Of a stretch of 64,000 nucleotides of DNA, positions 1-64,000 are shown one piece after another. Position 1 is the first letter of the stretch; every line of letters begins with the position of its first letter. Location of the stretch: assembly GCF_900537995.1 (NCBI RefSeq), contig NZ_LR027880.1, positions 1,868,001 through 1,932,000 on the forward strand, in the 5' to 3' direction. Under the pieces are notes generated by a model that was not told the DNA's origin, did not search any database, and saw only the letters and a list, made by a program, of their open reading frames with translations. Source of the DNA: Roseburia intestinalis L1-82 (GTDB lineage Bacteria; Bacillota; Clostridia; Lachnospirales; Lachnospiraceae). The position numbers and the translations under genes are program-made.

Positions 1-8
1 TTAAAAAT

Positions 9-2309
9 ATGCTCCCGTACTGGAAGGGACTGATCATTGTTGTTGCACTGTTAGTTGTACAGGCGTGGTGTGATCTGTCTCTTCCGGCATACACATCGGA
101 TATTATTGATGTCGGAATCCAGAACAAAGGTGTGGAGCATGTGCTGCCGGAGGCAGTAACGGAGGACGAGTTTACACTGGCACAGCTTTTTATGACCGAT
201 GAGGAGAAGGAAAGCTGGGAAAACAGTTACGAAAAGGACGGAGATGTTTACCGTCTGACCGTTACAGATAAAAAACAGTTAGATGAACTGGATGATACGC
301 TGCTTCTTCCTCTTCTGATGAACTATCAGATGTCATCGGTGGATGAGCAGACATTTAAAGAGAGTGTGGCAAAACAGACCGGAATGGATCAGGCGATGCT
401 TGATAACATGAGTATCGAGCAGATCGGGGAGTCCATGGGAGTGCCGCTTACATCTTTTGAGAAAGAGGTCGAGGATGACGACGGAAATACTATGGTAACA
501 AATTGTGTGGATATGCGCACAGTCTTTGCAGCTATGAAAGCATCAGGGGCTATGACAGAGGAACAGATCCTATCCATGCGCGCTACCGTTTCTGATACGA
601 TTGATACCATGGGAAGTTCTCTGGTAAAATCGATGGGAATTGCATATGCGGTAAGCTGTGATACAGCGGCAGGAGTGGATATTGATAAGGTACAGACATC
701 CTATCTCTGGTCAGCCGGTGGCAGAATGGTTGCGATGGCACTTCTTATGGGTGTGGCAACGGTTCTGGTCGGATTCTTTGGCGCGCGCATTGGTGCCGGA
801 ATCGGACGTGACCTGCGAGGAAAGATATTTGGACAGGTGGTTCGTTTTTCTAACGCGGAGATGGATCATTTTTCCACTGCATCTTTAATTACCAGAAGTA
901 CGAATGATATCCAGCAGATTCAGATGGTATCTGCAGTGATGATCCGTATGGTTGCCTATGCGCCGATTCTTGGCATCGGAGGTGTATTAAAAATCATCCA
1001 GACAGGAGCAGGAATGGGATGGATCATTATTCTGGCAATCCTTGTGATCCTTGGCTATGTCATGGTATTGATGTCTGTTACAATGCCTCGTTTTAAGCTG
1101 ATGCAGAAACTGGTCGATAAGATCAATCTGGTATCCAGAGAGATCTTAACAGGACTTTCCGTCATTCGTGCATTCGGCAGGGAAACAGAGGAAGAAAAAC
1201 GTTTTGATGCTGCAAATAAAGATCTGACAAAGACCATGCTGTTTACAAACCGTGTCATGACATTTATGATGCCGGGTATGATGCTGATTATGAATCTTCT
1301 GACCGTAGGTATCGTATGGGTAGGCGCGCACAAAATCGATGCCGGTTCCATGCAGGTCGGTTCCATGACTGCATTCATCACCTATGCGATGATGATCGTT
1401 ATGGCATTTTTAATGCTGACAGCAATGTCGATCATGCTTCCGCGTGCAGCAGTGGCAGCAGAACGTATCGATGAGGTTATCCGCACAGAGTCTTCCATAG
1501 AAGATGCAAAAAATCCGGAAGAATTAAGAGAACACAAAGGTGTGATCCGTTTTTCACATGTCAGCTTCCGCTATCCGGGAGCGGAGGCAGATGTGTTGGA
1601 GGATATTGATTTTACAGCGGAGCCGGGTAAGACAACGGCAATCATCGGAAGTACCGGATGTGGAAAATCCACGCTGGTCAACCTGATTCCAAGACTTTAT
1701 GATGTCACAGGCGGAAGTGTTACCTTAGACGGTCAGGATATCCGGAATATCCGTATGGAAGATTTGAGGGAAGAAATCGGTTTTGTGCCGCAGAAAGGTG
1801 TACTGTTTTCCGGTACGATTGCGTCAAACCTGCGTTTTGGAAAACGTGATGCTTCGGATGAGGAGATCAAAGAGGCAGCAGCGATCGCACAGGCAGCCGA
1901 TTTTATTGAGGAGAAACAGGAGAAATACGACAGTGATATCGCACAGGGTGGAAGCAACGTTTCCGGTGGACAAAAGCAGCGTCTTGCCATTGCACGTGCG
2001 ATTGCAAAACAGCCGAAAATCTATGTGTTTGATGACAGTTTCTCTGCACTTGACTTAAAGACGGATGCGGCACTTCGAAAAGCACTGGCATCGAAAGTAA
2101 AAGACAGCACAGTCATCATTGTAGCGCAGAGAATTAGTACAATTTTACACGCAGAACAGATCCTTGTGCTTGATGATGGAAAGATCGTCGGAAAAGGTAC
2201 GCATGAAGAATTGCTGAAAAACTGTGAGACATACCAGCAGATCGCCCGTTCACAGCTTTCGGCAAAAGAACTTGGCATAGAGGAAAGTGAGGTGTCTGTC
2301 AATGAGTAA
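9..2309 (+). CDS. Heterodimeric ABC exporter subunit 1 (permease-ATPase fusion, probably 5'-partial)
   Basis: This is one half of a type IV (MsbA/LmrA-like) ABC exporter with a membrane domain followed by a nucleotide-binding domain. The frame stays open to the window edge, so the true start probably lies upstream; 9 is only the first ATG seen. A first membrane helix (residues ~5-25) is followed by an unusually large extracytoplasmic insertion (~residues 45-225), then the remaining helices. The ATPase shows Walker A GSTGCGKST (~545), signature VSGGQ (~651) and Walker B ending FDD (~672). Asp stands where the catalytic Glu normally is, as in the degenerate site of heterodimeric exporters. It overlaps the next gene by 8 bp. 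The substrate cannot be told from sequence. Confidence 0.9.
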   Translation: MLPYWKGLIIVVALLVVQAWCDLSLPAYTSDIIDVGIQNKGVEHVLPEAVTEDEFTLAQLFMTDEEKESWENSYEKDGDVYRLTVTDKKQLDELDDTLLLPLLMNYQMSSVDEQTFKESVAKQTGMDQAMLDNMSIEQIGESMGVPLTSFEKEVEDDDGNTMVTNCVDMRTVFAAMKASGAMTEEQILSMRATVSDTIDTMGSSLVKSMGIAYAVSCDTAAGVDIDKVQTSYLWSAGGRMVAMALLMGVATVLVGFFGARIGAGIGRDLRGKIFGQVVRFSNAEMDHFSTASLITRSTNDIQQIQMVSAVMIRMVAYAPILGIGGVLKIIQTGAGMGWIIILAILVILGYVMVLMSVTMPRFKLMQKLVDKINLVSREILTGLSVIRAFGRETEEEKRFDAANKDLTKTMLFTNRVMTFMMPGMMLIMNLLTVGIVWVGAHKIDAGSMQVGSMTAFITYAMMIVMAFLMLTAMSIMLPRAAVAAERIDEVIRTESSIEDAKNPEELREHKGVIRFSHVSFRYPGAEADVLEDIDFTAEPGKTTAIIGSTGCGKSTLVNLIPRLYDVTGGSVTLDGQDIRNIRMEDLREEIGFVPQKGVLFSGTIASNLRFGKRDASDEEIKEAAAIAQAADFIEEKQEKYDSDIAQGGSNVSGGQKQRLAIARAIAKQPKIYVFDDSFSALDLKTDAALRKALASKVKDSTVIIVAQRISTILHAEQILVLDDGKIVGKGTHEELLKNCETYQQIARSQLSAKELGIEESEVSVNE

Positions 2310-4155
2310 TGAAAGAGAAAAAGTTAGAATGCAGCACCGTGGCAGAGGACCGATGGGGCGCGGCATGCAGCCGGGAGAAAAACCGAAGGATTTAAAGAGT
2401 TCTCTGGGAAAACTGTTATCTTACATTGGAAATTTTAAAGCTGCAATTATTGTAGTCATGATTTTTGCGGCGGCTTCCACGGTATTTAATGTAATCGGGC
2501 CTAAGACTTTAGGAAAGGCAACCACAGCGCTCTCCGAAGGACTGATGGCAAAGATCCAGGGCACGGGAAGCATCGATTTTACCTATATCGGACAGATCCT
2601 TTTATTTGTGTTAGGGCTTTATGTGTGCAGTGCGGCATTTAACTTTATCCAGGGCTGGATTATGACCGGTGTAACGCAGAAGATCTGCTACCGCATGCGT
2701 AAAGAAATCTCCAGGAAAATCAACCGCATGCCGATGAAGTATTTTGAGAGCCGTACTTACGGAGAAGTTTTATCGAGAATCACCAATGATGTCGATACCT
2801 TAGGACAGGGATTAAACCAGAGTATCACAACGATCATCACGTCGGTTGCAACCTTAGTCGGGGTGCTGATCATGATGTTAAGTATCTCCCCGTTAATGAC
2901 GCTGATTGCAATCGTGATCCTGCCGATCTCCATGGCACTGATCTCATTTGTGGTCAAAAAATCCCAGAAATACTTCAAAGACCAGCAGGAATATTTAGGT
3001 CATATCAATGGACAGGTCGAGGAGGTTTATGGCGGGCATTTAGTCATCAAGGCATTCAACCGTGAGAAAGACACGATTGAGGAATTTAACCGCACCAATG
3101 AGATTTTATATCAGTCCGCATGGAAATCACAGTTTTTGTCAGGTATGATGCAGCCGATCATGATGTTTGTCGGAAACCTCGGTTACGCAGCAGTGGCTTT
3201 ATCCGGTGGACTGCTTGCAATCCGTGGAACGATCACGATCGGTGATATCCAGGCATTTATCCAGTATGTAAAAAACTTCACACAGCCGATCCAGCAGATT
3301 GCACAGGTCATCAATCAGGTACAGTCGATGGCGGCAGCATCTGAGCGTGTGTTTGAGTTTTTAAATGAGGAAGAGGAAGATCAGACCGTAGAACATCCGG
3401 CAGATGTGAGTGCCGTAACCGGAACCGTCGATTTTGATCATGTACAGTTTGGTTACAACCCGGATCAGACGATCATCAAAGATTTCAGTGCACATGTCAA
3501 ACCGGGGCAGAAGATTGCAATCGTTGGGCCGACCGGCGCAGGAAAGACTACGATGGTAAAGCTTCTGATGCGTTTTTATGATGTAAACAGCGGTTCCATC
3601 AAATTAGACGGTCATGATGTCAGGGATTTTAACCGCAGGGAATTAAGAGATGCGTTTGGAATGGTATTGCAGGATACCTGGCTGTTTAAGGGAACGATCA
3701 TGGAAAATATCCGTTACGGACGTTTAGAAGCTACAGATGAAGAGGTCATTGCAGCGGCGAAAGCGGCACATGCTGACCACTTCATTAAGACACTTCCGGG
3801 TGGTTACCAGATGGAATTAAATGAGGATGCAAGCAATGTTTCACAGGGACAGAAGCAGCTCCTTACGATCGCAAGGGCAATCCTTGCGGACAATAAGATT
3901 TTGATCCTCGATGAGGCAACATCTTCGGTTGATACGAGAACCGAGGTCACAATCCAGAAAGCGATGGATAATCTGATGCGTGGCAGAACCAGTTTTGTCA
4001 TTGCACACAGACTCTCAACGATCCGCAATGCGGATCTGATCCTTGTCATGAAGGACGGGGATATCGTGGAGCAGGGAAATCACGAAGAACTGCTTGAAAA
4101 AAATGGATTTTATGCAAATCTTTATAATTCACAGTTTGAGGATGTTGTTGCGTAA
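2302..4155 (+). CDS. Heterodimeric ABC exporter subunit 2 (permease-ATPase fusion)
   Basis: This is the partner half of the exporter: six predicted helices followed by an ATPase domain. Walker A GPTGAGKTT is near residue 407 and Walker B is canonical (LILDEATSSVD, ~533), so this subunit supplies the catalytic Glu. Its signature is changed to VSQGQ (~513). A degenerate signature here and a degenerate Walker B in subunit 1 fit one active and one inactive ATP site. A GTG exists at 2287, but GAGGTG sits 7 nt before the ATG at 2302, which is preferred. The N-terminus is a basic, Gly/Arg-rich soluble tail of ~35 residues. A terminator follows at 4165. Confidence 0.92.
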   Translation: MSNEREKVRMQHRGRGPMGRGMQPGEKPKDLKSSLGKLLSYIGNFKAAIIVVMIFAAASTVFNVIGPKTLGKATTALSEGLMAKIQGTGSIDFTYIGQILLFVLGLYVCSAAFNFIQGWIMTGVTQKICYRMRKEISRKINRMPMKYFESRTYGEVLSRITNDVDTLGQGLNQSITTIITSVATLVGVLIMMLSISPLMTLIAIVILPISMALISFVVKKSQKYFKDQQEYLGHINGQVEEVYGGHLVIKAFNREKDTIEEFNRTNEILYQSAWKSQFLSGMMQPIMMFVGNLGYAAVALSGGLLAIRGTITIGDIQAFIQYVKNFTQPIQQIAQVINQVQSMAAASERVFEFLNEEEEDQTVEHPADVSAVTGTVDFDHVQFGYNPDQTIIKDFSAHVKPGQKIAIVGPTGAGKTTMVKLLMRFYDVNSGSIKLDGHDVRDFNRRELRDAFGMVLQDTWLFKGTIMENIRYGRLEATDEEVIAAAKAAHADHFIKTLPGGYQMELNEDASNVSQGQKQLLTIARAILADNKILILDEATSSVDTRTEVTIQKAMDNLMRGRTSFVIAHRLSTIRNADLILVMKDGDIVEQGNHEELLEKNGFYANLYNSQFEDVVA

Positions 4156-4164
4156 GAGGATATG

Positions 4165-4194
4165 GGATGTCGTCGTTTGGCGGCATCCTTTTTT
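4165..4194 (+). terminator. Rho-independent terminator of the ABC exporter pair
   Basis: GGATGTCG pairs with CGGCATCC (one G-T pair) across an 8-nt loop and is followed by TTTTTT. Confidence 0.85.
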
Positions 4195-4330
4195 CGTGTA
4201 GATTTTGCCGGGTATGGAATTCATTTTCGTTCCGGATACATAAAAGAAAAATAGCTGCATAAATTTTCCGGCAAACAGGAAACACTATGAGAAAAAGCCA
4301 CATTCATGCGGCAGAAAGCAGGAAAATCAT

Positions 4331-5296
4331 ATGGACAAAATGAATATCAGAAAAGCGGCAATGATCGGCTGCGGATTCGTGGGCGCATCATCGGCATTTG
4401 CGCTGATGCAGAGCGGTATTTTTTCGGAGATGGTCATGATTGATGCAGATCACGCGAAGGCGGAGGGGGAAGCGATGGATCTAAGCCACGGACTTCCATT
4501 TGCAAGACCGGTAAAAATATATGACGGGGACTATGATGACATTGTAGATGCCGGAATTATTATCATCACGGCGGGTGCAAACCAGAAGCCGGATGAGACG
4601 CGGCTTGATCTGATCCACAAAAATGTGGAGATATACAAACAGATCATCCCGGAGATCGCAAAGCGCGGCTGTGAGGGAATCCTTCTTATCGTATCCAATC
4701 CGGTCGATATCCTTACCTACACGGCACTGAAACTTTCCGGTTTCCCTGAACACCGCGTGATCGGTTCCGGGACAGTGCTTGATACCGCCCGGTTAAAATA
4801 TCTGATCGGGGAGCATTTAGGGGTAGATAACCGCAGTGTGCATGCGTTTATCATCGGGGAACACGGAGACAGTGAACTTGCCGCATGGTCCAATGCGAAT
4901 ATTTCCGGTGTCCGTCTGAGTGATTTTTGCGAAATGCGTGGTCATTTTATGCATGAGGAATCCGAAAACCGTATCTATGAAAAAGTAAGAAACAGCGCTT
5001 ACGAGATCATTGAACGCAAGCATGCGACCTATTATGGGATTGCGATGGCGGTAAAGCGGATCTGTGAATGTATCATCCGAAATGAACAGTCGATCCTTCC
5101 GGTATCTTCCATGATGCATGGCATTTACGGAATGAAAGATATTGTGATCAGCATGCCTGCCATTGTCGGAAAGGACGGTGTGGAGAACGTGATACCGATC
5201 TCACTGGACGAGGAAGAAAAAATGCAGTTGAAAAGATCAGCGGATATTTTAACCGGGATGAAAGAAATGATAAAAAAAGAACACGGGATCGGTTAA
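4331..5296 (+). CDS. ldh: L-lactate dehydrogenase
   Basis: This enzyme reduces pyruvate to L-lactate with NADH in the cytoplasm, a fermentation step. The Rossmann fold begins with GCGFVG (residues 13-18). The substrate-specificity loop reads ANQKPDETR (~80-90); Gln at this position is typical of lactate dehydrogenase, whereas malate dehydrogenases carry Arg. The catalytic His lies in GEHGDSE (~177-183). At 321 residues it has normal family length. It appears monocistronic, between the exporter terminator and the DUF4422 gene. Confidence 0.9.
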   Translation: MDKMNIRKAAMIGCGFVGASSAFALMQSGIFSEMVMIDADHAKAEGEAMDLSHGLPFARPVKIYDGDYDDIVDAGIIIITAGANQKPDETRLDLIHKNVEIYKQIIPEIAKRGCEGILLIVSNPVDILTYTALKLSGFPEHRVIGSGTVLDTARLKYLIGEHLGVDNRSVHAFIIGEHGDSELAAWSNANISGVRLSDFCEMRGHFMHEESENRIYEKVRNSAYEIIERKHATYYGIAMAVKRICECIIRNEQSILPVSSMMHGIYGMKDIVISMPAIVGKDGVENVIPISLDEEEKMQLKRSADILTGMKEMIKKEHGIG

Positions 5297-5379
5297 AAAA
5301 ACAGGATAGTTGTGGTATAGTTTATTAGCAGATGATGTAAAAAAAATTGTATCAACAGGAATACAAAGGAGGACACATC

Positions 5380-6492
5380 ATGTCCATGCGCATATATACC
5401 ATGACACACAAAAAATTTACACCCCTGCCGGATCCGCTTTATGTACCGCTTCATGTCGGAAGGGCATGCGGGGAGAATCTGGGATATTTGGGGGATGATA
5501 CGGGAGAACAGATCTCAGCGCTGAACTGTTATTACAGTGAGCTGACCGGGTTTTACTGGATCTGGAAAAACTGCCATGATGCCGATTATGTCGGCACCTG
5601 CCATTACAGACGGTATCTGATCAACGAAAAAGAACAGATCTATACGGAGAAGGAATACCGGGAACTGTTAAGAAAATACGATCTGGTCACGACCAAAAAA
5701 GTCCTGTTAAACAATTCTTATTACGACGGATTTTTGGCAAACCACAATATACGGGCACTGGAGATGACAGGAAAGGTCATTACAGAGAAATATCCGGAAT
5801 ATGCGGATGCATTTGAACAGCTTGTAAATGGCAGACAGACTTATTTTGGAAATATCCTTGTCACTTCAAAAATATTATTTGATGAATATGCATCCTGGCT
5901 GTTTTCCATTTTCTTTGAGGTGGCAGAGCGGATCGAATTAGAAACGGGGGAAGATGCCTACCATAAAAGAGTATTTGGATTTATTTCCGAATTTCTCCTG
6001 CTTGTGTGGGTTACAGTGAAAAAGCTGCGTGTATATGAGTGCAAAGTGGGAATGCTTGGAGAAAAGGCAGAGACCGGTGAATTAAAAAGGTGTCTTGCCG
6101 AATGTTTCAGAAACCGCGATGTTGATCTGGCAAAGAAAATTTTTTTGGAGACAAGAGAAAAAAGACCGGATGTATTAATGGAGGCATCTGATATCACGGG
6201 TGAATTGCATCTGTGCATGCAGATCATTGCAACCGCGGGGGAAGAAAGAAATCATGGCGAAACCATGATTTTAGAAAGAGAAAATGATTTTGGCAGACTG
6301 ATGGAGATATTTTCGAAATTAAACCGGGTTGTGAGCCGGTACCGCGAAAACAGCGAGAGCGAAGAGGATATCCGTTTTCTGGGCGAAGGGAAAATATCAA
6401 AGACCGCAGTGTGGGTGGCAGTCATGATGGGAAAAGAATCTGAAAGTGAGAAAAAAGATCTGATGGATCGCATGTTAAAATATCTTCATTAA
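5380..6492 (+). CDS. DUF4422 domain protein (putative glycosyltransferase)
   Basis: The N-terminal ~220 residues match the DUF4422 pattern as I recall it: an initial IYTMTHKKF strand, then LNCYYSELTGFYWIWKN and YVGTCHYRRYL. DUF4422 proteins are often found in capsule or exopolysaccharide loci and are thought to be glycosyltransferase-like; activity here is inferred. The C-terminal ~150 residues are helical and charged and I do not recognise them. AAAGGAGG lies 6 nt before the ATG at 5380, which decides the start over a TTG at 5347. No other polysaccharide genes are adjacent. Confidence 0.75.
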   Translation: MSMRIYTMTHKKFTPLPDPLYVPLHVGRACGENLGYLGDDTGEQISALNCYYSELTGFYWIWKNCHDADYVGTCHYRRYLINEKEQIYTEKEYRELLRKYDLVTTKKVLLNNSYYDGFLANHNIRALEMTGKVITEKYPEYADAFEQLVNGRQTYFGNILVTSKILFDEYASWLFSIFFEVAERIELETGEDAYHKRVFGFISEFLLLVWVTVKKLRVYECKVGMLGEKAETGELKRCLAECFRNRDVDLAKKIFLETREKRPDVLMEASDITGELHLCMQIIATAGEERNHGETMILERENDFGRLMEIFSKLNRVVSRYRENSESEEDIRFLGEGKISKTAVWVAVMMGKESESEKKDLMDRMLKYLH

Positions 6493-6537
6493 ATTTTAAG
6501 AAATGCCGGAAAGCAGGAAAATACACGCATGAGGAAG

Positions 6538-6565
6538 AATGCCGTAACCTGCACCGGCATTTTTT
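6538..6565 (+). terminator. Terminator after the DUF4422 gene
   Basis: AATGCCG pairs with CGGCATT across a 10-nt loop, followed by a T run that runs into the next promoter. Confidence 0.8.
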
Positions 6566-6566
6566 G

Positions 6567-6595
6567 TTGACAATTATTTTATGGTCTGCTATGAT
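6567..6595 (+). promoter_or_regulatory. Sigma-A-type promoter upstream of tRNA-Arg
   Basis: TTGACA (6567-6572) and TATGAT (6590-6595) are separated by exactly 17 bp. A second TATAAT at 6642-6647, 11 bp before the tRNA, has no clear -35 box. Confidence 0.75.
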
Positions 6596-6658
6596 AAAAC
6601 GTGCGTAAAAAAGTAACATTTTTTTTATGCTGCAGATCCCTTATAATAGTAAGAGCAG

Positions 6659-6730
6659 GCAACCGTAGTCTAATGGATAGAACACCGGACTCCGACTCCG
6701 GCAATGCGGGTTCGATTCCCGCCGGGTGCA
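6659..6730 (+). tRNA. tRNA-Arg (anticodon CCG)
   Basis: The cloverleaf folds with acceptor GCAACCG/CGGGTGC and discriminator A. The anticodon stem is CCGGA/TCCGG with loop CTCCGAC (anticodon 6692-6694), and the T arm is GCGGG-TTCGATT-CCCGC. CCA is not encoded. Two flaws are visible: an A4-G69 mismatch in the acceptor stem and a C12-A23 mismatch in the D stem. The gene serves CGG codons. Confidence 0.9.
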
Positions 6731-6814
6731 TTTTGACAGTCAGATAGCAGGCGGCATGTTATATGTTACGCCTGTTACATATTTTATGGCGTTTTATACA
6801 ACAAAAGGAAAGGG

Positions 6815-8164
6815 ATGGAAAATACGATGGCTTCTTCAAATGTTGATGATAAATTAAAAAAAGATACAGAAAATAAAGAGACAGGCAATAAAGAAACAAA
6901 TAAGATTCTTACATTTATAAAACAGAATGTGCGTTATATTACAGCAGGGGTATTGTTCCTTGCAATGGTACTTATTTTAGTAAAGGTCGGATCTCCGAAA
7001 CAGCCACAGAATGGACAGAATGTTGCGGCAACAGAGGTAGCTTCAGAGGCATCAGATGACGCAAAACAGGAGTTTGAGGTGGATGCACATGAAGATGTAA
7101 ATACACTGATCAACCAGTACTATACCGCATATGCAGCGGGAGACACGGATACACTTTCAACAATCGCAACCCCGCTGTCTGAAAATGAAAAAAGTTATAT
7201 TTCCGTATTCAGCCAGTATGTAGATGCATACCAGAATATCAAATGCTACACAAAACAGGGGCTTGATGCATCTTCTTATCTTGTATCCGTTTATGTTGAA
7301 GTGAAATTTAAAGATGTAGATACGGTTGCGCCGGGACTGGATTTCTTCTATGTGCGCACGAATGAAGATGGCAGTGTATACATTGATAACCTTTACAGCC
7401 AGTACAATTTAAAGATTAAAGAAAATGCGTTAGATACAAGCATTCAGAACCTGATCAGTGAGTACGAGGACAGCGAAGATGTCAATACACTTCAGAAAGA
7501 AGTACAGGGTAAATATGACACGGCCATTGCTTCGGATGATAAGTTAAGTGAGATGATCTCCACGACGATTCCGAATGCGATCACTGAGTGGGCAGGCACG
7601 ATCGTCAGCCAGAATACCGAGACAGAGAGCACAGAGCAGGCTCCGGAAGAAACAACAGAATCAGAGCAGACTGAGACACCGGAGGAGAATACGGAGCAGC
7701 CGGCGGAAGATACACCGACACAGGGTGAGCCGGATACCGTTTATGCAGTAGATACTGTAAATGTCAGAGCAGCCGCAGATACAGAATCCGATAAAATTGG
7801 AACGTTAGAGAAAGGCACAGCACTTACAAGAACAGGTACAGATGGAGAGTGGAGTGTTGTAAATTATAACGGACAGACCGGATATATTAAGACAGAGTAT
7901 CTTACAACGAAAAATTCCGATTCTGATTCAGATAACGGTGGAAATGAAGAGCAGACGACCACAAGCAATTTTATAGCTGAGGGAACAGTCATTACGCTGA
8001 GTGATTCCATAAATATCCGTTCGGGAATGAGCGAGAACGACAGCAAGATCGGAACAGCTTTTTCCGGTGAGAAGGTCACGGTAGTTATGAGCTATGCAGA
8101 GGGATGGACAAAGGTAACCTGGAATGGACAGACCGGTTATATTAAGACTTCCCTGTTACAGTAA
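6815..8164 (+). CDS. Membrane-anchored protein with two bacterial SH3 domains
   Basis: After a ~35-residue charged cytoplasmic tail comes one membrane helix (YITAGVLFLAMVLILV), so the bulk is predicted to face outside. The middle (~90-265) is a folded region of unknown type. A Glu/Thr/Pro-rich linker (~270-305) and two SH3b repeats follow, each containing the pattern VNVRAAADTESDKIGTLEKG or its equivalent and ending WNGQTGYIKT. SH3b domains usually bind peptidoglycan or other wall polymers, so a wall-associated role is inferred. AAAAGG lies 6 nt before the ATG at 6815; a second ATG at 6827 is possible. A strong terminator follows. Confidence 0.8.
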   Translation: MENTMASSNVDDKLKKDTENKETGNKETNKILTFIKQNVRYITAGVLFLAMVLILVKVGSPKQPQNGQNVAATEVASEASDDAKQEFEVDAHEDVNTLINQYYTAYAAGDTDTLSTIATPLSENEKSYISVFSQYVDAYQNIKCYTKQGLDASSYLVSVYVEVKFKDVDTVAPGLDFFYVRTNEDGSVYIDNLYSQYNLKIKENALDTSIQNLISEYEDSEDVNTLQKEVQGKYDTAIASDDKLSEMISTTIPNAITEWAGTIVSQNTETESTEQAPEETTESEQTETPEENTEQPAEDTPTQGEPDTVYAVDTVNVRAAADTESDKIGTLEKGTALTRTGTDGEWSVVNYNGQTGYIKTEYLTTKNSDSDSDNGGNEEQTTTSNFIAEGTVITLSDSINIRSGMSENDSKIGTAFSGEKVTVVMSYAEGWTKVTWNGQTGYIKTSLLQ

Positions 8165-8225
8165 ATGTTCAATATACAATGGATGGCACATTTTTAGTAA
8201 CAGACTTGTAGCCACAGTAGAAATG

Positions 8226-8256
8226 GCGGAGACTTTAAAGATAAGTCTCCGCTTTT
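8226..8256 (+). terminator. Terminator of the SH3-domain gene
   Basis: GCGGAGACTT pairs perfectly with AAGTCTCCGC and is followed by TTTT. Confidence 0.9.
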
Positions 8257-8279
8257 GTGCAGAAAGAGAAAGGTGAAAA

Positions 8280-11046
<2,767 letters not shown>

Positions 11047-11047
<1 letters not shown>

Positions 11048-11082
11048 TGTGGCAAATAAGCTCGATAGCTTATTTGCCACAC
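11047..11082. repeat. Perfect 16-bp palindrome (hairpin 1) between ligA and metA
   Basis: GTGTGGCAAATAAGCT and its exact reverse complement are separated by CGAT. No T run follows, so it is not a classical terminator by itself. It forms the left part of a palindrome-rich insertion that ends near 11181. Confidence 0.85.
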
Positions 11083-11116
11083 AGATATTTGTTTCTGAGC
11101 AAAACAAATATCTTTT
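11083..11116 (+). terminator. Hairpin 2 between ligA and metA, terminator-like
   Basis: AGATATTTGTTT pairs perfectly (12 bp) with AAACAAATATCT across a 7-nt loop and is followed by TTT. It may end ligA transcription, but the stem is AT-rich. Confidence 0.55.
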
Positions 11117-11184
11117 ATGGCAGACAGAAATTTGAAATTTCCGTCGCCGCTTCGCAACAAGTTGCTCAGAGAATGGAGAATGTT

Positions 11185-12117
11185 ATGCCAATTAAAACAC
11201 AGAGTGATTTACCGGCGAAAGAGATATTGGAGAAGGAAAATATATTTGTTATGGATGAAAGTCGAGCAACACATCAGGATATCCGCGTTATTGAGATTGG
11301 AATCCTGAATTTAATGCCGTTAAAAGAAGACACAGAGCTGCAGCTCTTGCGTTCGCTGTCGAACACACCGCTGCAGATCAATGTGACATTTATCACAGTA
11401 TCGTCCCATGAGTCAAAAAACACATCCATGAGCCATTTAAACAAATTCTACGAGACGTTTGATGGAGTAAAAAACCGTTATTTTGACGGACTCATCATCA
11501 CAGGGGCTCCGGTGGAACAGATGGAATTTGAGGAAGTGGACTACTGGAAGGAAATGTGTGATATTTTTGAATGGACGAAAACACATGTGACATCTACGAT
11601 GCATTTATGCTGGGGTGCACAGGCAGGACTTTATTATCATTATGGATTGAAAAAGCATCTGCTGGACAAAAAGGTATTCGGGGTGTTTGAACATCATGTC
11701 ATGAACCGCAAAGTGCCGTTAGTCCGCGGCTTTGACGATTATTTTATGGCACCGCACTCCAGACATACAGAAGTGAGAGCGGAAGATATCCGTAAAATAC
11801 CGGATCTGACGATTCTTGCCGAGTCTGATGAGGCAGGTGTGTTCCTTGCAATCGCAGACGAAGGCAGACGCATTTTCGTCATGGGACACCCGGAGTATGA
11901 CCGTGTCACACTTGACAAGGAGTACAAACGTGATAAAGAAAAAGGACTGCCGATCGATCTCCCGGTCAACTATTATCCGGATGATGATGATACGAAAAAG
12001 CCGAGGCTGGAGTGGCGGTCACATGGGAATATCCTCTACTCAAACTGGCTGAACTATTATGTGTACCAGACGACACCGTATGAGTTCATTGATACGGCGG
12101 AGATTGTAGGGAAATAA
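11185..12117 (+). CDS. metAA: Homoserine O-acetyltransferase, MetA family
   Basis: This enzyme activates homoserine for methionine synthesis. It has the usual 310 residues, with catalytic Cys142 in HLCWGAQ and His235/Glu237 in MGHPE at the canonical numbering. Residue 111 is Glu (GAPVE). In characterised MetA enzymes Glu111 goes with acetyl-CoA use and Gly111 (E. coli) with succinyl-CoA, so acetylation is inferred. GGAG at 11175-11178 sets the ATG at 11185. The upstream GTG at 11047 belongs to the palindromic insertion. Confidence 0.93.
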
Positions 12118-12284
12118 GGTCGTCTTCCCGGAAATAGAGACTTAGAGCCGTATTTGGTTTGCTTCAGAAAATTATAAAATTGTATAAAATGGCACATATT
12201 TTGATAGCGAAAGTGTGTAGATAGTGTGTAGCATACACACTCCAAAAAACAAAAGAAAATAGAACTCTGATATGACAAAAATAT

Positions 12285-12317
12285 GAGAAGAACGTGAAAA
12301 CTTTCTTCTCTTTTTTT
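12285..12317 (+). terminator. Terminator downstream of metA
   Basis: GAGAAGAA pairs with TTCTTCTC across a 10-nt loop and is followed by seven T. It lies ~170 bp past the metA stop; the sequence between holds no gene I can support. Confidence 0.75.
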
Positions 12318-12416
12318 GCGTAAAAAAGAGGTGTTGTGATGCAGTTATTTTTTTAAGATTGGGTTCGGTATTTGAAATCATCAAGTTGTCTTGATGATTT
12401 ATTATGGATTTACGAG

Positions 12417-12632
12417 ATGAAAAATGGATATATCTATTCTGCAAATGTTGATGTATATTATCCAGATATTAAATTTGTATATGATACAACAAAAATAGAA
12501 ATGTCACAATATTATTTTGACTGTTATTATATACGGAATAATTCTAAATATAATATTACATTTTGTAGAGATGCCGTTTCTTGCTTGGATCAAGCATATG
12601 AATGGTTTTCAAAAAGGCTTCTGGAGATATGA
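12417..12632 (+). CDS. Small hypothetical protein (71 aa) in AT-rich island
   Basis: I do not recognise this ORF. It begins MKNGYIYSANVDVYYPDIKF and is rich in Tyr, Asp and Cys, with no membrane segment. The same frame is open back to a TTG at 12372. No good ribosome site is visible for either start. It is more AT-rich than its neighbours, and its stop overlaps the start of the next small ORF (ATATGA). The layout resembles a two-gene accessory module, but it could be a decayed fragment next to the IS256 and Fic relics. Confidence 0.4.
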   Translation: MKNGYIYSANVDVYYPDIKFVYDTTKIEMSQYYFDCYYIRNNSKYNITFCRDAVSCLDQAYEWFSKRLLEI

Positions 12633-12769
12633 CCGTTAGTCAATGGAAACAAAATAGATTTTATCCGTACTATCCTGGATTAGAAGTAGATGTGTTAGAT
12701 GTTGTTGGAATAGCAGTATCTGGACAGACAAAGCTTAAAAATGTAAGAAATACTTATAAGGACGAGTAA
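12629..12769 (+). CDS. Small hypothetical protein (46 aa), overlapping the previous ORF
   Basis: This ORF reads MTVSQWKQNRFYPYYPGLEV and ends NVRNTYKDE. Its ATG overlaps the TGA of the ORF before it, with TGGAG only 2 nt upstream, so translation would depend on coupling. It contains no motif that I recognise. It may be a real small gene or the tail of a larger degraded one. Confidence 0.35.
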   Translation: MTVSQWKQNRFYPYYPGLEVDVLDVVGIAVSGQTKLKNVRNTYKDE

Positions 12770-12910
12770 AAGCAAAGGGCTGTAAAATGATTCTATGATA
12801 AAGAAACGCTAGATTCGGTGGATGTCGATTCTGGTGTTTCTTCACTTTAATCTTCTTGTTTAAAAAAATAACTACTTTTGCATAGAAACTGTTAATGATA
12901 TATAAGGCGC

Positions 12911-13047
12911 TTTAAAAATTTGCTGGCTAGTACAATTCAGGGAATGTTAGAAGCCGAAATGGACGATCAGTTAGGTTATGATAAGTATTAACGTTCACAT
13001 GAGCCATACTATCGAAATGACTCAAAGTCAAAAACTGTGCAAAGCCA
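12911..13047 (+). pseudogene. IS256-family (Mutator-type) transposase relic
   Basis: In one frame the sequence reads GTIQGMLEAEMDDQLGYDKY-like residues, then stop, then RSHEPYYRNDSKSKTVQS. This is the conserved N-terminal block of IS256-family transposases (EMLEAELDxxLGYxK...R.G..RNG...KTV). An in-frame TAA lies at 12989-12991. Neither the catalytic DDE domain nor terminal inverted repeats are present, so it is a dead fragment of about 45 codons. Confidence 0.75.
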
Positions 13048-13526
13048 ATATTATCTTCCTATGAAAAAGACTTTGAATTAACTTTTACACATAATTCCAC
13101 AGCTATAGAAGGTAATACATTGACGCTGATGGAAACCAAGGTAGTACTGGAAGATGGAATATCTGTAGGCGGAAAAGAACTGCGTGAAATATATGAAGTT
13201 GTCAATCACAAGAAGGCGTATCAGTATGTTAAAAAGTGCATTGCGGAAGGAAAAATACTGGATGAACCTATTGTAAAGGATATTCATGCAATTTTGACAG
13301 AAAATATTATAGTTGGTGGTATTTACCGGAATCAGGAAGTACGGATCAGTGGTGCGGGGCATGTTCTGCCAGTTGGGAATGGCCGGTATCTATCGCAAAA
13401 GAAAATCGACTGGATTATTACAATGCCCTGGAAACCTATGCGGTACGAGGAGAGCTCGGAGAATTTGCAGATTTAGTGGCAGAATTGTAAGAAGAGCAGT
13501 TAGATGTCTATATCAAACTGATTTAA
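13045..13526 (+). pseudogene. Fic/DOC family protein, broken (internal deletion, frameshift, stop)
   Basis: The first part (13048-13380) carries the typical Fic N-terminal region: THNSTAIEGNTLTLMETKVV, then REIYEVVNHKKAYQYV and IYRNQEVRISGAGH. At about 13380 the frame shifts and the sequence resumes as PVSIAKENRLDYYNALETYAV and FADLVAEL, the C-terminal part of the same family. The segment that should hold the catalytic HPFxxGNGR motif is missing. A TAA at 13488-13490 interrupts the remaining reading frame. Intact Fic proteins transfer AMP or similar groups to target proteins; this one cannot. Confidence 0.8.
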
Positions 13527-13579
13527 AGATAAAGATACTACCATTCTGACAGATAATCCCGGTTTTATACAAATTTTAG

Positions 13580-13608
13580 TTTCCAAAACAAGAATAGTCT
13601 GTTATAAT
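13580..13608 (+). promoter_or_regulatory. Predicted promoter of the Asp23 gene
   Basis: TTTCCA (4 of 6 matches) and TATAAT (13603-13608) are 17 bp apart; AGGAGG follows upstream of the start at 13642. Confidence 0.5.
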
Positions 13609-13641
13609 AAGTTTATAATATCACTTAGGAGGCAATTAGCG

Positions 13642-14019
13642 ATGGGTGAGGATAGAAAAACATTTAAAATAAAGGATGGTAATTTGGGAGAAGTGAAGAT
13701 AGCAGATGAAGTAGTTGCCATCATTGCAGGGCTTGCCGCTACAGAGGTTGAAGGGGTAGGTTCCATGGCTGGCAACATTACAAATGAACTTGTTAGTAAG
13801 CTTGGCATGAAGAATCTTTCCAAAGGCATTCGAGTAGAGGTGCTTGAGGGAACCGTCAATGTGGACGTTGCGCTGAATATCTCTTATGGTTATTCCATTC
13901 CGGAGGTATCTGCCAAAGTACAGGACAGAGTAAAAAATGCGATTGAAAATATGACAGGACTTGAAGTATCCGTAGTGAACATCCGTATCGCAAGTGTGGA
14001 CATGGGCAACAATAAATAA
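13642..14019 (+). CDS. Asp23/Gls24 family envelope stress protein
   Basis: This is a 125-residue cytoplasmic protein of the Asp23 (DUF322) family, with the core LGEVKIADEVVAIIAGLAA, then EGVGSMAG, and VNVDVALNISYGYSIPEV. Members are abundant, often membrane-associated and linked to alkaline or envelope stress. An Asp23 gene next to nusB is a common arrangement in Firmicutes. It has its own predicted promoter and terminator. Confidence 0.88.
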   Translation: MGEDRKTFKIKDGNLGEVKIADEVVAIIAGLAATEVEGVGSMAGNITNELVSKLGMKNLSKGIRVEVLEGTVNVDVALNISYGYSIPEVSAKVQDRVKNAIENMTGLEVSVVNIRIASVDMGNNK

Positions 14020-14037
14020 TGCTATTCTAAGAAAAGA

Positions 14038-14063
14038 GGGTGTCTTAAGCGACATCCTTTTTC
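14038..14063 (+). terminator. Terminator between the Asp23 gene and nusB
   Basis: GGGTGTC pairs with GACATCC (one G-T pair) across 6 nt and is followed by TTTTTCCTT. It may be leaky, since no strong separate promoter is seen before nusB. Confidence 0.7.
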
Positions 14064-14093
14064 CTTATGCGTAAAAGAATACAAGAAGAAAGG

Positions 14094-14507
14094 ATGACAG
14101 AAGAAAAGAATATGACCAGAAGAGAGATAAGAGAGCAGGTATTTAAAATGCTGTTCCGTGTGGAATTTTATAATCAGGAAGAGATGTCAGAGCAGATTGC
14201 ATTGTGTGAGGATGATGCCTGCAACTGGAAAGAAAAAGACAAGACATATATTTTTGAAAAAGTAGAAAAGATTTCTGAAAAGCTTGAGGAGATTGACGCG
14301 AAGATCAATGAGGTATCAGAAGGCTGGAAAACAGGAAGAATGGGAAAAGTTGATCTGACATTGATCCGTCTGGCAGTGTATGAAATGCTGTATGAGGAAG
14401 ATGTACCGGCGAAAGTTGCAATCAACGAGGCGGTGGAACTGGCAAAACAGTACGGCACAGATAATTCACCTTCGTTTGTAAATGGTGTACTGGCAAAACT
14501 GGTATGA
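14094..14507 (+). CDS. nusB: Transcription antitermination factor NusB
   Basis: NusB binds boxA RNA with NusE to prevent early termination in rRNA operons. The all-helical fold begins TRREIREQVFKMLFRVEFY and ends with the conserved AINEAVELAKQYGTDNSPSFVNGVL. Three ATGs are possible: 14067 abuts the terminator, 14094 has AGAAG 6 nt upstream, and 14112 matches the usual NusB start (MTRRE). I chose 14094 with low certainty. The stop overlaps the xseA start (ATGA). Confidence 0.9.
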   Translation: MTEEKNMTRREIREQVFKMLFRVEFYNQEEMSEQIALCEDDACNWKEKDKTYIFEKVEKISEKLEEIDAKINEVSEGWKTGRMGKVDLTLIRLAVYEMLYEEDVPAKVAINEAVELAKQYGTDNSPSFVNGVLAKLV

Positions 14508-15709
14508 TGAAAAACGTATATTCCGTAGGGCAGGTCAATACATATATCAAAAATATGTTTGCCCAGGATTTTATGTTACAGCGGATCAGTGTAAAGGGAG
14601 AAGTGTCTAACTGCAAATATCATACGTCCGGTCATATCTATTTTACGATCAAGGATGCAGCCGGGACGCTTAACGCAGTGATGTTTGCGGGCAGCAGAAA
14701 AGGTCTGAAGTTCCAGATGAAAGAAGGCGACCAGGTTGTCGTGACGGGTTCGGTGGAAGTATACGAGCGTGATGGAAAGTATCAGATCTATGCAAGAGAA
14801 ATCGAACTTGACGGTGCGGGAAACCTTTACCAGAAGTTTGAAGCTCTGAAACAGGAATTAGAAGAAATGGGAATGTTTGCGGCAGAATACAAACAGCCGA
14901 TCCCGCCGTATGCAATGAAGATCGGAGTTGTGACAGCACCGACCGGTGCTGCGGTGCAGGATATCCGCAATATTTCTGCGAGACGTAACCCGTTTGTGCA
15001 GCTGATTTTATACCCTGCTTTAGTGCAGGGGGATGGTGCTGTAGAGAGTATTGTAAATGGAATCCATGCGTTAGATGCGCTTGGGGTGGATGTCATGATT
15101 GTCGGCAGGGGCGGTGGTTCGATTGAAGATCTGTGGGCGTTCAATGAGGAAGAGGTAGCGCGAGCCATTTTTGAGTGTGAAACTCCGGTTATTTCAGCAG
15201 TCGGTCATGAAACAGACTGGACGATCGCTGATTTTGTGGCAGATCTGCGGGCACCGACGCCGTCGGCAGCAGCAGAACTTGCAGTGTTTGATTATGCGGC
15301 AGTGGAGGGAAGACTTGGCGAGATCAAAGAGCGGATGTTCTTATTGAATATGCAGCGCATCCAGCAGATGCGAAAAGAATTAGAACATGCAAAGGACAGA
15401 CTTTCCTATCTGAGCCCTGAGGGGCAGCTGCGCGAAAAAAGAAAATATGCGGCAGATCTGGAAGAACAGCTAAGAAACCGCATGGAGCATATGATTGAGC
15501 TGCGCAGGCATAAGCTGGCGCTGCTTTCGGAAAGATTAGAGGGTGTGTCGCCGGTAAAAAAACTTGCACAGGGATATTCTTATGTGACAGATGAAAACGG
15601 GCATACACTTACAGATGCAGAGGGTGTGAAAGCGGGTGACCGTGTGAAAATCCGCCTGTTAAAAGGTGCGTTAGAGGCAGAGGTGACGGAGGTTTTGCAT
15701 GAGCGATGA
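14504..15709 (+). CDS. xseA: Exodeoxyribonuclease VII large subunit
   Basis: XseA is the catalytic subunit of ExoVII, which degrades single-stranded DNA to oligonucleotides. An N-terminal OB fold (SVGQVNTYIKNMF...VSVKGEVSNCKYH-like start) leads into the catalytic core with GVVTAPTGAAVQDI, then GRGGGSIEDLWAFNEE and SAVGHETDWTIAD. A coiled-coil arm (~260-350) and a short C-terminal segment follow. Its 401 residues are normal. It overlaps nusB by 4 bp and xseB by 11 bp, so the subunits are probably co-translated. Confidence 0.95.
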   Translation: MMKNVYSVGQVNTYIKNMFAQDFMLQRISVKGEVSNCKYHTSGHIYFTIKDAAGTLNAVMFAGSRKGLKFQMKEGDQVVVTGSVEVYERDGKYQIYAREIELDGAGNLYQKFEALKQELEEMGMFAAEYKQPIPPYAMKIGVVTAPTGAAVQDIRNISARRNPFVQLILYPALVQGDGAVESIVNGIHALDALGVDVMIVGRGGGSIEDLWAFNEEEVARAIFECETPVISAVGHETDWTIADFVADLRAPTPSAAAELAVFDYAAVEGRLGEIKERMFLLNMQRIQQMRKELEHAKDRLSYLSPEGQLREKRKYAADLEEQLRNRMEHMIELRRHKLALLSERLEGVSPVKKLAQGYSYVTDENGHTLTDAEGVKAGDRVKIRLLKGALEAEVTEVLHER

Positions 15710-15917
15710 AACAAAAAACAAGCCTGCGCTGGAAGATAATTTTGCAGAGCTTGAGGATATTTTAAAACAGATGGAACAGCCGGAGATTTCACTGGAACAG
15801 TCATTTTTGCTGTATCAGAGCGGTGTGGAAAAACTAAAAGAGTGCAATGTGATGTTAGATACCGTAGAGAAAAAGATGCAGATTTTAAATGCCAAAGGGG
15901 AACTGGAAGATTTTTAA
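15699..15917 (+). CDS. xseB: Exodeoxyribonuclease VII small subunit
   Basis: XseB is a short helical-hairpin protein that binds the coiled-coil arm of XseA. The family pattern FAELEDILKQMEQPEISLEQSFLLYQSGVEKLK is present, and its 72 residues are typical. It starts within the end of xseA and lies 30 bp before ispA. Confidence 0.93.
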   Translation: MSDETKNKPALEDNFAELEDILKQMEQPEISLEQSFLLYQSGVEKLKECNVMLDTVEKKMQILNAKGELEDF

Positions 15918-15947
15918 GATGCAGACGGTGCATATGGAGGAGCAGAT

Positions 15948-16838
15948 ATGGATATCAAAGCGGAAATAGGCAGACATACAGATGAGGCAGAACAGATCAT
16001 AACTTCCTATCTGCCAGAGGAAAAGGGATACCAGAAAACTGTGATCGAAGCAATGAATTACAGTTTTCTTGCAGGAGGAAAAAGATTACGGCCGATTCTT
16101 ATGTTAGAGACTTACCGGCTGTTTGGCGGAAAATCGAAAGTAATCGAGCCGTTTATGGCTGCAATCGAGATGATACATACATATTCACTGGTGCATGATG
16201 ATCTTCCGGCGATGGACAATGATGAATACCGCCGTGGCAAAAAGACAACACATGTGGTGTATGGGGAGGCAATGGCGATCCTTGCCGGGGATGCTCTTTT
16301 GACATATGCATTTGAGACGGCGGCGAAGGCACTGGATATCGAACCACAGAATCCGGGAATTGGAAAAGCAATCCGTATTTTGTCTGCAAAAGCGGGAATT
16401 TATGGAATGGTCGGCGGACAGACAGTGGATGTTGAGTCTGAGAATACCTGTGATATGACAAAAGAAAAACTTGATTTTATCTATCGTCTCAAGACAAGTG
16501 CGCTGATCGAGGCGTCCATGATGATTGGAGCTGTTCTTGCTGGGGCGACCGGAAGTGAACAGAAGATCGTGGAAGCGGTGGCATCAAAAGTCGGGCTTGC
16601 ATTCCAGATACAGGATGATATCCTCGATGTGACAAGTACGATGGAAGTGCTTGGAAAGCCGATCGGCAGTGATGAGAAGAATCACAAGAGCACCTATGTG
16701 ACGTATGAAGGAATCGAGAAGTCAAAACAGGATGTTGCAGACCTTTCGGAAAAGGCGATCGCACAGATGGAGACACTGGTTGTGAAAAATGAATTCCTGA
16801 CAGAATTATTGCGCTATCTGATTTCGCGTGAAAAATAA
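15948..16838 (+). CDS. ispA: Polyprenyl (geranyl/farnesyl) diphosphate synthase
   Basis: This enzyme condenses IPP with allylic diphosphates to give farnesyl-PP, the precursor of undecaprenyl-PP and other isoprenoids. The first Asp-rich motif is DDLPAMDND (~84-92) and the second QDDILD (~222-227), with GGKRLRP near 45. Its 296 residues are typical. Placement between xseB and dxs links isoprenoid chain length to the MEP pathway. GGAGGAGC precedes the ATG at 15948. Confidence 0.93.
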   Translation: MDIKAEIGRHTDEAEQIITSYLPEEKGYQKTVIEAMNYSFLAGGKRLRPILMLETYRLFGGKSKVIEPFMAAIEMIHTYSLVHDDLPAMDNDEYRRGKKTTHVVYGEAMAILAGDALLTYAFETAAKALDIEPQNPGIGKAIRILSAKAGIYGMVGGQTVDVESENTCDMTKEKLDFIYRLKTSALIEASMMIGAVLAGATGSEQKIVEAVASKVGLAFQIQDDILDVTSTMEVLGKPIGSDEKNHKSTYVTYEGIEKSKQDVADLSEKAIAQMETLVVKNEFLTELLRYLISREK

Positions 16839-16973
16839 TTCGCCGTTCGTCAATCATGCGAGCATGTTGACTCTCTTGCGCTCATTATATCCTGTGCAAA
16901 AACAGCACATGATCCAATTCGCCGTTCGTCAATCATGCAGGCATATTGACTCTCTTGCGCTCATTATATCCTG
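16838..16973. repeat. Two near-identical 57-bp repeats in the ispA-dxs gap
   Basis: Units at 16838-16894 and 16917-16973 begin ATTCGCCGTTCGTCAATC and end CGCTCATTATATCCTG, and differ at 3 positions. Each contains an imperfect palindrome (GTCAA-CATGC / GCATG-TTGAC in unit 1). The 22-bp spacer holds a small hairpin, TGTGC/GCACA. The repeats overlap the ispA stop by one base. I see no ORF in this 180-bp gap. Confidence 0.85.
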
Positions 16974-17018
16974 AATAAATCGGTACAAAAAGAGAACCGG
17001 GAAACAGAGGAAGTCAGT

Positions 17019-18884
17019 ATGATATTGGAAAAAATAAAAAAAGAAAATGATATCAAAGAACTCTCAGAGGAAGAGTTAGAGATATTAGCGGATGAGATCC
17101 GTGAATTTTTAATTCAGAAAATATCGGTTACCGGTGGACACCTGGCGTCAAATCTGGGTGTGGTGGAGCTTACCATGGCGCTTCATCTGTTTTTGGATCT
17201 GCCAAAGGACAAACTGATCTGGGATGTTGGTCATCAGTCCTACACACATAAACTGTTAACCGGAAGAAGAGAAAACTTTGATACACTCCGCAAATATGGC
17301 GGGATGAGCGGTTTCCCGAAACGAAAAGAAAGCGACTGTGACTGCTTTGATACGGGACACAGTTCCACCTCGATTTCTGCCGGATTAGGCTATGCACATG
17401 CCAGAGAGATCGCGGGCGAGGATTATAAGGTCGTATCTGTGATCGGGGACGGTGCGCTGACTGGCGGCATGGCATTTGAAGCTCTGAATAATGCGGCACA
17501 GTTAAAATCTAATTTTATTATTGTGCTGAATGATAACAATATGTCTATTTCTGAAAATGTCGGTGGACTCTCGACATATTTGTCCGGTTTTCGGACGGCA
17601 GATGCCTATCTGGATCTGAAAATGGGCGTGATGAATTCGCTAAACAAGATTCCGGTTTACGGCAATAAAATGGTAGAGCGGATCCGTAAGACGAAGAGTG
17701 GAATCAAACAGCTGTTTATTCCGGGCATGCTTTTTGAAGAGATGGGCATCATTTATTTAGGACCGGTTGATGGCAGTGATATGAAGGGAATCTTAAGACT
17801 GCTGAAAGAAGCGTCGAATATTGAAGGCCCGGTCATGGTACATGTTTTAACACACAAAGGTGCAGGATATCTGCCTGCCGAGCGCCATCCGGCAAGATTT
17901 CATGGTACGGAGCCGTTTGATATTGAGACCGGATTGCCAAGCAAACCGAGAGTGAAAGCAAACTACACGGATATTTTTTCAACTGTGATGCGCAAGCTTG
18001 GTGACCGTGATGAAAAAGTGGTAGCAATCACAGCGGCTATGACGGATGGTACGGGACTCAAACGTTTTCATAATATGTTCCCGGGTCGTTTCTTTGATGT
18101 TGGAATTGCGGAGGAACATGCAGTTACGTTTGCGGCAGGACTTGCGGCGGCAGGGTTAAAACCGATATTTGCGGTATATTCATCTTTCCTGCAGCGTGCA
18201 TATGACCAGATCCTGCATGATGTGTGTATTCAGAATCTGCCGGTTGTTTTTGCAATCGACAGGGCAGGACTTGTCGGCAGTGACGGAGAGACACACCAGG
18301 GTATTTTCGATATATCCTATCTGTCTGCGATTCCGAACATGACGATCATGGCACCGAAAAATAAATGGGAACTTTCCGATATGATCAAGTATGCCGTCGA
18401 TTTTCCGACACCGATCGCAGTGCGGTATCCGCGTGGGGAAGCGTATGACGGGTTGAAAGAATACAGGCAGCCGATTTCCGTCGGCAAGAGTGAATGGATC
18501 TATCGTGAATCAGAGATTGCACTGGTTGCGTTAGGATCGATGGTTAAGACGGCTGAAAAAGTGCATGCGGCATTAAGGGAAGAAGGCATTCCTGCAAGTC
18601 TTATCAATTCCCGTTTTGCAAAGCCGTTAGACACACAGATGTTAATGGAGGCTGCATCGAAACATACACTGGTCGTTACCATGGAAGAGAATGTCATAAA
18701 TGGTGGCTTCGGGGAGCATATCACCCGTTTTTATAACGAACAGGGAATCTATGTGAATGTACTTAATATAGCAATCCCTGATGAGTATGTGGAGCATGGA
18801 AATGTGGATATTCTATACCACGAAGTCGGTATTGATGCGGATACCATATTAAAACGGATCAAAGAGGTTTATCATCCATTATAA
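17019..18884 (+). CDS. dxs: 1-deoxy-D-xylulose-5-phosphate synthase
   Basis: DXS condenses pyruvate with glyceraldehyde-3-phosphate using thiamine diphosphate, the entry step of the MEP isoprenoid pathway. The N-terminal domain has GHQSYTHKLLTGR and the TPP/Mg motif GDGALTGGMAFEALN (~142-156). The central pyrimidine-binding domain has GIAEEHAVTFAAGLA, and a transketolase C-terminal domain follows. Its 621 residues are normal. GAGGAAG lies upstream of the ATG. The enzyme depends on the cofactor made by the thi operon further along. Confidence 0.95.
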   Translation: MILEKIKKENDIKELSEEELEILADEIREFLIQKISVTGGHLASNLGVVELTMALHLFLDLPKDKLIWDVGHQSYTHKLLTGRRENFDTLRKYGGMSGFPKRKESDCDCFDTGHSSTSISAGLGYAHAREIAGEDYKVVSVIGDGALTGGMAFEALNNAAQLKSNFIIVLNDNNMSISENVGGLSTYLSGFRTADAYLDLKMGVMNSLNKIPVYGNKMVERIRKTKSGIKQLFIPGMLFEEMGIIYLGPVDGSDMKGILRLLKEASNIEGPVMVHVLTHKGAGYLPAERHPARFHGTEPFDIETGLPSKPRVKANYTDIFSTVMRKLGDRDEKVVAITAAMTDGTGLKRFHNMFPGRFFDVGIAEEHAVTFAAGLAAAGLKPIFAVYSSFLQRAYDQILHDVCIQNLPVVFAIDRAGLVGSDGETHQGIFDISYLSAIPNMTIMAPKNKWELSDMIKYAVDFPTPIAVRYPRGEAYDGLKEYRQPISVGKSEWIYRESEIALVALGSMVKTAEKVHAALREEGIPASLINSRFAKPLDTQMLMEAASKHTLVVTMEENVINGGFGEHITRFYNEQGIYVNVLNIAIPDEYVEHGNVDILYHEVGIDADTILKRIKEVYHPL

Positions 18885-18905
18885 GGCAGAAAGGATACAG
18901 ATTCA

Positions 18906-19718
18906 TTGAAAGAAAGATTGGATTTATTGTTGGTAAACAGAGGACTGGCACCGTCCAGGGAAAAAGCAAAAACGATGATCATGGAAGGCAATGTGTTCGT
19001 GGAAAATGAGCGCGAGGACAAGGCAGGTTCCATGTTTGATACAGAGGCAAAGATCGAGATAAAGGGAAATACGCTGAAATATGTAAGCAGAGGCGGATTG
19101 AAGCTTGAAAAAGCGATGACGCATTTCGATATAGAATTAAATGACAAAGTCTGTATGGATATCGGGGCATCGACCGGAGGATTTACAGACTGTATGCTCC
19201 AGAACGGCGCAAAAAAAGTGTATTCTGTCGATGTCGGATACGGTCAGTTTGCATGGAAGCTAAGACAGGATCCGCGGGTGGTCTGCATGGAAAAGACGAA
19301 CATCCGTTATGTGACACCACAGGATATCGATGATGTATTAGATTTTGCATCTGTTGACGTTTCATTTATCTCATTGACGAAGGTGCTTGGCCCGGCAAGA
19401 GAACTGTTGGCAGATGGCGGTGAAATGGTGTGCCTGATCAAGCCACAGTTTGAGGCGGGAAGAGAAAAAGTAGGGAAAAAAGGTGTTGTGCGCGATAAAT
19501 CCGTACATGAGGAAGTAATTGATAAGGTCGTATCATTCGCACTTTCAATCGGATTTTCCGTGCTTCATCTGGAATATTCGCCGATCAAGGGACCTGAGGG
19601 CAATATTGAGTATCTGGTGCATCTGAAAAAAGAGGCAGAGGCAGAACAGGCAGGCGTGGAAGAATCTGTCGATGTACAAAAAGTGGTAGATGCGGCACAT
19701 GGAGAACTGGACAAATAA
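18906..19718 (+). CDS. tlyA: TlyA-family rRNA 2'-O-methyltransferase
   Basis: An S4 RNA-binding domain (RLDLLLVNRGLAPSREKAK, residues ~3-60) is joined to an FtsJ-like SAM methyltransferase domain with DIGASTGGFTDCML (~80-93) and later VDVSFISLTKVL. TlyA homologues methylate ribose in ribosomal RNA; some are reported as haemolysins, but that role is not supported here. The start is TTG (18906) with AAAGGA ~10 nt upstream. The stop abuts the nadK ATG with no gap. Confidence 0.9.
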   Translation: MKERLDLLLVNRGLAPSREKAKTMIMEGNVFVENEREDKAGSMFDTEAKIEIKGNTLKYVSRGGLKLEKAMTHFDIELNDKVCMDIGASTGGFTDCMLQNGAKKVYSVDVGYGQFAWKLRQDPRVVCMEKTNIRYVTPQDIDDVLDFASVDVSFISLTKVLGPARELLADGGEMVCLIKPQFEAGREKVGKKGVVRDKSVHEEVIDKVVSFALSIGFSVLHLEYSPIKGPEGNIEYLVHLKKEAEAEQAGVEESVDVQKVVDAAHGELDK

Positions 19719-20579
19719 ATGAAAAATTTTCTGATTATCACAAACTATTATAAGGATTCTGAGGCGAGGCTGACCAATCACATTAAAGAATACATTGAGA
19801 AAAAGGGTGGTTCCTGCAGCACTTTTTTCAGCAATGGGGAGACACCGGGTGAGGCGGCTCCGCACAGGGAAGATATCCCTGAAAATACACAGGGAGTTTT
19901 GGTGCTCGGTGGAGACGGTACGTTGATCCGTGCCGCAGCAGCTTTGGTAAAGAGCAGACTGCCGCTGATCGGTGTCAATTTAGGGACACTGGGATATCTG
20001 TGTGAGCTGGAAGAAAAAGACGTATTTGCAGCAGTTGACAAGCTCATGAAAGACGACTACATGGTCGAAGAGCGGATGATGCTTGGCGGATACGGGATCA
20101 AGGGTGGTGAGATACTGCCTGCGGATATCGCACTTAATGATGTGGTAATTCACAGAACCGGGGCACTTTCGGTGGTAAATCTGATCGTCTATGTCAATGG
20201 TGAATATCTGAATACGTTCCGCGCAGATGGAATCATTATATCGACACCAACCGGATCTACAGGATATAATATGTCGGCGGGAGGTCCGATCGTGGACCCG
20301 AAGGCACAGATGATGCTGATCACGCCGATCAATGATCATAACTTAAGCTCAAAAAGTATCGTGATCAGTGCAGATGAGGAGGTTACCGTAGAACTTGGAA
20401 AGCGTCGCTCCCAGAAAGACGAGATGGTGGAAGTCAGTTTTGACGGAGACAGCAAAGTTCGTTTGGAAGTGGGCGATCGTTTTGTGGTGCGCAGGGCGGA
20501 AGATACGGCAAAGATCTGTAAATTGAGCAGTGAAAGTTTCCTTGAAATATTGCGCAGGAAGATGAGCGCTTATACATAA
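19719..20579 (+). CDS. nadK: NAD kinase
   Basis: NAD kinase phosphorylates NAD+ to NADP+. The GGDGT motif (~66-70) and the second conserved block DGIIISTPTGSTGYNMSAGGPIV (NAD site, ~170-190) are intact. Its 286 residues are normal. It begins at the nucleotide after the tlyA stop codon, so translation is likely coupled. Confidence 0.94.
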   Translation: MKNFLIITNYYKDSEARLTNHIKEYIEKKGGSCSTFFSNGETPGEAAPHREDIPENTQGVLVLGGDGTLIRAAAALVKSRLPLIGVNLGTLGYLCELEEKDVFAAVDKLMKDDYMVEERMMLGGYGIKGGEILPADIALNDVVIHRTGALSVVNLIVYVNGEYLNTFRADGIIISTPTGSTGYNMSAGGPIVDPKAQMMLITPINDHNLSSKSIVISADEEVTVELGKRRSQKDEMVEVSFDGDSKVRLEVGDRFVVRRAEDTAKICKLSSESFLEILRRKMSAYT

Positions 20580-20610
20580 TAGTGGATTTATCTTTAGAAC
20601 AGGAGAAAGT

Positions 20611-21063
20611 ATGAAAACAAAGAGACAGGCAAAAATACTTGAACTGATAAAAAAGAATAACATCGAAACACAGGAAGAATTATCGGATTATTTAGAGAGG
20701 GAAGGATATCAGGTAACGCAGGCAACGGTTTCGAGGGATATTCGGGAATTGAAGCTGACAAAGGTGGCAGTCAACGGGGGCAGGCAGAAATATGTTGCAC
20801 TGATGGAGGCAAGCGAAGATCTGTCTGAAAAATATACCAGAGTGTTCCGCGATGGATTTGTTTCCATGGATATGGCACAGAATATCCTTGTTATCAAGAC
20901 GGTATCAGGAATGGCAATGGCGGTGGCTGCGGCACTTGATGCCATGCATCTGCATGAAGTTGTGGGATGTATTGCCGGGGATGATACGATCATGTGTGCA
21001 GTCAGAAGTGTACAGGAAACTGTTGAAGTTATGGGACGGCTGCGCAAAATTGTAGAAGAATAA
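20611..21063 (+). CDS. argR: Arginine repressor ArgR/AhrC
   Basis: ArgR is a hexameric, arginine-sensing regulator of arginine synthesis and breakdown. The N-terminal winged helix reads RQAKILELIKKNNIETQEEL and QATVSRDIRELKL. The C-terminal oligomerisation and arginine-binding domain ends with GCIAGDDTIMCAV. Its 150 residues are typical. AGGAGA precedes the ATG. Its place between nadK and recN is conserved in Clostridia and Bacilli. Confidence 0.94.
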   Translation: MKTKRQAKILELIKKNNIETQEELSDYLEREGYQVTQATVSRDIRELKLTKVAVNGGRQKYVALMEASEDLSEKYTRVFRDGFVSMDMAQNILVIKTVSGMAMAVAAALDAMHLHEVVGCIAGDDTIMCAVRSVQETVEVMGRLRKIVEE

Positions 21064-21130
21064 CAGACTGTCAGAAAAGAGGAGATACTTCCGGGAGAGA
21101 ATGCGCGGGAATGCGCAGGAAGGAGATTCT

Positions 21131-22801
21131 ATGTTACAAAATCTGCATGTGAAAAATTTAGCACTGATTGATGAGTCGGAGGTCGATTTTGCCGGGGGAT
21201 TAAATATCCTGTCCGGTGAGACAGGTGCCGGAAAGTCCATTATCATTGGATCAATCAATCTTGCACTTGGAGGCAAGGTTCAGAAAGAAATGCTGCGTGA
21301 CCCGGAAAAACCAGCGCTGGTGGAACTCATTTTTTCTGTTACCGAAAAGCAGAAACAGGTGTTAAAGCAGCTTGATGTGGAGACTGAGGATGATGAGGTC
21401 ATCTTAAGCCGCAGGATCACGGGTGGACGCGGTGTCTCGAAGGTCAATGGCGAGAGTGTGCCTGCTTCAAAAGTAAAAGAAATTGCTTCGGTTTTGATTG
21501 ACATTCACGGACAACATGAGCATCAGTCACTTTTGTCGAAGAAAAAGCATTTAGAGATCCTTGACAGTTATGCAAAGGAAGAGATCGAGCAGCCGAAAAA
21601 GGAGCTTGCAGAGGCATATAAGGACTATAAGAAACTTGTGTCAGAGTTAAACGATGCGGACGTGGATGAGGAAGAACGCTTAAGGGAAGTTTCGTTTTTG
21701 GAATATGAAGTCGGTGAGATTGAAGAGGCCGGACTTACTGTGGGAGAAGATGAGGAATTAGAGACACAGTATAAGCGTTTCATCAATGGGAAAAAAATTG
21801 TGGAAGCACTCAATCAGGCGTATCAGTATACCGGAGGGATGGATCAGGCATCAGAGCTGACCGGACGTGCGCTAAGGGAACTTTCGGGCGTATCAGTGTA
21901 TGATGAGAAAATTGCTGATATGGAAGAAACGCTTACACAGATCGACAATCTGCTAAATGACTTTAACCGGGAGATTGCAGATTATCTGGATGATACAGAT
22001 TTTGACGAGGAGACGTTTTACCATCTGGAAAAACGGCTGGATGAGATCAATCACTTAAAGTCAAAATATGGAAGTTCTATTGAGGAAATATTAAGTGCAT
22101 GTGAAACGAAACAGGAACGGCTGCTCCGGTTAAAAGATTACGATACTTATCTGGCTGATTTAAAAGAAAAAGTAAAAAACGCGGAGAAAAAACTGCAGAA
22201 AAGCTGTGAAAAAGTGTCCGATATCCGCAAAAAATATGCAGAAAAACTGGTTATTGCAGTGACGGAAGCATTGAAAGATCTGAACTTTTTAGATGTTGTA
22301 TTTGAAATGCGGTTTGACGTGCTGTCAAACTACACAGCAAACGGATACGACGATGCGGAGTTTATGATCTCAACAAACCCGGGAGAGCCGGTACGTCCGC
22401 TTGGAAAGGTGGCATCCGGGGGAGAGCTTTCAAGAATTATGCTTGCGATAAAAACAGTGCTTGCCGATCAGGACGAGGTGGAGACGCTGATCTTTGATGA
22501 GATCGACAGTGGAATCAGCGGACGCACGGCACAGATGGTTTCCGAGAAAATGAATCTTTTAGGACGTTCACACCAGATCATCTGTATCACACATCTGCCG
22601 CAGATCGCTGCGATGGCGGATGCACATTATCTGATTGAGAAGGCTGTCTCAAACGGCGCAACCGTCTCAAAGATCAGACGGCTTGATACGGCAGAAACCG
22701 TGGACGAACTGTCCCGTATGCTTGGCGGTGTTGAAATCACGGATAAGGTAAGAGAAAGTGCGCGGGAAATGAAAGAACTTGCCGCAAAAAAGAAAAAATA
22801 A
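21131..22801 (+). CDS. recN: DNA repair protein RecN
   Basis: RecN is an SMC-like ATPase acting in double-strand break repair. Walker A GETGAGKSI is near residue 30, a long coiled-coil middle (~160-380) follows, and the C-terminal ATPase half has ASGGELSRIMLAIK and the Walker B LIFDEIDSGISG. The ATG at 21131 is chosen because AAGGAG lies 6 nt upstream; the frame is open to 21101. Length 556 is normal. Confidence 0.94.
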   Translation: MLQNLHVKNLALIDESEVDFAGGLNILSGETGAGKSIIIGSINLALGGKVQKEMLRDPEKPALVELIFSVTEKQKQVLKQLDVETEDDEVILSRRITGGRGVSKVNGESVPASKVKEIASVLIDIHGQHEHQSLLSKKKHLEILDSYAKEEIEQPKKELAEAYKDYKKLVSELNDADVDEEERLREVSFLEYEVGEIEEAGLTVGEDEELETQYKRFINGKKIVEALNQAYQYTGGMDQASELTGRALRELSGVSVYDEKIADMEETLTQIDNLLNDFNREIADYLDDTDFDEETFYHLEKRLDEINHLKSKYGSSIEEILSACETKQERLLRLKDYDTYLADLKEKVKNAEKKLQKSCEKVSDIRKKYAEKLVIAVTEALKDLNFLDVVFEMRFDVLSNYTANGYDDAEFMISTNPGEPVRPLGKVASGGELSRIMLAIKTVLADQDEVETLIFDEIDSGISGRTAQMVSEKMNLLGRSHQIICITHLPQIAAMADAHYLIEKAVSNGATVSKIRRLDTAETVDELSRMLGGVEITDKVRESAREMKELAAKKKK

Positions 22802-22954
22802 AAATTCCAAAAAAAGGCCGGTGTGTCAGGAAGTGGCAGGGCAGTTTGGATAAATAACAGCGTGAAAAAGAAAAAAGCACATATAATAAAAAGGGGATAT
22901 CGAAACAGGATATCTTCTTTTTTTGCGAAAGATGGGGAAAACAGGAGAGAGAGA

Positions 22955-24169
22955 ATGAAAAAGATAAGTGCTTATTACAGAATTATACAAAATCTTACCT
23001 GTATGGGATTCTTTTTTACGTTGATTTTTGCGGTAAAATCGTTTGAGAATGCTGTGCCGGATGAGATATATGTGAGAGCGGGAGAAACGGTATCTTATGA
23101 TTTTGATGTTCCGGTCAGTGTTGTGCTAAAGCAGGACAGTACGGAGGTATTTGAATATCTGACAAAAGATTCACCGCTTACGTATTGTGTAAATTGCAGA
23201 TTATTTGGAATTTTTCCCGTTAAAGATATCACGGTTATGCTGGTGGAACCGGAAACGGTTTATGCCAGTGGAATGCCGGTTGGAATTTATGCGAAAACAA
23301 AAGGAGTACTTGTGATCGGGAATGGGGAAGTGGAGAGGGTAGATGGACGGGAGGTAAAGCCGTCAGAAAATCTTGTAAAAAGCGGAGATTATATTGTCAG
23401 TGTCAATGGGATGGCAGTCAGCGAGAAAGAAGACCTTGCTGCAGCAGTGAACGAAGCCGGAGGAGAAAAAGATATTCTTGGAATCATGCGTGGCGAGGAA
23501 TATATTGAGGTTTCCCTGGATCCGGTAAAGAGTGTCAGTGGAAAATATATGCTTGGTGTCTGGGTGAGGGACGACCTTGCGGGAGTAGGAACACTTACTT
23601 ATTACAAAGCAGATGGAACCTATGCAGCACTTGGACATGCAGTGAGTGACAGCGATACCGGAACGATCATGAGTATGGCGGAAGGGTATCTTTATCATAC
23701 AGATATTGTAGGCATAAAGAAAGGAAAGTCAGGCACTCCGGGAGAACTTTCCGGTATTATTCAATACGGAGACAGTACAAGAATAGGTTCGATCATGCAA
23801 AACACCGGTCTTGGGATTCATGGAGTCTTAAACGGAAACTTAAAGTGGTTAGAAACCGGGGAGTGTTATGAGGTGCGTTATAAACAGGATATCAGGACCG
23901 GAAGTGCGTTTATTGTATCGTCTGTTTCCGGGGAGAGTAAAAAATATGAAGTGATGGTGGAAAGTGTTGATTACAGCGGAAAAGAGGAAAATAAAGGAAT
24001 CCTGATCCGGGTTACAGACCCTGAACTTTTAGAGCTGACAGGCGGGATCGTACAGGGAATGAGCGGCAGTCCGATCATACAGGACGGGAAACTGATCGGG
24101 GCCGTTACACATGTGCTCGTCAATGATCCGACCAGGGGTTATGGGATATTCATTGAGAAAATGCTTTAA
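22955..24169 (+). CDS. spoIVB: SpoIVB peptidase (S55 family)
   Basis: SpoIVB is a serine protease that signals from forespore to mother cell to activate sigma-K processing. One N-terminal membrane helix (~15-32), a PDZ domain (~105-190) and the S55 peptidase domain are seen. The last has His in LGHAVSD and Ser in GMSGSPIIQDGK. AGGAGA sits 6 nt before the ATG at 22955; the open frame back to 22823 has no good start signal. A small GATATC hairpin with a T run lies just upstream (22896-22921). The gene keeps its usual neighbour recN, but an extra gene separates it from spo0A. Confidence 0.92.
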   Translation: MKKISAYYRIIQNLTCMGFFFTLIFAVKSFENAVPDEIYVRAGETVSYDFDVPVSVVLKQDSTEVFEYLTKDSPLTYCVNCRLFGIFPVKDITVMLVEPETVYASGMPVGIYAKTKGVLVIGNGEVERVDGREVKPSENLVKSGDYIVSVNGMAVSEKEDLAAAVNEAGGEKDILGIMRGEEYIEVSLDPVKSVSGKYMLGVWVRDDLAGVGTLTYYKADGTYAALGHAVSDSDTGTIMSMAEGYLYHTDIVGIKKGKSGTPGELSGIIQYGDSTRIGSIMQNTGLGIHGVLNGNLKWLETGECYEVRYKQDIRTGSAFIVSSVSGESKKYEVMVESVDYSGKEENKGILIRVTDPELLELTGGIVQGMSGSPIIQDGKLIGAVTHVLVNDPTRGYGIFIEKML

Positions 24170-24191
24170 CATCACAGGCAAATATGGTATT

Positions 24192-25697
24192 ATGAAACAA
24201 AAAGTGACAGTTTTTGTAAATGGGTGGCATATGCATACAGAGAGTGAAATAGAGAAATTAGCGGCGGAATATATGGAGGAAGGCCGGACAGCCTTTTTTT
24301 CAAAAGAATTAAATAAGGCGGCAACTTTAACGCAGAATGCAATCGATATCTATCGGATGGAAAAAAATTATGAACAGTATGCATTTGCGCAGAATATGAT
24401 GGGTGTCATCTATGTGTCGCTTGGAAATGAATCGGCTGCAATGGATTGTTATTTAGAAGTGTTAGAGTGTTCAAAAAGACATGGAATAACATCCGTTCTG
24501 GCATTGGCGTATAATAACATAGGTTCCAGATATCAGGAGTTACGGCAGCACCAAAAGGCGATTGGATATTTTGAAAGGTCTGCAGATGAACTTGAAAAAG
24601 TGACAGACACAGAGAATGAGAATTTTCAGATCAGGTATCTGATTACACACATGAATCTCATGAAGTCCTATGGGGAACTTGACCGGCTTGACGATGCACG
24701 CAAGGAACTTCTTAAATTAGAAAAATGCAGCCAGGGTATTGTGAATGAAATGTATCGTTACTCTTATCTGACATTGAAATCAAGACTTTACTGGAACATT
24801 GGGGAAAAAGAATATGTGTATGAGCATTTGGATGAATTGATAAAGGGTGGAATTGATGATTCAAATGCAGCAGATTATATTGAAGATGTAAGTGACTTGT
24901 GCGGCCTGCTGAAAGATATGCAGGAGTTTGACAAGTGGAAAAGAGTGATTCTGGCATTTGAGCAGCATGCAAAGAAACAGAACAGCATTTATTATGAAAT
25001 GATTCTCAATGAAATGTGGCTGGATTACTATAAGGAGCTTGGGGACAACGAGCAGTATGTAAAGCTCTGCATTCACTATGTAGATGTGGCTCAGCAGCAG
25101 AAAAAAGCAGACAATGAGGAACGTGCATGTGCGATCGACTTAAAGATTGAACTTCAGGAAAAGGAAGAACAACGCAGACATGCGGAGGTACGTTCCAATC
25201 AGGATGCACTGACAGGGCTGGGCAACCGGTATATGTTAGAGAAGGATGCTGTGGATGTGATTGAACATGCAATAAAAACAGGCGAAAAGATTGCTGTCGG
25301 AGTGCTTGATATCGACTGCTTTAAACAGCATAATGATACATATGGGCATATTCAGGGGGATCGTTGTCTTCGACATGTTGCTGATGTTTTGAAGAATGCC
25401 GTGGAAAAACGTGGAAAGGCATACAGGTTTGGCGGGGATGAGTTTGTACTGCTTATCCAGAACGGGGAAGAAAATACGATCACTTCCATTGCAGAAACGA
25501 TAAAAAAAGAACTGCAGCAGCTGCATATAGAGGATAAGGATTCTGGCAGACAGGCAGCCGTCACGATTTCACAGGGATATGCAAGTTTCCTGCCAAGCAG
25601 ACAGGAAAGCAGAAATAGTCTGATTGAACATGCGGATAAAGCATTGTATGAAGTAAAAGAAAACGGAAGGGATGGATTTCGTATTATTGTAGAATAA
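24192..25697 (+). CDS. TPR-GGDEF protein (putative diguanylate cyclase)
   Basis: The N-terminal ~300 residues form tetratricopeptide-like helical repeats (for example FAQNMMGVIYVSLGNESAAM and LAYNNIGSRYQELRQHQKAI). The C-terminal domain has an intact GGDEF active site (~414-418), so cyclic di-GMP synthesis is plausible. The five-residue-upstream inhibitory site reads EKRG rather than RxxD, so product inhibition is not expected. No membrane segment or signal peptide is seen. The start is uncertain: ATG 24192 has no SD, while ATG 24231 has GGGTGG close by. The gene sits between spoIVB and spo0A, where it is not usually found. Confidence 0.85.
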   Translation: MKQKVTVFVNGWHMHTESEIEKLAAEYMEEGRTAFFSKELNKAATLTQNAIDIYRMEKNYEQYAFAQNMMGVIYVSLGNESAAMDCYLEVLECSKRHGITSVLALAYNNIGSRYQELRQHQKAIGYFERSADELEKVTDTENENFQIRYLITHMNLMKSYGELDRLDDARKELLKLEKCSQGIVNEMYRYSYLTLKSRLYWNIGEKEYVYEHLDELIKGGIDDSNAADYIEDVSDLCGLLKDMQEFDKWKRVILAFEQHAKKQNSIYYEMILNEMWLDYYKELGDNEQYVKLCIHYVDVAQQQKKADNEERACAIDLKIELQEKEEQRRHAEVRSNQDALTGLGNRYMLEKDAVDVIEHAIKTGEKIAVGVLDIDCFKQHNDTYGHIQGDRCLRHVADVLKNAVEKRGKAYRFGGDEFVLLIQNGEENTITSIAETIKKELQQLHIEDKDSGRQAAVTISQGYASFLPSRQESRNSLIEHADKALYEVKENGRDGFRIIVE

Positions 25698-25735
25698 TCC
25701 ATAATTTATGTAAATTTTTGCGCTTGACGACTACA

Positions 25736-25744
25736 TTCGACAAA
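25736..25744 (-). promoter_or_regulatory. 0A box upstream of spo0A
   Basis: The reverse strand reads TTTGTCGAA, the textbook Spo0A-binding site. It lies ~100 bp before the spo0A start and 6 bp after a TTGACG element (25724-25729), so it would overlap the promoter. Autoregulation of spo0A is inferred. Confidence 0.65.
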
Positions 25745-25792
25745 ATAATTTGAGTGAAAATAAGTATCATCAATTTACAAATAATTTATGAT

Positions 25793-25828
25793 AATAGAAA
25801 GTTCGCGAGGCGCACTTTCTATTGTTTT
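25793..25828 (+). promoter_or_regulatory. Long stem-loop in the spo0A leader
   Basis: AATAGAAAGT and CGC pair with GCG and ACTTTCTATT, with one mismatch between the two helices and a GAG loop. GTTTT follows, and the spo0A ribosome site begins 6 nt later. It could be a terminator for the upstream gene or an attenuator. Confidence 0.6.
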
Positions 25829-25846
25829 GTCACAGGAGGGCTTGAA

Positions 25847-26641
25847 ATGGAAAAATTAAGTGTAGCAATTGCTGATGATAATGAGATAATGTTACAGTTA
25901 TTAGGGGATATTATCGAAAGTGATGATGAGTTGAATGTGGTAGGAACAGCAAAAGACGGTGAGGAAGCTTATCGTGTGATAAAAACAAAAGAGCCGGATA
26001 TCGTGCTGCTTGACATAGTAATGCCAAAGTTAGACGGACTTGGGGTACTTAGCCGTGTGAACAAGGATAAAACGATCAAAAAACACCCGGCATTTATCAT
26101 GATCAGTGCAATCGGACAAGATCGTATCACGGAAGATGCGATCAACATGGGGGCATCGTATTACATTATGAAACCATTTGATAATGATATGATCATTGAC
26201 CGGATCAAACGGATCAAAAACCGCAGTGTGCCCGGAATGGAAAAACGTAAGATAAATGCATATGAAAAGGCAGAGCCGGTCAGCGAGCGCAGTCTTGAAG
26301 CGGATGTGACGGAGATCATCCATGAGATCGGTGTTCCGGCACATATCAAAGGATATCAGTACTTAAGGGATGCCATTGTTATGTCCGTGAATGATATGGA
26401 GATGTTAAATTCCATCACAAAGATCCTATACCCGACGATTGCAAAGAAATACCAGACAACATCAAGCAGAGTGGAGAGAGCGATCCGTCACGCGATCGAG
26501 GTAGCATGGAGCAGGGGAAAGATGGATACGATCGATGAGATGTTCGGTTATACGATCCACAATGGAAAAGGAAAGCCGACCAACTCAGAATTTATCGCGC
26601 TGATCACAGACCGTATTCGTCTGGAACATAAAATGTATTAA
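25847..26641 (+). CDS. spo0A: Sporulation master response regulator Spo0A
   Basis: Spo0A is a DNA-binding response regulator at the top of the sporulation pathway. The receiver domain has the acidic pair in IADDNE and the phospho-acceptor Asp in [12 protein letters not shown]. The C-terminal Spo0A DNA-binding domain has [20 protein letters not shown] with the recognition helix. AGGAGGG at 25834-25840 sets the ATG at 25847 and gives 264 residues, the normal length. Upstream lie a 0A box and a long leader hairpin. Confidence 0.95.
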
Positions 26642-26734
26642 TACTTTTCAGAAAAGTAAAAAAGAGTTATAATATTCTTTAGATTTTCAAAAGTTTATAG
26701 AAGAATAAATTTTTGGGGCTGGAGGGTTTATGAC

Positions 26735-28192
26735 ATGAAAAAAATATTATTTGCGGCTTCAGAAGCTGTGCCTTTTATGAAAACCGGAGGACTTGCAGAT
26801 GTAACAGGCTCATTGCCAAAATATTTTGACAAGAAGAATTATGATGTGAGGGTCATTCTTCCAAAATATGTCTGCATGGAAGAACGGTGGAAAGGACAGC
26901 TTCATTTTTTATGCCATTTTTATGTGAATTTAAGCTGGAGGAAACAATACGTTGGGATTTTTGAAACAACGTATGATGGAATTACTTACTATCTGGTCGA
27001 CAATGAATTTTATTTTGCGGGAAATGCACCGTACAACAATATTTATGAGGACGTGGAGAAGTTCGCATTCTTTTCAAAAGCAGTGTTAGAGGCATTGCCG
27101 TATCTTGATTTCTGTCCGGATATCATCCACTGTCATGACTGGCAGACGGGACTGCTTCCGGTATTTTTGCGTACTTTATATGGAGATGAGGAATACTATA
27201 CGGGTATAAAGACGGTATTTTCCATCCATAATCTGAAATTTCAGGGAAGATGGAAACTGCCTGCAGTTATGGATATTACCGGACTGCCGGAACAGATTTT
27301 TGCCTCAGATAAGTTAGAGTCTTACGGTGAGGCGAATTACTTAAAAGGCGGTGTGGTCTATGCAGATGCAGTCACCACAGTCAGTCCGACTTATGCCTAT
27401 GAGATCACGACACCAGAGGGCGGTGAAGGATTAGAAGGACTTATGTATGCGTGCAGGGATAAACTTTTCGGTATTTTAAATGGCCTGGATTATACAGAAT
27501 ATGATCCACAGAAAGATGTCTATCTGACCAATCATTATAACGAGGTGAATTATAAGGAAGGAAAGGCTCTCAACAAAACACGTCTGCAAAAAAATGTGTC
27601 TCTTCCGGTAGACGGGGACGTATTTCTGATCGGTATGGTATCGCGTATGACAGACCAGAAAGGGTTTGATCTGATCGCATATATCATGGATGAACTGCTC
27701 AGTACCGAGCGTGTCCAGTTTGTTGTGGCAGGAACCGGAGAGGCACGATATCAGGATATGCTGTCTTACTTTGCGGGAAAATATCCGGATAAGATGAAGG
27801 TACATATCGGCTATTCAGAGGAACTTGCCCATCAGATTTATGCCTCCTGTGATGCATTTTTGATGCCGTCTTTGTTTGAGCCTTGTGGTTTAAGCCAGCT
27901 GATGAGCCTTCGTTATGGCACGGTTCCGATCGTGCGTGAAACGGGTGGTCTTAAGGATACCGTCATTCCGTATAATGAATATACGAAAGAGGGAACCGGA
28001 TTCTCCTTTGCAAATTATAATGCGCATGAGATGTTAGCGACAATCCGTTATGCGTTATCCGTATTTTACCAGCATAAAAATGACTGGGATATACTGATAA
28101 AACACGGTATGAGTCAGGATTTCTCCTGGAACGCATCGGTGGCAGAATATGAAAAGTTGTACGACAGTCTGATGACAAAGTTTACATGGTAA
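26735..28192 (+). CDS. glgA: Glycogen synthase (ADP-glucose type)
   Basis: GlgA extends alpha-1,4-glucan chains from ADP-glucose. The GT5 signature KTGGLADV (~16-23) and the C-terminal GT-B nucleotide-sugar site (PSLFEPCGLSQLMSLRYGTVP) are present. Its 485 residues are normal. GGAGGG lies upstream of the start. No other glycogen genes are adjacent. A TATAAT at 26668-26673 may be its promoter. The gene converges on the DUF5688 gene, and a 17-bp piece of its last codons is repeated in the gap. Confidence 0.94.
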   Translation: MKKILFAASEAVPFMKTGGLADVTGSLPKYFDKKNYDVRVILPKYVCMEERWKGQLHFLCHFYVNLSWRKQYVGIFETTYDGITYYLVDNEFYFAGNAPYNNIYEDVEKFAFFSKAVLEALPYLDFCPDIIHCHDWQTGLLPVFLRTLYGDEEYYTGIKTVFSIHNLKFQGRWKLPAVMDITGLPEQIFASDKLESYGEANYLKGGVVYADAVTTVSPTYAYEITTPEGGEGLEGLMYACRDKLFGILNGLDYTEYDPQKDVYLTNHYNEVNYKEGKALNKTRLQKNVSLPVDGDVFLIGMVSRMTDQKGFDLIAYIMDELLSTERVQFVVAGTGEARYQDMLSYFAGKYPDKMKVHIGYSEELAHQIYASCDAFLMPSLFEPCGLSQLMSLRYGTVPIVRETGGLKDTVIPYNEYTKEGTGFSFANYNAHEMLATIRYALSVFYQHKNDWDILIKHGMSQDFSWNASVAEYEKLYDSLMTKFTW

Positions 28193-28217
28193 TACGGTCA
28201 CTTTTTTGAAAAATAAT

Positions 28218-29225
28218 TTACATGGTAATACGGCTGCTTTCCCTTGAATAATAATATACATGGTCGGAGAGAATATCCTCTGTGGAAAGCTGTGTGGCAT
28301 TGACTTCCTGAACCATTTCCGAGAGTTCCCGATAGGACTGCTGACGGGTATCTGCGGGACTGTTTGCGGAGGATAGCAGAGGATCGGCCGGTGTGGCAAA
28401 AGAATTGACGGGAATGATGAGAACTTCGTGGATGCTGCTTGGAAGGATATAAAGATCACTTCTTAAGTGCTCTGCGAAGTTTTTTAGCAGATCCTGATAC
28501 AGGATACATGCAGAGCCGTTTAATTTTGTATGATTGGACAGCACATACATCGGAAAAGGTGCCGGTGGAGCAAGGATGGCGGAGCTGTCGTCATCGGAAA
28601 GAAGTTCTTTTAGCACGTCGCTCATATTGCGAAGCTCATAATGCTGGAGATCCGGTGTGTTTTTGCATGCAAGTGCATACAGGTCATCTTTTGTGATATT
28701 CCAGAAGGAAAGATGATGGTTATGGATCAGGATCGTGGCAGAGCTGCCAGAGGCTGACGGAGAGCAGGAAATCTTTTCTTCTGAAAATGACTGGCTGATA
28801 TCGTCCGGATCAATGCCGATCAGACAGTTGAATACGATCGCCAAATCAAGAAAACGAAAATGGGGAACATCTGTTAACAGCGCCTTGTTGCGCTCGTAAT
28901 TGATCAGCTTAAAGATAATGCGGGACTGAACCTTCTCATAGCATGTGAAAAAGGAAATATCAACACTGTGGGCGGGTTTGTTCTGCTGATAAATGTCCCT
29001 GATCTCGGTGCAGATATCAGAAATGGGCCGGCCGTTTTCATATGCATGAAAATAGTCATTCAGATAAATGGTCGGTGAGATATTGCAGCCCGGAGTTAAA
29101 ACGGTCAGACCGTCTAAGTGGGTATTGTTATTTTTTAAAATGTCCTGCAGGATAATGGAAACGTCAGAACCAAATGCGTCCTGTAAAGATTGTCTGATCT
29201 GCTGTTTAAATGTCTGATATGTCAT
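28218..29225 (-). CDS. DUF5688 family protein
   Basis: This soluble protein of ~335 residues has the features I associate with DUF5688, a family seen mostly in Lachnospiraceae. The start TFKQQIRQSLQDAFG is followed by LTVLTPGCNISPTIYLNDYF and a central region with INYERNKALLTDVPH and FLDLAIVFNCLI. The function is unknown. GGAGGT (on the reverse strand, around 29231-29235) sets the ATG at 29225. It lies downstream of potD but behind a hairpin, so it is probably transcribed separately. Confidence 0.75.
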   Translation of the reverse strand: MTYQTFKQQIRQSLQDAFGSDVSIILQDILKNNNTHLDGLTVLTPGCNISPTIYLNDYFHAYENGRPISDICTEIRDIYQQNKPAHSVDISFFTCYEKVQSRIIFKLINYERNKALLTDVPHFRFLDLAIVFNCLIGIDPDDISQSFSEEKISCSPSASGSSATILIHNHHLSFWNITKDDLYALACKNTPDLQHYELRNMSDVLKELLSDDDSSAILAPPAPFPMYVLSNHTKLNGSACILYQDLLKNFAEHLRSDLYILPSSIHEVLIIPVNSFATPADPLLSSANSPADTRQQSYRELSEMVQEVNATQLSTEDILSDHVYYYSRESSRITM

Positions 29226-29304
29226 AAAGACCTCCTGTAAATACGAATCTATCCACGATAAATCCGCGGTGCAGGAGAAGATATTACTGTTTCTAAAATG
29301 GGGA

Positions 29305-29332
29305 AAGTCCACGCAAAACACTGCGTGGACTT
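29305..29332 (-). terminator. Hairpin downstream of potD
   Basis: AAGTCCACGC pairs perfectly with GCGTGGACTT. Read on the reverse strand it is followed by TTTCCCC, so the T run is weak. It probably ends the pot operon. Confidence 0.5.
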
Positions 29333-29367
29333 ACTATAACACATGCATACTACAAATGCAAGAAAAA

Positions 29368-30423
29368 TTATTCGGATTTTAATTTTTTCCAGAGATAGCT
29401 GTAAAGCGAAGTTGTGGATTCATCAAACTGTTTGTACACGGTACAGTTATCCAGTGTTTCCTGTGGCGGGAAAATGGTGGTATCACTCAGAGTCTCATCG
29501 TCAAGTGCATCAATCACAGCAAGGTTTGGTGTGGCATAGCAGACATAATCAAAATTTTTCATGGCAACGTCCTCACGGCATAGGAAATCGAGAAATTTTT
29601 CAGCATTTTCCTGATTTTTACAGCTCTTTGGAATGAACCAGGAATCGATCCAGAGGTTGGAACCTTCTTTTGGAACCGTATAGGAGAGGTCATCATTTAA
29701 TTCCATCGCAGTGGCTGCTTCCCCGGAATAAACTAATGCCATTGCCGCATTTCCGGCAGCCATTTCATCGGAAGTCTCATCCACATAATAGGCGTACACA
29801 AGAGGTTTTTGTTTGATCAGAAGATCAACGGCATTATTCAGTTCGGTCTCGTTTTCTGTATTGATGTCATAATTTAACAGGCGAAGAGCCGGGACAAACG
29901 AATCACGGACAGAATTCTGCATAATGATGGAATCTTTGTAGTGTTCATCCCACAGGATATTCCAGGAGGACACCTCATCATCTGTGACCATCGTGGTATT
30001 GTAGAGGATGCCGAGCGTTCCGTAAAAATAGGGCATGGAGTAAGAGGCATCCGGGTCAAAGATCCTTGCCGCATCGATGATCGACGGATCAATATTTTGG
30101 TAATTCGAAAAACTGCTGAAGTCGATCTTATTTACTTCGCCCTCCGAGATCAGACGTTCTACCATATAGTCGGAAGTGCAGATTAAGTCATAACCGATCG
30201 AACCGGCTTTATATTTCGTATACATTTCCTCCGGGCTTTCATATTCTTCTAATTTAACATGGATGCCGGTTTCCTGTTCAAACAGTTTTAAAACAGAACT
30301 GTCCATATATTTTCCATAATTTAAAACGACCAGCGAATTATCGTCAGCGGTATTTTTTGTTCCACAGCCTGCGGCAAAAAAAGCGCCGAGAAGTAAAAGC
30401 GGAAAAACAATATATTTTTTCAT
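29368..30423 (-). CDS. potD: Spermidine/putrescine-binding lipoprotein PotD
   Basis: PotD is the extracellular binding protein of the polyamine ABC importer. A lipoprotein signal peptide ends with AAGC (Cys20). The mature protein follows the PotD pattern, with LVVLNYGKYMDSSVLKLFEQ, DLICTSDYMVERLI and a C-terminal ENAEKFLDFLCREDVA. Its 351 residues are normal. GAGGA lies 5 nt before the start. It is the last gene of the reverse-strand operon. Confidence 0.92.
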   Translation of the reverse strand: MKKYIVFPLLLLGAFFAAGCGTKNTADDNSLVVLNYGKYMDSSVLKLFEQETGIHVKLEEYESPEEMYTKYKAGSIGYDLICTSDYMVERLISEGEVNKIDFSSFSNYQNIDPSIIDAARIFDPDASYSMPYFYGTLGILYNTTMVTDDEVSSWNILWDEHYKDSIIMQNSVRDSFVPALRLLNYDINTENETELNNAVDLLIKQKPLVYAYYVDETSDEMAAGNAAMALVYSGEAATAMELNDDLSYTVPKEGSNLWIDSWFIPKSCKNQENAEKFLDFLCREDVAMKNFDYVCYATPNLAVIDALDDETLSDTTIFPPQETLDNCTVYKQFDESTTSLYSYLWKKLKSE

Positions 30424-30464
30424 GATATCCTCACGATCTGCCGGATAATACGGCGTATCTGTAA

Positions 30465-31235
30465 TTACTGGCTGTTCTTAGACGATCTGCGGTTCATGAC
30501 AAGCAGCAGCAGAAATGCGGCAAAAAACAGCAGTGTGGAAAGTGCATAAAGCTCCGGACGTACACCTTTTCGAAGTTCTGTGTAGAGCATGGTCGAAAGT
30601 GTGTTCACACCGGCACCCTTGGTAAAAAAGGTGATGGAAAAATCATCCAGGGACATGGTGACAGCCATTAAGAATCCGGAAAACACACCGGATTTGATAT
30701 CCGGCCAGGTCACTTTATAAAAGGCATAAAGCGGGGAGGCACCAAGATCTAAGGCCGCTTCATAGGTGTTCCGGTTTACCTGCTTTAATTTTGGAAGTAC
30801 ATTTAAAATCACATACGGGATATCAAATGTAATGTGTGCAATGAGCACCGTTACAAAGCCCAGATTTAAAAATTTTACAAAAAGCAGCATGAGTGATATT
30901 CCGGTCACGATATCCGCGTTTAACAGCGGGATGTTGGTTGCACCGAGCATCAGTGTGGTGCCACGTTTTTTCATCGCACTGATGCCGATGGCAGCGAGTG
31001 TGCCGATCAGCGTGGAGAGTACTGCGGCGCAAAGTGTGATCTGCAGCGTCATGATCAGTGCGTTCATGATCGTTTTGTCTGTAAAACAGGAGGCGTACCA
31101 TTTTAAAGTAAATCCGCCCCATACGACTCTTGATTTGGAATTGTTAAAGGAAAGAACGACCAAAACAAGAATCGGAAGATATAAAAATAAAAAGATGACC
31201 GCAAGATAAATGCGGGATGCAGCCTTCTTTACCAT
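30465..31235 (-). CDS. potC: Spermidine/putrescine ABC transporter permease PotC
   Basis: PotC is one of two membrane subunits of the polyamine importer. About six helices are seen, with the permease signature EAALDLGASPLYAFYKVTWP near the middle. Its 256 residues are normal. The start overlaps the potB end by 7 bp, with GGGAGG upstream. Confidence 0.92.
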   Translation of the reverse strand: MVKKAASRIYLAVIFLFLYLPILVLVVLSFNNSKSRVVWGGFTLKWYASCFTDKTIMNALIMTLQITLCAAVLSTLIGTLAAIGISAMKKRGTTLMLGATNIPLLNADIVTGISLMLLFVKFLNLGFVTVLIAHITFDIPYVILNVLPKLKQVNRNTYEAALDLGASPLYAFYKVTWPDIKSGVFSGFLMAVTMSLDDFSITFFTKGAGVNTLSTMLYTELRKGVRPELYALSTLLFFAAFLLLLVMNRRSSKNSQ

Positions 31236-32053
31236 ACAGCAGTTCCTCCCTGATCTTTATCAAAAATATTCATGACCGCCATACTTGCGATGACGAAAAT
31301 CATAAGTACAACGGAAAGTCCGGAGCCCAAATTCCAGTTGCTTCCCTGCATAAATTCCTGTTCAATGACATTTCCGATCAAAAGCACTTTACCACCGCCG
31401 AGCAGATCGGAGATCACGAAAGAGGTAAGAGCCGGAACGAAAACCATGACGATTCCGCTGATCACGCCGGAGAGTGTCAGCGGAAAGATAATGCGGATCA
31501 GTACGATCCTTGAATTTGCACCCAGGTCTTTTGCAGCTTCGATAACGTCCGGTTTGATGCGCGCTATGGAGTTATAGATCGGCAGGATCATAAATGGCAG
31601 AAAGTCATATACCATGCCGAATACAACGGCGGTCGGTGTATTTAACATTTTCACCGGGCCAAAGCCAAAGAGACCAAACAGTGCGTTTACGATACCGTTG
31701 TTGGAGAGTAAAAGCCGCCAGGCAAGGATACGCAGCATAAAATTCATCCACATCGGAAGTACAAATAAAAATACGACAAAACTCTGATGCTTAAAATGAA
31801 AACTGTTTAAGATCATCGCAAGCGGATAGGCAAGCAGCAGACAGACTACTGTACAGAAAAATCCGAGCTTTAAGGAAAGCAGAATGGATTTTACATGTAC
31901 CGGGTCTGCAATCGCTGCGATATTGTCCCAGGTAAAAGCACCCGAAGTATTTGTAAACGCATAATATAAGATAATAACGATCGGCAGCAGGATAAATCCG
32001 ATTATCCATACCAGATAAGGTCCTGCTAAAAGCTGTCTGCCTAATTTACGCAT
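31229..32053 (-). CDS. potB: Spermidine/putrescine ABC transporter permease PotB
   Basis: PotB is the second membrane subunit. Helices and the permease loop [21 protein letters not shown] are clear. The ATG at 32053 is preferred because GGAG lies 4 nt upstream and it overlaps the potA stop by 8 bp. An ATG at 32074 would start inside that ribosome site. Confidence 0.9.
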
Positions 32054-33119
32054 CGATCTCCACGGCCTCCTCATCCTCAGATTCCGGTTTGTTCATGATC
32101 TGGATGTTAAACGGGATCACGTTGATGCCGACATGCGTGCCCACCGGATACATTTTTGTGGTGTGAACCAGCCATTCATAGCCGTTTGCCATAATGCTGA
32201 TCTCATAGTGTACACCCTTAAAGATGATGGATACGATGTCACCATCCATAAAACCGGCACCAGGCTCTGTGATCTCGACATCCTCCGGACGGATTACAAC
32301 ATCGACCGGCGTATTACAGCCGAATCCCTCGTCGACACATGGGATCTTCACACCTAAGATCTCCACAACTTTATCCTGGATCATGGTTCCGTTTATGATG
32401 TTGCTGTCACCGATAAAGTCGGCAACAAATGCATTGACAGGCTCATTGTAGATCATCTCAGGTGTACCGATCTGCTGGATGTACCCCTGGTTCATGACAA
32501 CGATCGTATCGGATATGGTAAGTGCTTCTTCCTGATCATGGGTAACGAATACGAACGTGATGCCAAGCTCATTTTTCAGGCGGATCAGCTCGTACTGCAT
32601 GTCCTGGCGGAGCTTTAAGTCGAGGGCACCGAGCGGTTCGTCTAAAAGGAGAACTTTCGGTTCATTTACAATGGCGCGCGCGATCGCGATACGCTGCTGC
32701 TGGCCGCCGCTCAAAGAATCAATAGAGCGGTTTTCAAAACCCTCAAGATTCACTAATTTCAGTGCATAACGGATTTTATCATTGATATATTCTTTGCTTT
32801 TTTTCTTGATCCGCAGACCAAATGCGATATTTTCCGCGATTGACATATGCGGGAAAAGGGCATATTTCTGGAAAACAGTATTTAAGTTACGCTCGTTTGG
32901 CGGCAGGGACGTGATATCTTTGCCGTCAAAGACAACGCTTCCTGCATCCGGAGCCTCAAAACCGCCGATGATGCGGAGGGTGGTTGTCTTTCCGCAGCCG
33001 GAAGGGCCGAGGAGTGTGATAAATTCATTTTCGCGGATATATAAATTTAAGTCATCTAATACGACGTGATCGCCGTAGGATTTTGAAATACCTGTCAGAT
33101 TGATTAATTTTTTGCTCAT
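32046..33119 (-). CDS. potA: Spermidine/putrescine ABC transporter ATPase PotA
   Basis: PotA powers the importer. Walker [10 protein letters not shown] (~37-45), signature LSGGQQQR and Walker [13 protein letters not shown] are canonical. A C-terminal TOBE regulatory domain follows (~280-357). No strong ribosome site is visible, so translation may depend on the regulator gene just upstream. Operon order is regulator-potA-potB-potC-potD. Confidence 0.93.
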
Positions 33120-33188
33120 TTGTGTTCAAAACGCTTCTTAATATAGTAAAAAACGTTATCCCTTTCTAAATGGTATGTAAAATACAGA

Positions 33189-33728
33189 TTAAAAACTTGG
33201 AGGTGTGGAAACCCAGATCAGGATGGCATCACGGTTGCCGTTATTTTCCAGCCGATGTTTTTTCCCCGCCTGGAAATAGAAAGATTCGCCTGCCCGGACA
33301 GTATAAGTTCTTCCACCGTAAAAAACACGCACGGTTCCTTTTAATACATAGCCGAATTCTTCGCCTGCATGTGGCAGATGCGTGTCGGAGGAACCACCGG
33401 GTTTTAAAGTAAGGCGCACCGGCTCCATGCTGTTCTTCTGGGCATTTGGTATGATCCATTCGATCATTTTATTTCCATCTTCGCTGATTTTTTCAAAATA
33501 ATCATCTTTTTCAAATACGATCTGTTCCGGTTCTTCGTCCGTAAAAAATTCGGCAGGAGTTGTGCCGAGACATTGTATGATGTCAAGCAGTGTGCCGATG
33601 GACGGAGAGTTCTGGTTGCGTTCCAGCTGGGAAATAAATCCCTTGGTCAGTTCAGAGCGGTCAGCAAGTTCCTGCTGTGTCAGACCGTACTGGATACGAA
33701 GCTCTTTCATACGCTTTCCGATATCCAT
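33189..33728 (-). CDS. XRE-cupin transcriptional regulator of the pot operon
   Basis: An N-terminal helix-turn-helix (RMKELRIQYGLTQQELADRS, ~5-60) is joined to a C-terminal cupin domain with HLPHAGEEFGYVLKGTVRV and GESFYFQAGKKHRLEN. This architecture is shared with PuuR-like regulators, which often sense polyamines. Its place at the head of the pot operon supports that role by inference. The ATG at 33728 has GGAGG 5 nt upstream; an ATG at 33740 lies within the ribosome site. Confidence 0.88.
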   Translation of the reverse strand: MDIGKRMKELRIQYGLTQQELADRSELTKGFISQLERNQNSPSIGTLLDIIQCLGTTPAEFFTDEEPEQIVFEKDDYFEKISEDGNKMIEWIIPNAQKNSMEPVRLTLKPGGSSDTHLPHAGEEFGYVLKGTVRVFYGGRTYTVRAGESFYFQAGKKHRLENNGNRDAILIWVSTPPSF

Positions 33729-33816
33729 GCGAACCTCCATTCTTGCGTGTGAAAAATGTTATTTTTCAGACTAATCTCAATTCTGCAATTTTTTGGTAAC
33801 TGTAAAAATATATGTT

Positions 33817-33837
33817 TTGTTTACAATAAGTAAACAA
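33817..33837. promoter_or_regulatory. Palindromic candidate operator upstream of the cupin regulator
   Basis: TTGTTTAC and GTAAACAA are perfect inverted arms around AATAA. The site is ~90 bp upstream of the regulator start and ~70 bp from the tRNA-Thr promoter. It is a plausible autoregulatory operator. Confidence 0.45.
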
Positions 33838-33904
33838 GACTATTTTATGCATTTTATAGGAAAAGTCAATAGAAAATAAGCTTTAAAAAAATATAAAAAA
33901 GGTC

Positions 33905-33933
33905 TTGCTTTTTTTATATAAATTATATATAAT
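33905..33933 (+). promoter_or_regulatory. Promoter of tRNA-Thr
   Basis: TTGCTT (33905-33910) and TATAAT (33928-33933) are 17 bp apart, and the tRNA begins 42 bp downstream. Confidence 0.65.
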
Positions 33934-33975
33934 GAACAAGTGTGGCGTGAGTCGAAAGACAACACACCTCAGATT

Positions 33976-34048
<73 letters not shown>

Positions 34049-34079
34049 TATGGATTCCGGAATGCCGGATGGATGAGAG

Positions 34080-34115
34080 AGCAAGTGGTTCCTGAAAAGT
34101 TCCGCTTGCTTTTTT
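34080..34115 (+). terminator. Terminator after tRNA-Thr
   Basis: AGCAAGTGG pairs with CCGCTTGCT (one G-T pair) across a 13-nt loop, followed by six T. Confidence 0.85.
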
Positions 34116-34182
34116 CGTTCGCAGGAAATTGCGTTCTATAACAGGATTTTTCCTGTATCAGGATATGAAAGGATACGGTATT

Positions 34183-34815
34183 ATGGCAGAAGCAAAAAAT
34201 ACAATTTTAATTGGAATTGCAGGGGGAACAGGAAGCGGAAAGACGACGTTGGCAGATAAAGTGGTTGACAGCTTCGGACGTGATGAAGTCAGTATTCTTC
34301 GCCATGATAATTATTACAAACGCCATGACGAGATGAACTATGAGGATCGCTCAAAGTTAAATTATGATCACCCGGATGCGTTTGATACAGAACTTTTATG
34401 TGAACATATCAAAGAGCTGAAAAAAGGAAAGGCGATTCAGATGCCGGTCTATGATTATACGATCCACAATCGTTCCGATAAGACGATCCTAGTGGAACCT
34501 GCACCGGTCATTGTATTAGAGGGTATTTTGATCTTTGCAGAGCCGAGTCTCTGTGAACTGATGGATATCCGTGTGTTTGTAGACACCGATGCGGATGTCC
34601 GTATTCTGCGCAGAATCGTAAGAGACGTAAAAGATCGTGGACGTTCGTTAGACAGTGTCATAAATCAGTATTTAACGACGGTAAAACCGATGCATGAGCA
34701 GTTTGTGGAGCCGAGCAAACGGCGTGCAGACATCATTATCCCGGAAGGCGGGGAAAATGCAGTTGCGTTGGAGATGCTGATCCAGAGAGTAAGAAAACAT
34801 TTAGAGGAAGCATAG
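34183..34815 (+). CDS. udk: Uridine kinase
   Basis: Udk phosphorylates uridine and cytidine in pyrimidine salvage. The P-loop GGTGSGKTT lies near residue 14-22, followed by HDNYYKRHDEM and YDHPDAFDTELL, both typical of Udk. The ATG at 34183 gives 210 residues, the family length, with AAAGGA upstream. An in-frame ATG at 34165 is possible. A terminator follows. Confidence 0.93.
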   Translation: MAEAKNTILIGIAGGTGSGKTTLADKVVDSFGRDEVSILRHDNYYKRHDEMNYEDRSKLNYDHPDAFDTELLCEHIKELKKGKAIQMPVYDYTIHNRSDKTILVEPAPVIVLEGILIFAEPSLCELMDIRVFVDTDADVRILRRIVRDVKDRGRSLDSVINQYLTTVKPMHEQFVEPSKRRADIIIPEGGENAVALEMLIQRVRKHLEEA

Positions 34816-34861
34816 AGCTAAGAGGTCAAATGAGAGACTGACGGGCATATATAATGCTGTA

Positions 34862-34910
34862 AAAATCGCACCAGGACGGGATGAAAATCCGCTTTGGTGC
34901 GATTTTTTTT
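34862..34910 (+). terminator. Terminator of udk
   Basis: AAAATCGCACCA pairs perfectly with TGGTGCGATTTT across a 21-nt loop, followed by more T. Confidence 0.9.
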
Positions 34911-34923
34911 GCCACCCCGAATC

Positions 34924-34947
34924 TTCATAGGAAACTACGTCCTGTGA
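34924..34947. repeat. 24-bp hairpin repeat, copy A (downstream of the SGNH gene)
   Basis: TTCATAGGAAA and GTCCTGTGA enclose a hairpin with an 8-bp stem (TCATAGGA/TCCTGTGA) and 7-nt loop. A second copy, differing at 3 positions, lies at 36214-36237. Confidence 0.7.
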
Positions 34948-34975
34948 TCAAAAAGTCCTCAGGGCAGACCGTCTT

Positions 34976-36181
34976 TTAATAGAGAAAGGATTTAGGTACA
35001 GCATCTGCCATGGCTTTGTAACCGGCACTACTCGGATGCAGATGATCGCCGCTGTCATAGCCGGCTTTGAATGCTGCAGGATGATCAGGATCCTGTACTG
35101 CGAGGTCGAAGTCGATACATCCCTCAAAACCGTCCGTCAGGCGGATCCATTCATTCACCTGATTTTTTAACTCTTCACGGAAAGGTGCATAGGTGCGCCA
35201 GTCTTCGATTGGAAGCAGTGTTCCGATATAAACAGATAATCCCAGGGCATGTGCCTGATCAACGTACCATTTGAGACCGTCTATGAGCTCTTCTGCAGTT
35301 GGAAGATCACTCATGGGGCGGAATGGATTGATGTCGCATCCGACCGGGTGAATGATGTCATTGATCCCCTGCTGGATAATGATGGTGTCTGCGCCGGAAG
35401 TTGGTATTTCATGTGAAAAACGGTTACTTCCCTTTAAACCGTACGAATCATAGGTAATACAGTCATACTGGCGGAGAATTCTGGTACCGCTCGCAGCACG
35501 GCGTATAACGGAAGTATGTTTTTTCCCTTCCCGTAACAGCCGGAGCATCAGTTCGTCCGGCCATGCCTGCGCGGTGATGGAGTCGCCATAGCAGATCACG
35601 GCATGATTGTCCGGAGATGTCAAAATATCAATGTTACTCAGAAAATAAAACCAGTTTGTCGTTTTGCTTGTATCAAGGGGAAGCCTGCCGGCAGAAGTCT
35701 GATCTCCCAGTGAAAAAAATCCTTTTGAGAGAGGGCCTGTGATCAGAACTGCTGACTGCATCAGGGTAAAATCCGCAAAATAAAGGTTGACACAGAGAGT
35801 CTGGCCTGCCTGGACCTGAAAGAAAATGTCATCACTTATGATGCGCTCGTGTGCGGCGATCGTCACGGAAGAATTCCCGGAAAAAGTAATCTGTGCTGTT
35901 GCAGATTCCTGCATGGGACAGGAAAGATTTATTTTTCTTGTAATGTCATCGCAATTAAAATCACAGTCTGCGATGGAGACAGTTGCTTTCGTGATGGAAA
36001 CAGGTTCACTGCCGCAGTAATTATCAAAGGTAAATCTTAAAGCAGTTCCATCAAACGGCGCATAGACCGGATAGCGGAGTGTGATATCTTTTGCATAGCT
36101 CTCAGGGCGGTGTTCTGCGATTGAAACTGCATTTCCCCACATGGAACACCATGTCTGGTTTTTATTTATTGTTGTATTCAT
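34976..36181 (-). CDS. SGNH/GDSL-family hydrolase
   Basis: This is a two-domain cytosolic protein of 401 residues. The N-terminal ~190 residues are beta-rich (jelly-roll-like by pattern). The C-terminal SGNH domain has block I CYGDSIT, block III QQGINDI and the His block GDHLHPS. Such proteins are usually carbohydrate or acyl esterases; the substrate is unknown. GGAG lies 6 nt before the ATG at 36181, so this start is preferred over 36193. The gene is alone on its strand and is bracketed by two copies of a hairpin repeat. Confidence 0.85.
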   Translation of the reverse strand: MNTTINKNQTWCSMWGNAVSIAEHRPESYAKDITLRYPVYAPFDGTALRFTFDNYCGSEPVSITKATVSIADCDFNCDDITRKINLSCPMQESATAQITFSGNSSVTIAAHERIISDDIFFQVQAGQTLCVNLYFADFTLMQSAVLITGPLSKGFFSLGDQTSAGRLPLDTSKTTNWFYFLSNIDILTSPDNHAVICYGDSITAQAWPDELMLRLLREGKKHTSVIRRAASGTRILRQYDCITYDSYGLKGSNRFSHEIPTSGADTIIIQQGINDIIHPVGCDINPFRPMSDLPTAEELIDGLKWYVDQAHALGLSVYIGTLLPIEDWRTYAPFREELKNQVNEWIRLTDGFEGCIDFDLAVQDPDHPAAFKAGYDSGDHLHPSSAGYKAMADAVPKSFLY

Positions 36182-36213
36182 CGGGTTCTCCATTTCTGCC
36201 AGAAATTTTTGGA

Positions 36214-36237
36214 TTCATAGGAAAATGTGTCCTGTGA
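36214..36237. repeat. 24-bp hairpin repeat, copy B (upstream of the SGNH gene)
   Basis: This copy is in the same orientation as copy A and has the same stem, with loop AAATGTG instead of AACTACG. The pair encloses 1.27 kb holding only the SGNH gene. Confidence 0.7.
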
Positions 36238-36294
36238 ATTTTGTATCAGTATACATCCTTTTAGAGGGAGGGTAAAGTGAAACATGAATTTTCC

Positions 36295-36323
36295 TTGACT
36301 TCACCACTGTATCATGTTATTAT
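36295..36323 (+). promoter_or_regulatory. Promoter of the thi leader
   Basis: TTGACT (36295-36300) and TATTAT (36318-36323) are 17 bp apart. The predicted transcript begins only about 10 nt before a long hairpin. Confidence 0.65.
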
Positions 36324-36339
36324 CACAAACAGAGTGAAC

Positions 36340-36397
36340 AAAGCGTTCATGAAGGGGTACACCACCGCGGGTGTATTCTTTCGTGAACGCTTTTTTT
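36340..36397 (+). terminator. 24-bp hairpin with T run in the thiS leader
   Basis: AAAGCGTTCA pairs with TGAACGCTTT, continues through several G-T pairs, and closes with TACACC/GGTGTA around ACCGCG. Seven T follow. It is probably an intrinsic terminator placed right after a promoter, which suggests attenuation of the thi operon or a short stable RNA. Confidence 0.75.
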
Positions 36398-36403
36398 ATT
36401 ACA

Positions 36404-36480
36404 CCGTAAAATTAAAAGGAGAAAAATCCTCCCCTCGTCCAAAGGGACTTGGATTTTACTCCGTAAAATTAAAGGAGGAT
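36404..36480 (+). promoter_or_regulatory. thiS leader with repeated SD and alternative pairings
   Basis: CCGTAAAATTAAAAGGAG (36404-36421) recurs as CCGTAAAATTAAAGGAGG (36461-36478), the second being the thiS ribosome site. Between them, ATCCTCC (36426-36432) is exactly complementary to the SD GGAGGAT (36474-36480). Overlapping AAAATCC (36423-36429) can instead pair with GGATTTT (36451-36457), and CTCC can pair with the first GGAG. No TPP-riboswitch core (CTGAGA with ACCTGAT) is present. Confidence 0.55.
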
Positions 36481-36482
36481 GT

Positions 36483-36680
36483 ATGGAAATCAACGGAAAG
36501 CACACAAAGTTGCCGGAGGGAACAACGATACTTGATTATTTAGAGCAGAATCACTATGTGTTAGCGCAGATTGCAGTCGAGCACAACTATGTAATTTTGG
36601 ACAAAGAAGATTATGCAAAAGTTGTTTTGAAGGATGACGACATTTTAGAGATTGTCAGTTTCATGGGCGGCGGTTGTTAA
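36483..36680 (+). CDS. thiS: Sulfur carrier protein ThiS
   Basis: ThiS carries sulfur as a C-terminal thiocarboxylate for thiazole formation. This 65-residue ubiquitin-like protein has the family pattern LPEGTTILDYLEQN, IAVEHNYVI and a final EIVSFMGGG. A single Cys follows the Gly run, so the C-terminus reads GGGC instead of ending in Gly. GGAGGAT lies just before the ATG. No thiF, the usual activating enzyme, is present in the operon. Confidence 0.88.
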   Translation: MEINGKHTKLPEGTTILDYLEQNHYVLAQIAVEHNYVILDKEDYAKVVLKDDDILEIVSFMGGGC

Positions 36681-36770
36681 ATGCCGGAAAAAGAGAAATA
36701 AAAAAACCAGAGAAAAGCAGAAAAACAGAGAAAAGTAAAAAAAGAGAAAAGCAGAAAAGAGGAAAAAAAG

Positions 36771-37550
36771 ATGAGCGAAATAACAAAAGATACATGGAAA
36801 TTAGGAGAGCATGAGTTTTCTTCCAGATTTATATTGGGTTCCGGAAAATATTCCTTAGAACTGATCGATGCAGCAGTGAAAGAGGCAAAGGCGGAGATCG
36901 TGACGATGGCGCTGCGCCGCGCAAATGAGGGTGGTGTGGCTAATATCTTAGATTACATCCCAAAAAATGTGACACTGCTTCCAAATACATCAGGGGCGCG
37001 CAATGCGGAGGAGGCAGTTCGTATAGCAAGATTGTCAAGACAGATCAGCGGAAGTGATTTTGTAAAAATTGAGGTCATTCATGATTCGAAATATCTGCTT
37101 CCGGACAATTATGAAACAGCAAAAGCGGTAGAAGTATTAGCAAAAGAAGGATTTGTCGTGATGCCGTATATGTACCCGGATCTCAATGCGGCGCGTGATA
37201 TGCAGAATGCCGGTGCAGCATGTATTATGCCGCTTGCAGCACCGATCGGTTCTAACCGAGGTGTCTGTACAAAAGATTTTATCCAGATACTGATCGATGA
37301 GATCGACCTGCCGATCATCGTGGATGCCGGTATCGGAAAGCCGTCACAGGCATGTGAAGTCATGGAGATGGGAGCTGCTGCAGTCATGGCAAATACCGCA
37401 ATCGCGACGGCTGGTGATATCCCGGCGATGGCAGCTGCTTTCCGTGAAGCGATCGAAGCCGGAAGAAAGGCATACCTCTCAGGCTGTGGACGTGTCAAAA
37501 TGGGAGGGGCAAGCGCATCCTCGCCGCTGACAGGATTCCTCTCTGAATAA
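36771..37550 (+). CDS. thiG: Thiazole synthase ThiG
   Basis: ThiG builds the thiazole phosphate from deoxyxylulose-5-phosphate, dehydroglycine and ThiS thiocarboxylate. The TIM barrel has the Schiff-base Lys in DFVKIEVI (~101) and phosphate-binding blocks [14 protein letters not shown] and [12 protein letters not shown]. Its 259 residues are normal. AGAGGA precedes the start. The 90-bp gap to thiS is a purine-rich, repetitive stretch with no gene. Confidence 0.94.
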
Positions 37551-37704
37551 TTCAGAAGATCAGAGCGTTAAATATGAGAGTAGAACAAAAATCAGTTTTA
37601 GGAAATTTTGGAATCGGAAAATATAATACATTTTTATGATCTGATTTGAATGGAAATTGAGTATAAAAAATTTCGGGTTCAGAATAAGCACAGGGGAAAA
37701 AATC

Positions 37705-38913
37705 ATGGAACACATCAATGAAAGTATATTAAGCGAAGAAATAAAGGAACATCAGAAAGAGGCAAGGATCGACCATATGGTATATCTGCCAGGCATGGAG
37801 GCATTAAAATCGGATATCACAAAACAGGTGGTTGAAGCAATGGAGGCATACGATTACGACAGCTATACAGCAGAAGATGTAAGATGTGCCTTGGCAAAAA
37901 GAAACCGCACACCGGAAGATTTTGCAGCGCTGCTGTCGCCGGCGGCAGAACCGTTTATCGAAGAGATGGCACAGTGTGCAAAAGTGGAAAAAGAAAATCA
38001 TTTTGGCAATTCGGTCTGTTTTTTTACGCCGCTCTATATCGCCAATTATTGTGAAAATTATTGTATCTACTGCGGGTTTAACTGTCATAACCGTATCCGC
38101 AGGGCAAAATTAAATGCAGAGGAAATCGAAGCGGAAATGGCGGAGATCGCAAAATCCGGTCTACAGGAGATCTTGATCCTGACAGGCGAAAGTCGGAAAA
38201 TGTCAGATGTGGAATATATAGGAGAAGCGTGTAAGATCGCGCGGAAATATTTTAAAGTAATTGGTCTTGAAGTTTATCCGATGAATTCGGAGGAATATGC
38301 GTATTTGCATGAATGCGGCGCGGATTATGTAACAGTTTTTCAGGAAACATACAATTCAGACAAATATGAGACACTTCATCTGGCAGGACATAAACGTATT
38401 TTTCCTTATCGTATGGAGGCACAGGAACGTGCGATCCGCGGCGGTATGAGAGGCGTTGGTTTTGCTGCTTTACTGGGACTTGATGATTTCAGAAAAGATG
38501 CATTTGCAACAGGAATGCATGCTTATCTGTTACAGAGAAAATATCCACATGCAGAGATTGCTTTTTCCTGTCCGAGGCTTCGCCCGATCATCAACAATGA
38601 TAAGATCAATCCGATGGATGTGCATGAAAAACAACTTTTGCAGGTTGTGACGGCATACCGGTTGTTTATGCCATATGCAAGTATTACGGTTTCTACCAGA
38701 GAGTGTGCAAGGGTGAGAGACAGTCTGATGGAGATCGCAGCGACAAAGATTTCTGCGGGGGTCAGCACCGGTATCGGAAGCCATGCGAAAGGACTTGAGG
38801 ATCAGGGCGACGAGCAGTTTGAAATTTCTGACGGAAGGACAGTAAAACAGGTGTATGATGCACTGCTTGAGGAAGGATTGCAGCCTGTTATGAGTGATTA
38901 TATTTATGTGTAA
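37705..38913 (+). CDS. thiH: 2-iminoacetate (dehydroglycine) synthase ThiH
   Basis: ThiH is a radical SAM enzyme that cleaves tyrosine to give dehydroglycine for ThiG. The [4Fe-4S] motif CENYCIYC (CxxxCxxC) and the C-terminal biotin/thiamine-synthesis-associated domain are present. The ATG at 37705 follows AGGGG and gives 402 residues. The frame opens earlier (37657), but without a ribosome site. It overlaps thiE. Confidence 0.93.
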   Translation: MEHINESILSEEIKEHQKEARIDHMVYLPGMEALKSDITKQVVEAMEAYDYDSYTAEDVRCALAKRNRTPEDFAALLSPAAEPFIEEMAQCAKVEKENHFGNSVCFFTPLYIANYCENYCIYCGFNCHNRIRRAKLNAEEIEAEMAEIAKSGLQEILILTGESRKMSDVEYIGEACKIARKYFKVIGLEVYPMNSEEYAYLHECGADYVTVFQETYNSDKYETLHLAGHKRIFPYRMEAQERAIRGGMRGVGFAALLGLDDFRKDAFATGMHAYLLQRKYPHAEIAFSCPRLRPIINNDKINPMDVHEKQLLQVVTAYRLFMPYASITVSTRECARVRDSLMEIAATKISAGVSTGIGSHAKGLEDQGDEQFEISDGRTVKQVYDALLEEGLQPVMSDYIYV

Positions 38914-39550
38914 AAAAGAAAATCCGATTCCGGGGAAAATAATTGCTGTCACAAACCGGAGCCTTTGTGAGAGGCCGTTTTTAGAACAGATCAAAAGAGT
39001 CTGTGAAACAAAGCCGGCAGCTCTGATCTTAAGGGAAAAAGATCTGCCGGAGACGGAATATGAAGAGATGGCAAGACAGGTTTTGGCAATTTGTGAAGAA
39101 TATGGAGTGATCTGTATTTTACACAGTTATATAGAAACCGCAAAACGGTTAGAGAGGCAGTATGTTCATTTGCCGCTTCCACTGTTAAGAACTTGTATGC
39201 AAAAGACAGAAAATGAAGAAAAACAGATAAAATTTATGTCTGGGAACCTATCAATGGATCAGAAGAATAAAAATAAGCTGATCTTAGGCTGTTCGGTTCA
39301 TTCTGTTGAGGATGCTATTGAGGCAGAAAAACTAGGGGCATCTTACCTGACCGCAGGGCATATATTTGCCACGGACTGTAAGAGAGGACTGCCGCCACGC
39401 GGAATGGAATTTTTAAAGCAGGTATGTGAAACCGTAAATATTCCTGTGTATGCCATCGGTGGAATTGGACTGAACGATGGAAAAATAGACAGCGTGTGTG
39501 AATGTGGTGCGGCAGGTGCGTGCATCATGTCCGCTTTTATGGCAATATGA
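38894..39550 (+). CDS. thiE: Thiamine-phosphate synthase ThiE
   Basis: ThiE joins the thiazole and pyrimidine phosphates to thiamine phosphate. The barrel reads IIAVTNRSLCERPF at the start, then LILREKDLPETEY, LGCSVHSVEDAIEAEKLGASYL and a closing PVYAIGGIGLND. The middle (~100-125) is poorly conserved, with a charged insertion, so activity is likely but not certain. It starts inside the end of thiH; an ATG at 38906 is an equally possible start, and neither has a clear SD. Confidence 0.85.
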   Translation: MIIFMCKKENPIPGKIIAVTNRSLCERPFLEQIKRVCETKPAALILREKDLPETEYEEMARQVLAICEEYGVICILHSYIETAKRLERQYVHLPLPLLRTCMQKTENEEKQIKFMSGNLSMDQKNKNKLILGCSVHSVEDAIEAEKLGASYLTAGHIFATDCKRGLPPRGMEFLKQVCETVNIPVYAIGGIGLNDGKIDSVCECGAAGACIMSAFMAI

Positions 39551-39659
39551 TAAATATAAAAAACGGGCAGTTATTTCAAAAAACGACAGACAATGAAAGC
39601 TGTATTGCCGATTGCATATAAAAAAATATAAAAATTTCAATCAAATTTCTCCTGTCGCA

Positions 39660-39688
39660 TTGCACCTGTTTCAAGAATCTGCTATACT
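39660..39688 (+). promoter_or_regulatory. Promoter of the min operon
   Basis: TTGCAC (39660-39665) and TATACT (39683-39688) are 17 bp apart, 29 bp before the minC start. Confidence 0.65.
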
Positions 39689-39716
39689 AAATCGGATAGT
39701 AAAGTGGAGGGACGAT

Positions 39717-40415
39717 ATGTCACAGGCAGTTGTTATAAAAAGTAATAAATACGGGATACATCTTGTATTGAGCAATGAGATATCTTTTAAAGCACTTTTG
39801 GATGCCATCGTCGAGAAATTCAAAGAGTCAGAGAAGTTCTTTAAAGGGGCAAAACTGGCGATCTCTTTCGAGGGAAGAAAGCTGACGCATGATGAGGAAA
39901 TGGCTATCATTGATGCGGTGACATCGAATACAAGTATCGAGATATTGTGCATTGTAGATCATGATCCGGACCGTGAAGCATACGTCAAACAGCAGATCGA
40001 AGAATATCAGGCATCTGTACAGCAGCCGTATGTGGATGGTGGGACTCAGTTTTATCGCGGAACGCTTCGCTCTGGCCAGACACTTGAGAGTGAAACAGGA
40101 ATCGTAGTGGTAGGTGATGTCAATCCGGGCGCAGCAGTCATGGCAAACGGCAGTATCGTTGTACTTGGAGCGGTAAAGGGAAGCGTCTATGCAGGACTTG
40201 GGGGAGATGACAGTGCATTTATTGTTGCACTCGATATGGATCCAATCCAGATTCGGATTGGAAATATTTTAGCAAAAAGTCCGGACAAACCTTTTAGCAG
40301 ACGAAGAATACGAAAAAAGGTCAAAGAAACGACCACGTCTCCGCAGATTGCGTACTTAAAGGACGGGACAATCTGTATTGAACCGCTGACAAAAGAACTA
40401 TTAAGCGATATTTAA
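39717..40415 (+). CDS. minC: Septum site-determining protein MinC
   Basis: MinC inhibits FtsZ assembly away from mid-cell. A variable N-terminal domain (~1-105) is followed by the conserved beta-helical domain with RGTLRSGQTLESETGIVVVG and GDVNPGAAVMANGSIVVLG. GGAGGG before the ATG at 39717 sets the start over the longer frame from 39612. It heads the minCDE operon. Confidence 0.94.
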   Translation: MSQAVVIKSNKYGIHLVLSNEISFKALLDAIVEKFKESEKFFKGAKLAISFEGRKLTHDEEMAIIDAVTSNTSIEILCIVDHDPDREAYVKQQIEEYQASVQQPYVDGGTQFYRGTLRSGQTLESETGIVVVGDVNPGAAVMANGSIVVLGAVKGSVYAGLGGDDSAFIVALDMDPIQIRIGNILAKSPDKPFSRRRIRKKVKETTTSPQIAYLKDGTICIEPLTKELLSDI

Positions 40416-40436
40416 CAGCAGGAGGAATATTTTAAA

Positions 40437-41228
40437 ATGAGTGAAGTTATTGTAATTACGTCCGGGAAGGGCGGAGTTGGTAAGACGACCACAACCGCAA
40501 ATGTTGGAACAGGTCTGGCACAGTTAAACAAAAAAGTAGTGCTGATCGATACAGATATCGGACTTCGTAACCTAGATGTTGTCATGGGTCTTGAGAACCG
40601 TATTGTATACAATCTTGTAGATGTTGTAGAAGGAAACTGCCGTGTGGAACAGGCACTGATCAAAGACAAAAAATATCCGAATTTATGTCTTTTGCCGTCA
40701 GCACAGACCAGAGATAAATCCGCGGTATCTCCGGAGCAGATGCAGGCATTGATCGAAGATTTAAGACAGGATTTTGACTATATTTTATTAGACTGCCCGG
40801 CAGGAATCGAGCAGGGCTTTAAAAATGCCATCGCAGGTGCAGACAGGGCACTTGTTGTCACAACCCCGGAGGTTTCTGCAGTGCGTGATGCTGACCGTAT
40901 CATTGGACTGCTTCAGGCAAATCAGATCCAGAAAGTTGATCTTATCGTAAACCGTCTGCGTATGGACATGGTTAGACGCGGTGATATGATGAATGTCGAA
41001 GATGTGTGCGACATTCTGGCAATCAATCTGATCGGTGCAGTACCGGATGATGAACATATCGTAATCTCTACGAACCAGGGGGAACCACTGGTTGGAAGTA
41101 ATTGCCTTGCTGGACAGGCATATGAGAATATCTGCCACCGTATTCTCGGTGAGGAAGTTGCATTTCTTGATCTGGATGCAAAACAGGGAGTATTTTCAAA
41201 ATTAAAAGATTTATTTAAGAAAAATTAG
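40437..41228 (+). CDS. minD: Septum site-determining ATPase MinD
   Basis: MinD is a membrane-binding ATPase that recruits MinC. The deviant Walker A GKGGVGKTTTT (~9-19) is intact. The protein ends with an amphipathic helix (VFSKLKDLFKK) used for membrane targeting. Its 263 residues are normal. AGGAGG is upstream, and minE follows after 11 bp. Confidence 0.96.
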   Translation: MSEVIVITSGKGGVGKTTTTANVGTGLAQLNKKVVLIDTDIGLRNLDVVMGLENRIVYNLVDVVEGNCRVEQALIKDKKYPNLCLLPSAQTRDKSAVSPEQMQALIEDLRQDFDYILLDCPAGIEQGFKNAIAGADRALVVTTPEVSAVRDADRIIGLLQANQIQKVDLIVNRLRMDMVRRGDMMNVEDVCDILAINLIGAVPDDEHIVISTNQGEPLVGSNCLAGQAYENICHRILGEEVAFLDLDAKQGVFSKLKDLFKKN

Positions 41229-41239
41229 GAGGAACAGTC

Positions 41240-41515
41240 ATGGGATTGATGGACTTATTTAAGAAGAAAAGTTCCGGTGATGTTGCAAAAGACCGTTTAA
41301 AACTTTTGCTGGTGACTGACCGCGCAAGCTGTTCCCCGGAAATGATGGAGCAGATTAAAAACGAGATCATCCAGGTAATTTCAAAACACATGGATATTGA
41401 TATGGAAGGCCTTGACATTCAGATCACGCAGACAGAGTCAGAGTCGAACAATGGAACGGTACCGGCATTGTTTGTTAATATTCCGATCCGCGATATCAGA
41501 CATGGAAATTCATAA
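41240..41515 (+). CDS. minE: Cell division topological specificity factor MinE
   Basis: MinE stimulates the MinD ATPase and drives Min pattern formation. The N-terminal GLMDLFKKKSSGDVAKDRLK helix and the C-terminal dimer domain fit the family at 91 residues. A strong terminator follows. Confidence 0.95.
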   Translation: MGLMDLFKKKSSGDVAKDRLKLLLVTDRASCSPEMMEQIKNEIIQVISKHMDIDMEGLDIQITQTESESNNGTVPALFVNIPIRDIRHGNS

Positions 41516-41530
41516 AATTTTATAAAAGAT

Positions 41531-41580
41531 AAAAAGACTGTTCAAAGAAGAAAGTATATTTCATTTGGACAGTCTTTTTT
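41531..41580 (+). terminator. Terminator of the min operon
   Basis: AAAGACTGTTCAAA pairs with TTTGGACAGTCTTT (one G-T pair), with a long loop and a T run. Confidence 0.9.
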
Positions 41581-41730
41581 ATAGTACTATTGACATATAA
41601 TAGTGAAAATGCTAATATCATACTAATTTGATATGAATTAGATGATAATAGAAAGAAAACAGGATGCAGCAGCCAATAACAGAAATACAAAAGATGGTTA
41701 AAGGAGCGGTATTCCGGAATGGAGTATGTC

Positions 41731-42906
41731 ATGAAGTACAATTTTGATGAAGCTGTGGAGCGGAGAGGAACCGGATGTTTAAAATACGATTTTGCGAAAG
41801 AACGTGGGAAAAAAGAAGATGTCTTGCCGTTATGGGTTGCCGATATGGATTTTAAGACTGCGCCTGCAGTGACCGAAAGACTGCAGAAAGTAGTGGAACA
41901 CGGAATTTATGGATACAGTGACAGCAAAGAAGATTATTTTGCAGCAGTATCGGGATGGTATCATGATCATTTTGACTGGGATGTAAAACCGGAGTGGCTG
42001 GTAAAAACGCCGGGAGTTGTTTTTGCACTTGCGGCCGCTGTGCGTGCATATACGGAAAAAGGCGATACAGTTTTGATCCAACAGCCGGTATATTATCCGT
42101 TTCGTCAGGTCATTGAGTCAAATGACAGAAAGTTAGTCAGCAGCGATCTGGTATTAAAAGATGGTCATTATGAGATCGACTTTGAAGATTTTGAGGCGAA
42201 AATAAAGGAACATCAGATCCATTTATTTTTGCTCTGCAGTCCACATAACCCGGTAGGTCGTGTATGGAAAGAGTGGGAATTAAGAAAAATCGGAGAGATC
42301 TGTTTCAAATATCAGGTGACTGTCGTCAGTGATGAGATTCACAGCGATTTTGTATATCCGGGGCATAAACATCATGTCTTTGCATCTGTTTCACCGGAGT
42401 TTGAACAGATTTCCGTAATTTGCACGGCACCAAGTAAAACCTTTAATCTTGCCGGTCTTCAGGTGTCAAACATTTTTATTGCGGATGAAAAACTGCGTCA
42501 AAAATTTGTCCGTGCGGTGGATCAGGCAGGATACAGCCAGGTAAATCTGATGGGACTTGTCGGATGTCAGGCCGCTTATGAAGAGGGAGAGGAATGGCTT
42601 TTACAGTTAAAAGAATATCTGTATCAGAATCTTTCCTTTGTCCGCGAATACCTGAAGGAAAATCTTCCACAGATTAAACTGATTGAGCCGGAAGGAACCT
42701 ATTTAATATGGCTGGATTTCGGAGAACTTGGACTGGGAAGAAAAGAGTTGGAAGCACTGATTGATCAGGCAGGACTTTGGTTAGACGCGGGAGCAATTTT
42801 TGGGAAAACGGGTATTGGTTTTGAGCGCATTAACATTGCATGTCCGAGAAAAACGTTAGAACAGGCATTTTTGCAACTGAAAAAAGCAGTGGATGCGTTA
42901 GATTAA
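41731..42906 (+). CDS. MalY/PatB-type PLP C-S lyase
   Basis: This aminotransferase class I/II enzyme of 391 residues resembles MalY and PatB, which cleave cystathionine or related C-S bonds. Diagnostic blocks are LPLWVADMDFKTAPAV at the start, SPHNPVGRVW, VSDEIHSDFVYPGHKH and the PLP-binding Lys in APSKTFNLAGLQ (~236). It may also act as an aminotransferase. GGAG lies 6 nt before the ATG at 41731, so 41719 is less likely. It appears monocistronic. Confidence 0.9.
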   Translation: MKYNFDEAVERRGTGCLKYDFAKERGKKEDVLPLWVADMDFKTAPAVTERLQKVVEHGIYGYSDSKEDYFAAVSGWYHDHFDWDVKPEWLVKTPGVVFALAAAVRAYTEKGDTVLIQQPVYYPFRQVIESNDRKLVSSDLVLKDGHYEIDFEDFEAKIKEHQIHLFLLCSPHNPVGRVWKEWELRKIGEICFKYQVTVVSDEIHSDFVYPGHKHHVFASVSPEFEQISVICTAPSKTFNLAGLQVSNIFIADEKLRQKFVRAVDQAGYSQVNLMGLVGCQAAYEEGEEWLLQLKEYLYQNLSFVREYLKENLPQIKLIEPEGTYLIWLDFGELGLGRKELEALIDQAGLWLDAGAIFGKTGIGFERINIACPRKTLEQAFLQLKKAVDALD

Positions 42907-42964
42907 AAACTTTGTAACAGTATGATATCTGTTCAGAATGATCAAAAAGGCACGAAGATGGCAC

Positions 42965-43004
42965 TGCGGTGGAGTATATCTTATTGAAGAGGAACTCCAC
43001 TGCA
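42965..43004. repeat. Inverted repeat between convergent malY-type gene and xthA
   Basis: TGCGGTGGAGT pairs with ACTCCACTGCA (one G-T) across an 18-nt loop. No T run follows on either strand, so a terminator role is uncertain. Confidence 0.5.
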
Positions 43005-43095
43005 GTCACAGCAAATCCTCTGCAGAAAGCTGTTGATAAGTCGATATCGAGTTACATCGTACCGTGGCCTGAATCAAAAATATCCGTGAAAAGCT

Positions 43096-43854
43096 TTATG
43101 ACAGGTCAATATCTAATTCCACCGGGCAGTGGTCAGATCCGAAAACATCCGTGTGGATCTTTGCGCCGGTCAGCTTATCATTCATCCGTTTGGAAGTGAT
43201 AAAATAGTCAATACGCCATCCGGCATTCTTTTCCCGTGCCCTAAAACGGTAGGACCACCAGGAATAGATCTGTTCTGTATCCGGGTAAAAATAGCGGAAG
43301 GTGTCTGTGAAGCCGGCATCGAGAAGCTTTGTCATTTTTTCTCGTTCTTCATCCGAAAATCCGGCGTTCTTCCGGTTGGTTTTTGGATTCTTTAAATCGA
43401 TCTCCTCATGTGCAACATTTAAGTCCCCACAGAGAATGACAGGCTTGGATCCATCGAGTCTTTTTAAATAAGCACGAAAATCATCTTCCCACTGCATGCG
43501 GTAAGGCAATCTGGCCAGTTCGTTTTGAGAATTTGGCGTATAACAGGTAACCATGTAAAAATCAGGGTATTCTAAGGTGATGACACGTCCTTCTTTGTCG
43601 TGTTCTTCGATGCCGATACCGTAAGTCACATTCAGAGGCTCTTTTTTTGTGAAAATCGCTGTGCCGGAGTAACCTTTTTTCTTGGCATAATTCCAGTAGG
43701 AAAAATAACCGGGCAGAGGAAGGTCGATCTGTCCCTCCTGCAGCTTGGATTCCTGAATACAGAAAATATCTGCATCAGTTTCATGAAAAAAATCAAGAAA
43801 GCCTTTTTGGATACAGGCACGCAGTCCGTTGACATTCCAGGAAATCAGTTTCAT
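43096..43854 (-). CDS. xthA: Exodeoxyribonuclease III
   Basis: This is an AP endonuclease and 3'-5' exonuclease of base excision repair. The metal and catalytic residues are in SWNVNGLRA, CIQESKLQ, LCGDLNVAH and the final GSDHCPVELDI. Its 252 residues are normal. GGAG lies 6 nt before the ATG at 43854, which is preferred over 43866. Confidence 0.95.
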   Translation of the reverse strand: MKLISWNVNGLRACIQKGFLDFFHETDADIFCIQESKLQEGQIDLPLPGYFSYWNYAKKKGYSGTAIFTKKEPLNVTYGIGIEEHDKEGRVITLEYPDFYMVTCYTPNSQNELARLPYRMQWEDDFRAYLKRLDGSKPVILCGDLNVAHEEIDLKNPKTNRKNAGFSDEEREKMTKLLDAGFTDTFRYFYPDTEQIYSWWSYRFRAREKNAGWRIDYFITSKRMNDKLTGAKIHTDVFGSDHCPVELDIDLS

Positions 43855-44053
43855 AGTATTCTCCATTCTTTTAATTAGGATGTTGGGAATGCACTATTTG
43901 GTCTCAACATCTTAATATGTTGGTGTTAAAATTTTTTGTTACCGTCAGATAAAACTGGATTGTTTCCGCAAGATATCATAACATTATCATTTCATTGAAA
44001 CAAGGAAAACATGTGATTCTGCATGAAAAGAAAATAATACGGTCGAAACAGTT

Positions 44054-44084
44054 TTGATATAGTTAAACAATAATATGGTATAAT
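44054..44084 (+). promoter_or_regulatory. Possible promoter of the corrinoid-activator gene
   Basis: TTGATA and TATAAT (44079-44084) are 19 bp apart, ~100 bp before the start codon. The rest of the 43855-44180 gap holds a weak inverted repeat (GATGTTG...CAACATC) and no gene I can support. Confidence 0.4.
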
Positions 44085-44180
44085 TTATGTCAATAAGTAA
44101 GTTTATGGAGCGTGTATCTATGGCACCACAGGTGCTGTTGAAAAACGGAAATGTGAGAGAAAGGCAGCGGGTAAGGATTG

Positions 44181-45920
44181 ATGAAACGCATTTTTTTACA
44201 GAAAAAACAGAATAAGACGATACTGGAGCTGTTAAGGGAGCAGGGAGAATATTTAGATGCGCCCTGCAGCGGGAAAGGTACCTGTGGAAAATGTTGTATT
44301 ATAATAGAAGAAACACGAAAAACAGATCCGCCAAAACAGCGGGAAAAGGAAGTGTTTACGGAGCGGGAACTGGAAGAGGGATGGCGTCTTTCCTGTATGA
44401 CGGTTCCGACAGATGATCTGTATGTATGCATTCCGGAAATCAGAGAAAATCAGATACAGGTGCAGATGGAATTTGTCCGGAACACAAAAATGGAGAGCGA
44501 TGTACAGGCGACAACAGTTATCTGTGAAAACAAAATAGAGGATCGTGCACAAATAGGGTCTGACGGGGAAATAAAACCGGAAAATATGGATACGGAAAAA
44601 TCCGTCTATGGTATCGCAATCGATATCGGAACAACCACACTCGCTGCAGAACTGATTTCCCTCACCGATGGAATATGCTTAAAAACTGCATCTTCTGTTA
44701 ATCATCAACGGGCATACGGCGCAGATGTGATTTCAAGGATCCGTGCAGCAGCGTCCGGAGATGCAGAAAAGTTGAGAGAGAGCATTTTAAAAGATGTGAG
44801 GAATCTGGCAGAGACACTGCTTGCGGGGCAGGACGAAAATGTGCTGAATGTCAGCAAAATCGTGATCGCCGGAAATACTACAATGATTCACCTTTTACTG
44901 GGATATTCCTGTGTGGGGCTTGGCGCTGCACCATTTACTCCTGTGAACCTTGCGCCGGAGGATATGACGTGGGGAGAATTGAATGGTGAGTATGAGGAAA
45001 CCAGAGAAAGTGGAGATGCCAGAGAAAGTGGAGATGCCAAAGAAAGTGGAGTTGCCAGAGACGGTAGTGATGCCAGAGAACACGGATATGTCAGAGAATG
45101 CGGGCATACCGGAATCAATCAGACCACAAAAGTACAGATCATGCCGGGAATCTCAGCTTTTGTTGGAGGAGATATTACGGCGGGCATGATGGGATGTGGT
45201 ATGCGGCCGGACAAATGCGAGATGCTGATCGACATTGGAACAAACGGTGAGATGGTTCTTGCTGCGGGAGATCATTTCCTTGTTTCATCCGTTGCCGCGG
45301 GACCGGCATTCGAAGGTGGAAACATATCCTGCGGTATGCCCGGTGTGCCGGGAGCTGTCTGCCGTGCAGTTTTATTTGGTAAAAATAATATGGTGACAAA
45401 GACGATTGGAAATAAACCGGCCATTGGGTTATGCGGAACCGGAATCATTGATGTAATGTATGAACTCGTGCGGCACCATATTGTTGATACTCAGGGGATT
45501 TTGGGAGAACCGTGGTTTGAAAAAGGATTTCCGGTCGTACCCGGAAAAATTTATTTTACCCAGGAGGATATCAGACAGGTGCAGATGGCAAAAGCAGCTA
45601 TCTGTGCGGGTTTAGAAGTATTACTGCAGAAATCAAATATTTCTCATGAACAGATAAAAAAAGTATATGTTGCAGGCGGGTTTGGCATGGGACTTGACAT
45701 GGAAAAAGCACTTGGAATCGGACTTCTGCCAATCGGACTTCGCGGAAAACTCACGCCGGTCGGCAACAGTGCCTTAGAGGGAGCCGCACGATGCCTGACA
45801 CACTCAAAAGAAAGCAGTGATATGCAGCCGCAAGAGATTGCAGCCATATCCCATGAGATCAATCTTGCAGATACACCAGAGTTTCAGGAATTATATTTAA
45901 AACATATGCAATTCTGTTGA
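44181..45920 (+). CDS. Corrinoid-protein reductive activator (RACE-like, DUF4445)
   Basis: An N-terminal [2Fe-2S] ferredoxin domain (Cys29-x5-Cys35-x2-Cys38, last Cys ~74) is joined to an ASKHA-type ATPase domain with AIDIGTTTLAAELI and IDIGTNGEMVLA. Such proteins (RamA/RACo-like) reduce inactive cob(II)alamin in corrinoid methyltransferase systems using ATP. The corrinoid protein and methyltransferase are not in this window. Residues 274-309 are a six-fold hexapeptide repeat encoded by 18-bp tandem units, absent from the family core. AAGG lies 4 nt before the ATG. Confidence 0.85.
   Translation: MKRIFLQKKQNKTILELLREQGEYLDAPCSGKGTCGKCCIIIEETRKTDPPKQREKEVFTERELEEGWRLSCMTVPTDDLYVCIPEIRENQIQVQMEFVRNTKMESDVQATTVICENKIEDRAQIGSDGEIKPENMDTEKSVYGIAIDIGTTTLAAELISLTDGICLKTASSVNHQRAYGADVISRIRAAASGDAEKLRESILKDVRNLAETLLAGQDENVLNVSKIVIAGNTTMIHLLLGYSCVGLGAAPFTPVNLAPEDMTWGELNGEYEETRESGDARESGDAKESGVARDGSDAREHGYVRECGHTGINQTTKVQIMPGISAFVGGDITAGMMGCGMRPDKCEMLIDIGTNGEMVLAAGDHFLVSSVAAGPAFEGGNISCGMPGVPGAVCRAVLFGKNNMVTKTIGNKPAIGLCGTGIIDVMYELVRHHIVDTQGILGEPWFEKGFPVVPGKIYFTQEDIRQVQMAKAAICAGLEVLLQKSNISHEQIKKVYVAGGFGMGLDMEKALGIGLLPIGLRGKLTPVGNSALEGAARCLTHSKESSDMQPQEIAAISHEINLADTPEFQELYLKHMQFC
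45001..45108 (+). repeat. 18-bp tandem repeat (6 units) inside the corrinoid activator
   Basis: CCAGAGAAAGTGGAGATG occurs twice exactly (45001-45036), then four increasingly diverged copies follow to 45108. The frame is kept, giving ARESGD-type units. Confidence 0.9.
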
Positions 45921-45925
45921 GTCAG

Positions 45926-45966
45926 AAAATTGGGGTATTTATTCAACAAAAATACCCCAATTTTTT
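45926..45966 (+). terminator. Terminator of the corrinoid-activator gene
   Basis: AAAATTGGGGTATTT pairs perfectly with AAATACCCCAATTTT, followed by TT. Confidence 0.9.
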
Positions 45967-46094
45967 GATGTCTCATTTTGAATGACCAAAAATCAAGGTA
46001 TATTTTATCAATTATTTACGGTATTTTAATTTTCTTCCCTTTTATATAATAAATACAACAAAAGCAGTTCGGAAATATTTTTTTTAAAACAATA

Positions 46095-46108
46095 CTTAAA
46101 CGTTTTCG
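46095..46108. promoter_or_regulatory. Candidate cre/LacI-type operator before the sugar locus
   Basis: CTTAAACGTTTTCG matches 11 of 14 positions of the cre consensus, and AAACGTTT and TTTTCGAAAA are overlapping palindromes. It lies ~50 bp downstream of a TATAAT (46045-46050) and ~50 bp before the first permease. Confidence 0.35.
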
Positions 46109-46156
46109 AAAAGCTCCGGATGCTGGCGAAAACCAAAAAAGAAGGGAAAGGGAGAA

Positions 46157-47626
46157 ATGAAAGAAACGGGCATTTCAAAAAACAACAAAACAGATGGTTC
46201 CGGTGTTACAGGCAAGTTATACATTGTACTTCGGATCGCAGTTCTGTTCGCAGTCTTATTCATGTTCATACCTGGAATCAATCCAGCGAGGATCAGCGGA
46301 ATGATCGGAAGAAACTTATCACTGTTTACTTCCGGTATTTCATACTCATCACTGGCATCAGAGTTTGGACGTGCATTCCGAAAAGGATGGGTTATGAAAT
46401 CAACATTACGGCTTGACTCTTTATCAGCTCTGATTATCTGCGTTGGTACAGCAGCAGTTGCAGCCGGTGGATGTTTATCACTCGGTAATCTGAAAATGAA
46501 AAAATTAAGTAACATCTTCACAGCAGCAGGAAGTGCAGTGATGCTGTCAGGACTTGGCGGTATCGCACTTGCATACAGTCAGATCAGCCAGACAGAAAAA
46601 CCTAAGAAAATCGAGCCGATCTTTTCAAATGGTTTTTATATGATCCTGATCGTTGCAGTACTGATCCTGATCGTAACATTGATCGCGATGGCAAAACAGC
46701 CTAAGGTTGAGGCGGGTGCTAAATATGAGATGGAAACAAAGTACCGCCTGTTCCTGATGTTAATGCCATTCCTGGCACTGGCTGGTGTATTTTGTTATCT
46801 GCCATTATGGGGATGGAGATATGCATTCTTTGATTACAAAGTTGGTGATACCTTAAGCATGGATAACTTTGTTGGATTCAAATGGTTCACGCAGTTGTTT
46901 AAAAATCCTGCAACGGTAAGAGATATCATCCGTGTTCTGAAAAACACGCTTGCAATGAGTGGTCTTGGAATTTTGACAAGCTGGCTTCCAATGGCATTTG
47001 CAATTTTCCTCTGCGAGATTAAAAACATGAAGTTCCGCCGCGTCGTACAGACACTTACAACAGTACCGAACTTCATCAGCTGGGTTCTTGTATATGCAAT
47101 CGCATTTTGTATCTTTTCTACAGACGGATTTGTCAGCAGTTTGATGGTAAATGCCGGAATCTGGAAAGAGGGCGTGAATATGCTGATGGGCGGCAGCCAT
47201 GTATGGCTGCAGATGTTAGCCTGGGGCTTATGGAAAGGTATCGGCTGGAGTGCAATCATTTATATTGCAGCAATTTCCGGTATTGATCAGCAGCTTTATG
47301 AAGCAGCAACCGTCGACGGTGCAGGACGTTTCCAGAGAATGTGGAATATTACCGTGCCGAGCCTGATCCCGACATTCTGTGTATTACTGTTAATGTCGAT
47401 TGCAAATATCTTAAGCAATGGTATGGATCAGTATTTAGTATTTGAAAACTCTACCAATACAAGTTCTATCATGGTACTTGACCTGTATGTATACAAACTT
47501 GGTATCGGACAGGGACAGATTCCATTATCAACAGTAATCGGTATGGTAAAATCCGTTGTCAGTGTAACGTTACTGTTTGCTGCAAACGGTATTTCGAAAC
47601 TGATTCGTGGCGAGAGTATTGTATAA
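46157..47626 (+). CDS. Sugar ABC transporter permease 1 (LplB-like) with membrane extension
   Basis: The C-terminal ~300 residues are an LplB-type CUT1 permease with the loop EAATVDGAGRFQRMWNITVP. The N-terminal ~190 residues are an additional region with four predicted helices (about 21-41, 89-111, 117-142 and 155-178) that I do not recognise. Related permeases are ~300 residues, so this one (489) is much longer. GGGAAAGGGAG precedes the ATG. It heads the operon permease 1-permease 2-binding protein. No ATPase is encoded nearby, so a shared MsmK-type ATPase is expected. Confidence 0.88.
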   Translation: MKETGISKNNKTDGSGVTGKLYIVLRIAVLFAVLFMFIPGINPARISGMIGRNLSLFTSGISYSSLASEFGRAFRKGWVMKSTLRLDSLSALIICVGTAAVAAGGCLSLGNLKMKKLSNIFTAAGSAVMLSGLGGIALAYSQISQTEKPKKIEPIFSNGFYMILIVAVLILIVTLIAMAKQPKVEAGAKYEMETKYRLFLMLMPFLALAGVFCYLPLWGWRYAFFDYKVGDTLSMDNFVGFKWFTQLFKNPATVRDIIRVLKNTLAMSGLGILTSWLPMAFAIFLCEIKNMKFRRVVQTLTTVPNFISWVLVYAIAFCIFSTDGFVSSLMVNAGIWKEGVNMLMGGSHVWLQMLAWGLWKGIGWSAIIYIAAISGIDQQLYEAATVDGAGRFQRMWNITVPSLIPTFCVLLLMSIANILSNGMDQYLVFENSTNTSSIMVLDLYVYKLGIGQGQIPLSTVIGMVKSVVSVTLLFAANGISKLIRGESIV

Positions 47627-47639
47627 GGAGGCGTAAGAC

Positions 47640-48605
47640 ATGGCAAAAACAGCACAGGAAAAGGCTGATTTAAAAGCCGAAAAACTTTATGAAAAAACAC
47701 ATAAACGCAAATATCGCTTAAAACCGGGCGATATCGTATTTAACATTTTAAATTACCTGTTTTTTACATTATTTACAATAGCATGTATATTTCCATTTTA
47801 TTACCTGTTTATCAATACGATCAGCGATAATGATCTGGTAATCAAGGGTTTAATCAACTTCATACCGAGAGGAATCCATTTTGATAACTATACAGCGTTA
47901 TTAAATGTAAGTGATCTTTCAAGTGCATTGATCGTATCACTGTCAAGAACAGTACTTGGTACGGCACTTATGGTAGCAGCATCCGGATTTATCGGATATC
48001 TGGTAACCAAAGATGAAATGTGGGGCAGAAAATTCTGGTACAGATTTCTTGTGATTACCATGTATTTCAATGCGGGTCTGATCCCATGGTTCTTAAATAT
48101 GCAGATGTTAGGTCTGACCAATACATTCTGGGCATACATCATTCCTGGTATTGTGGCTCCGTATAACATCATTCTGGTAAAAACATACATAGAGTCAATT
48201 CCAGCGGAACTCGAAGAGAGTGCTCAGATCGACGGAGCAAGCTTCTTTACTGTATTCCGCAAGATCATCTGGCCGCTCAGTAAACCGATCCTTGCGACGA
48301 TTGCGATTTTCGGTGCAGTTGGTCACTGGAACTCCTTTACGGATTCCCTGATCTTAATGACATCAGCTCCGAAATTATATACTTTACAGCACAGACTTTA
48401 CATTTACTTAAATCAGGCATCCAACTTAAGTGCATTAATGGAGTCTGGCGGATCTGTCAGCGAGGCTGTTTTAAAATCAGCAATGAGTGGAAAGGTTATC
48501 AAATATACGATTTCCATGGTAACGGTAATCCCGATTTTAATCGTATATCCATTCATGCAGCGTTACTTTGAAAAAGGTATCATGTTAGGTGCCGTAAAAG
48601 GTTAA
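47640..48605 (+). CDS. Sugar ABC transporter permease 2 (YtcP-like)
   Basis: This is the second permease of the importer, 321 residues with about six helices. The permease signature is EESAQIDGASFFTVFRKIIWPLSKP. It follows permease 1 by 13 bp with AGGAGG at the start. LplB/YtcP-type pairs import oligosaccharides of plant or host origin. Confidence 0.9.
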   Translation: MAKTAQEKADLKAEKLYEKTHKRKYRLKPGDIVFNILNYLFFTLFTIACIFPFYYLFINTISDNDLVIKGLINFIPRGIHFDNYTALLNVSDLSSALIVSLSRTVLGTALMVAASGFIGYLVTKDEMWGRKFWYRFLVITMYFNAGLIPWFLNMQMLGLTNTFWAYIIPGIVAPYNIILVKTYIESIPAELEESAQIDGASFFTVFRKIIWPLSKPILATIAIFGAVGHWNSFTDSLILMTSAPKLYTLQHRLYIYLNQASNLSALMESGGSVSEAVLKSAMSGKVIKYTISMVTVIPILIVYPFMQRYFEKGIMLGAVKG

Positions 48606-48664
48606 AGAGGTGTTAACCGCGAGGCGCGGAATCAAAATAACACAAAAACAAGGAGGAAAATTAC

Positions 48665-50467
48665 ATGAAAGCAAAGAAAATCGTATCACTGCTTCTGGCA
48701 GCTGCAATGACAGTTTCCATGGCAGCCTGTGGGGGTAGCAATCAGACAAGTGCATCAAAGAACAACAGCAACAATGCAGCGGGGGATGCTGCAGACGAAG
48801 ATGCAACGGAGAGTGGAGTATCCGAGGAAACTTCCGAAGATGAAGCGGAAGATCTCGCAGATATCATTCCGGAAGAGACAGTTACTCTCGATGTATTCGA
48901 TCAGTTAGCAAACTATTCCGGTGAGCAGATCGGATGGTTTGGTCAGATCATGTTAGACAAATTCAATGTAAAATTAAATATCATCCCGGATTCTGACGGT
49001 GTATATGAGACACGTATGGAGTCAGGAAACCTTGGAGATCTGGTTCTCTGGGGAAATGATTCTGATGAGTATCAGCAGGCAGTCAGCAAGGGAATGCTCT
49101 TTGACTGGAACGAGGATGATATCTTAAGCGATTACGGTCCATACATCAAACAGAACATGCCATATGCATTAGAGAAAAATGCAAATCTTTCCGGCGGTAC
49201 TGTTTATGGATTCGGATTTGATGTTGCAAGGGATGCGACAGCACGTCAGGATTTCATGTATACCTGGGATTTAAGATGGGATCTTTACAAAGAGTTAGGA
49301 TATCCTGAGATCAAGACTTTAGACGATATGGTAGATGTTTTAGGTCAGATGAAAGAGATCTGCCCGACCGATGATAACGGAAAAACAACTTATGGTGTTT
49401 CCTTATTCAACGACTGGGACGGAAACCTTGTAATGTTCGTAAAATCAACAGCAACTGCTTATTATGGATATGATGAATTTGGTTTTGGTCTGTATGATCC
49501 AGAGGAGCAGGTATTCCATCCAGCATTAGAGGAAAATGGACCTTACCTCACATGCTTAAAATTCTATAACAACCTGTATCAGAAAGGACTACTTGATCCT
49601 GACTCCCAGACACAGGGATATGACGGTATGCAGGAAGATTACCAGAACGGTGGAGCATTCTTAAATGTGTTCAACTTCTTAGGTTCTACTTTCTACAACT
49701 CAGATTCACATGCACAGGAAGGCAAAGCAATGTATCCTTGCCCACCGGAAGATGCAACCCCGATCTGCTATGGTCAGAATATCTACGGTGGAAACCGTAT
49801 CTGGTCTATCGGTGCTAAGACAGAGTATCCGGAATTGTGTATGGCTATCTTAAACTGGTTATCTACTCCGGAAGGACGTATGACAGCTGAGTATGGTCCA
49901 AAGGATGTCTGCTGGTACTATGATGAAAATGGAAAAACGCAGTTTACAGATTTAGGACGTGCAGCTAAGACAGATATCAGCACACAGATGTCTGATGGTT
50001 ACAGCGGAACATTTGATGATGGTTCCTTTAAAATGAACAATACAACGTGGGCGATTGATTCCTTAAATCCTGATTCAAACGGTGAGACATTCAACTATCG
50101 TAAATGGGAAAGTTTTGCAACAGATGCAAATTCTGACATTGAGCAGGATTGGAGAGATAAGACCGGTTTTGCAACAGCAGATGAGTACATGGGATCAAGA
50201 CCTTACAAACTTTCTCTTGGTACAACATACTCTGAGTCTACAAAATCTGATGAGTTAACTGTATTATGGACACAGGTTGCTGAGTGCATCAAGACAAATT
50301 CATGGAAAGCAATCTATGCTAAGACAGATGCTGAATACGACCAGATCGTTGCAGACATGATCTCCCAGGCAAAAGACTACGGCTATGACGAGTGTATCGC
50401 ATTCCAGGAGAATGAGGCATCACTTAGAAAAGCAGCTGAGAACGAAGTAAAAGGGACCATCAAATAA
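48665..50467 (+). CDS. Extracellular sugar-binding lipoprotein (LplA-like)
   Basis: This is the solute-binding protein of the importer. The signal peptide ends in a lipobox, MAAC (Cys22), followed by an acidic Asn/Glu-rich linker (~25-65). The mature part is a 600-residue-class LplA-like binding protein with WLSTPEGRMTAEYGPKDV. AGGAGG precedes the ATG. A nested hairpin terminator follows, so expression may be higher than that of downstream genes. Confidence 0.9.
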   Translation: MKAKKIVSLLLAAAMTVSMAACGGSNQTSASKNNSNNAAGDAADEDATESGVSEETSEDEAEDLADIIPEETVTLDVFDQLANYSGEQIGWFGQIMLDKFNVKLNIIPDSDGVYETRMESGNLGDLVLWGNDSDEYQQAVSKGMLFDWNEDDILSDYGPYIKQNMPYALEKNANLSGGTVYGFGFDVARDATARQDFMYTWDLRWDLYKELGYPEIKTLDDMVDVLGQMKEICPTDDNGKTTYGVSLFNDWDGNLVMFVKSTATAYYGYDEFGFGLYDPEEQVFHPALEENGPYLTCLKFYNNLYQKGLLDPDSQTQGYDGMQEDYQNGGAFLNVFNFLGSTFYNSDSHAQEGKAMYPCPPEDATPICYGQNIYGGNRIWSIGAKTEYPELCMAILNWLSTPEGRMTAEYGPKDVCWYYDENGKTQFTDLGRAAKTDISTQMSDGYSGTFDDGSFKMNNTTWAIDSLNPDSNGETFNYRKWESFATDANSDIEQDWRDKTGFATADEYMGSRPYKLSLGTTYSESTKSDELTVLWTQVAECIKTNSWKAIYAKTDAEYDQIVADMISQAKDYGYDECIAFQENEASLRKAAENEVKGTIK

Positions 50468-50485
50468 TTGTATCACAAATGAATG

Positions 50486-50539
50486 ACAGACCAGAGCAGA
50501 AGATCCGGACATTCCGTCCGGATCGCCCCGGTCTGTTTT
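50486..50539 (+). terminator. Nested terminator after the binding-protein gene
   Basis: The outer stem is ACAGACC/GGTCTGT and the inner stem is GATCCGGAC/GTCCGGATC, followed by TTTT. A further hairpin (ATCATAC/GTATGAT) lies directly after it. Confidence 0.85.
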
Positions 50540-50655
50540 CATCATACTGGATATCTGGAGTAAAATCCTGTATGATGAAAGCAGATCAGAGGTATGAAAT
50601 AAAATGAGAGATAAGAAAAGTGCATGGGAAGCACTTTGAGATTGGAGGAAAACAA

Positions 50656-51279
50656 ATGAAATTTTTTAGCGTTGACAGTCCATTGTACCGTTTTTTAAGC
50701 AGAGTACTTGATATTTTAAAACTAAATTTTTTATGGATTCTTGGAAGCCTGCCGGTTTTTACGATCGGGGCATCGACCACGGCGGCAATGTCGGTTGCGT
50801 TAAAGTTAGCGGATGATGAGGAGGGCTATATCGCGAAATCATATTTTGAAGCGTACAAGGCAAACTTTAAACAGGGCGTTCCGATGGGACTGATCTTTCT
50901 GGTTGCATGGTATGCGGTATATCTTGACTTCCAGCTGTTTGGAGCAGTGAAAAATAATCCGGTCATTTTGCTGATCATCGGTATGGTGTCCGTATTTCTT
51001 GTGATCATTGCGATGATCTATTCCTTTTCACTGCTGGCAAGATATGAAAATACGGTGGTCCGCACGATCCAGAATTCTATGGATATTTCAAGAAAATATT
51101 TTGGAAAAACACTGATCCTTGTGATCCTCGTCGCAGCAGAAGTGCTGATCTTCCAGTATAATTCAACCATGATATTTCTTGGAATCTTATTTGGACCTGG
51201 ATTTATCATTTACACGGTCGCAGCAGTAAGCAAACGTGTATTCTTACAGATCGAGCGTGTGAACCGCGAGGGCGAGTGA
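50656..51279 (+). CDS. YesL family membrane protein (DUF624)
   Basis: This 207-residue protein has five or so helices and the DUF624 opening FFSVDSPLYRFLSRVLDILKLNFLWIL. YesL proteins accompany LplB/YtcP-type transporters and YesM/YesN sensors; their exact role is not known. GGAGG 7 nt before the ATG at 50656 sets the start. Confidence 0.88.
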   Translation: MKFFSVDSPLYRFLSRVLDILKLNFLWILGSLPVFTIGASTTAAMSVALKLADDEEGYIAKSYFEAYKANFKQGVPMGLIFLVAWYAVYLDFQLFGAVKNNPVILLIIGMVSVFLVIIAMIYSFSLLARYENTVVRTIQNSMDISRKYFGKTLILVILVAAEVLIFQYNSTMIFLGILFGPGFIIYTVAAVSKRVFLQIERVNREGE

Positions 51280-51362
51280 CAGGTAAAACCGGTTAACAGA
51301 ACAAATCAGGAACAGCAATACGAAAAAGATGCAAAAATACAGCACAGAAATTGGAGGTAAAT

Positions 51363-53393
51363 ATGATCGAGAGCAGCAAAGTACATAAAATTTTATATGG
51401 TGGAGATTACAACCCGGAACAGTGGCCGGAGGAGATCTGGAAAGAGGACATGCGCCTGTTTAAATTAGCGCACATTGATGTCGTGACGCTCAATGTTTTC
51501 AGCTGGGCAGCACTGCAGCCGGATGAAATTACCTATGATTTTTCCAAACTGGATAAGATCATGGAGTATGTGAAAGAAAACGGATTGAAAGTCTGCTTTG
51601 CAACTTCGACAGGGGCACATCCGGCGTGGATGGCAAGAAAGTACCCGGATATTTTGCGTGTCGAGCATAATGGCATGAAGCGGAAATTCGGAGCACGTCA
51701 TAATTCCTGCCCGAACAGCCCGACTTACCGGAAATATTCTGTGGCACTTGCCGCAAAACTGGCAGAGCGATACAAAGATTATGACAATATCGTTGCATGG
51801 CATATTTCCAATGAATATGGCGGGGAATGTTACTGCGAAAACTGTGAAAAAGCATTCCGTGTATGGCTGCATAAAAAATATGGAACGCTGGATGAGTTAA
51901 ACCGTGTATGGAACACTTCTTTCTGGGGACATACCTTTTATGACTGGGATGATGTTGTTTTGCCGGATATGCGTTCAGAGGAGTTTAACTGGGATGGCAT
52001 CCGTACCAATTTCCAGGGGATTTCACTCGATTACCGCAGATTCAATTCGGACAGTATCTTAGACTGCTACAAATTAGAGCGCGATGCGGTAAAAGAGTAC
52101 ACGCCGGATATTCCGGTTACCACAAATCTGATGGGATTTTATCCATCATTAGACTACCAGAAATGGGCAAAAGAAATGGATTTTATTTCCTGGGACAGCT
52201 ATCCTTCCTTTGGCGCAGAGACAGAAAACAATGCGATGGCACATGATCTGATGCGTGGATTAAAGGGTGGCAAACCGTTTGCACTGATGGAACAGACACC
52301 GAGTGTGAGTAACTGGCATACCTACTGTGCCTTAAAGCGACCAGGTGTGATGCGCTTATACAGCTATCAGGCGGCAGCGCACGGCGCAGATACGATCATG
52401 TTTTTCCAGATGAGAAGAAGCATTGGTGCCTGTGAGAAATATCACGGTGCAGTGATCGACCATGTCGGCAATGAGAATACGAGAGTGTTCCGTGAGATCA
52501 CAGCACTTGGCGAAGAACTGACTGAACTTTCTGATACACTGCTTGGTGCAAGAACTCCGGCAGAAGTGGCAGTTGTATTTGACTGGGATAACTGGTGGGC
52601 AACGGTATTATCCGCAGGCCCAAGCCGTTGTATCAATTATTATGAGGAGATTTATCAGTATTATAAGGCACTGTTAAATCTTCATATCCCAATGGATTTT
52701 GTTGGTGTGGACGATGATCTGTCCGGTTATAAAGTTGTCATGGCACCGATGTTATACATGTGCAAAGACGGTTATGATGAAAAGATCCGCAGCTTTGTCA
52801 AAGCGGGCGGCACCTTTCTGACCTCCTATTTCAGCGGATATGTGGAAGACCATGACCTTGTGATCACAGGCGGATATCCGGGCAGACTGCGCGATATTTT
52901 GGGTATCTGGGTAGAAGAATCCGATGCGATTCCGGCAGGAGATGCTGGCATGAAACATACCTTTGCATACAAAGATGTGACTTATCCGGCAGAAGTGCTT
53001 TGTGATTTATCACATACCGAAGGCGCAGAAACACTCGCAACCTATGATAATGACTTCTATGCCGGAATGCCCGTACTGACCTGCAACACCTTTGGATCCG
53101 GAAAAGCCTGCTACGTCGCAACCCGCTCCAATCAGGACTTCTACCGCACTTTCTTAACTGACATTATGAAAGAAGCCGGCGTAGAACCACTCGCAGAAGG
53201 CAGTGACAAAGTAGAGATCACTCTCCGCGAAAACAAAAACGGCAGCTTCCTCTTCCTCTTAAATCCGACGGACGAATCACAGGAAGTAACGCTGAAAAAA
53301 GCCGGAACTGACCTGCTCGGCGGAATGACTTACCAGGCAGGAGAGAAAGTTGTACTTCCGGCAAAAGCAGTGGCGATCGTTCAAAGCAGGTAA
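51363..53393 (+). CDS. Beta-galactosidase, glycoside hydrolase family 42
   Basis: This cytosolic GH42 enzyme of 676 residues opens with YGGDYNPEQWPEEIWKEDM. The acid/base Glu is in WHISNEYGG (~150) and the nucleophile Glu in ALMEQTPS (~309). A four-Cys cluster (C.NCEKA region and NSCPNS) fits the family zinc site. GH42 enzymes release terminal beta-galactose, and some act on alpha-L-arabinopyranose. There is no signal peptide, so imported oligosaccharides are cut inside. Codon choice shifts to C-ending codons in its last ~330 bp. Confidence 0.93.
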   Translation: MIESSKVHKILYGGDYNPEQWPEEIWKEDMRLFKLAHIDVVTLNVFSWAALQPDEITYDFSKLDKIMEYVKENGLKVCFATSTGAHPAWMARKYPDILRVEHNGMKRKFGARHNSCPNSPTYRKYSVALAAKLAERYKDYDNIVAWHISNEYGGECYCENCEKAFRVWLHKKYGTLDELNRVWNTSFWGHTFYDWDDVVLPDMRSEEFNWDGIRTNFQGISLDYRRFNSDSILDCYKLERDAVKEYTPDIPVTTNLMGFYPSLDYQKWAKEMDFISWDSYPSFGAETENNAMAHDLMRGLKGGKPFALMEQTPSVSNWHTYCALKRPGVMRLYSYQAAAHGADTIMFFQMRRSIGACEKYHGAVIDHVGNENTRVFREITALGEELTELSDTLLGARTPAEVAVVFDWDNWWATVLSAGPSRCINYYEEIYQYYKALLNLHIPMDFVGVDDDLSGYKVVMAPMLYMCKDGYDEKIRSFVKAGGTFLTSYFSGYVEDHDLVITGGYPGRLRDILGIWVEESDAIPAGDAGMKHTFAYKDVTYPAEVLCDLSHTEGAETLATYDNDFYAGMPVLTCNTFGSGKACYVATRSNQDFYRTFLTDIMKEAGVEPLAEGSDKVEITLRENKNGSFLFLLNPTDESQEVTLKKAGTDLLGGMTYQAGEKVVLPAKAVAIVQSR

Positions 53394-53527
53394 AGGTTAT
53401 TTCAAGCAAGTAGAGATTTTCCACAAAGAAACCGCGAAACTCTTCAAAAAACTGAAGTAGTTGAGTCCCAGGCACAGCCTAAATTAGAGTTTCGCCCCAT
53501 CTAGAGCAAGAAAAGAGGACATACACT

Positions 53528-55012
53528 ATGTCGGAACAGCAGAAAGAACAACAACTTCTCGAAACCGTAGACCGCATCATCGCAGAAGGCCCGTACCAGC
53601 CAGCCTGGTCATCCCTGATGCAGGCGAAAACCCCTGACTGGTTTAAACAGAAAAGATTTGGCATCTTCATCCACTGGGGCGTCTACAGTGTTCCCGCCAA
53701 CTCCAACGAATGGTACCCAAGAAACATGTACATCGAGGGAATGCCCGCATACGAACACCATATAAAAACCTACGGCAGCCAGAAAGACTTTGGATATAAA
53801 GACTTCATCCCGATGTTCCACGCCGAAAAATTTGACCCGGCAGAATGGGTGCGTTTATTCAAAGAAGCCGGTGCCGGTTATGTGTTTCCGGTTGCAGAAC
53901 ACCATGATGGATTTCAGATGTACAAAAGTGAACTGTCCCACTGGAATTCGGCAGAGACGGGGCCGAAACGGGACGTACTTGGTGAACTGAAAGCGGAGAT
54001 TGAGAAACAGGGACTTACGTTCTGCACATCATCCCACCGTGCAGAACATTGGTTTTTCTTAGGACACGGAAAAGAATTTGACAGTGATATCAAAGAACCA
54101 TTGCAAAAAGGAGATCTGTACTGGCCGTCCATGCCGGAACCGGATGCAGAAGATCTCTACGGAGAGCCGTATCCGACAGAAGAATTTTTAAATGACTGGT
54201 TAGCACGCACAGCGGAAATTATATTAAATTATAAACCATCCCTGCTGTATTTTGACTGGTGGGTGCAGCATCAGGCGTTCAAACCATATTTAAAGAAACT
54301 CGCTGCATTTTATTACAACTGCGGCGTGAAATGGGGCAAAGATGTTAAAATCTGTTATAAACATGATGCGATGATGTTTGGCAGTGGAATTGTGGAAGTG
54401 GAGCGCGGTGGGTTTGCGGAAGCAAAGCCCTATGATTGGCAGACCGATACGGCAGTTGCAAGAAATTCCTGGTGCTATACTGACACATTGGATTATAAAA
54501 GCAGCAATGAGATCATTTGTACACTCGTGGATGTAGTCAGCAAAAATGGTAATCTTCTGTTAAATATCGGTCCGAAGGCGGATGGAACGATCCCGGATGG
54601 TGACCGTGCTATTTTGGAAGATCTTGCAAAATGGATGAGAGTAAACAGTGAGGCCGTTATCGGTGCAAATGTCTGGCGAAAATCCATGGAAGGTCCGACG
54701 GCAGCGGCAGAAGGACAGTTTCAGGATCAGAAAGAACTGAAATTTACAAACAAAGATTACCGTTTTACGATTAATCATGGAAATATTTACGCAATTGCGT
54801 TACAATGTCCTAAAGATGGTGTTTTCTGTATCCGTTCACTGGCAGACAGCAGTGATCAGAATGTGCCGGAGTTTCATGGTATCATTGAGTCGGTGGATAT
54901 TTTAGGATATGATGGCAGGCTGCAATGGTCTGTGGACGGGGAAGGACTTCATGTAACCGCACCTGGAATAGACAGTGAGTTTCCGGTTGTTGTGCGTGTG
55001 CGTCCGGAATAA
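53528..55012 (+). CDS. Alpha-L-fucosidase, glycoside hydrolase family 29
   Basis: This is a cytosolic GH29 fucosidase of 494 residues. The catalytic TIM barrel has RFGIFIHWGVYSVPA, AEHHDGFQMYKS and the nucleophile Asp in LLYFDWW (~243), and a C-terminal beta domain follows. GH29 enzymes remove alpha-linked fucose; the linkage cannot be fixed from sequence. Together with GH42 and the transporter it suggests use of a fucosylated galactoside from mucin, milk or plant glycans. The first ~110 codons have C-rich third positions unlike the rest. Confidence 0.93.
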   Translation: MSEQQKEQQLLETVDRIIAEGPYQPAWSSLMQAKTPDWFKQKRFGIFIHWGVYSVPANSNEWYPRNMYIEGMPAYEHHIKTYGSQKDFGYKDFIPMFHAEKFDPAEWVRLFKEAGAGYVFPVAEHHDGFQMYKSELSHWNSAETGPKRDVLGELKAEIEKQGLTFCTSSHRAEHWFFLGHGKEFDSDIKEPLQKGDLYWPSMPEPDAEDLYGEPYPTEEFLNDWLARTAEIILNYKPSLLYFDWWVQHQAFKPYLKKLAAFYYNCGVKWGKDVKICYKHDAMMFGSGIVEVERGGFAEAKPYDWQTDTAVARNSWCYTDTLDYKSSNEIICTLVDVVSKNGNLLLNIGPKADGTIPDGDRAILEDLAKWMRVNSEAVIGANVWRKSMEGPTAAAEGQFQDQKELKFTNKDYRFTINHGNIYAIALQCPKDGVFCIRSLADSSDQNVPEFHGIIESVDILGYDGRLQWSVDGEGLHVTAPGIDSEFPVVVRVRPE

Positions 55013-55053
55013 ACACCGCTCTGAGTGAAAAATGAACGAAAGGCGTAAAAAAC

Positions 55054-56832
55054 ATGAGTCTGTTTGCCCGGATAAAAACATTCATAGGCAATTTAAGACT
55101 GCGGGAGAGAATGCTCTTTATATACATTGCCGGAGGAATTCTGCCGATTCTGCTGTTGGATATTTATACTTATCAGAATACGAGATCGGTGTTGATCCAG
55201 AAAGCGAAGGAAAGCGAGATGGATGGGTTAAATATGATCGCGGATTCAATGAGCGAGAGTATGTCCGTCATCTCCGACATTTCCAAACAGATGTACTTTG
55301 ATGAAAAGATTGAGCATATCGCATTTCATCAGTATGAAAACTATTCGGAGATTCTTGCAGATTACAGAGACTATGATACCATTTCTGATTATCTGAAATA
55401 TTATTATCATGAAATTTCAAGTATCACGTTGTATCTGAATAATGATACAATTTCCAATAATGAATATTTTGTACATGTAGATCAGGAGATTGCAGAGAAG
55501 CCATGGTATCAGAATACGCTCGAACTGAATGGAAAACCGTACTGGTCTTATTCGTATGATTCGTTAAAACGCAAGGATTCACTCCGGATGTCGAGACTTT
55601 TATATACGAAGGATATGCAGCCGGTCGGTGTACTTGCAATTAACATGCAGTATAAGAGGACGGAGCTGCCTGTGCAGGATACTTATTTAGTGTATAATGA
55701 CACGGTGGTTCTGCACCGCAATGAATATGAACGGGACACGGATGAAATGATTCTGCTGTTAAAGCAGATCAAAGATGATACTTATTCCGGCAAAATGCGT
55801 TTTCAGGGGGAAGATACCTGTCTGTTATCGACGGTGCGGGTAAAACCGGACTATTCGGATGATTATTATACCTTAGTCAGTGTATGTCCGTATGAAGAGA
55901 TCGCAGGATCGGCAGCCCGCAGTGCGTTGGGAAGTCTTGTGCCACAGCTTGTCTGTGTGGTGTCTGGTCTTGGAATTATTCTGGTATTTTCCAATCAGTT
56001 CAGTACGAGGGTAAATACATTCCGTCTGCAGATGCATAAGGCTGCAACTGGAGATTTTGATATCACGGAGGATATCGGCGGGGAGGATGAGATCTCGGAT
56101 CTCTACCGGGATCTGAAGGTAATGATCGATTCCATACAGGAACTGATGAATAACGTGATCAAAGAACGTGTGCAGAAAGAACAGGTCAATGCAAGGCAGA
56201 AAGAAGTGGAATTTAAAATGCTTGCAAGCCAGATCAATCCACATTTTCTGTATAACACGTTAGAGACGATCCGTATGCAGGCAAGAATTCATAATCAGCC
56301 GGATATCGAGGAACTGGCAAAAATGCTTGCAAAGATCATGCGGAGAAATATCCAGGTAAGTAATACCTTGCAGCCGTTAAAATCAGAACTGAAACTGGTT
56401 GAGTATTACCTGAAAATACAGGATTACCGTTTCCATGACAGGATCCATTACCGTATTGAAACGGAGGGGGACATTGAGCCGTTAAAGGTTATGCCGCTTT
56501 TGATCCAGCCTTTTGTGGAGAATGCTTTTGTGCATGGACTTGAAGCAAAGGAGAGCGGCGGTGAGATCGTGATCCGGGTTGAAGTGAGATCACATCTCTG
56601 GATCACCGTGACGGATAATGGATGCGGAATGTCCATGGAAAAATTAGATGAAGTACGGAGAGGTTTGAACGATTTTGAAAATCTGGACCGGACACATATT
56701 GGAATCTGCAATGTCAATCAGAGAATCAAGCTCCAGTATGGGGAGGATTATGGAGTGGAATTTGAGAGTAGGACAGGAGCGGGAACAAAAGTATGTATTA
56801 AACTTCCGGTGCTGACATCGGAAATCATGTGA
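55054..56832 (+). CDS. YesM-type sensor histidine kinase
   Basis: This membrane sensor of 592 residues has helix 1 (~23-40), an extracellular sensing domain (~45-285), helix 2 (~290-312) and a HAMP domain. A His_kinase core (PF06580 type) follows with the phospho-His in QINPHFLYNTLETIRMQA (~396), N box QPFVENAFVHG and G box DNGCGM. Its usual partner, an AraC-type YesN response regulator, is not adjacent. It lies between the fucosidase and a second binding lipoprotein, so it probably senses the sugar handled here. Confidence 0.92.
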   Translation: MSLFARIKTFIGNLRLRERMLFIYIAGGILPILLLDIYTYQNTRSVLIQKAKESEMDGLNMIADSMSESMSVISDISKQMYFDEKIEHIAFHQYENYSEILADYRDYDTISDYLKYYYHEISSITLYLNNDTISNNEYFVHVDQEIAEKPWYQNTLELNGKPYWSYSYDSLKRKDSLRMSRLLYTKDMQPVGVLAINMQYKRTELPVQDTYLVYNDTVVLHRNEYERDTDEMILLLKQIKDDTYSGKMRFQGEDTCLLSTVRVKPDYSDDYYTLVSVCPYEEIAGSAARSALGSLVPQLVCVVSGLGIILVFSNQFSTRVNTFRLQMHKAATGDFDITEDIGGEDEISDLYRDLKVMIDSIQELMNNVIKERVQKEQVNARQKEVEFKMLASQINPHFLYNTLETIRMQARIHNQPDIEELAKMLAKIMRRNIQVSNTLQPLKSELKLVEYYLKIQDYRFHDRIHYRIETEGDIEPLKVMPLLIQPFVENAFVHGLEAKESGGEIVIRVEVRSHLWITVTDNGCGMSMEKLDEVRRGLNDFENLDRTHIGICNVNQRIKLQYGEDYGVEFESRTGAGTKVCIKLPVLTSEIM

Positions 56833-56914
56833 TAAAAAATGAACACAAATGAGTTCATATTAGAAGATTTGGATATAAAATAATGAGGAAATAATTTAAA
56901 GGGGCAGGATACAT

Positions 56915-58639
56915 ATGGGAAGGAGTTTTTTTTACAGGTATGCATGTAGTTTACTTGCGTACAATTCGCATGCAGGCAGGCGGATTGCATGTGGTATTAT
57001 GACAGGAAGTCTGTTGATGGGTTTATATGGCTGCAGTGCTGCGGAAAATACGGTGGCTGTGGATACACAGCAGCAGGAAACCACACAGGAATCATTAGAA
57101 CCGGTCACATTTACATTTTACAGTGCGGATGGATTGGAGGATACCTGGACGGATCCGGTTGCGCAGATGATTACAGAAAAGACAGGGGTCACATTGAAAA
57201 TGGATTATCCTGCAGACAGTAATGACAACAGGATAGAACTTATGGTGGCAACCGGGGAATACCCGGATTTCGTGTTTGCCAAGGGTTCGGTATCAACGCT
57301 GATCCGCAACGATGCATTGATCGATATGTCGGATCTGATAGATGAGTATGGTCCGAATATTAAAAAGCTGTATGGAGATGAATATGAAAATCTGCGTTAT
57401 TCCAGTGAGGATCCGTCCATTTATCAGCTGTGCAGTGACAAAGTGCAGGAAGAAACCTTAGAAACATCCGGAACTGCCCAGCTGCAGTGGGCAGTATTGC
57501 AGGAAAACCAGTATCGTGTACCATATACGTTGGAAGAATACACGCAGATGATCCGTGATTATATGGAAAAGTATCCAATGATCAACGGAAAGCCGGCCAT
57601 TGGTATTTCGATCGTCTGTTCCGACTGGCACTGGTATACCATGTTATCGAACCCATCCGGGTATATGAATGGTTCCGCAGACAACGGGCAGTGGATCGTG
57701 GATGATGAAAAACAGGAAGTTTATTATAAACATGCAGCGGACGGGCAGAAAGAATATTATAAATGGCTGAATGAAATGTACAATGAGGGCATTTTAGATC
57801 CTGAATTTGCGACGCAGACGCATGAGGATTTTGTTTTAAAAGTTGCAGAGGGAAGAGTGCTTGGACTTTTGGATGAGGAATGGGATTATACAGGCGCTGA
57901 GATATCCCTGCGGGCAGATGGACAGGAGGAGCACACCTATGCGGGGCTTCCGGTCACAATTGATCGATCCGTGAAATGCCCTTCTTTAAAACAGCAGAAT
58001 CTTGCGGTAGGCTGGGGGATTGGTATTACAAAAAGCTGTAAAGATCCGGTTCGGGCTGTCAGGTTTTTGGACTGGCTCTGCAGTGATGAGGCACAGATCC
58101 TGTTAAACTGGGGGATTGAGGGTGTCGATTATTATTATGATGAAAACGGAAAACGGTGCATTACGGAGGAGGATCTTGAAGCGTCCCGGAAAGACACCAA
58201 TTATTCTGAGCGCACAGGTGTGGGATTTCGTGTTTATCCATATCCAAGTTATGGAAATCAGTCGGTTGATTCCACGGGCAATTCCTATAGTAAGAGCTCA
58301 AGGGAAATGGTAAAAGAAGGCTATGATGAGATGGAAAAAGAAGCACTGAAAGCATGGAATGTTGACATGCTGACCGATATTTTCCCACAGAAAGAAGAAT
58401 TTTCAAAAGATGCATATTCCCCATTATGGGCGATGACACTGCCAGATGAACTGGAAAAAATGTTAGTTGCGTTAGATAATGTATCGTGGAAGGGACTCAT
58501 TGAGTGTGTTGTCAGTCCAGCCGATGATTTTGATGCGAAATGGGATGAATTACAGCAGAATTTAAAGGATGCCGGATTAGAAAAAGCAGACCGGGAAATG
58601 ACCGCATTGCTGCGGGATGAGATCAGCCGCAGAGAGTAA
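56915..58639 (+). CDS. Extracellular solute-binding lipoprotein 2
   Basis: This is a second CUT1-type binding protein of 574 residues. Its N-terminus is unusually long and basic before the lipobox LYGC (Cys40). The mature part has [22 protein letters not shown], a central [20 protein letters not shown] and [20 protein letters not shown]. It has no permeases of its own and follows the sensor kinase, so it may serve the same importer or present ligand to the kinase. AGGGG is upstream of the ATG. Confidence 0.85.
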
Positions 58640-58664
58640 GAGCATAGGAAAGAGAAATAAGTTT

Positions 58665-60239
58665 ATGGCAAAAAAAATCATGATTCAGGGAACAATGTCA
58701 AATGCAGGGAAAAGCCTGATCGTGGCAGGTCTGTGCCGCATTTTTAAACAGGATGGCTACCGTGTGGCACCGTTTAAATCACAAAATATGGCACTGAATT
58801 CTTATATTACCGGGGAAGGACTTGAGATGGGGCGCGCACAGGTCATGCAGGCAGAAGCGGCAGGTATCAGACCGCAGGTCTGTATGAATCCGATCCTTTT
58901 AAAGCCGACCAACGATACCGGTTCTCAGGTCATTGTAAACGGTGAAGTGCTTGAAAATATGAAAGCGAGGGATTATTTTGCGTATAAAAAGAAACTGATC
59001 CCGGATATTTTAAAGGCTTATCATACATTAGAACAACAGGCGGATATCATCGTGATCGAGGGCGCCGGGAGTCCGGCAGAGATCAACCTCAAAGAAAATG
59101 ATATTGTCAATATGGGACTTGCGGAACTTTTAGATGCGCCGGTACTGCTTGTTGGTGATATCGACCGCGGTGGTGTGTTTGCACAGCTGATCGGCACGTT
59201 AGTCTTACTGGAAGAAAAAGAACGGGAGCGCATCAAAGGGCTTATCATCAATAAGTTTCGCGGCGATGTATCAATCTTAGACCCGGGCATAAAGATGTTA
59301 GAAGAAAAAGGTGGGATTCCGGTTACCGGGGTCGTGCCTTATATGCATTTAGTCCTTGAGGATGAGGACAGCCTGTCAGACCGGTTTGCAGAACATGAGG
59401 AGAAAGCGGTGGATATTGCGGTCATACGTTTCCCACGCATTTCCAATTTTACGGATTTTATGGTATTTGAATCGATCGAGGGCGTTTCTGTCCGCTATGT
59501 GGACACGCTGGAAAAACTGCATCACCCGGATATGATCATCCTGCCCGGCAGTAAAAATACGATGGGCGACTTAAAATGGATGCGCCAGAACGGGCTGGAG
59601 GCTGCCATCAAAAAGCATGCGCAAAATCGGGATGCCGTGATCTTTGGCATCTGCGGCGGATATCAGATGTTGGGAGAGTGCATCACAGATCCTTATGGTG
59701 TCGAGGAGGGCGGTATGCTGCGCGGTATGGAACTTTTGCCGATGGAGACAGAGATGGAACAGGAAAAGACGAGAACGCAGGTGGACGGGACATTTGAAGA
59801 ACTGACCGGAGTGCTGTCTGTGCTGTCGGGTGTGAAGCTGACGGGGTATGAGATTCATATGGGAGCGAGCCGCAGGACGGATCATGCCGAGATTGATATG
59901 GATACGGTTATGATGGATTTAGGTCGGAGTGAGAAGCCCGAAATGCTTCAGGAAAAAAGATATGAATATCTGTGCCATATCACAGATCAGGCTGAAAATC
60001 AAAAAGCAGATGGAATCTGTGCAGGTAATGTTTATGGTACTTATGTTCATGGAGTATTTGATGCAGATGGCATTGCTGCAAAGATCGTTGAGGCACTTGC
60101 CACAAAGAAAGGAATTTCCATGGAGGCAGTGACTCAGCAGAATTATCAGGAATTTAAAGAGACACAGTATGATAAATTGGCGAAGACGCTGCGGGAGTAT
60201 CTGGATATGGATGCGGTGTATAGGATGATGGGGATGTAA
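58665..60239 (+). CDS. cbiP: Cobyric acid synthase
   Basis: CbiP (CobQ) amidates four side chains of adenosylcobyrinate diamide. A P-loop-like start ([21 protein letters not shown]) is followed by the dethiobiotin-synthetase-like domain with [12 protein letters not shown] and [18 protein letters not shown]. The C-terminal glutaminase domain has the catalytic Cys in [13 protein letters not shown]. The ATG at 58665 follows AGGAAAGAG and gives 524 residues. No cobalamin riboswitch is seen upstream. Confidence 0.93.
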
Positions 60240-60313
60240 GGCTGCTTGTTACCGCACAACAGGCGAGAACAGCAGCGACTGGACGGACCGATTTGACGGA
60301 GTAAATTTGTTTA

Positions 60314-60342
60314 TTGCTGAACACAGGAAACTGCCCTATAAT
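60314..60342 (+). promoter_or_regulatory. Promoter driving the chimeric cobT
   Basis: TTGCTG (60314-60319) and TATAAT (60337-60342) are 17 bp apart, 45 bp before the cobT start. It probably came with the captured 5' segment. The 60240-60313 stretch holds nothing else I can identify. Confidence 0.6.
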
Positions 60343-60386
60343 AAATGATAACGGAAATAAAAAAGAAGTACGCAGGAGGCAGCGGG

Positions 60387-61553
60387 ATGGGAAGATACCT
60401 GAATCAGGGAAATGAAAGCTTTGAAAAGAGTGTAAATTCTGAAATTTATATCGATAAAACAGGTTTGATTAAGTATACCAACCGTGTTCTGAATACGCTA
60501 CAGGGGTATGTCTGTATCAGAAGACCGGATGAGAAAATCCGAAAAAAGGTACAGGAAAACTGGGATTCCTTAGCGAAACCATTAGATGGGCTGGGAATCT
60601 TTGAAAAGATATTTACACAGATCGGTGCAGTGACAGGGGACGAGAGGGTGCCGTTACAAAAGAAGGCAGTGATCGTGATGTGTGCGGATAACGGGATCGT
60701 TGAGGAGGGCATCAGCCAGTCCGGGCAGGAAGTCACATATCAGGTTGCAGAATCCATGGGAAAACGAAAAAGCTCTGTCTGCCTTATGGCTGCACAGGCG
60801 AATGCTAAAGTCATTCCAATCGACGTCGGGATCGCAGCGGAAGAAACACCGGAAGGCGTCTGGAATAAAAAGGTGAGCAGGGGTACAAAAAACTTTTTAA
60901 AACAGCCGGCGATGACGGAGGAGGAAGCATTGGCTGCGATCGAAGCTGGCATCGACAGTGTAAAAAAGTGCAAAGAGGATGGTGTGACACTGCTTGCAAC
61001 CGGGGAGATGGGAATTGGAAACACGACGACAAGCAGCGCAGTGGCGGCGGCATTGTTAAACTGTGAGACGGCAGCGATTACCGGAAAAGGTGCAGGACTC
61101 AGTGACGCGGGATTATTACATAAGATTGCGGTGATCGATGAGGCGCGGAAAAAATATCAGTTTGACTCCAAAGATGTATTTCGTATTCTGTGTTCGGTCG
61201 GCGGACTGGATATTGCAGGACTGTGCGGTGTCTGCATCGGGGGCGCAGTTTACGGTGTCCCGGTTGTGCTGGACGGTGTGATCAGTGCAGTTGCAGCACT
61301 TGTGGCAGAACGTCTTGTTCCGGGCGTAAAGGATTTCCTGATCGCTTCCCACAAAAGCAGGGAACCGGCAGCGGCACTGATCTTACAGGAACTTGGTGTA
61401 CATCCGGTCATTGATGGCAGTCTGGCGCTCGGTGAGGGAACCGGTGCCGTTCTGATGTTTGGACTGCTCGATACGGTACATGCAGTCTATGGTAACCGGA
61501 CAACATTTTCAGATATTAGGGTGGAAGCATACAAGAGGTTTACAGACGTATGA
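60387..61553 (+). CDS. cobT: CobT phosphoribosyltransferase with a foreign N-terminus
   Basis: CobT transfers phosphoribose from nicotinate mononucleotide to dimethylbenzimidazole or a similar lower base of cobalamin. The CobT fold starts near residue 48 (KVQENWDSLAKPLDGLG) and runs to the catalytic Glu in LALGEGTGAVLMF. Residues 1-~47 (MGRYLNQGNESFEKSVNSEI and onward to YVCIRRP) instead match, from memory, the N-terminus of PF09820-type AAA-ATPase-like proteins, whose next motif would be RPRRFGKS. AGGAGG 7 nt before the ATG at 60387 sets the start. The stop overlaps cobU (ATGA). Confidence 0.9.
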   Translation: MGRYLNQGNESFEKSVNSEIYIDKTGLIKYTNRVLNTLQGYVCIRRPDEKIRKKVQENWDSLAKPLDGLGIFEKIFTQIGAVTGDERVPLQKKAVIVMCADNGIVEEGISQSGQEVTYQVAESMGKRKSSVCLMAAQANAKVIPIDVGIAAEETPEGVWNKKVSRGTKNFLKQPAMTEEEALAAIEAGIDSVKKCKEDGVTLLATGEMGIGNTTTSSAVAAALLNCETAAITGKGAGLSDAGLLHKIAVIDEARKKYQFDSKDVFRILCSVGGLDIAGLCGVCIGGAVYGVPVVLDGVISAVAALVAERLVPGVKDFLIASHKSREPAAALILQELGVHPVIDGSLALGEGTGAVLMFGLLDTVHAVYGNRTTFSDIRVEAYKRFTDV

Positions 61554-62191
61554 TGGTTGTAGTGACAGGCGCAAGCGGCAGTGGTAAGTCGGAATATGCA
61601 GAAGGTGTGGCGGTAAAGCTGGCGGGAAAAGGAGACTTATATTATCTTGCGACGATGCGTGTCTATGGAGAAGAGGGAGTACGCCGTGTGGAACGGCACA
61701 GAAAACTTCGCGCCGGGAAAGGATTTCAAACGGCTGAGTGTCCTGTCAAGGTGGATGAAGCGTTTGCACAGGTATGCATGTCAGAGTCTTTGGAACAGAC
61801 ATGTGACACATCACATGGAAGAGTATGTACGGCAGAATTTTTAGAACAGGGATGTGCCAGGCTGCATGGAAAAATACGGATGCCCGTGGCTTTATTGGAG
61901 TGCATGTCAAACCTTGTGGCGAATGAGATGTTCCCGGAGACTGTCGGTGATGAGATAAATGCAAACTGTGTAGAAAATATCGTCCGCCAGATCAGGCACT
62001 TGAAAGACCAGACCGGACATCTGGTGATCGTGACAAACCAGATCTTTGAGGACGGAATTATCTATGAACCGGAAACGATGGAATACATTAGAAATCTGGG
62101 TCAGATCAACCAACAGTTAGCAGAAATGGCGGATTCGGTGATTGAGGTTGTGGCAGGAATCCCGATTTTTATAAAGGGGGAGAAATTATGA
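61550..62191 (+). CDS. cobU: Adenosylcobinamide kinase/guanylyltransferase CobU
   Basis: CobU phosphorylates adenosylcobinamide and then adds GMP. The P-loop GASGSGKS (7-14), YYLATMRVYGEEGVRRVERHR and LECMSNLVANEMFPE are present. Residues 75-108 are two diverged copies of a 17-residue unit (VC..E.LEQ.C...HG[RK]) that interrupt the usual CobU sequence. Start and stop overlap the flanking cobT and cobS genes by 4 bp, so the group is a tight operon. Confidence 0.9.
   Translation: MMVVVTGASGSGKSEYAEGVAVKLAGKGDLYYLATMRVYGEEGVRRVERHRKLRAGKGFQTAECPVKVDEAFAQVCMSESLEQTCDTSHGRVCTAEFLEQGCARLHGKIRMPVALLECMSNLVANEMFPETVGDEINANCVENIVRQIRHLKDQTGHLVIVTNQIFEDGIIYEPETMEYIRNLGQINQQLAEMADSVIEVVAGIPIFIKGEKL
61772..61873 (+). 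repeat. Diverged 51-bp tandem repeat inside cobU
   Basis: Units 61772-61822 and 61823-61873 encode the two 17-residue copies. Identity is higher in protein pattern than in DNA, so the duplication is not recent. Confidence 0.7.
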
Positions 62192-62955
62192 TGACAACAT
62201 TAAGAGCACTGGTCATTGCATTTTCCATGTATTCCCAGATACCGATGCCGCAGTTTACCTGGCAGGATAAAGAAATGAAGTATGCATTCTGCTTTTTCCC
62301 GTGGGTTGGAGCGGCCATCGGCGGTATCACGATGTTCTGGTGGTGGTTCTGCGGAAAATTTTCGGTTGGAAATGTGGCATTTGCCATGATTGGCACAGCC
62401 ATTCCACTTGCAGTTACCGGAGGATTTCATGTGGATGGATTTATGGATACGATGGATGCGTTCCATTCTTACCAGCCGAGAGAGAAAAAACTTGAGATAT
62501 TGAAGGACTCGCATATAGGTGCTTTTTCTGTAATCTGTCTGGTGCTGTATGAACTGATTTATATCGGAGCATATTCAGAGATAGATGCAGTACGGCAGGC
62601 GGGGATCGTGGCAGCCGGATTTTTCTTATCACGCTGTCTTTCCGGTATTGCTGCGATGACTTTTCCGGGTGCAAAGAAAGAAGGACTTTTGTATATGTTC
62701 ACGAGCAAAGCGCATGAGCGGGCCGTAAAGACCGCACTGTTTTTGCAGACAGCATCGGTGGCGGTGCTGATGCTGTATTTAGACGGAGTGACGGGAGTGG
62801 CAGTGTTAGTGGGCGCAGGTCTTACTTTTCTGTATTATTATAAGAAATGTAAAAAGGAACTTGGAGGTATTACCGGGGATACCGAAGGATATTTTGTGAC
62901 AGTGTGTGAGTGTGTGATCGTTGTGGCAGCTGCGGTATGTGGAATTATACGATGA
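62188..62955 (+). CDS. cobS: Adenosylcobinamide-GDP ribazoletransferase CobS
   Basis: CobS joins adenosylcobinamide-GDP to alpha-ribazole(-phosphate) at the membrane. The polytopic protein of 255 residues shows the family blocks FSMYSQIPMPQFTW, the metal-binding GGFHVDGFMDTMDAFHSY and LKDSHIGAFSVICLVLYEL. It is coupled to cobU by a 4-bp overlap. Confidence 0.93.
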   Translation: MMTTLRALVIAFSMYSQIPMPQFTWQDKEMKYAFCFFPWVGAAIGGITMFWWWFCGKFSVGNVAFAMIGTAIPLAVTGGFHVDGFMDTMDAFHSYQPREKKLEILKDSHIGAFSVICLVLYELIYIGAYSEIDAVRQAGIVAAGFFLSRCLSGIAAMTFPGAKKEGLLYMFTSKAHERAVKTALFLQTASVAVLMLYLDGVTGVAVLVGAGLTFLYYYKKCKKELGGITGDTEGYFVTVCECVIVVAAAVCGIIR

Positions 62956-62985
62956 TAAAGGAATAACAAAAAAAGAGGGTGTAAA

Positions 62986-63366
62986 ATGAGACTGGTTTTA
63001 GGTGGAGTGGCACAGGGAAAACGCAATTATGTAAAAACAGCGTATCATATATCAGAGAACGACATTTTTTCGGGCGAAAACGCAGAACTTGAGCAGTTAT
63101 GCGGTGCAAAAGCAGTAGATAAGTTCCATCTGTGGGTAAGAAGAAAAGTGAAAGAGCAGGCAGATGTGCCAAAACTCACAGAAACATTTATAAAGAAAAA
63201 CCCGGATTGTATCGTGATCTGCAATGAAGTCGGATGCGGTGTGGTGCCGATGTTAAAAGAAGAAAGAGAGTACCGGGAGCAGGTCGGAAGGATGCAGGTC
63301 ATTCTGGCAAAATCTTCGGAGAGTGTGGAGCGTGTGATATGCGGGATAGCACAGAAAATAAAATAA
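62986..63366 (+). CDS. Short CobU-like protein
   Basis: This 126-residue protein resembles the N- and C-terminal parts of CobU. It has a P-loop variant GGVAQGKR near the start and CNEVGCGVVPMLKEEREYREQVGRM, which matches the CobU C-terminal block. The middle of CobU is missing. It may be a regulatory or partly active paralogue; a full-length cobU lies 0.8 kb upstream. It overlaps the next gene by 28 bp. Confidence 0.75.
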   Translation: MRLVLGGVAQGKRNYVKTAYHISENDIFSGENAELEQLCGAKAVDKFHLWVRRKVKEQADVPKLTETFIKKNPDCIVICNEVGCGVVPMLKEEREYREQVGRMQVILAKSSESVERVICGIAQKIK

Positions 63367-63980
63367 CAATGGCATTTATCCGGCATGGAGAGACAGCGTC
63401 GAACCGCAGAAAAAGTTATCTTGGCTGGACAGATGAACCGCTTTCTGAGGACGGATGTGAAATGCTGTTGCGCAACAGGAAAAATTATCCTGCAGCAGAC
63501 CTTATTTTTACGAGTCCCATGCTAAGGTGCAGACAGACAAAAGAGATTTTATATAAAGATCAGCCTTATCAGATCATAGAAAAATGGAAAGAAATGAACT
63601 TTGGCAGTTTTGAGGGAAAGACTTACTTTGATTTAAATGGAAATGAAGATTATCAGAGATGGATCAACAGTGGCGGCACACTGCCGTTTCCGGACGGAGA
63701 GAGCCGGGCAGAATTTATCACAAGGTGTAAAGCGGGACTGTTGGATTGCCTGATGGAATTAGAAAAACAGGTAACTGTACCGGAAAAGGTTGTCTGCATT
63801 GTACATGGCGGCATGATTATGGCACTTTTTGACAGTTATGGACAGGGTTCCTATTTTGACTATCAGTGCAGGTGCGGACAGGGATACGAATGTACGCTGT
63901 CCTATGCAGTAGACGCAAATGGGATGGTGAAAGAGACATCAATTTCCATGCGTGATGAAAAATTAATTTTTGGAGAGTAA
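63339..63980 (+). CDS. cobC: Histidine phosphatase, probable alpha-ribazole phosphatase
   Basis: This phosphoglycerate-mutase-like phosphatase has the catalytic FIRHGETASN and the second His in VCIVHGGMIM. In a cobalamin operon such enzymes remove phosphate from alpha-ribazole-5'-phosphate or cobalamin-phosphate, so CobC is inferred from context. The ATG at 63339 with GTGGAG upstream is preferred; an ATG at 63369 lacks an SD. Length is ~213 residues. Confidence 0.82.
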   Translation: MRDSTENKITMAFIRHGETASNRRKSYLGWTDEPLSEDGCEMLLRNRKNYPAADLIFTSPMLRCRQTKEILYKDQPYQIIEKWKEMNFGSFEGKTYFDLNGNEDYQRWINSGGTLPFPDGESRAEFITRCKAGLLDCLMELEKQVTVPEKVVCIVHGGMIMALFDSYGQGSYFDYQCRCGQGYECTLSYAVDANGMVKETSISMRDEKLIFGE

Positions 63981-63984
63981 AGAC

Positions 63985-64000
63985 ATGTATTATCATATGA
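63985..64000 (+). CDS. Start of a further gene (truncated by the window)
   Basis: An ATG preceded by TGGAGAG at 7 nt opens a frame (MYYHM) that runs off the end. By operon logic cbiB/cobD is a likely candidate, but five codons cannot show it. Confidence 0.4.

Follow-up and report, generated by a model that had tools for sequence, protein, structure and literature searches.

The closest described counterparts of the gene analyzed here are CobT itself, the nicotinate-nucleotide:dimethylbenzimidazole phosphoribosyltransferase (TIGR03160, PF02277; Salmonella CobT, 1D0S), and the DUF1703 proteins, which pair a PF09820 AAA-ATPase-like region with a PF08011 PD-(D/E)XK nuclease (PMC1913061, PMC6387759). 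For the DUF1703 genes of Cardinium, horizontal spread and frequent recombination are reported (PMC6387759). Fusions that involve CobT are also on record, as bluB/cobT fusions exist in Actinobacteria, and the same source places Roseburia intestinalis among the genomes with the full cobalamin pathway plus salvage (PMC8123684). Moreover, activation of transferred genes by tandem duplication has been described in terms of illegitimate recombination and promoter capture (PMC11111574).

Here, we analyzed a stretch of 64,000 nucleotides from R. intestinalis L1-82 (the window; NZ_LR027880.1, positions 1,868,001 to 1,932,000), on whose forward strand lie the cob genes and the features of the cobQ-cobT gap and junction given below. 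Sequence comparison confirmed that its cobT is a natural chimera, with the first 44–47 codons coming from an unrelated ATPase-nuclease gene. The encoded protein is like CobT in its core sequence, predicted fold, conserved glutamates, and cob gene order, and unlike the usual CobT (TIGR03160) in having 388 rather than about 355 residues, the first 14 or so being replaced by 44–47 foreign ones. In common with the DUF1703 proteins it has the first part of the sequence, as far as YVCI, and probably also the ribosome site, but it lacks the Walker A motif, the rest of the ATPase, and the nuclease, and so is not a member of that family. In a sister species (G061), cobQ and cobT occupy a single 899-aa frame (locus L209, about 6202–8802, minus strand), a probable CobQ-CobT fusion. 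Like this frame and the actinobacterial bluB/cobT, the window's protein is a CobT with an added N-terminal part; however, whereas those two join whole pathway genes, the addition here is an unrelated partial leader that is probably non-functional. Similarly, the locus recalls the activation events of PMC11111574 in that a new start region is gained by recombination, and differs from tandem duplication in that the coding start of cobT is exchanged in frame. An earlier report of this cobT fusion was not found in the literature searched, outside of which most subscription journals fall.

The open frame that holds cobT spans 60345–61553 in the list of window reading frames, and its likely start is the ATG at 60387, which yields a product of the same length (388 aa) as P0045, the representative of a 1095-member protein cluster. 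Within the first 70 codons, the only in-frame ATG, GTG, or TTG codons are ATG 60345, ATG 60387, and TTG 60465, which leaves little chance of the CobT core being made with no part of the tail; and since a strong Shine-Dalgarno sequence (AGGAGG, 60374–60379, 7 nt before the ATG) is present only for ATG 60387 among them, the tail is almost surely translated. In a search of proteins between about 221 and 703 residues long, residues 1–62 matched PF09820/PF08011 AAA-ATPase/nuclease proteins with E-values down to 4.9e-22, 143 of 145 candidates having E ≤ 0.01. Among the best 120 of these 143, PF09820 was found in 116, which bears out the proposal of the first-pass annotation that residues 1–47 have AAA-ATPase relatives, and the other four were fused CobTs (P0001, P0002, P0023, and P0045). 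Of the donor types, P0032 (523 aa with PF09820 and PF08011; 39 member sequences on three contigs, ENA source) fits best, being identical to the tail at 46 of 47 residues (E 1.2e-20), the one difference being at position 45, where P0032 has serine and the fused CobT arginine. The tail thus has the N-terminal start sequence of the DUF1703 family, just as the first-pass annotation had read the beginning of cobT. Conversely, P0032 matched the window significantly at residues 1–47 only (97.9%, E 4.7e-25; two other rows had E 3.3 and 5.1). The 47 residues alone had no Pfam match even at E 10, and the tail ends before the Walker A motif (RPRRFGKS), so that neither this motif nor Walker B nor the nuclease domain is found in it. 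At 36.9%, the GC content of the tail lies below that of every 141-nt window of the CobT core (at least 44.0%), though, as 141-nt windows of cobQ also go down to 36.9%, this is weak evidence for a foreign tail.

The remainder of the protein is CobT by sequence. Residues 48–388 matched PF02277 with an E-value of 5.5e-116 (392.5 bits against a cut-off of 22.6), and the whole protein exceeded the cut-off of the NCBIfam equivalog TIGR03160 (342.7 against 319.3 bits, covering model positions 2–334 of 334). The nearest CobTs without the tail (P0121–P0125) have 355 aa and share 90–91% identity with the core; their N-termini read MTNQQLKQIKIRKPDENIRKKVQENWDSLAKPL in P0122–P0125 and MTKQQLEQIKIMTPDEKIQKK in P0121. 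Since four of these five start with MTNQQLKQIKIRKPDEN, about 14 native residues appear to have been replaced, and the native first 14 or so codons of cobT, start codon included, are by this comparison lost. CobT N-termini do vary in length, the core being preceded by 8–60 residues in the clusters read, which might suggest an ordinary N-terminal extension that resembles an ATPase by chance. The 46/47 match to a 523-aa PF09820 protein and the lack of relationship between the native N-termini and the tail refute this explanation.

As for the point of joining, the fused CobT reads Y-V-C-I-R-R-P-D-E, P0032 reads Y-V-C-I-S-R-P-R-R-F at this position, and native P0122 reads K-I-R-K-P-D-E. The Ser45 codon is AGC or AGT in 112 of 117 AAA gene starts, and the fusion has AGA at this codon, as would be expected of a native arginine codon. 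The junction is therefore best placed, on codon usage and alignment, at I44|R45, with the captured coding segment (MGRYLN...YVCI, residues 1–44) at 60387–60518 and the CobT core at 60519–61553. From the Ser45 codons of the AAA genes (donor ATCAGY) and the I-R-K-P of P0122 (native ATCAGA), we infer that the simplest crossover lies inside ATCAG, a 5-base microhomology at 60516–60520; the second arginine could stem either from a native K/R difference or from the donor. The first-pass annotation had correctly noticed that the frame stops before RPRRFGKS, but its crossover at shared RRP codons was near and inexact, given that the donors read I-S-R-P. Its start swap is thus supported, while neither that crossover nor the donor it sought in the same genome is: the four PF09820 stretches of the genome, of which two are genes at 3.95–3.96 Mb and the others pieces at 1.42 Mb, reach at best 55% identity to the tail. 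A P0032-like donor may instead have been another strain, another species, or a copy since lost. At C1:1420670-1421342 (L218) of the same genome, a PF09820 gene matches in two separate frames and is possibly a decaying copy.

The tail appears confined to one CobT lineage. The CobT search gave 5824 matches, and among the best 120, of which 118 were not already known as fused, none of these 118 other clusters carries the tail; 14 or 25 residues precede the core in 91 of the 118, and one of them (P0127) has no N-terminus at all. CobT was found in 241 of 397 genomes of the family (E ≤ 1e-40), and, among the matches listed, only the window's own CobT aligned from residue 1, the two next lowest starts being residue 22 in alignments that both cross stop codons. 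In 60 relatives, the CobT alignments of the others begin at residue 44 or later. Where the first-pass annotation allowed that relatives might have the same N-terminus, their native N-termini proved unrelated to the tail. As it is absent from the other CobTs in the data seen, the tail is limited to the R. intestinalis lineage, and the fusion would have arisen after the split from the relatives at about 90% CobT identity. In these data, the comparisons establish the fusion, its ancestry, and its restriction to this CobT lineage. With 46 of 47 residues still matching a donor-type protein, the chimera is probably young.

Three CobTs in the protein collection (P0023, P0126, and P0133) seem to switch species in the conserved stretch around MCADNG or just past it and are probably metagenome assembly chimeras. 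That such chimeric CobTs seem to occur there lends some substance to the idea that the window's gene, too, is an assembly artifact, but this is exceedingly improbable, as the genome forms a single contig (4,493,348 bases) and the junction recurs in P0045, where the substitutions to either side of it are different. P0001 and P0002 agree as well, though their sources are not shown and they may be the same strain. Between P0045 and the window's CobT, there are three differences in the 47 tail residues and two in the 341 core residues (Fisher p 0.014), a hint, from this one comparison, that the tail is under relaxed constraint.

The surroundings of cobT are those of a cob cluster. Upstream lies cobQ/cbiP (cobyric acid synthase) at 58665–60239, for which the listed frame begins at 58617 and we chose the start at 58665 (MAKKIMIQ), and downstream, at 61550–63980, are syntenic genes that we take, by their position, to be cobU, cobS, a short cobU2, and cobC. 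The order cobQ-cobT-cobU-cobS-cobU2-cobC is kept in 12 sister loci of the genus, whose cobQ genes share 59–69% identity with that of the window. The gene presumed to be cobU2 (62986–63366, 126 aa) lies between cobS and cobC, a position kept in the 12 sister loci, partly so in one. About 25 nt before cobQ ends what is presumably a sugar-binding lipoprotein gene (56915–58665 covers both it and the cobQ start), which leaves no room for a leader; no match to this gene was found in the sister loci compared. In the sister loci, cobT starts where cobQ ends or a short way downstream, the gap being longer in G060. The window has 288 nt between the cobQ stop and the CobT core (D48), against 60–191 nt from cobQ match to CobT match in the 12 sisters.

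As a whole, we consider it very probable that the locus arose by illegitimate recombination at the ATCAG microhomology, in the lineage of the window's species, by which a donor 5′ part was placed onto cobT. A DUF1703-type AAA-ATPase/nuclease gene would have contributed its 5′ part, joined to native cobT at about codon 12–15, with the captured piece comprising at least 44 codons, probably the donor Shine-Dalgarno sequence, and perhaps the donor promoter, and with the native start codon and first residues being removed in the exchange. A history in two steps, to which we give a little less than an even chance, would have a whole gene of the DUF1703 family, which is reported to move, landing between cobQ and cobT; a deletion from inside this gene into cobT would later have left only its 44 initial codons, its 5′ region, and an enlarged gap. 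The 288-nt distance would fit such a remnant, yet no other significant DUF1703 remnant is found in the window, and one-step end-joining would yield the same product.

The cobQ-cobT gap itself (60240–60386, 147 nt, delimited from the sequence and the sister loci) is possibly in part a donor 5′ region. Its only blastn match in the own genome is itself, and in the genus whatever it matched outside the coding part was short and weak. Against the upstream DNA of AAA genes, the best blastn E-value was 0.55, the closest genes there being 74% identical in the tail protein; the upstream homology that a DUF1703 gene inserted whole might have left is thus not detectable at this distance. In DNA, 74% in the tail protein amounts to 97–98 of 141 bases, and among the matches listed the highest figure for donor-type DNA is 106 of 141 bases; another closest match has 77% over 134 bases. 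The ribosome site, however, is AAA-like, again as the two-step history would have it: a motif of GGAG or better precedes 81 of 118 AAA genes, and the stricter AGGAG/GGAGG occurs in one of the 12 sister gaps. The donor's ribosome site was probably captured along with the coding start.

Whether a promoter came with it is less clear-cut. The AGGAGG that the first-pass annotation saw upstream of cobT is there, but its "good promoter" puts it too strongly: of the possible promoter TTGCTG-17-TATAAT (60314–60342, read from the sequence), the −35 (60314–60319) matches at three of six positions and the −10 (60337–60342) is perfect, and a consensus promoter scan reported none in the gap, its six hits for the region comparing with a chance expectation of 5.0. 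The TATAAT stands 44 nt before the ATG at 60387. Within 100 nt of the start, TATAAT occurs in 31 of 118 AAA genes, against 8.2 expected from mononucleotide shuffles, and in 20 of these 31 it lies at 29–46 nt, a spacing that also speaks for a whole DUF1703 gene having once stood here. Of the 12 sister gaps, one contains it, and of the 46 window reading frames of at least 200 aa, four have it in the preceding 100 nt, one of the four apparently being cobT from its first ATG. Capture of the donor promoter is plausible and, by this pattern, only suggested. A stronger claim would be that the capture was selected for because it uncoupled cobT from upstream control, giving it its own promoter and altering the dose of lower-ligand activation. 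Besides the perfect −10, this could appeal to the cobalamin riboswitch that lies directly before cobQ in three of 12 sister clusters (L205 8171–8369, minus; L206 4647–4841, plus; L214 8596–8794, minus); none was found in the window, and the sole one of the own genome is at C1:4050000-4050184. We nevertheless regard selection as unlikely, as nine of the 12 sister loci also have no riboswitch there, and the scan lists neither promoter nor terminator between cobQ and cobT, for which reason read-through from cobQ remains likely.

At the protein level, the exchange by microhomology recombination would probably have been tolerated. In the AlphaFold model of the fused protein, the CobT fold is complete, with the conserved active-site glutamates of the family, and residues 1–39 have low confidence; the join follows a β-strand in the models of both proteins. 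The model and the alignment pattern lead us to infer that the donor strand YVCI, which leads into the Walker A loop, takes the place of the N-terminal LKI/IKI segment of CobT, which natively leads into P-D and helix 1. The core is complete by both sequence and model, and as the two proteins meet at corresponding points, we predict a CobT that is probably still working and an otherwise ordinary enzyme. Residues 1–39 probably hang free, disordered to judge from the model, and the tail is most likely a tolerated, presumably neutral leader. In the long run, cobT would have gained a new start of translation and, perhaps, a new promoter.

Altogether, we judge this, from sequence, to be a genuine lineage-specific in-frame exchange of a gene start. 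A far more speculative idea, which we hold to be very doubtful, is that in the DUF1703 family, which is prone to move, gene starts act as portable start modules (promoter, ribosome site, and short leader) that can be joined in frame to housekeeping genes; at this locus, one would have rewired the expression of cobT and added a tail with a new contact, for instance with CobS/CobU or another DUF1703 protein. More immediately, the annotated N-terminus of this CobT does not, by these comparisons, belong to CobT, which is a warning to those who use it. The locus offers a clean and probably young case in which a bacterial housekeeping enzyme has traded its start, in frame, for that of an unrelated gene, and native relatives that are 90% identical serve for comparison. 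It exemplifies how such a 5′ exchange may survive, namely through a strand that both proteins have at the join, and it bears on whether such an exchange rewires the expression of a gut bacterium's vitamin pathway.
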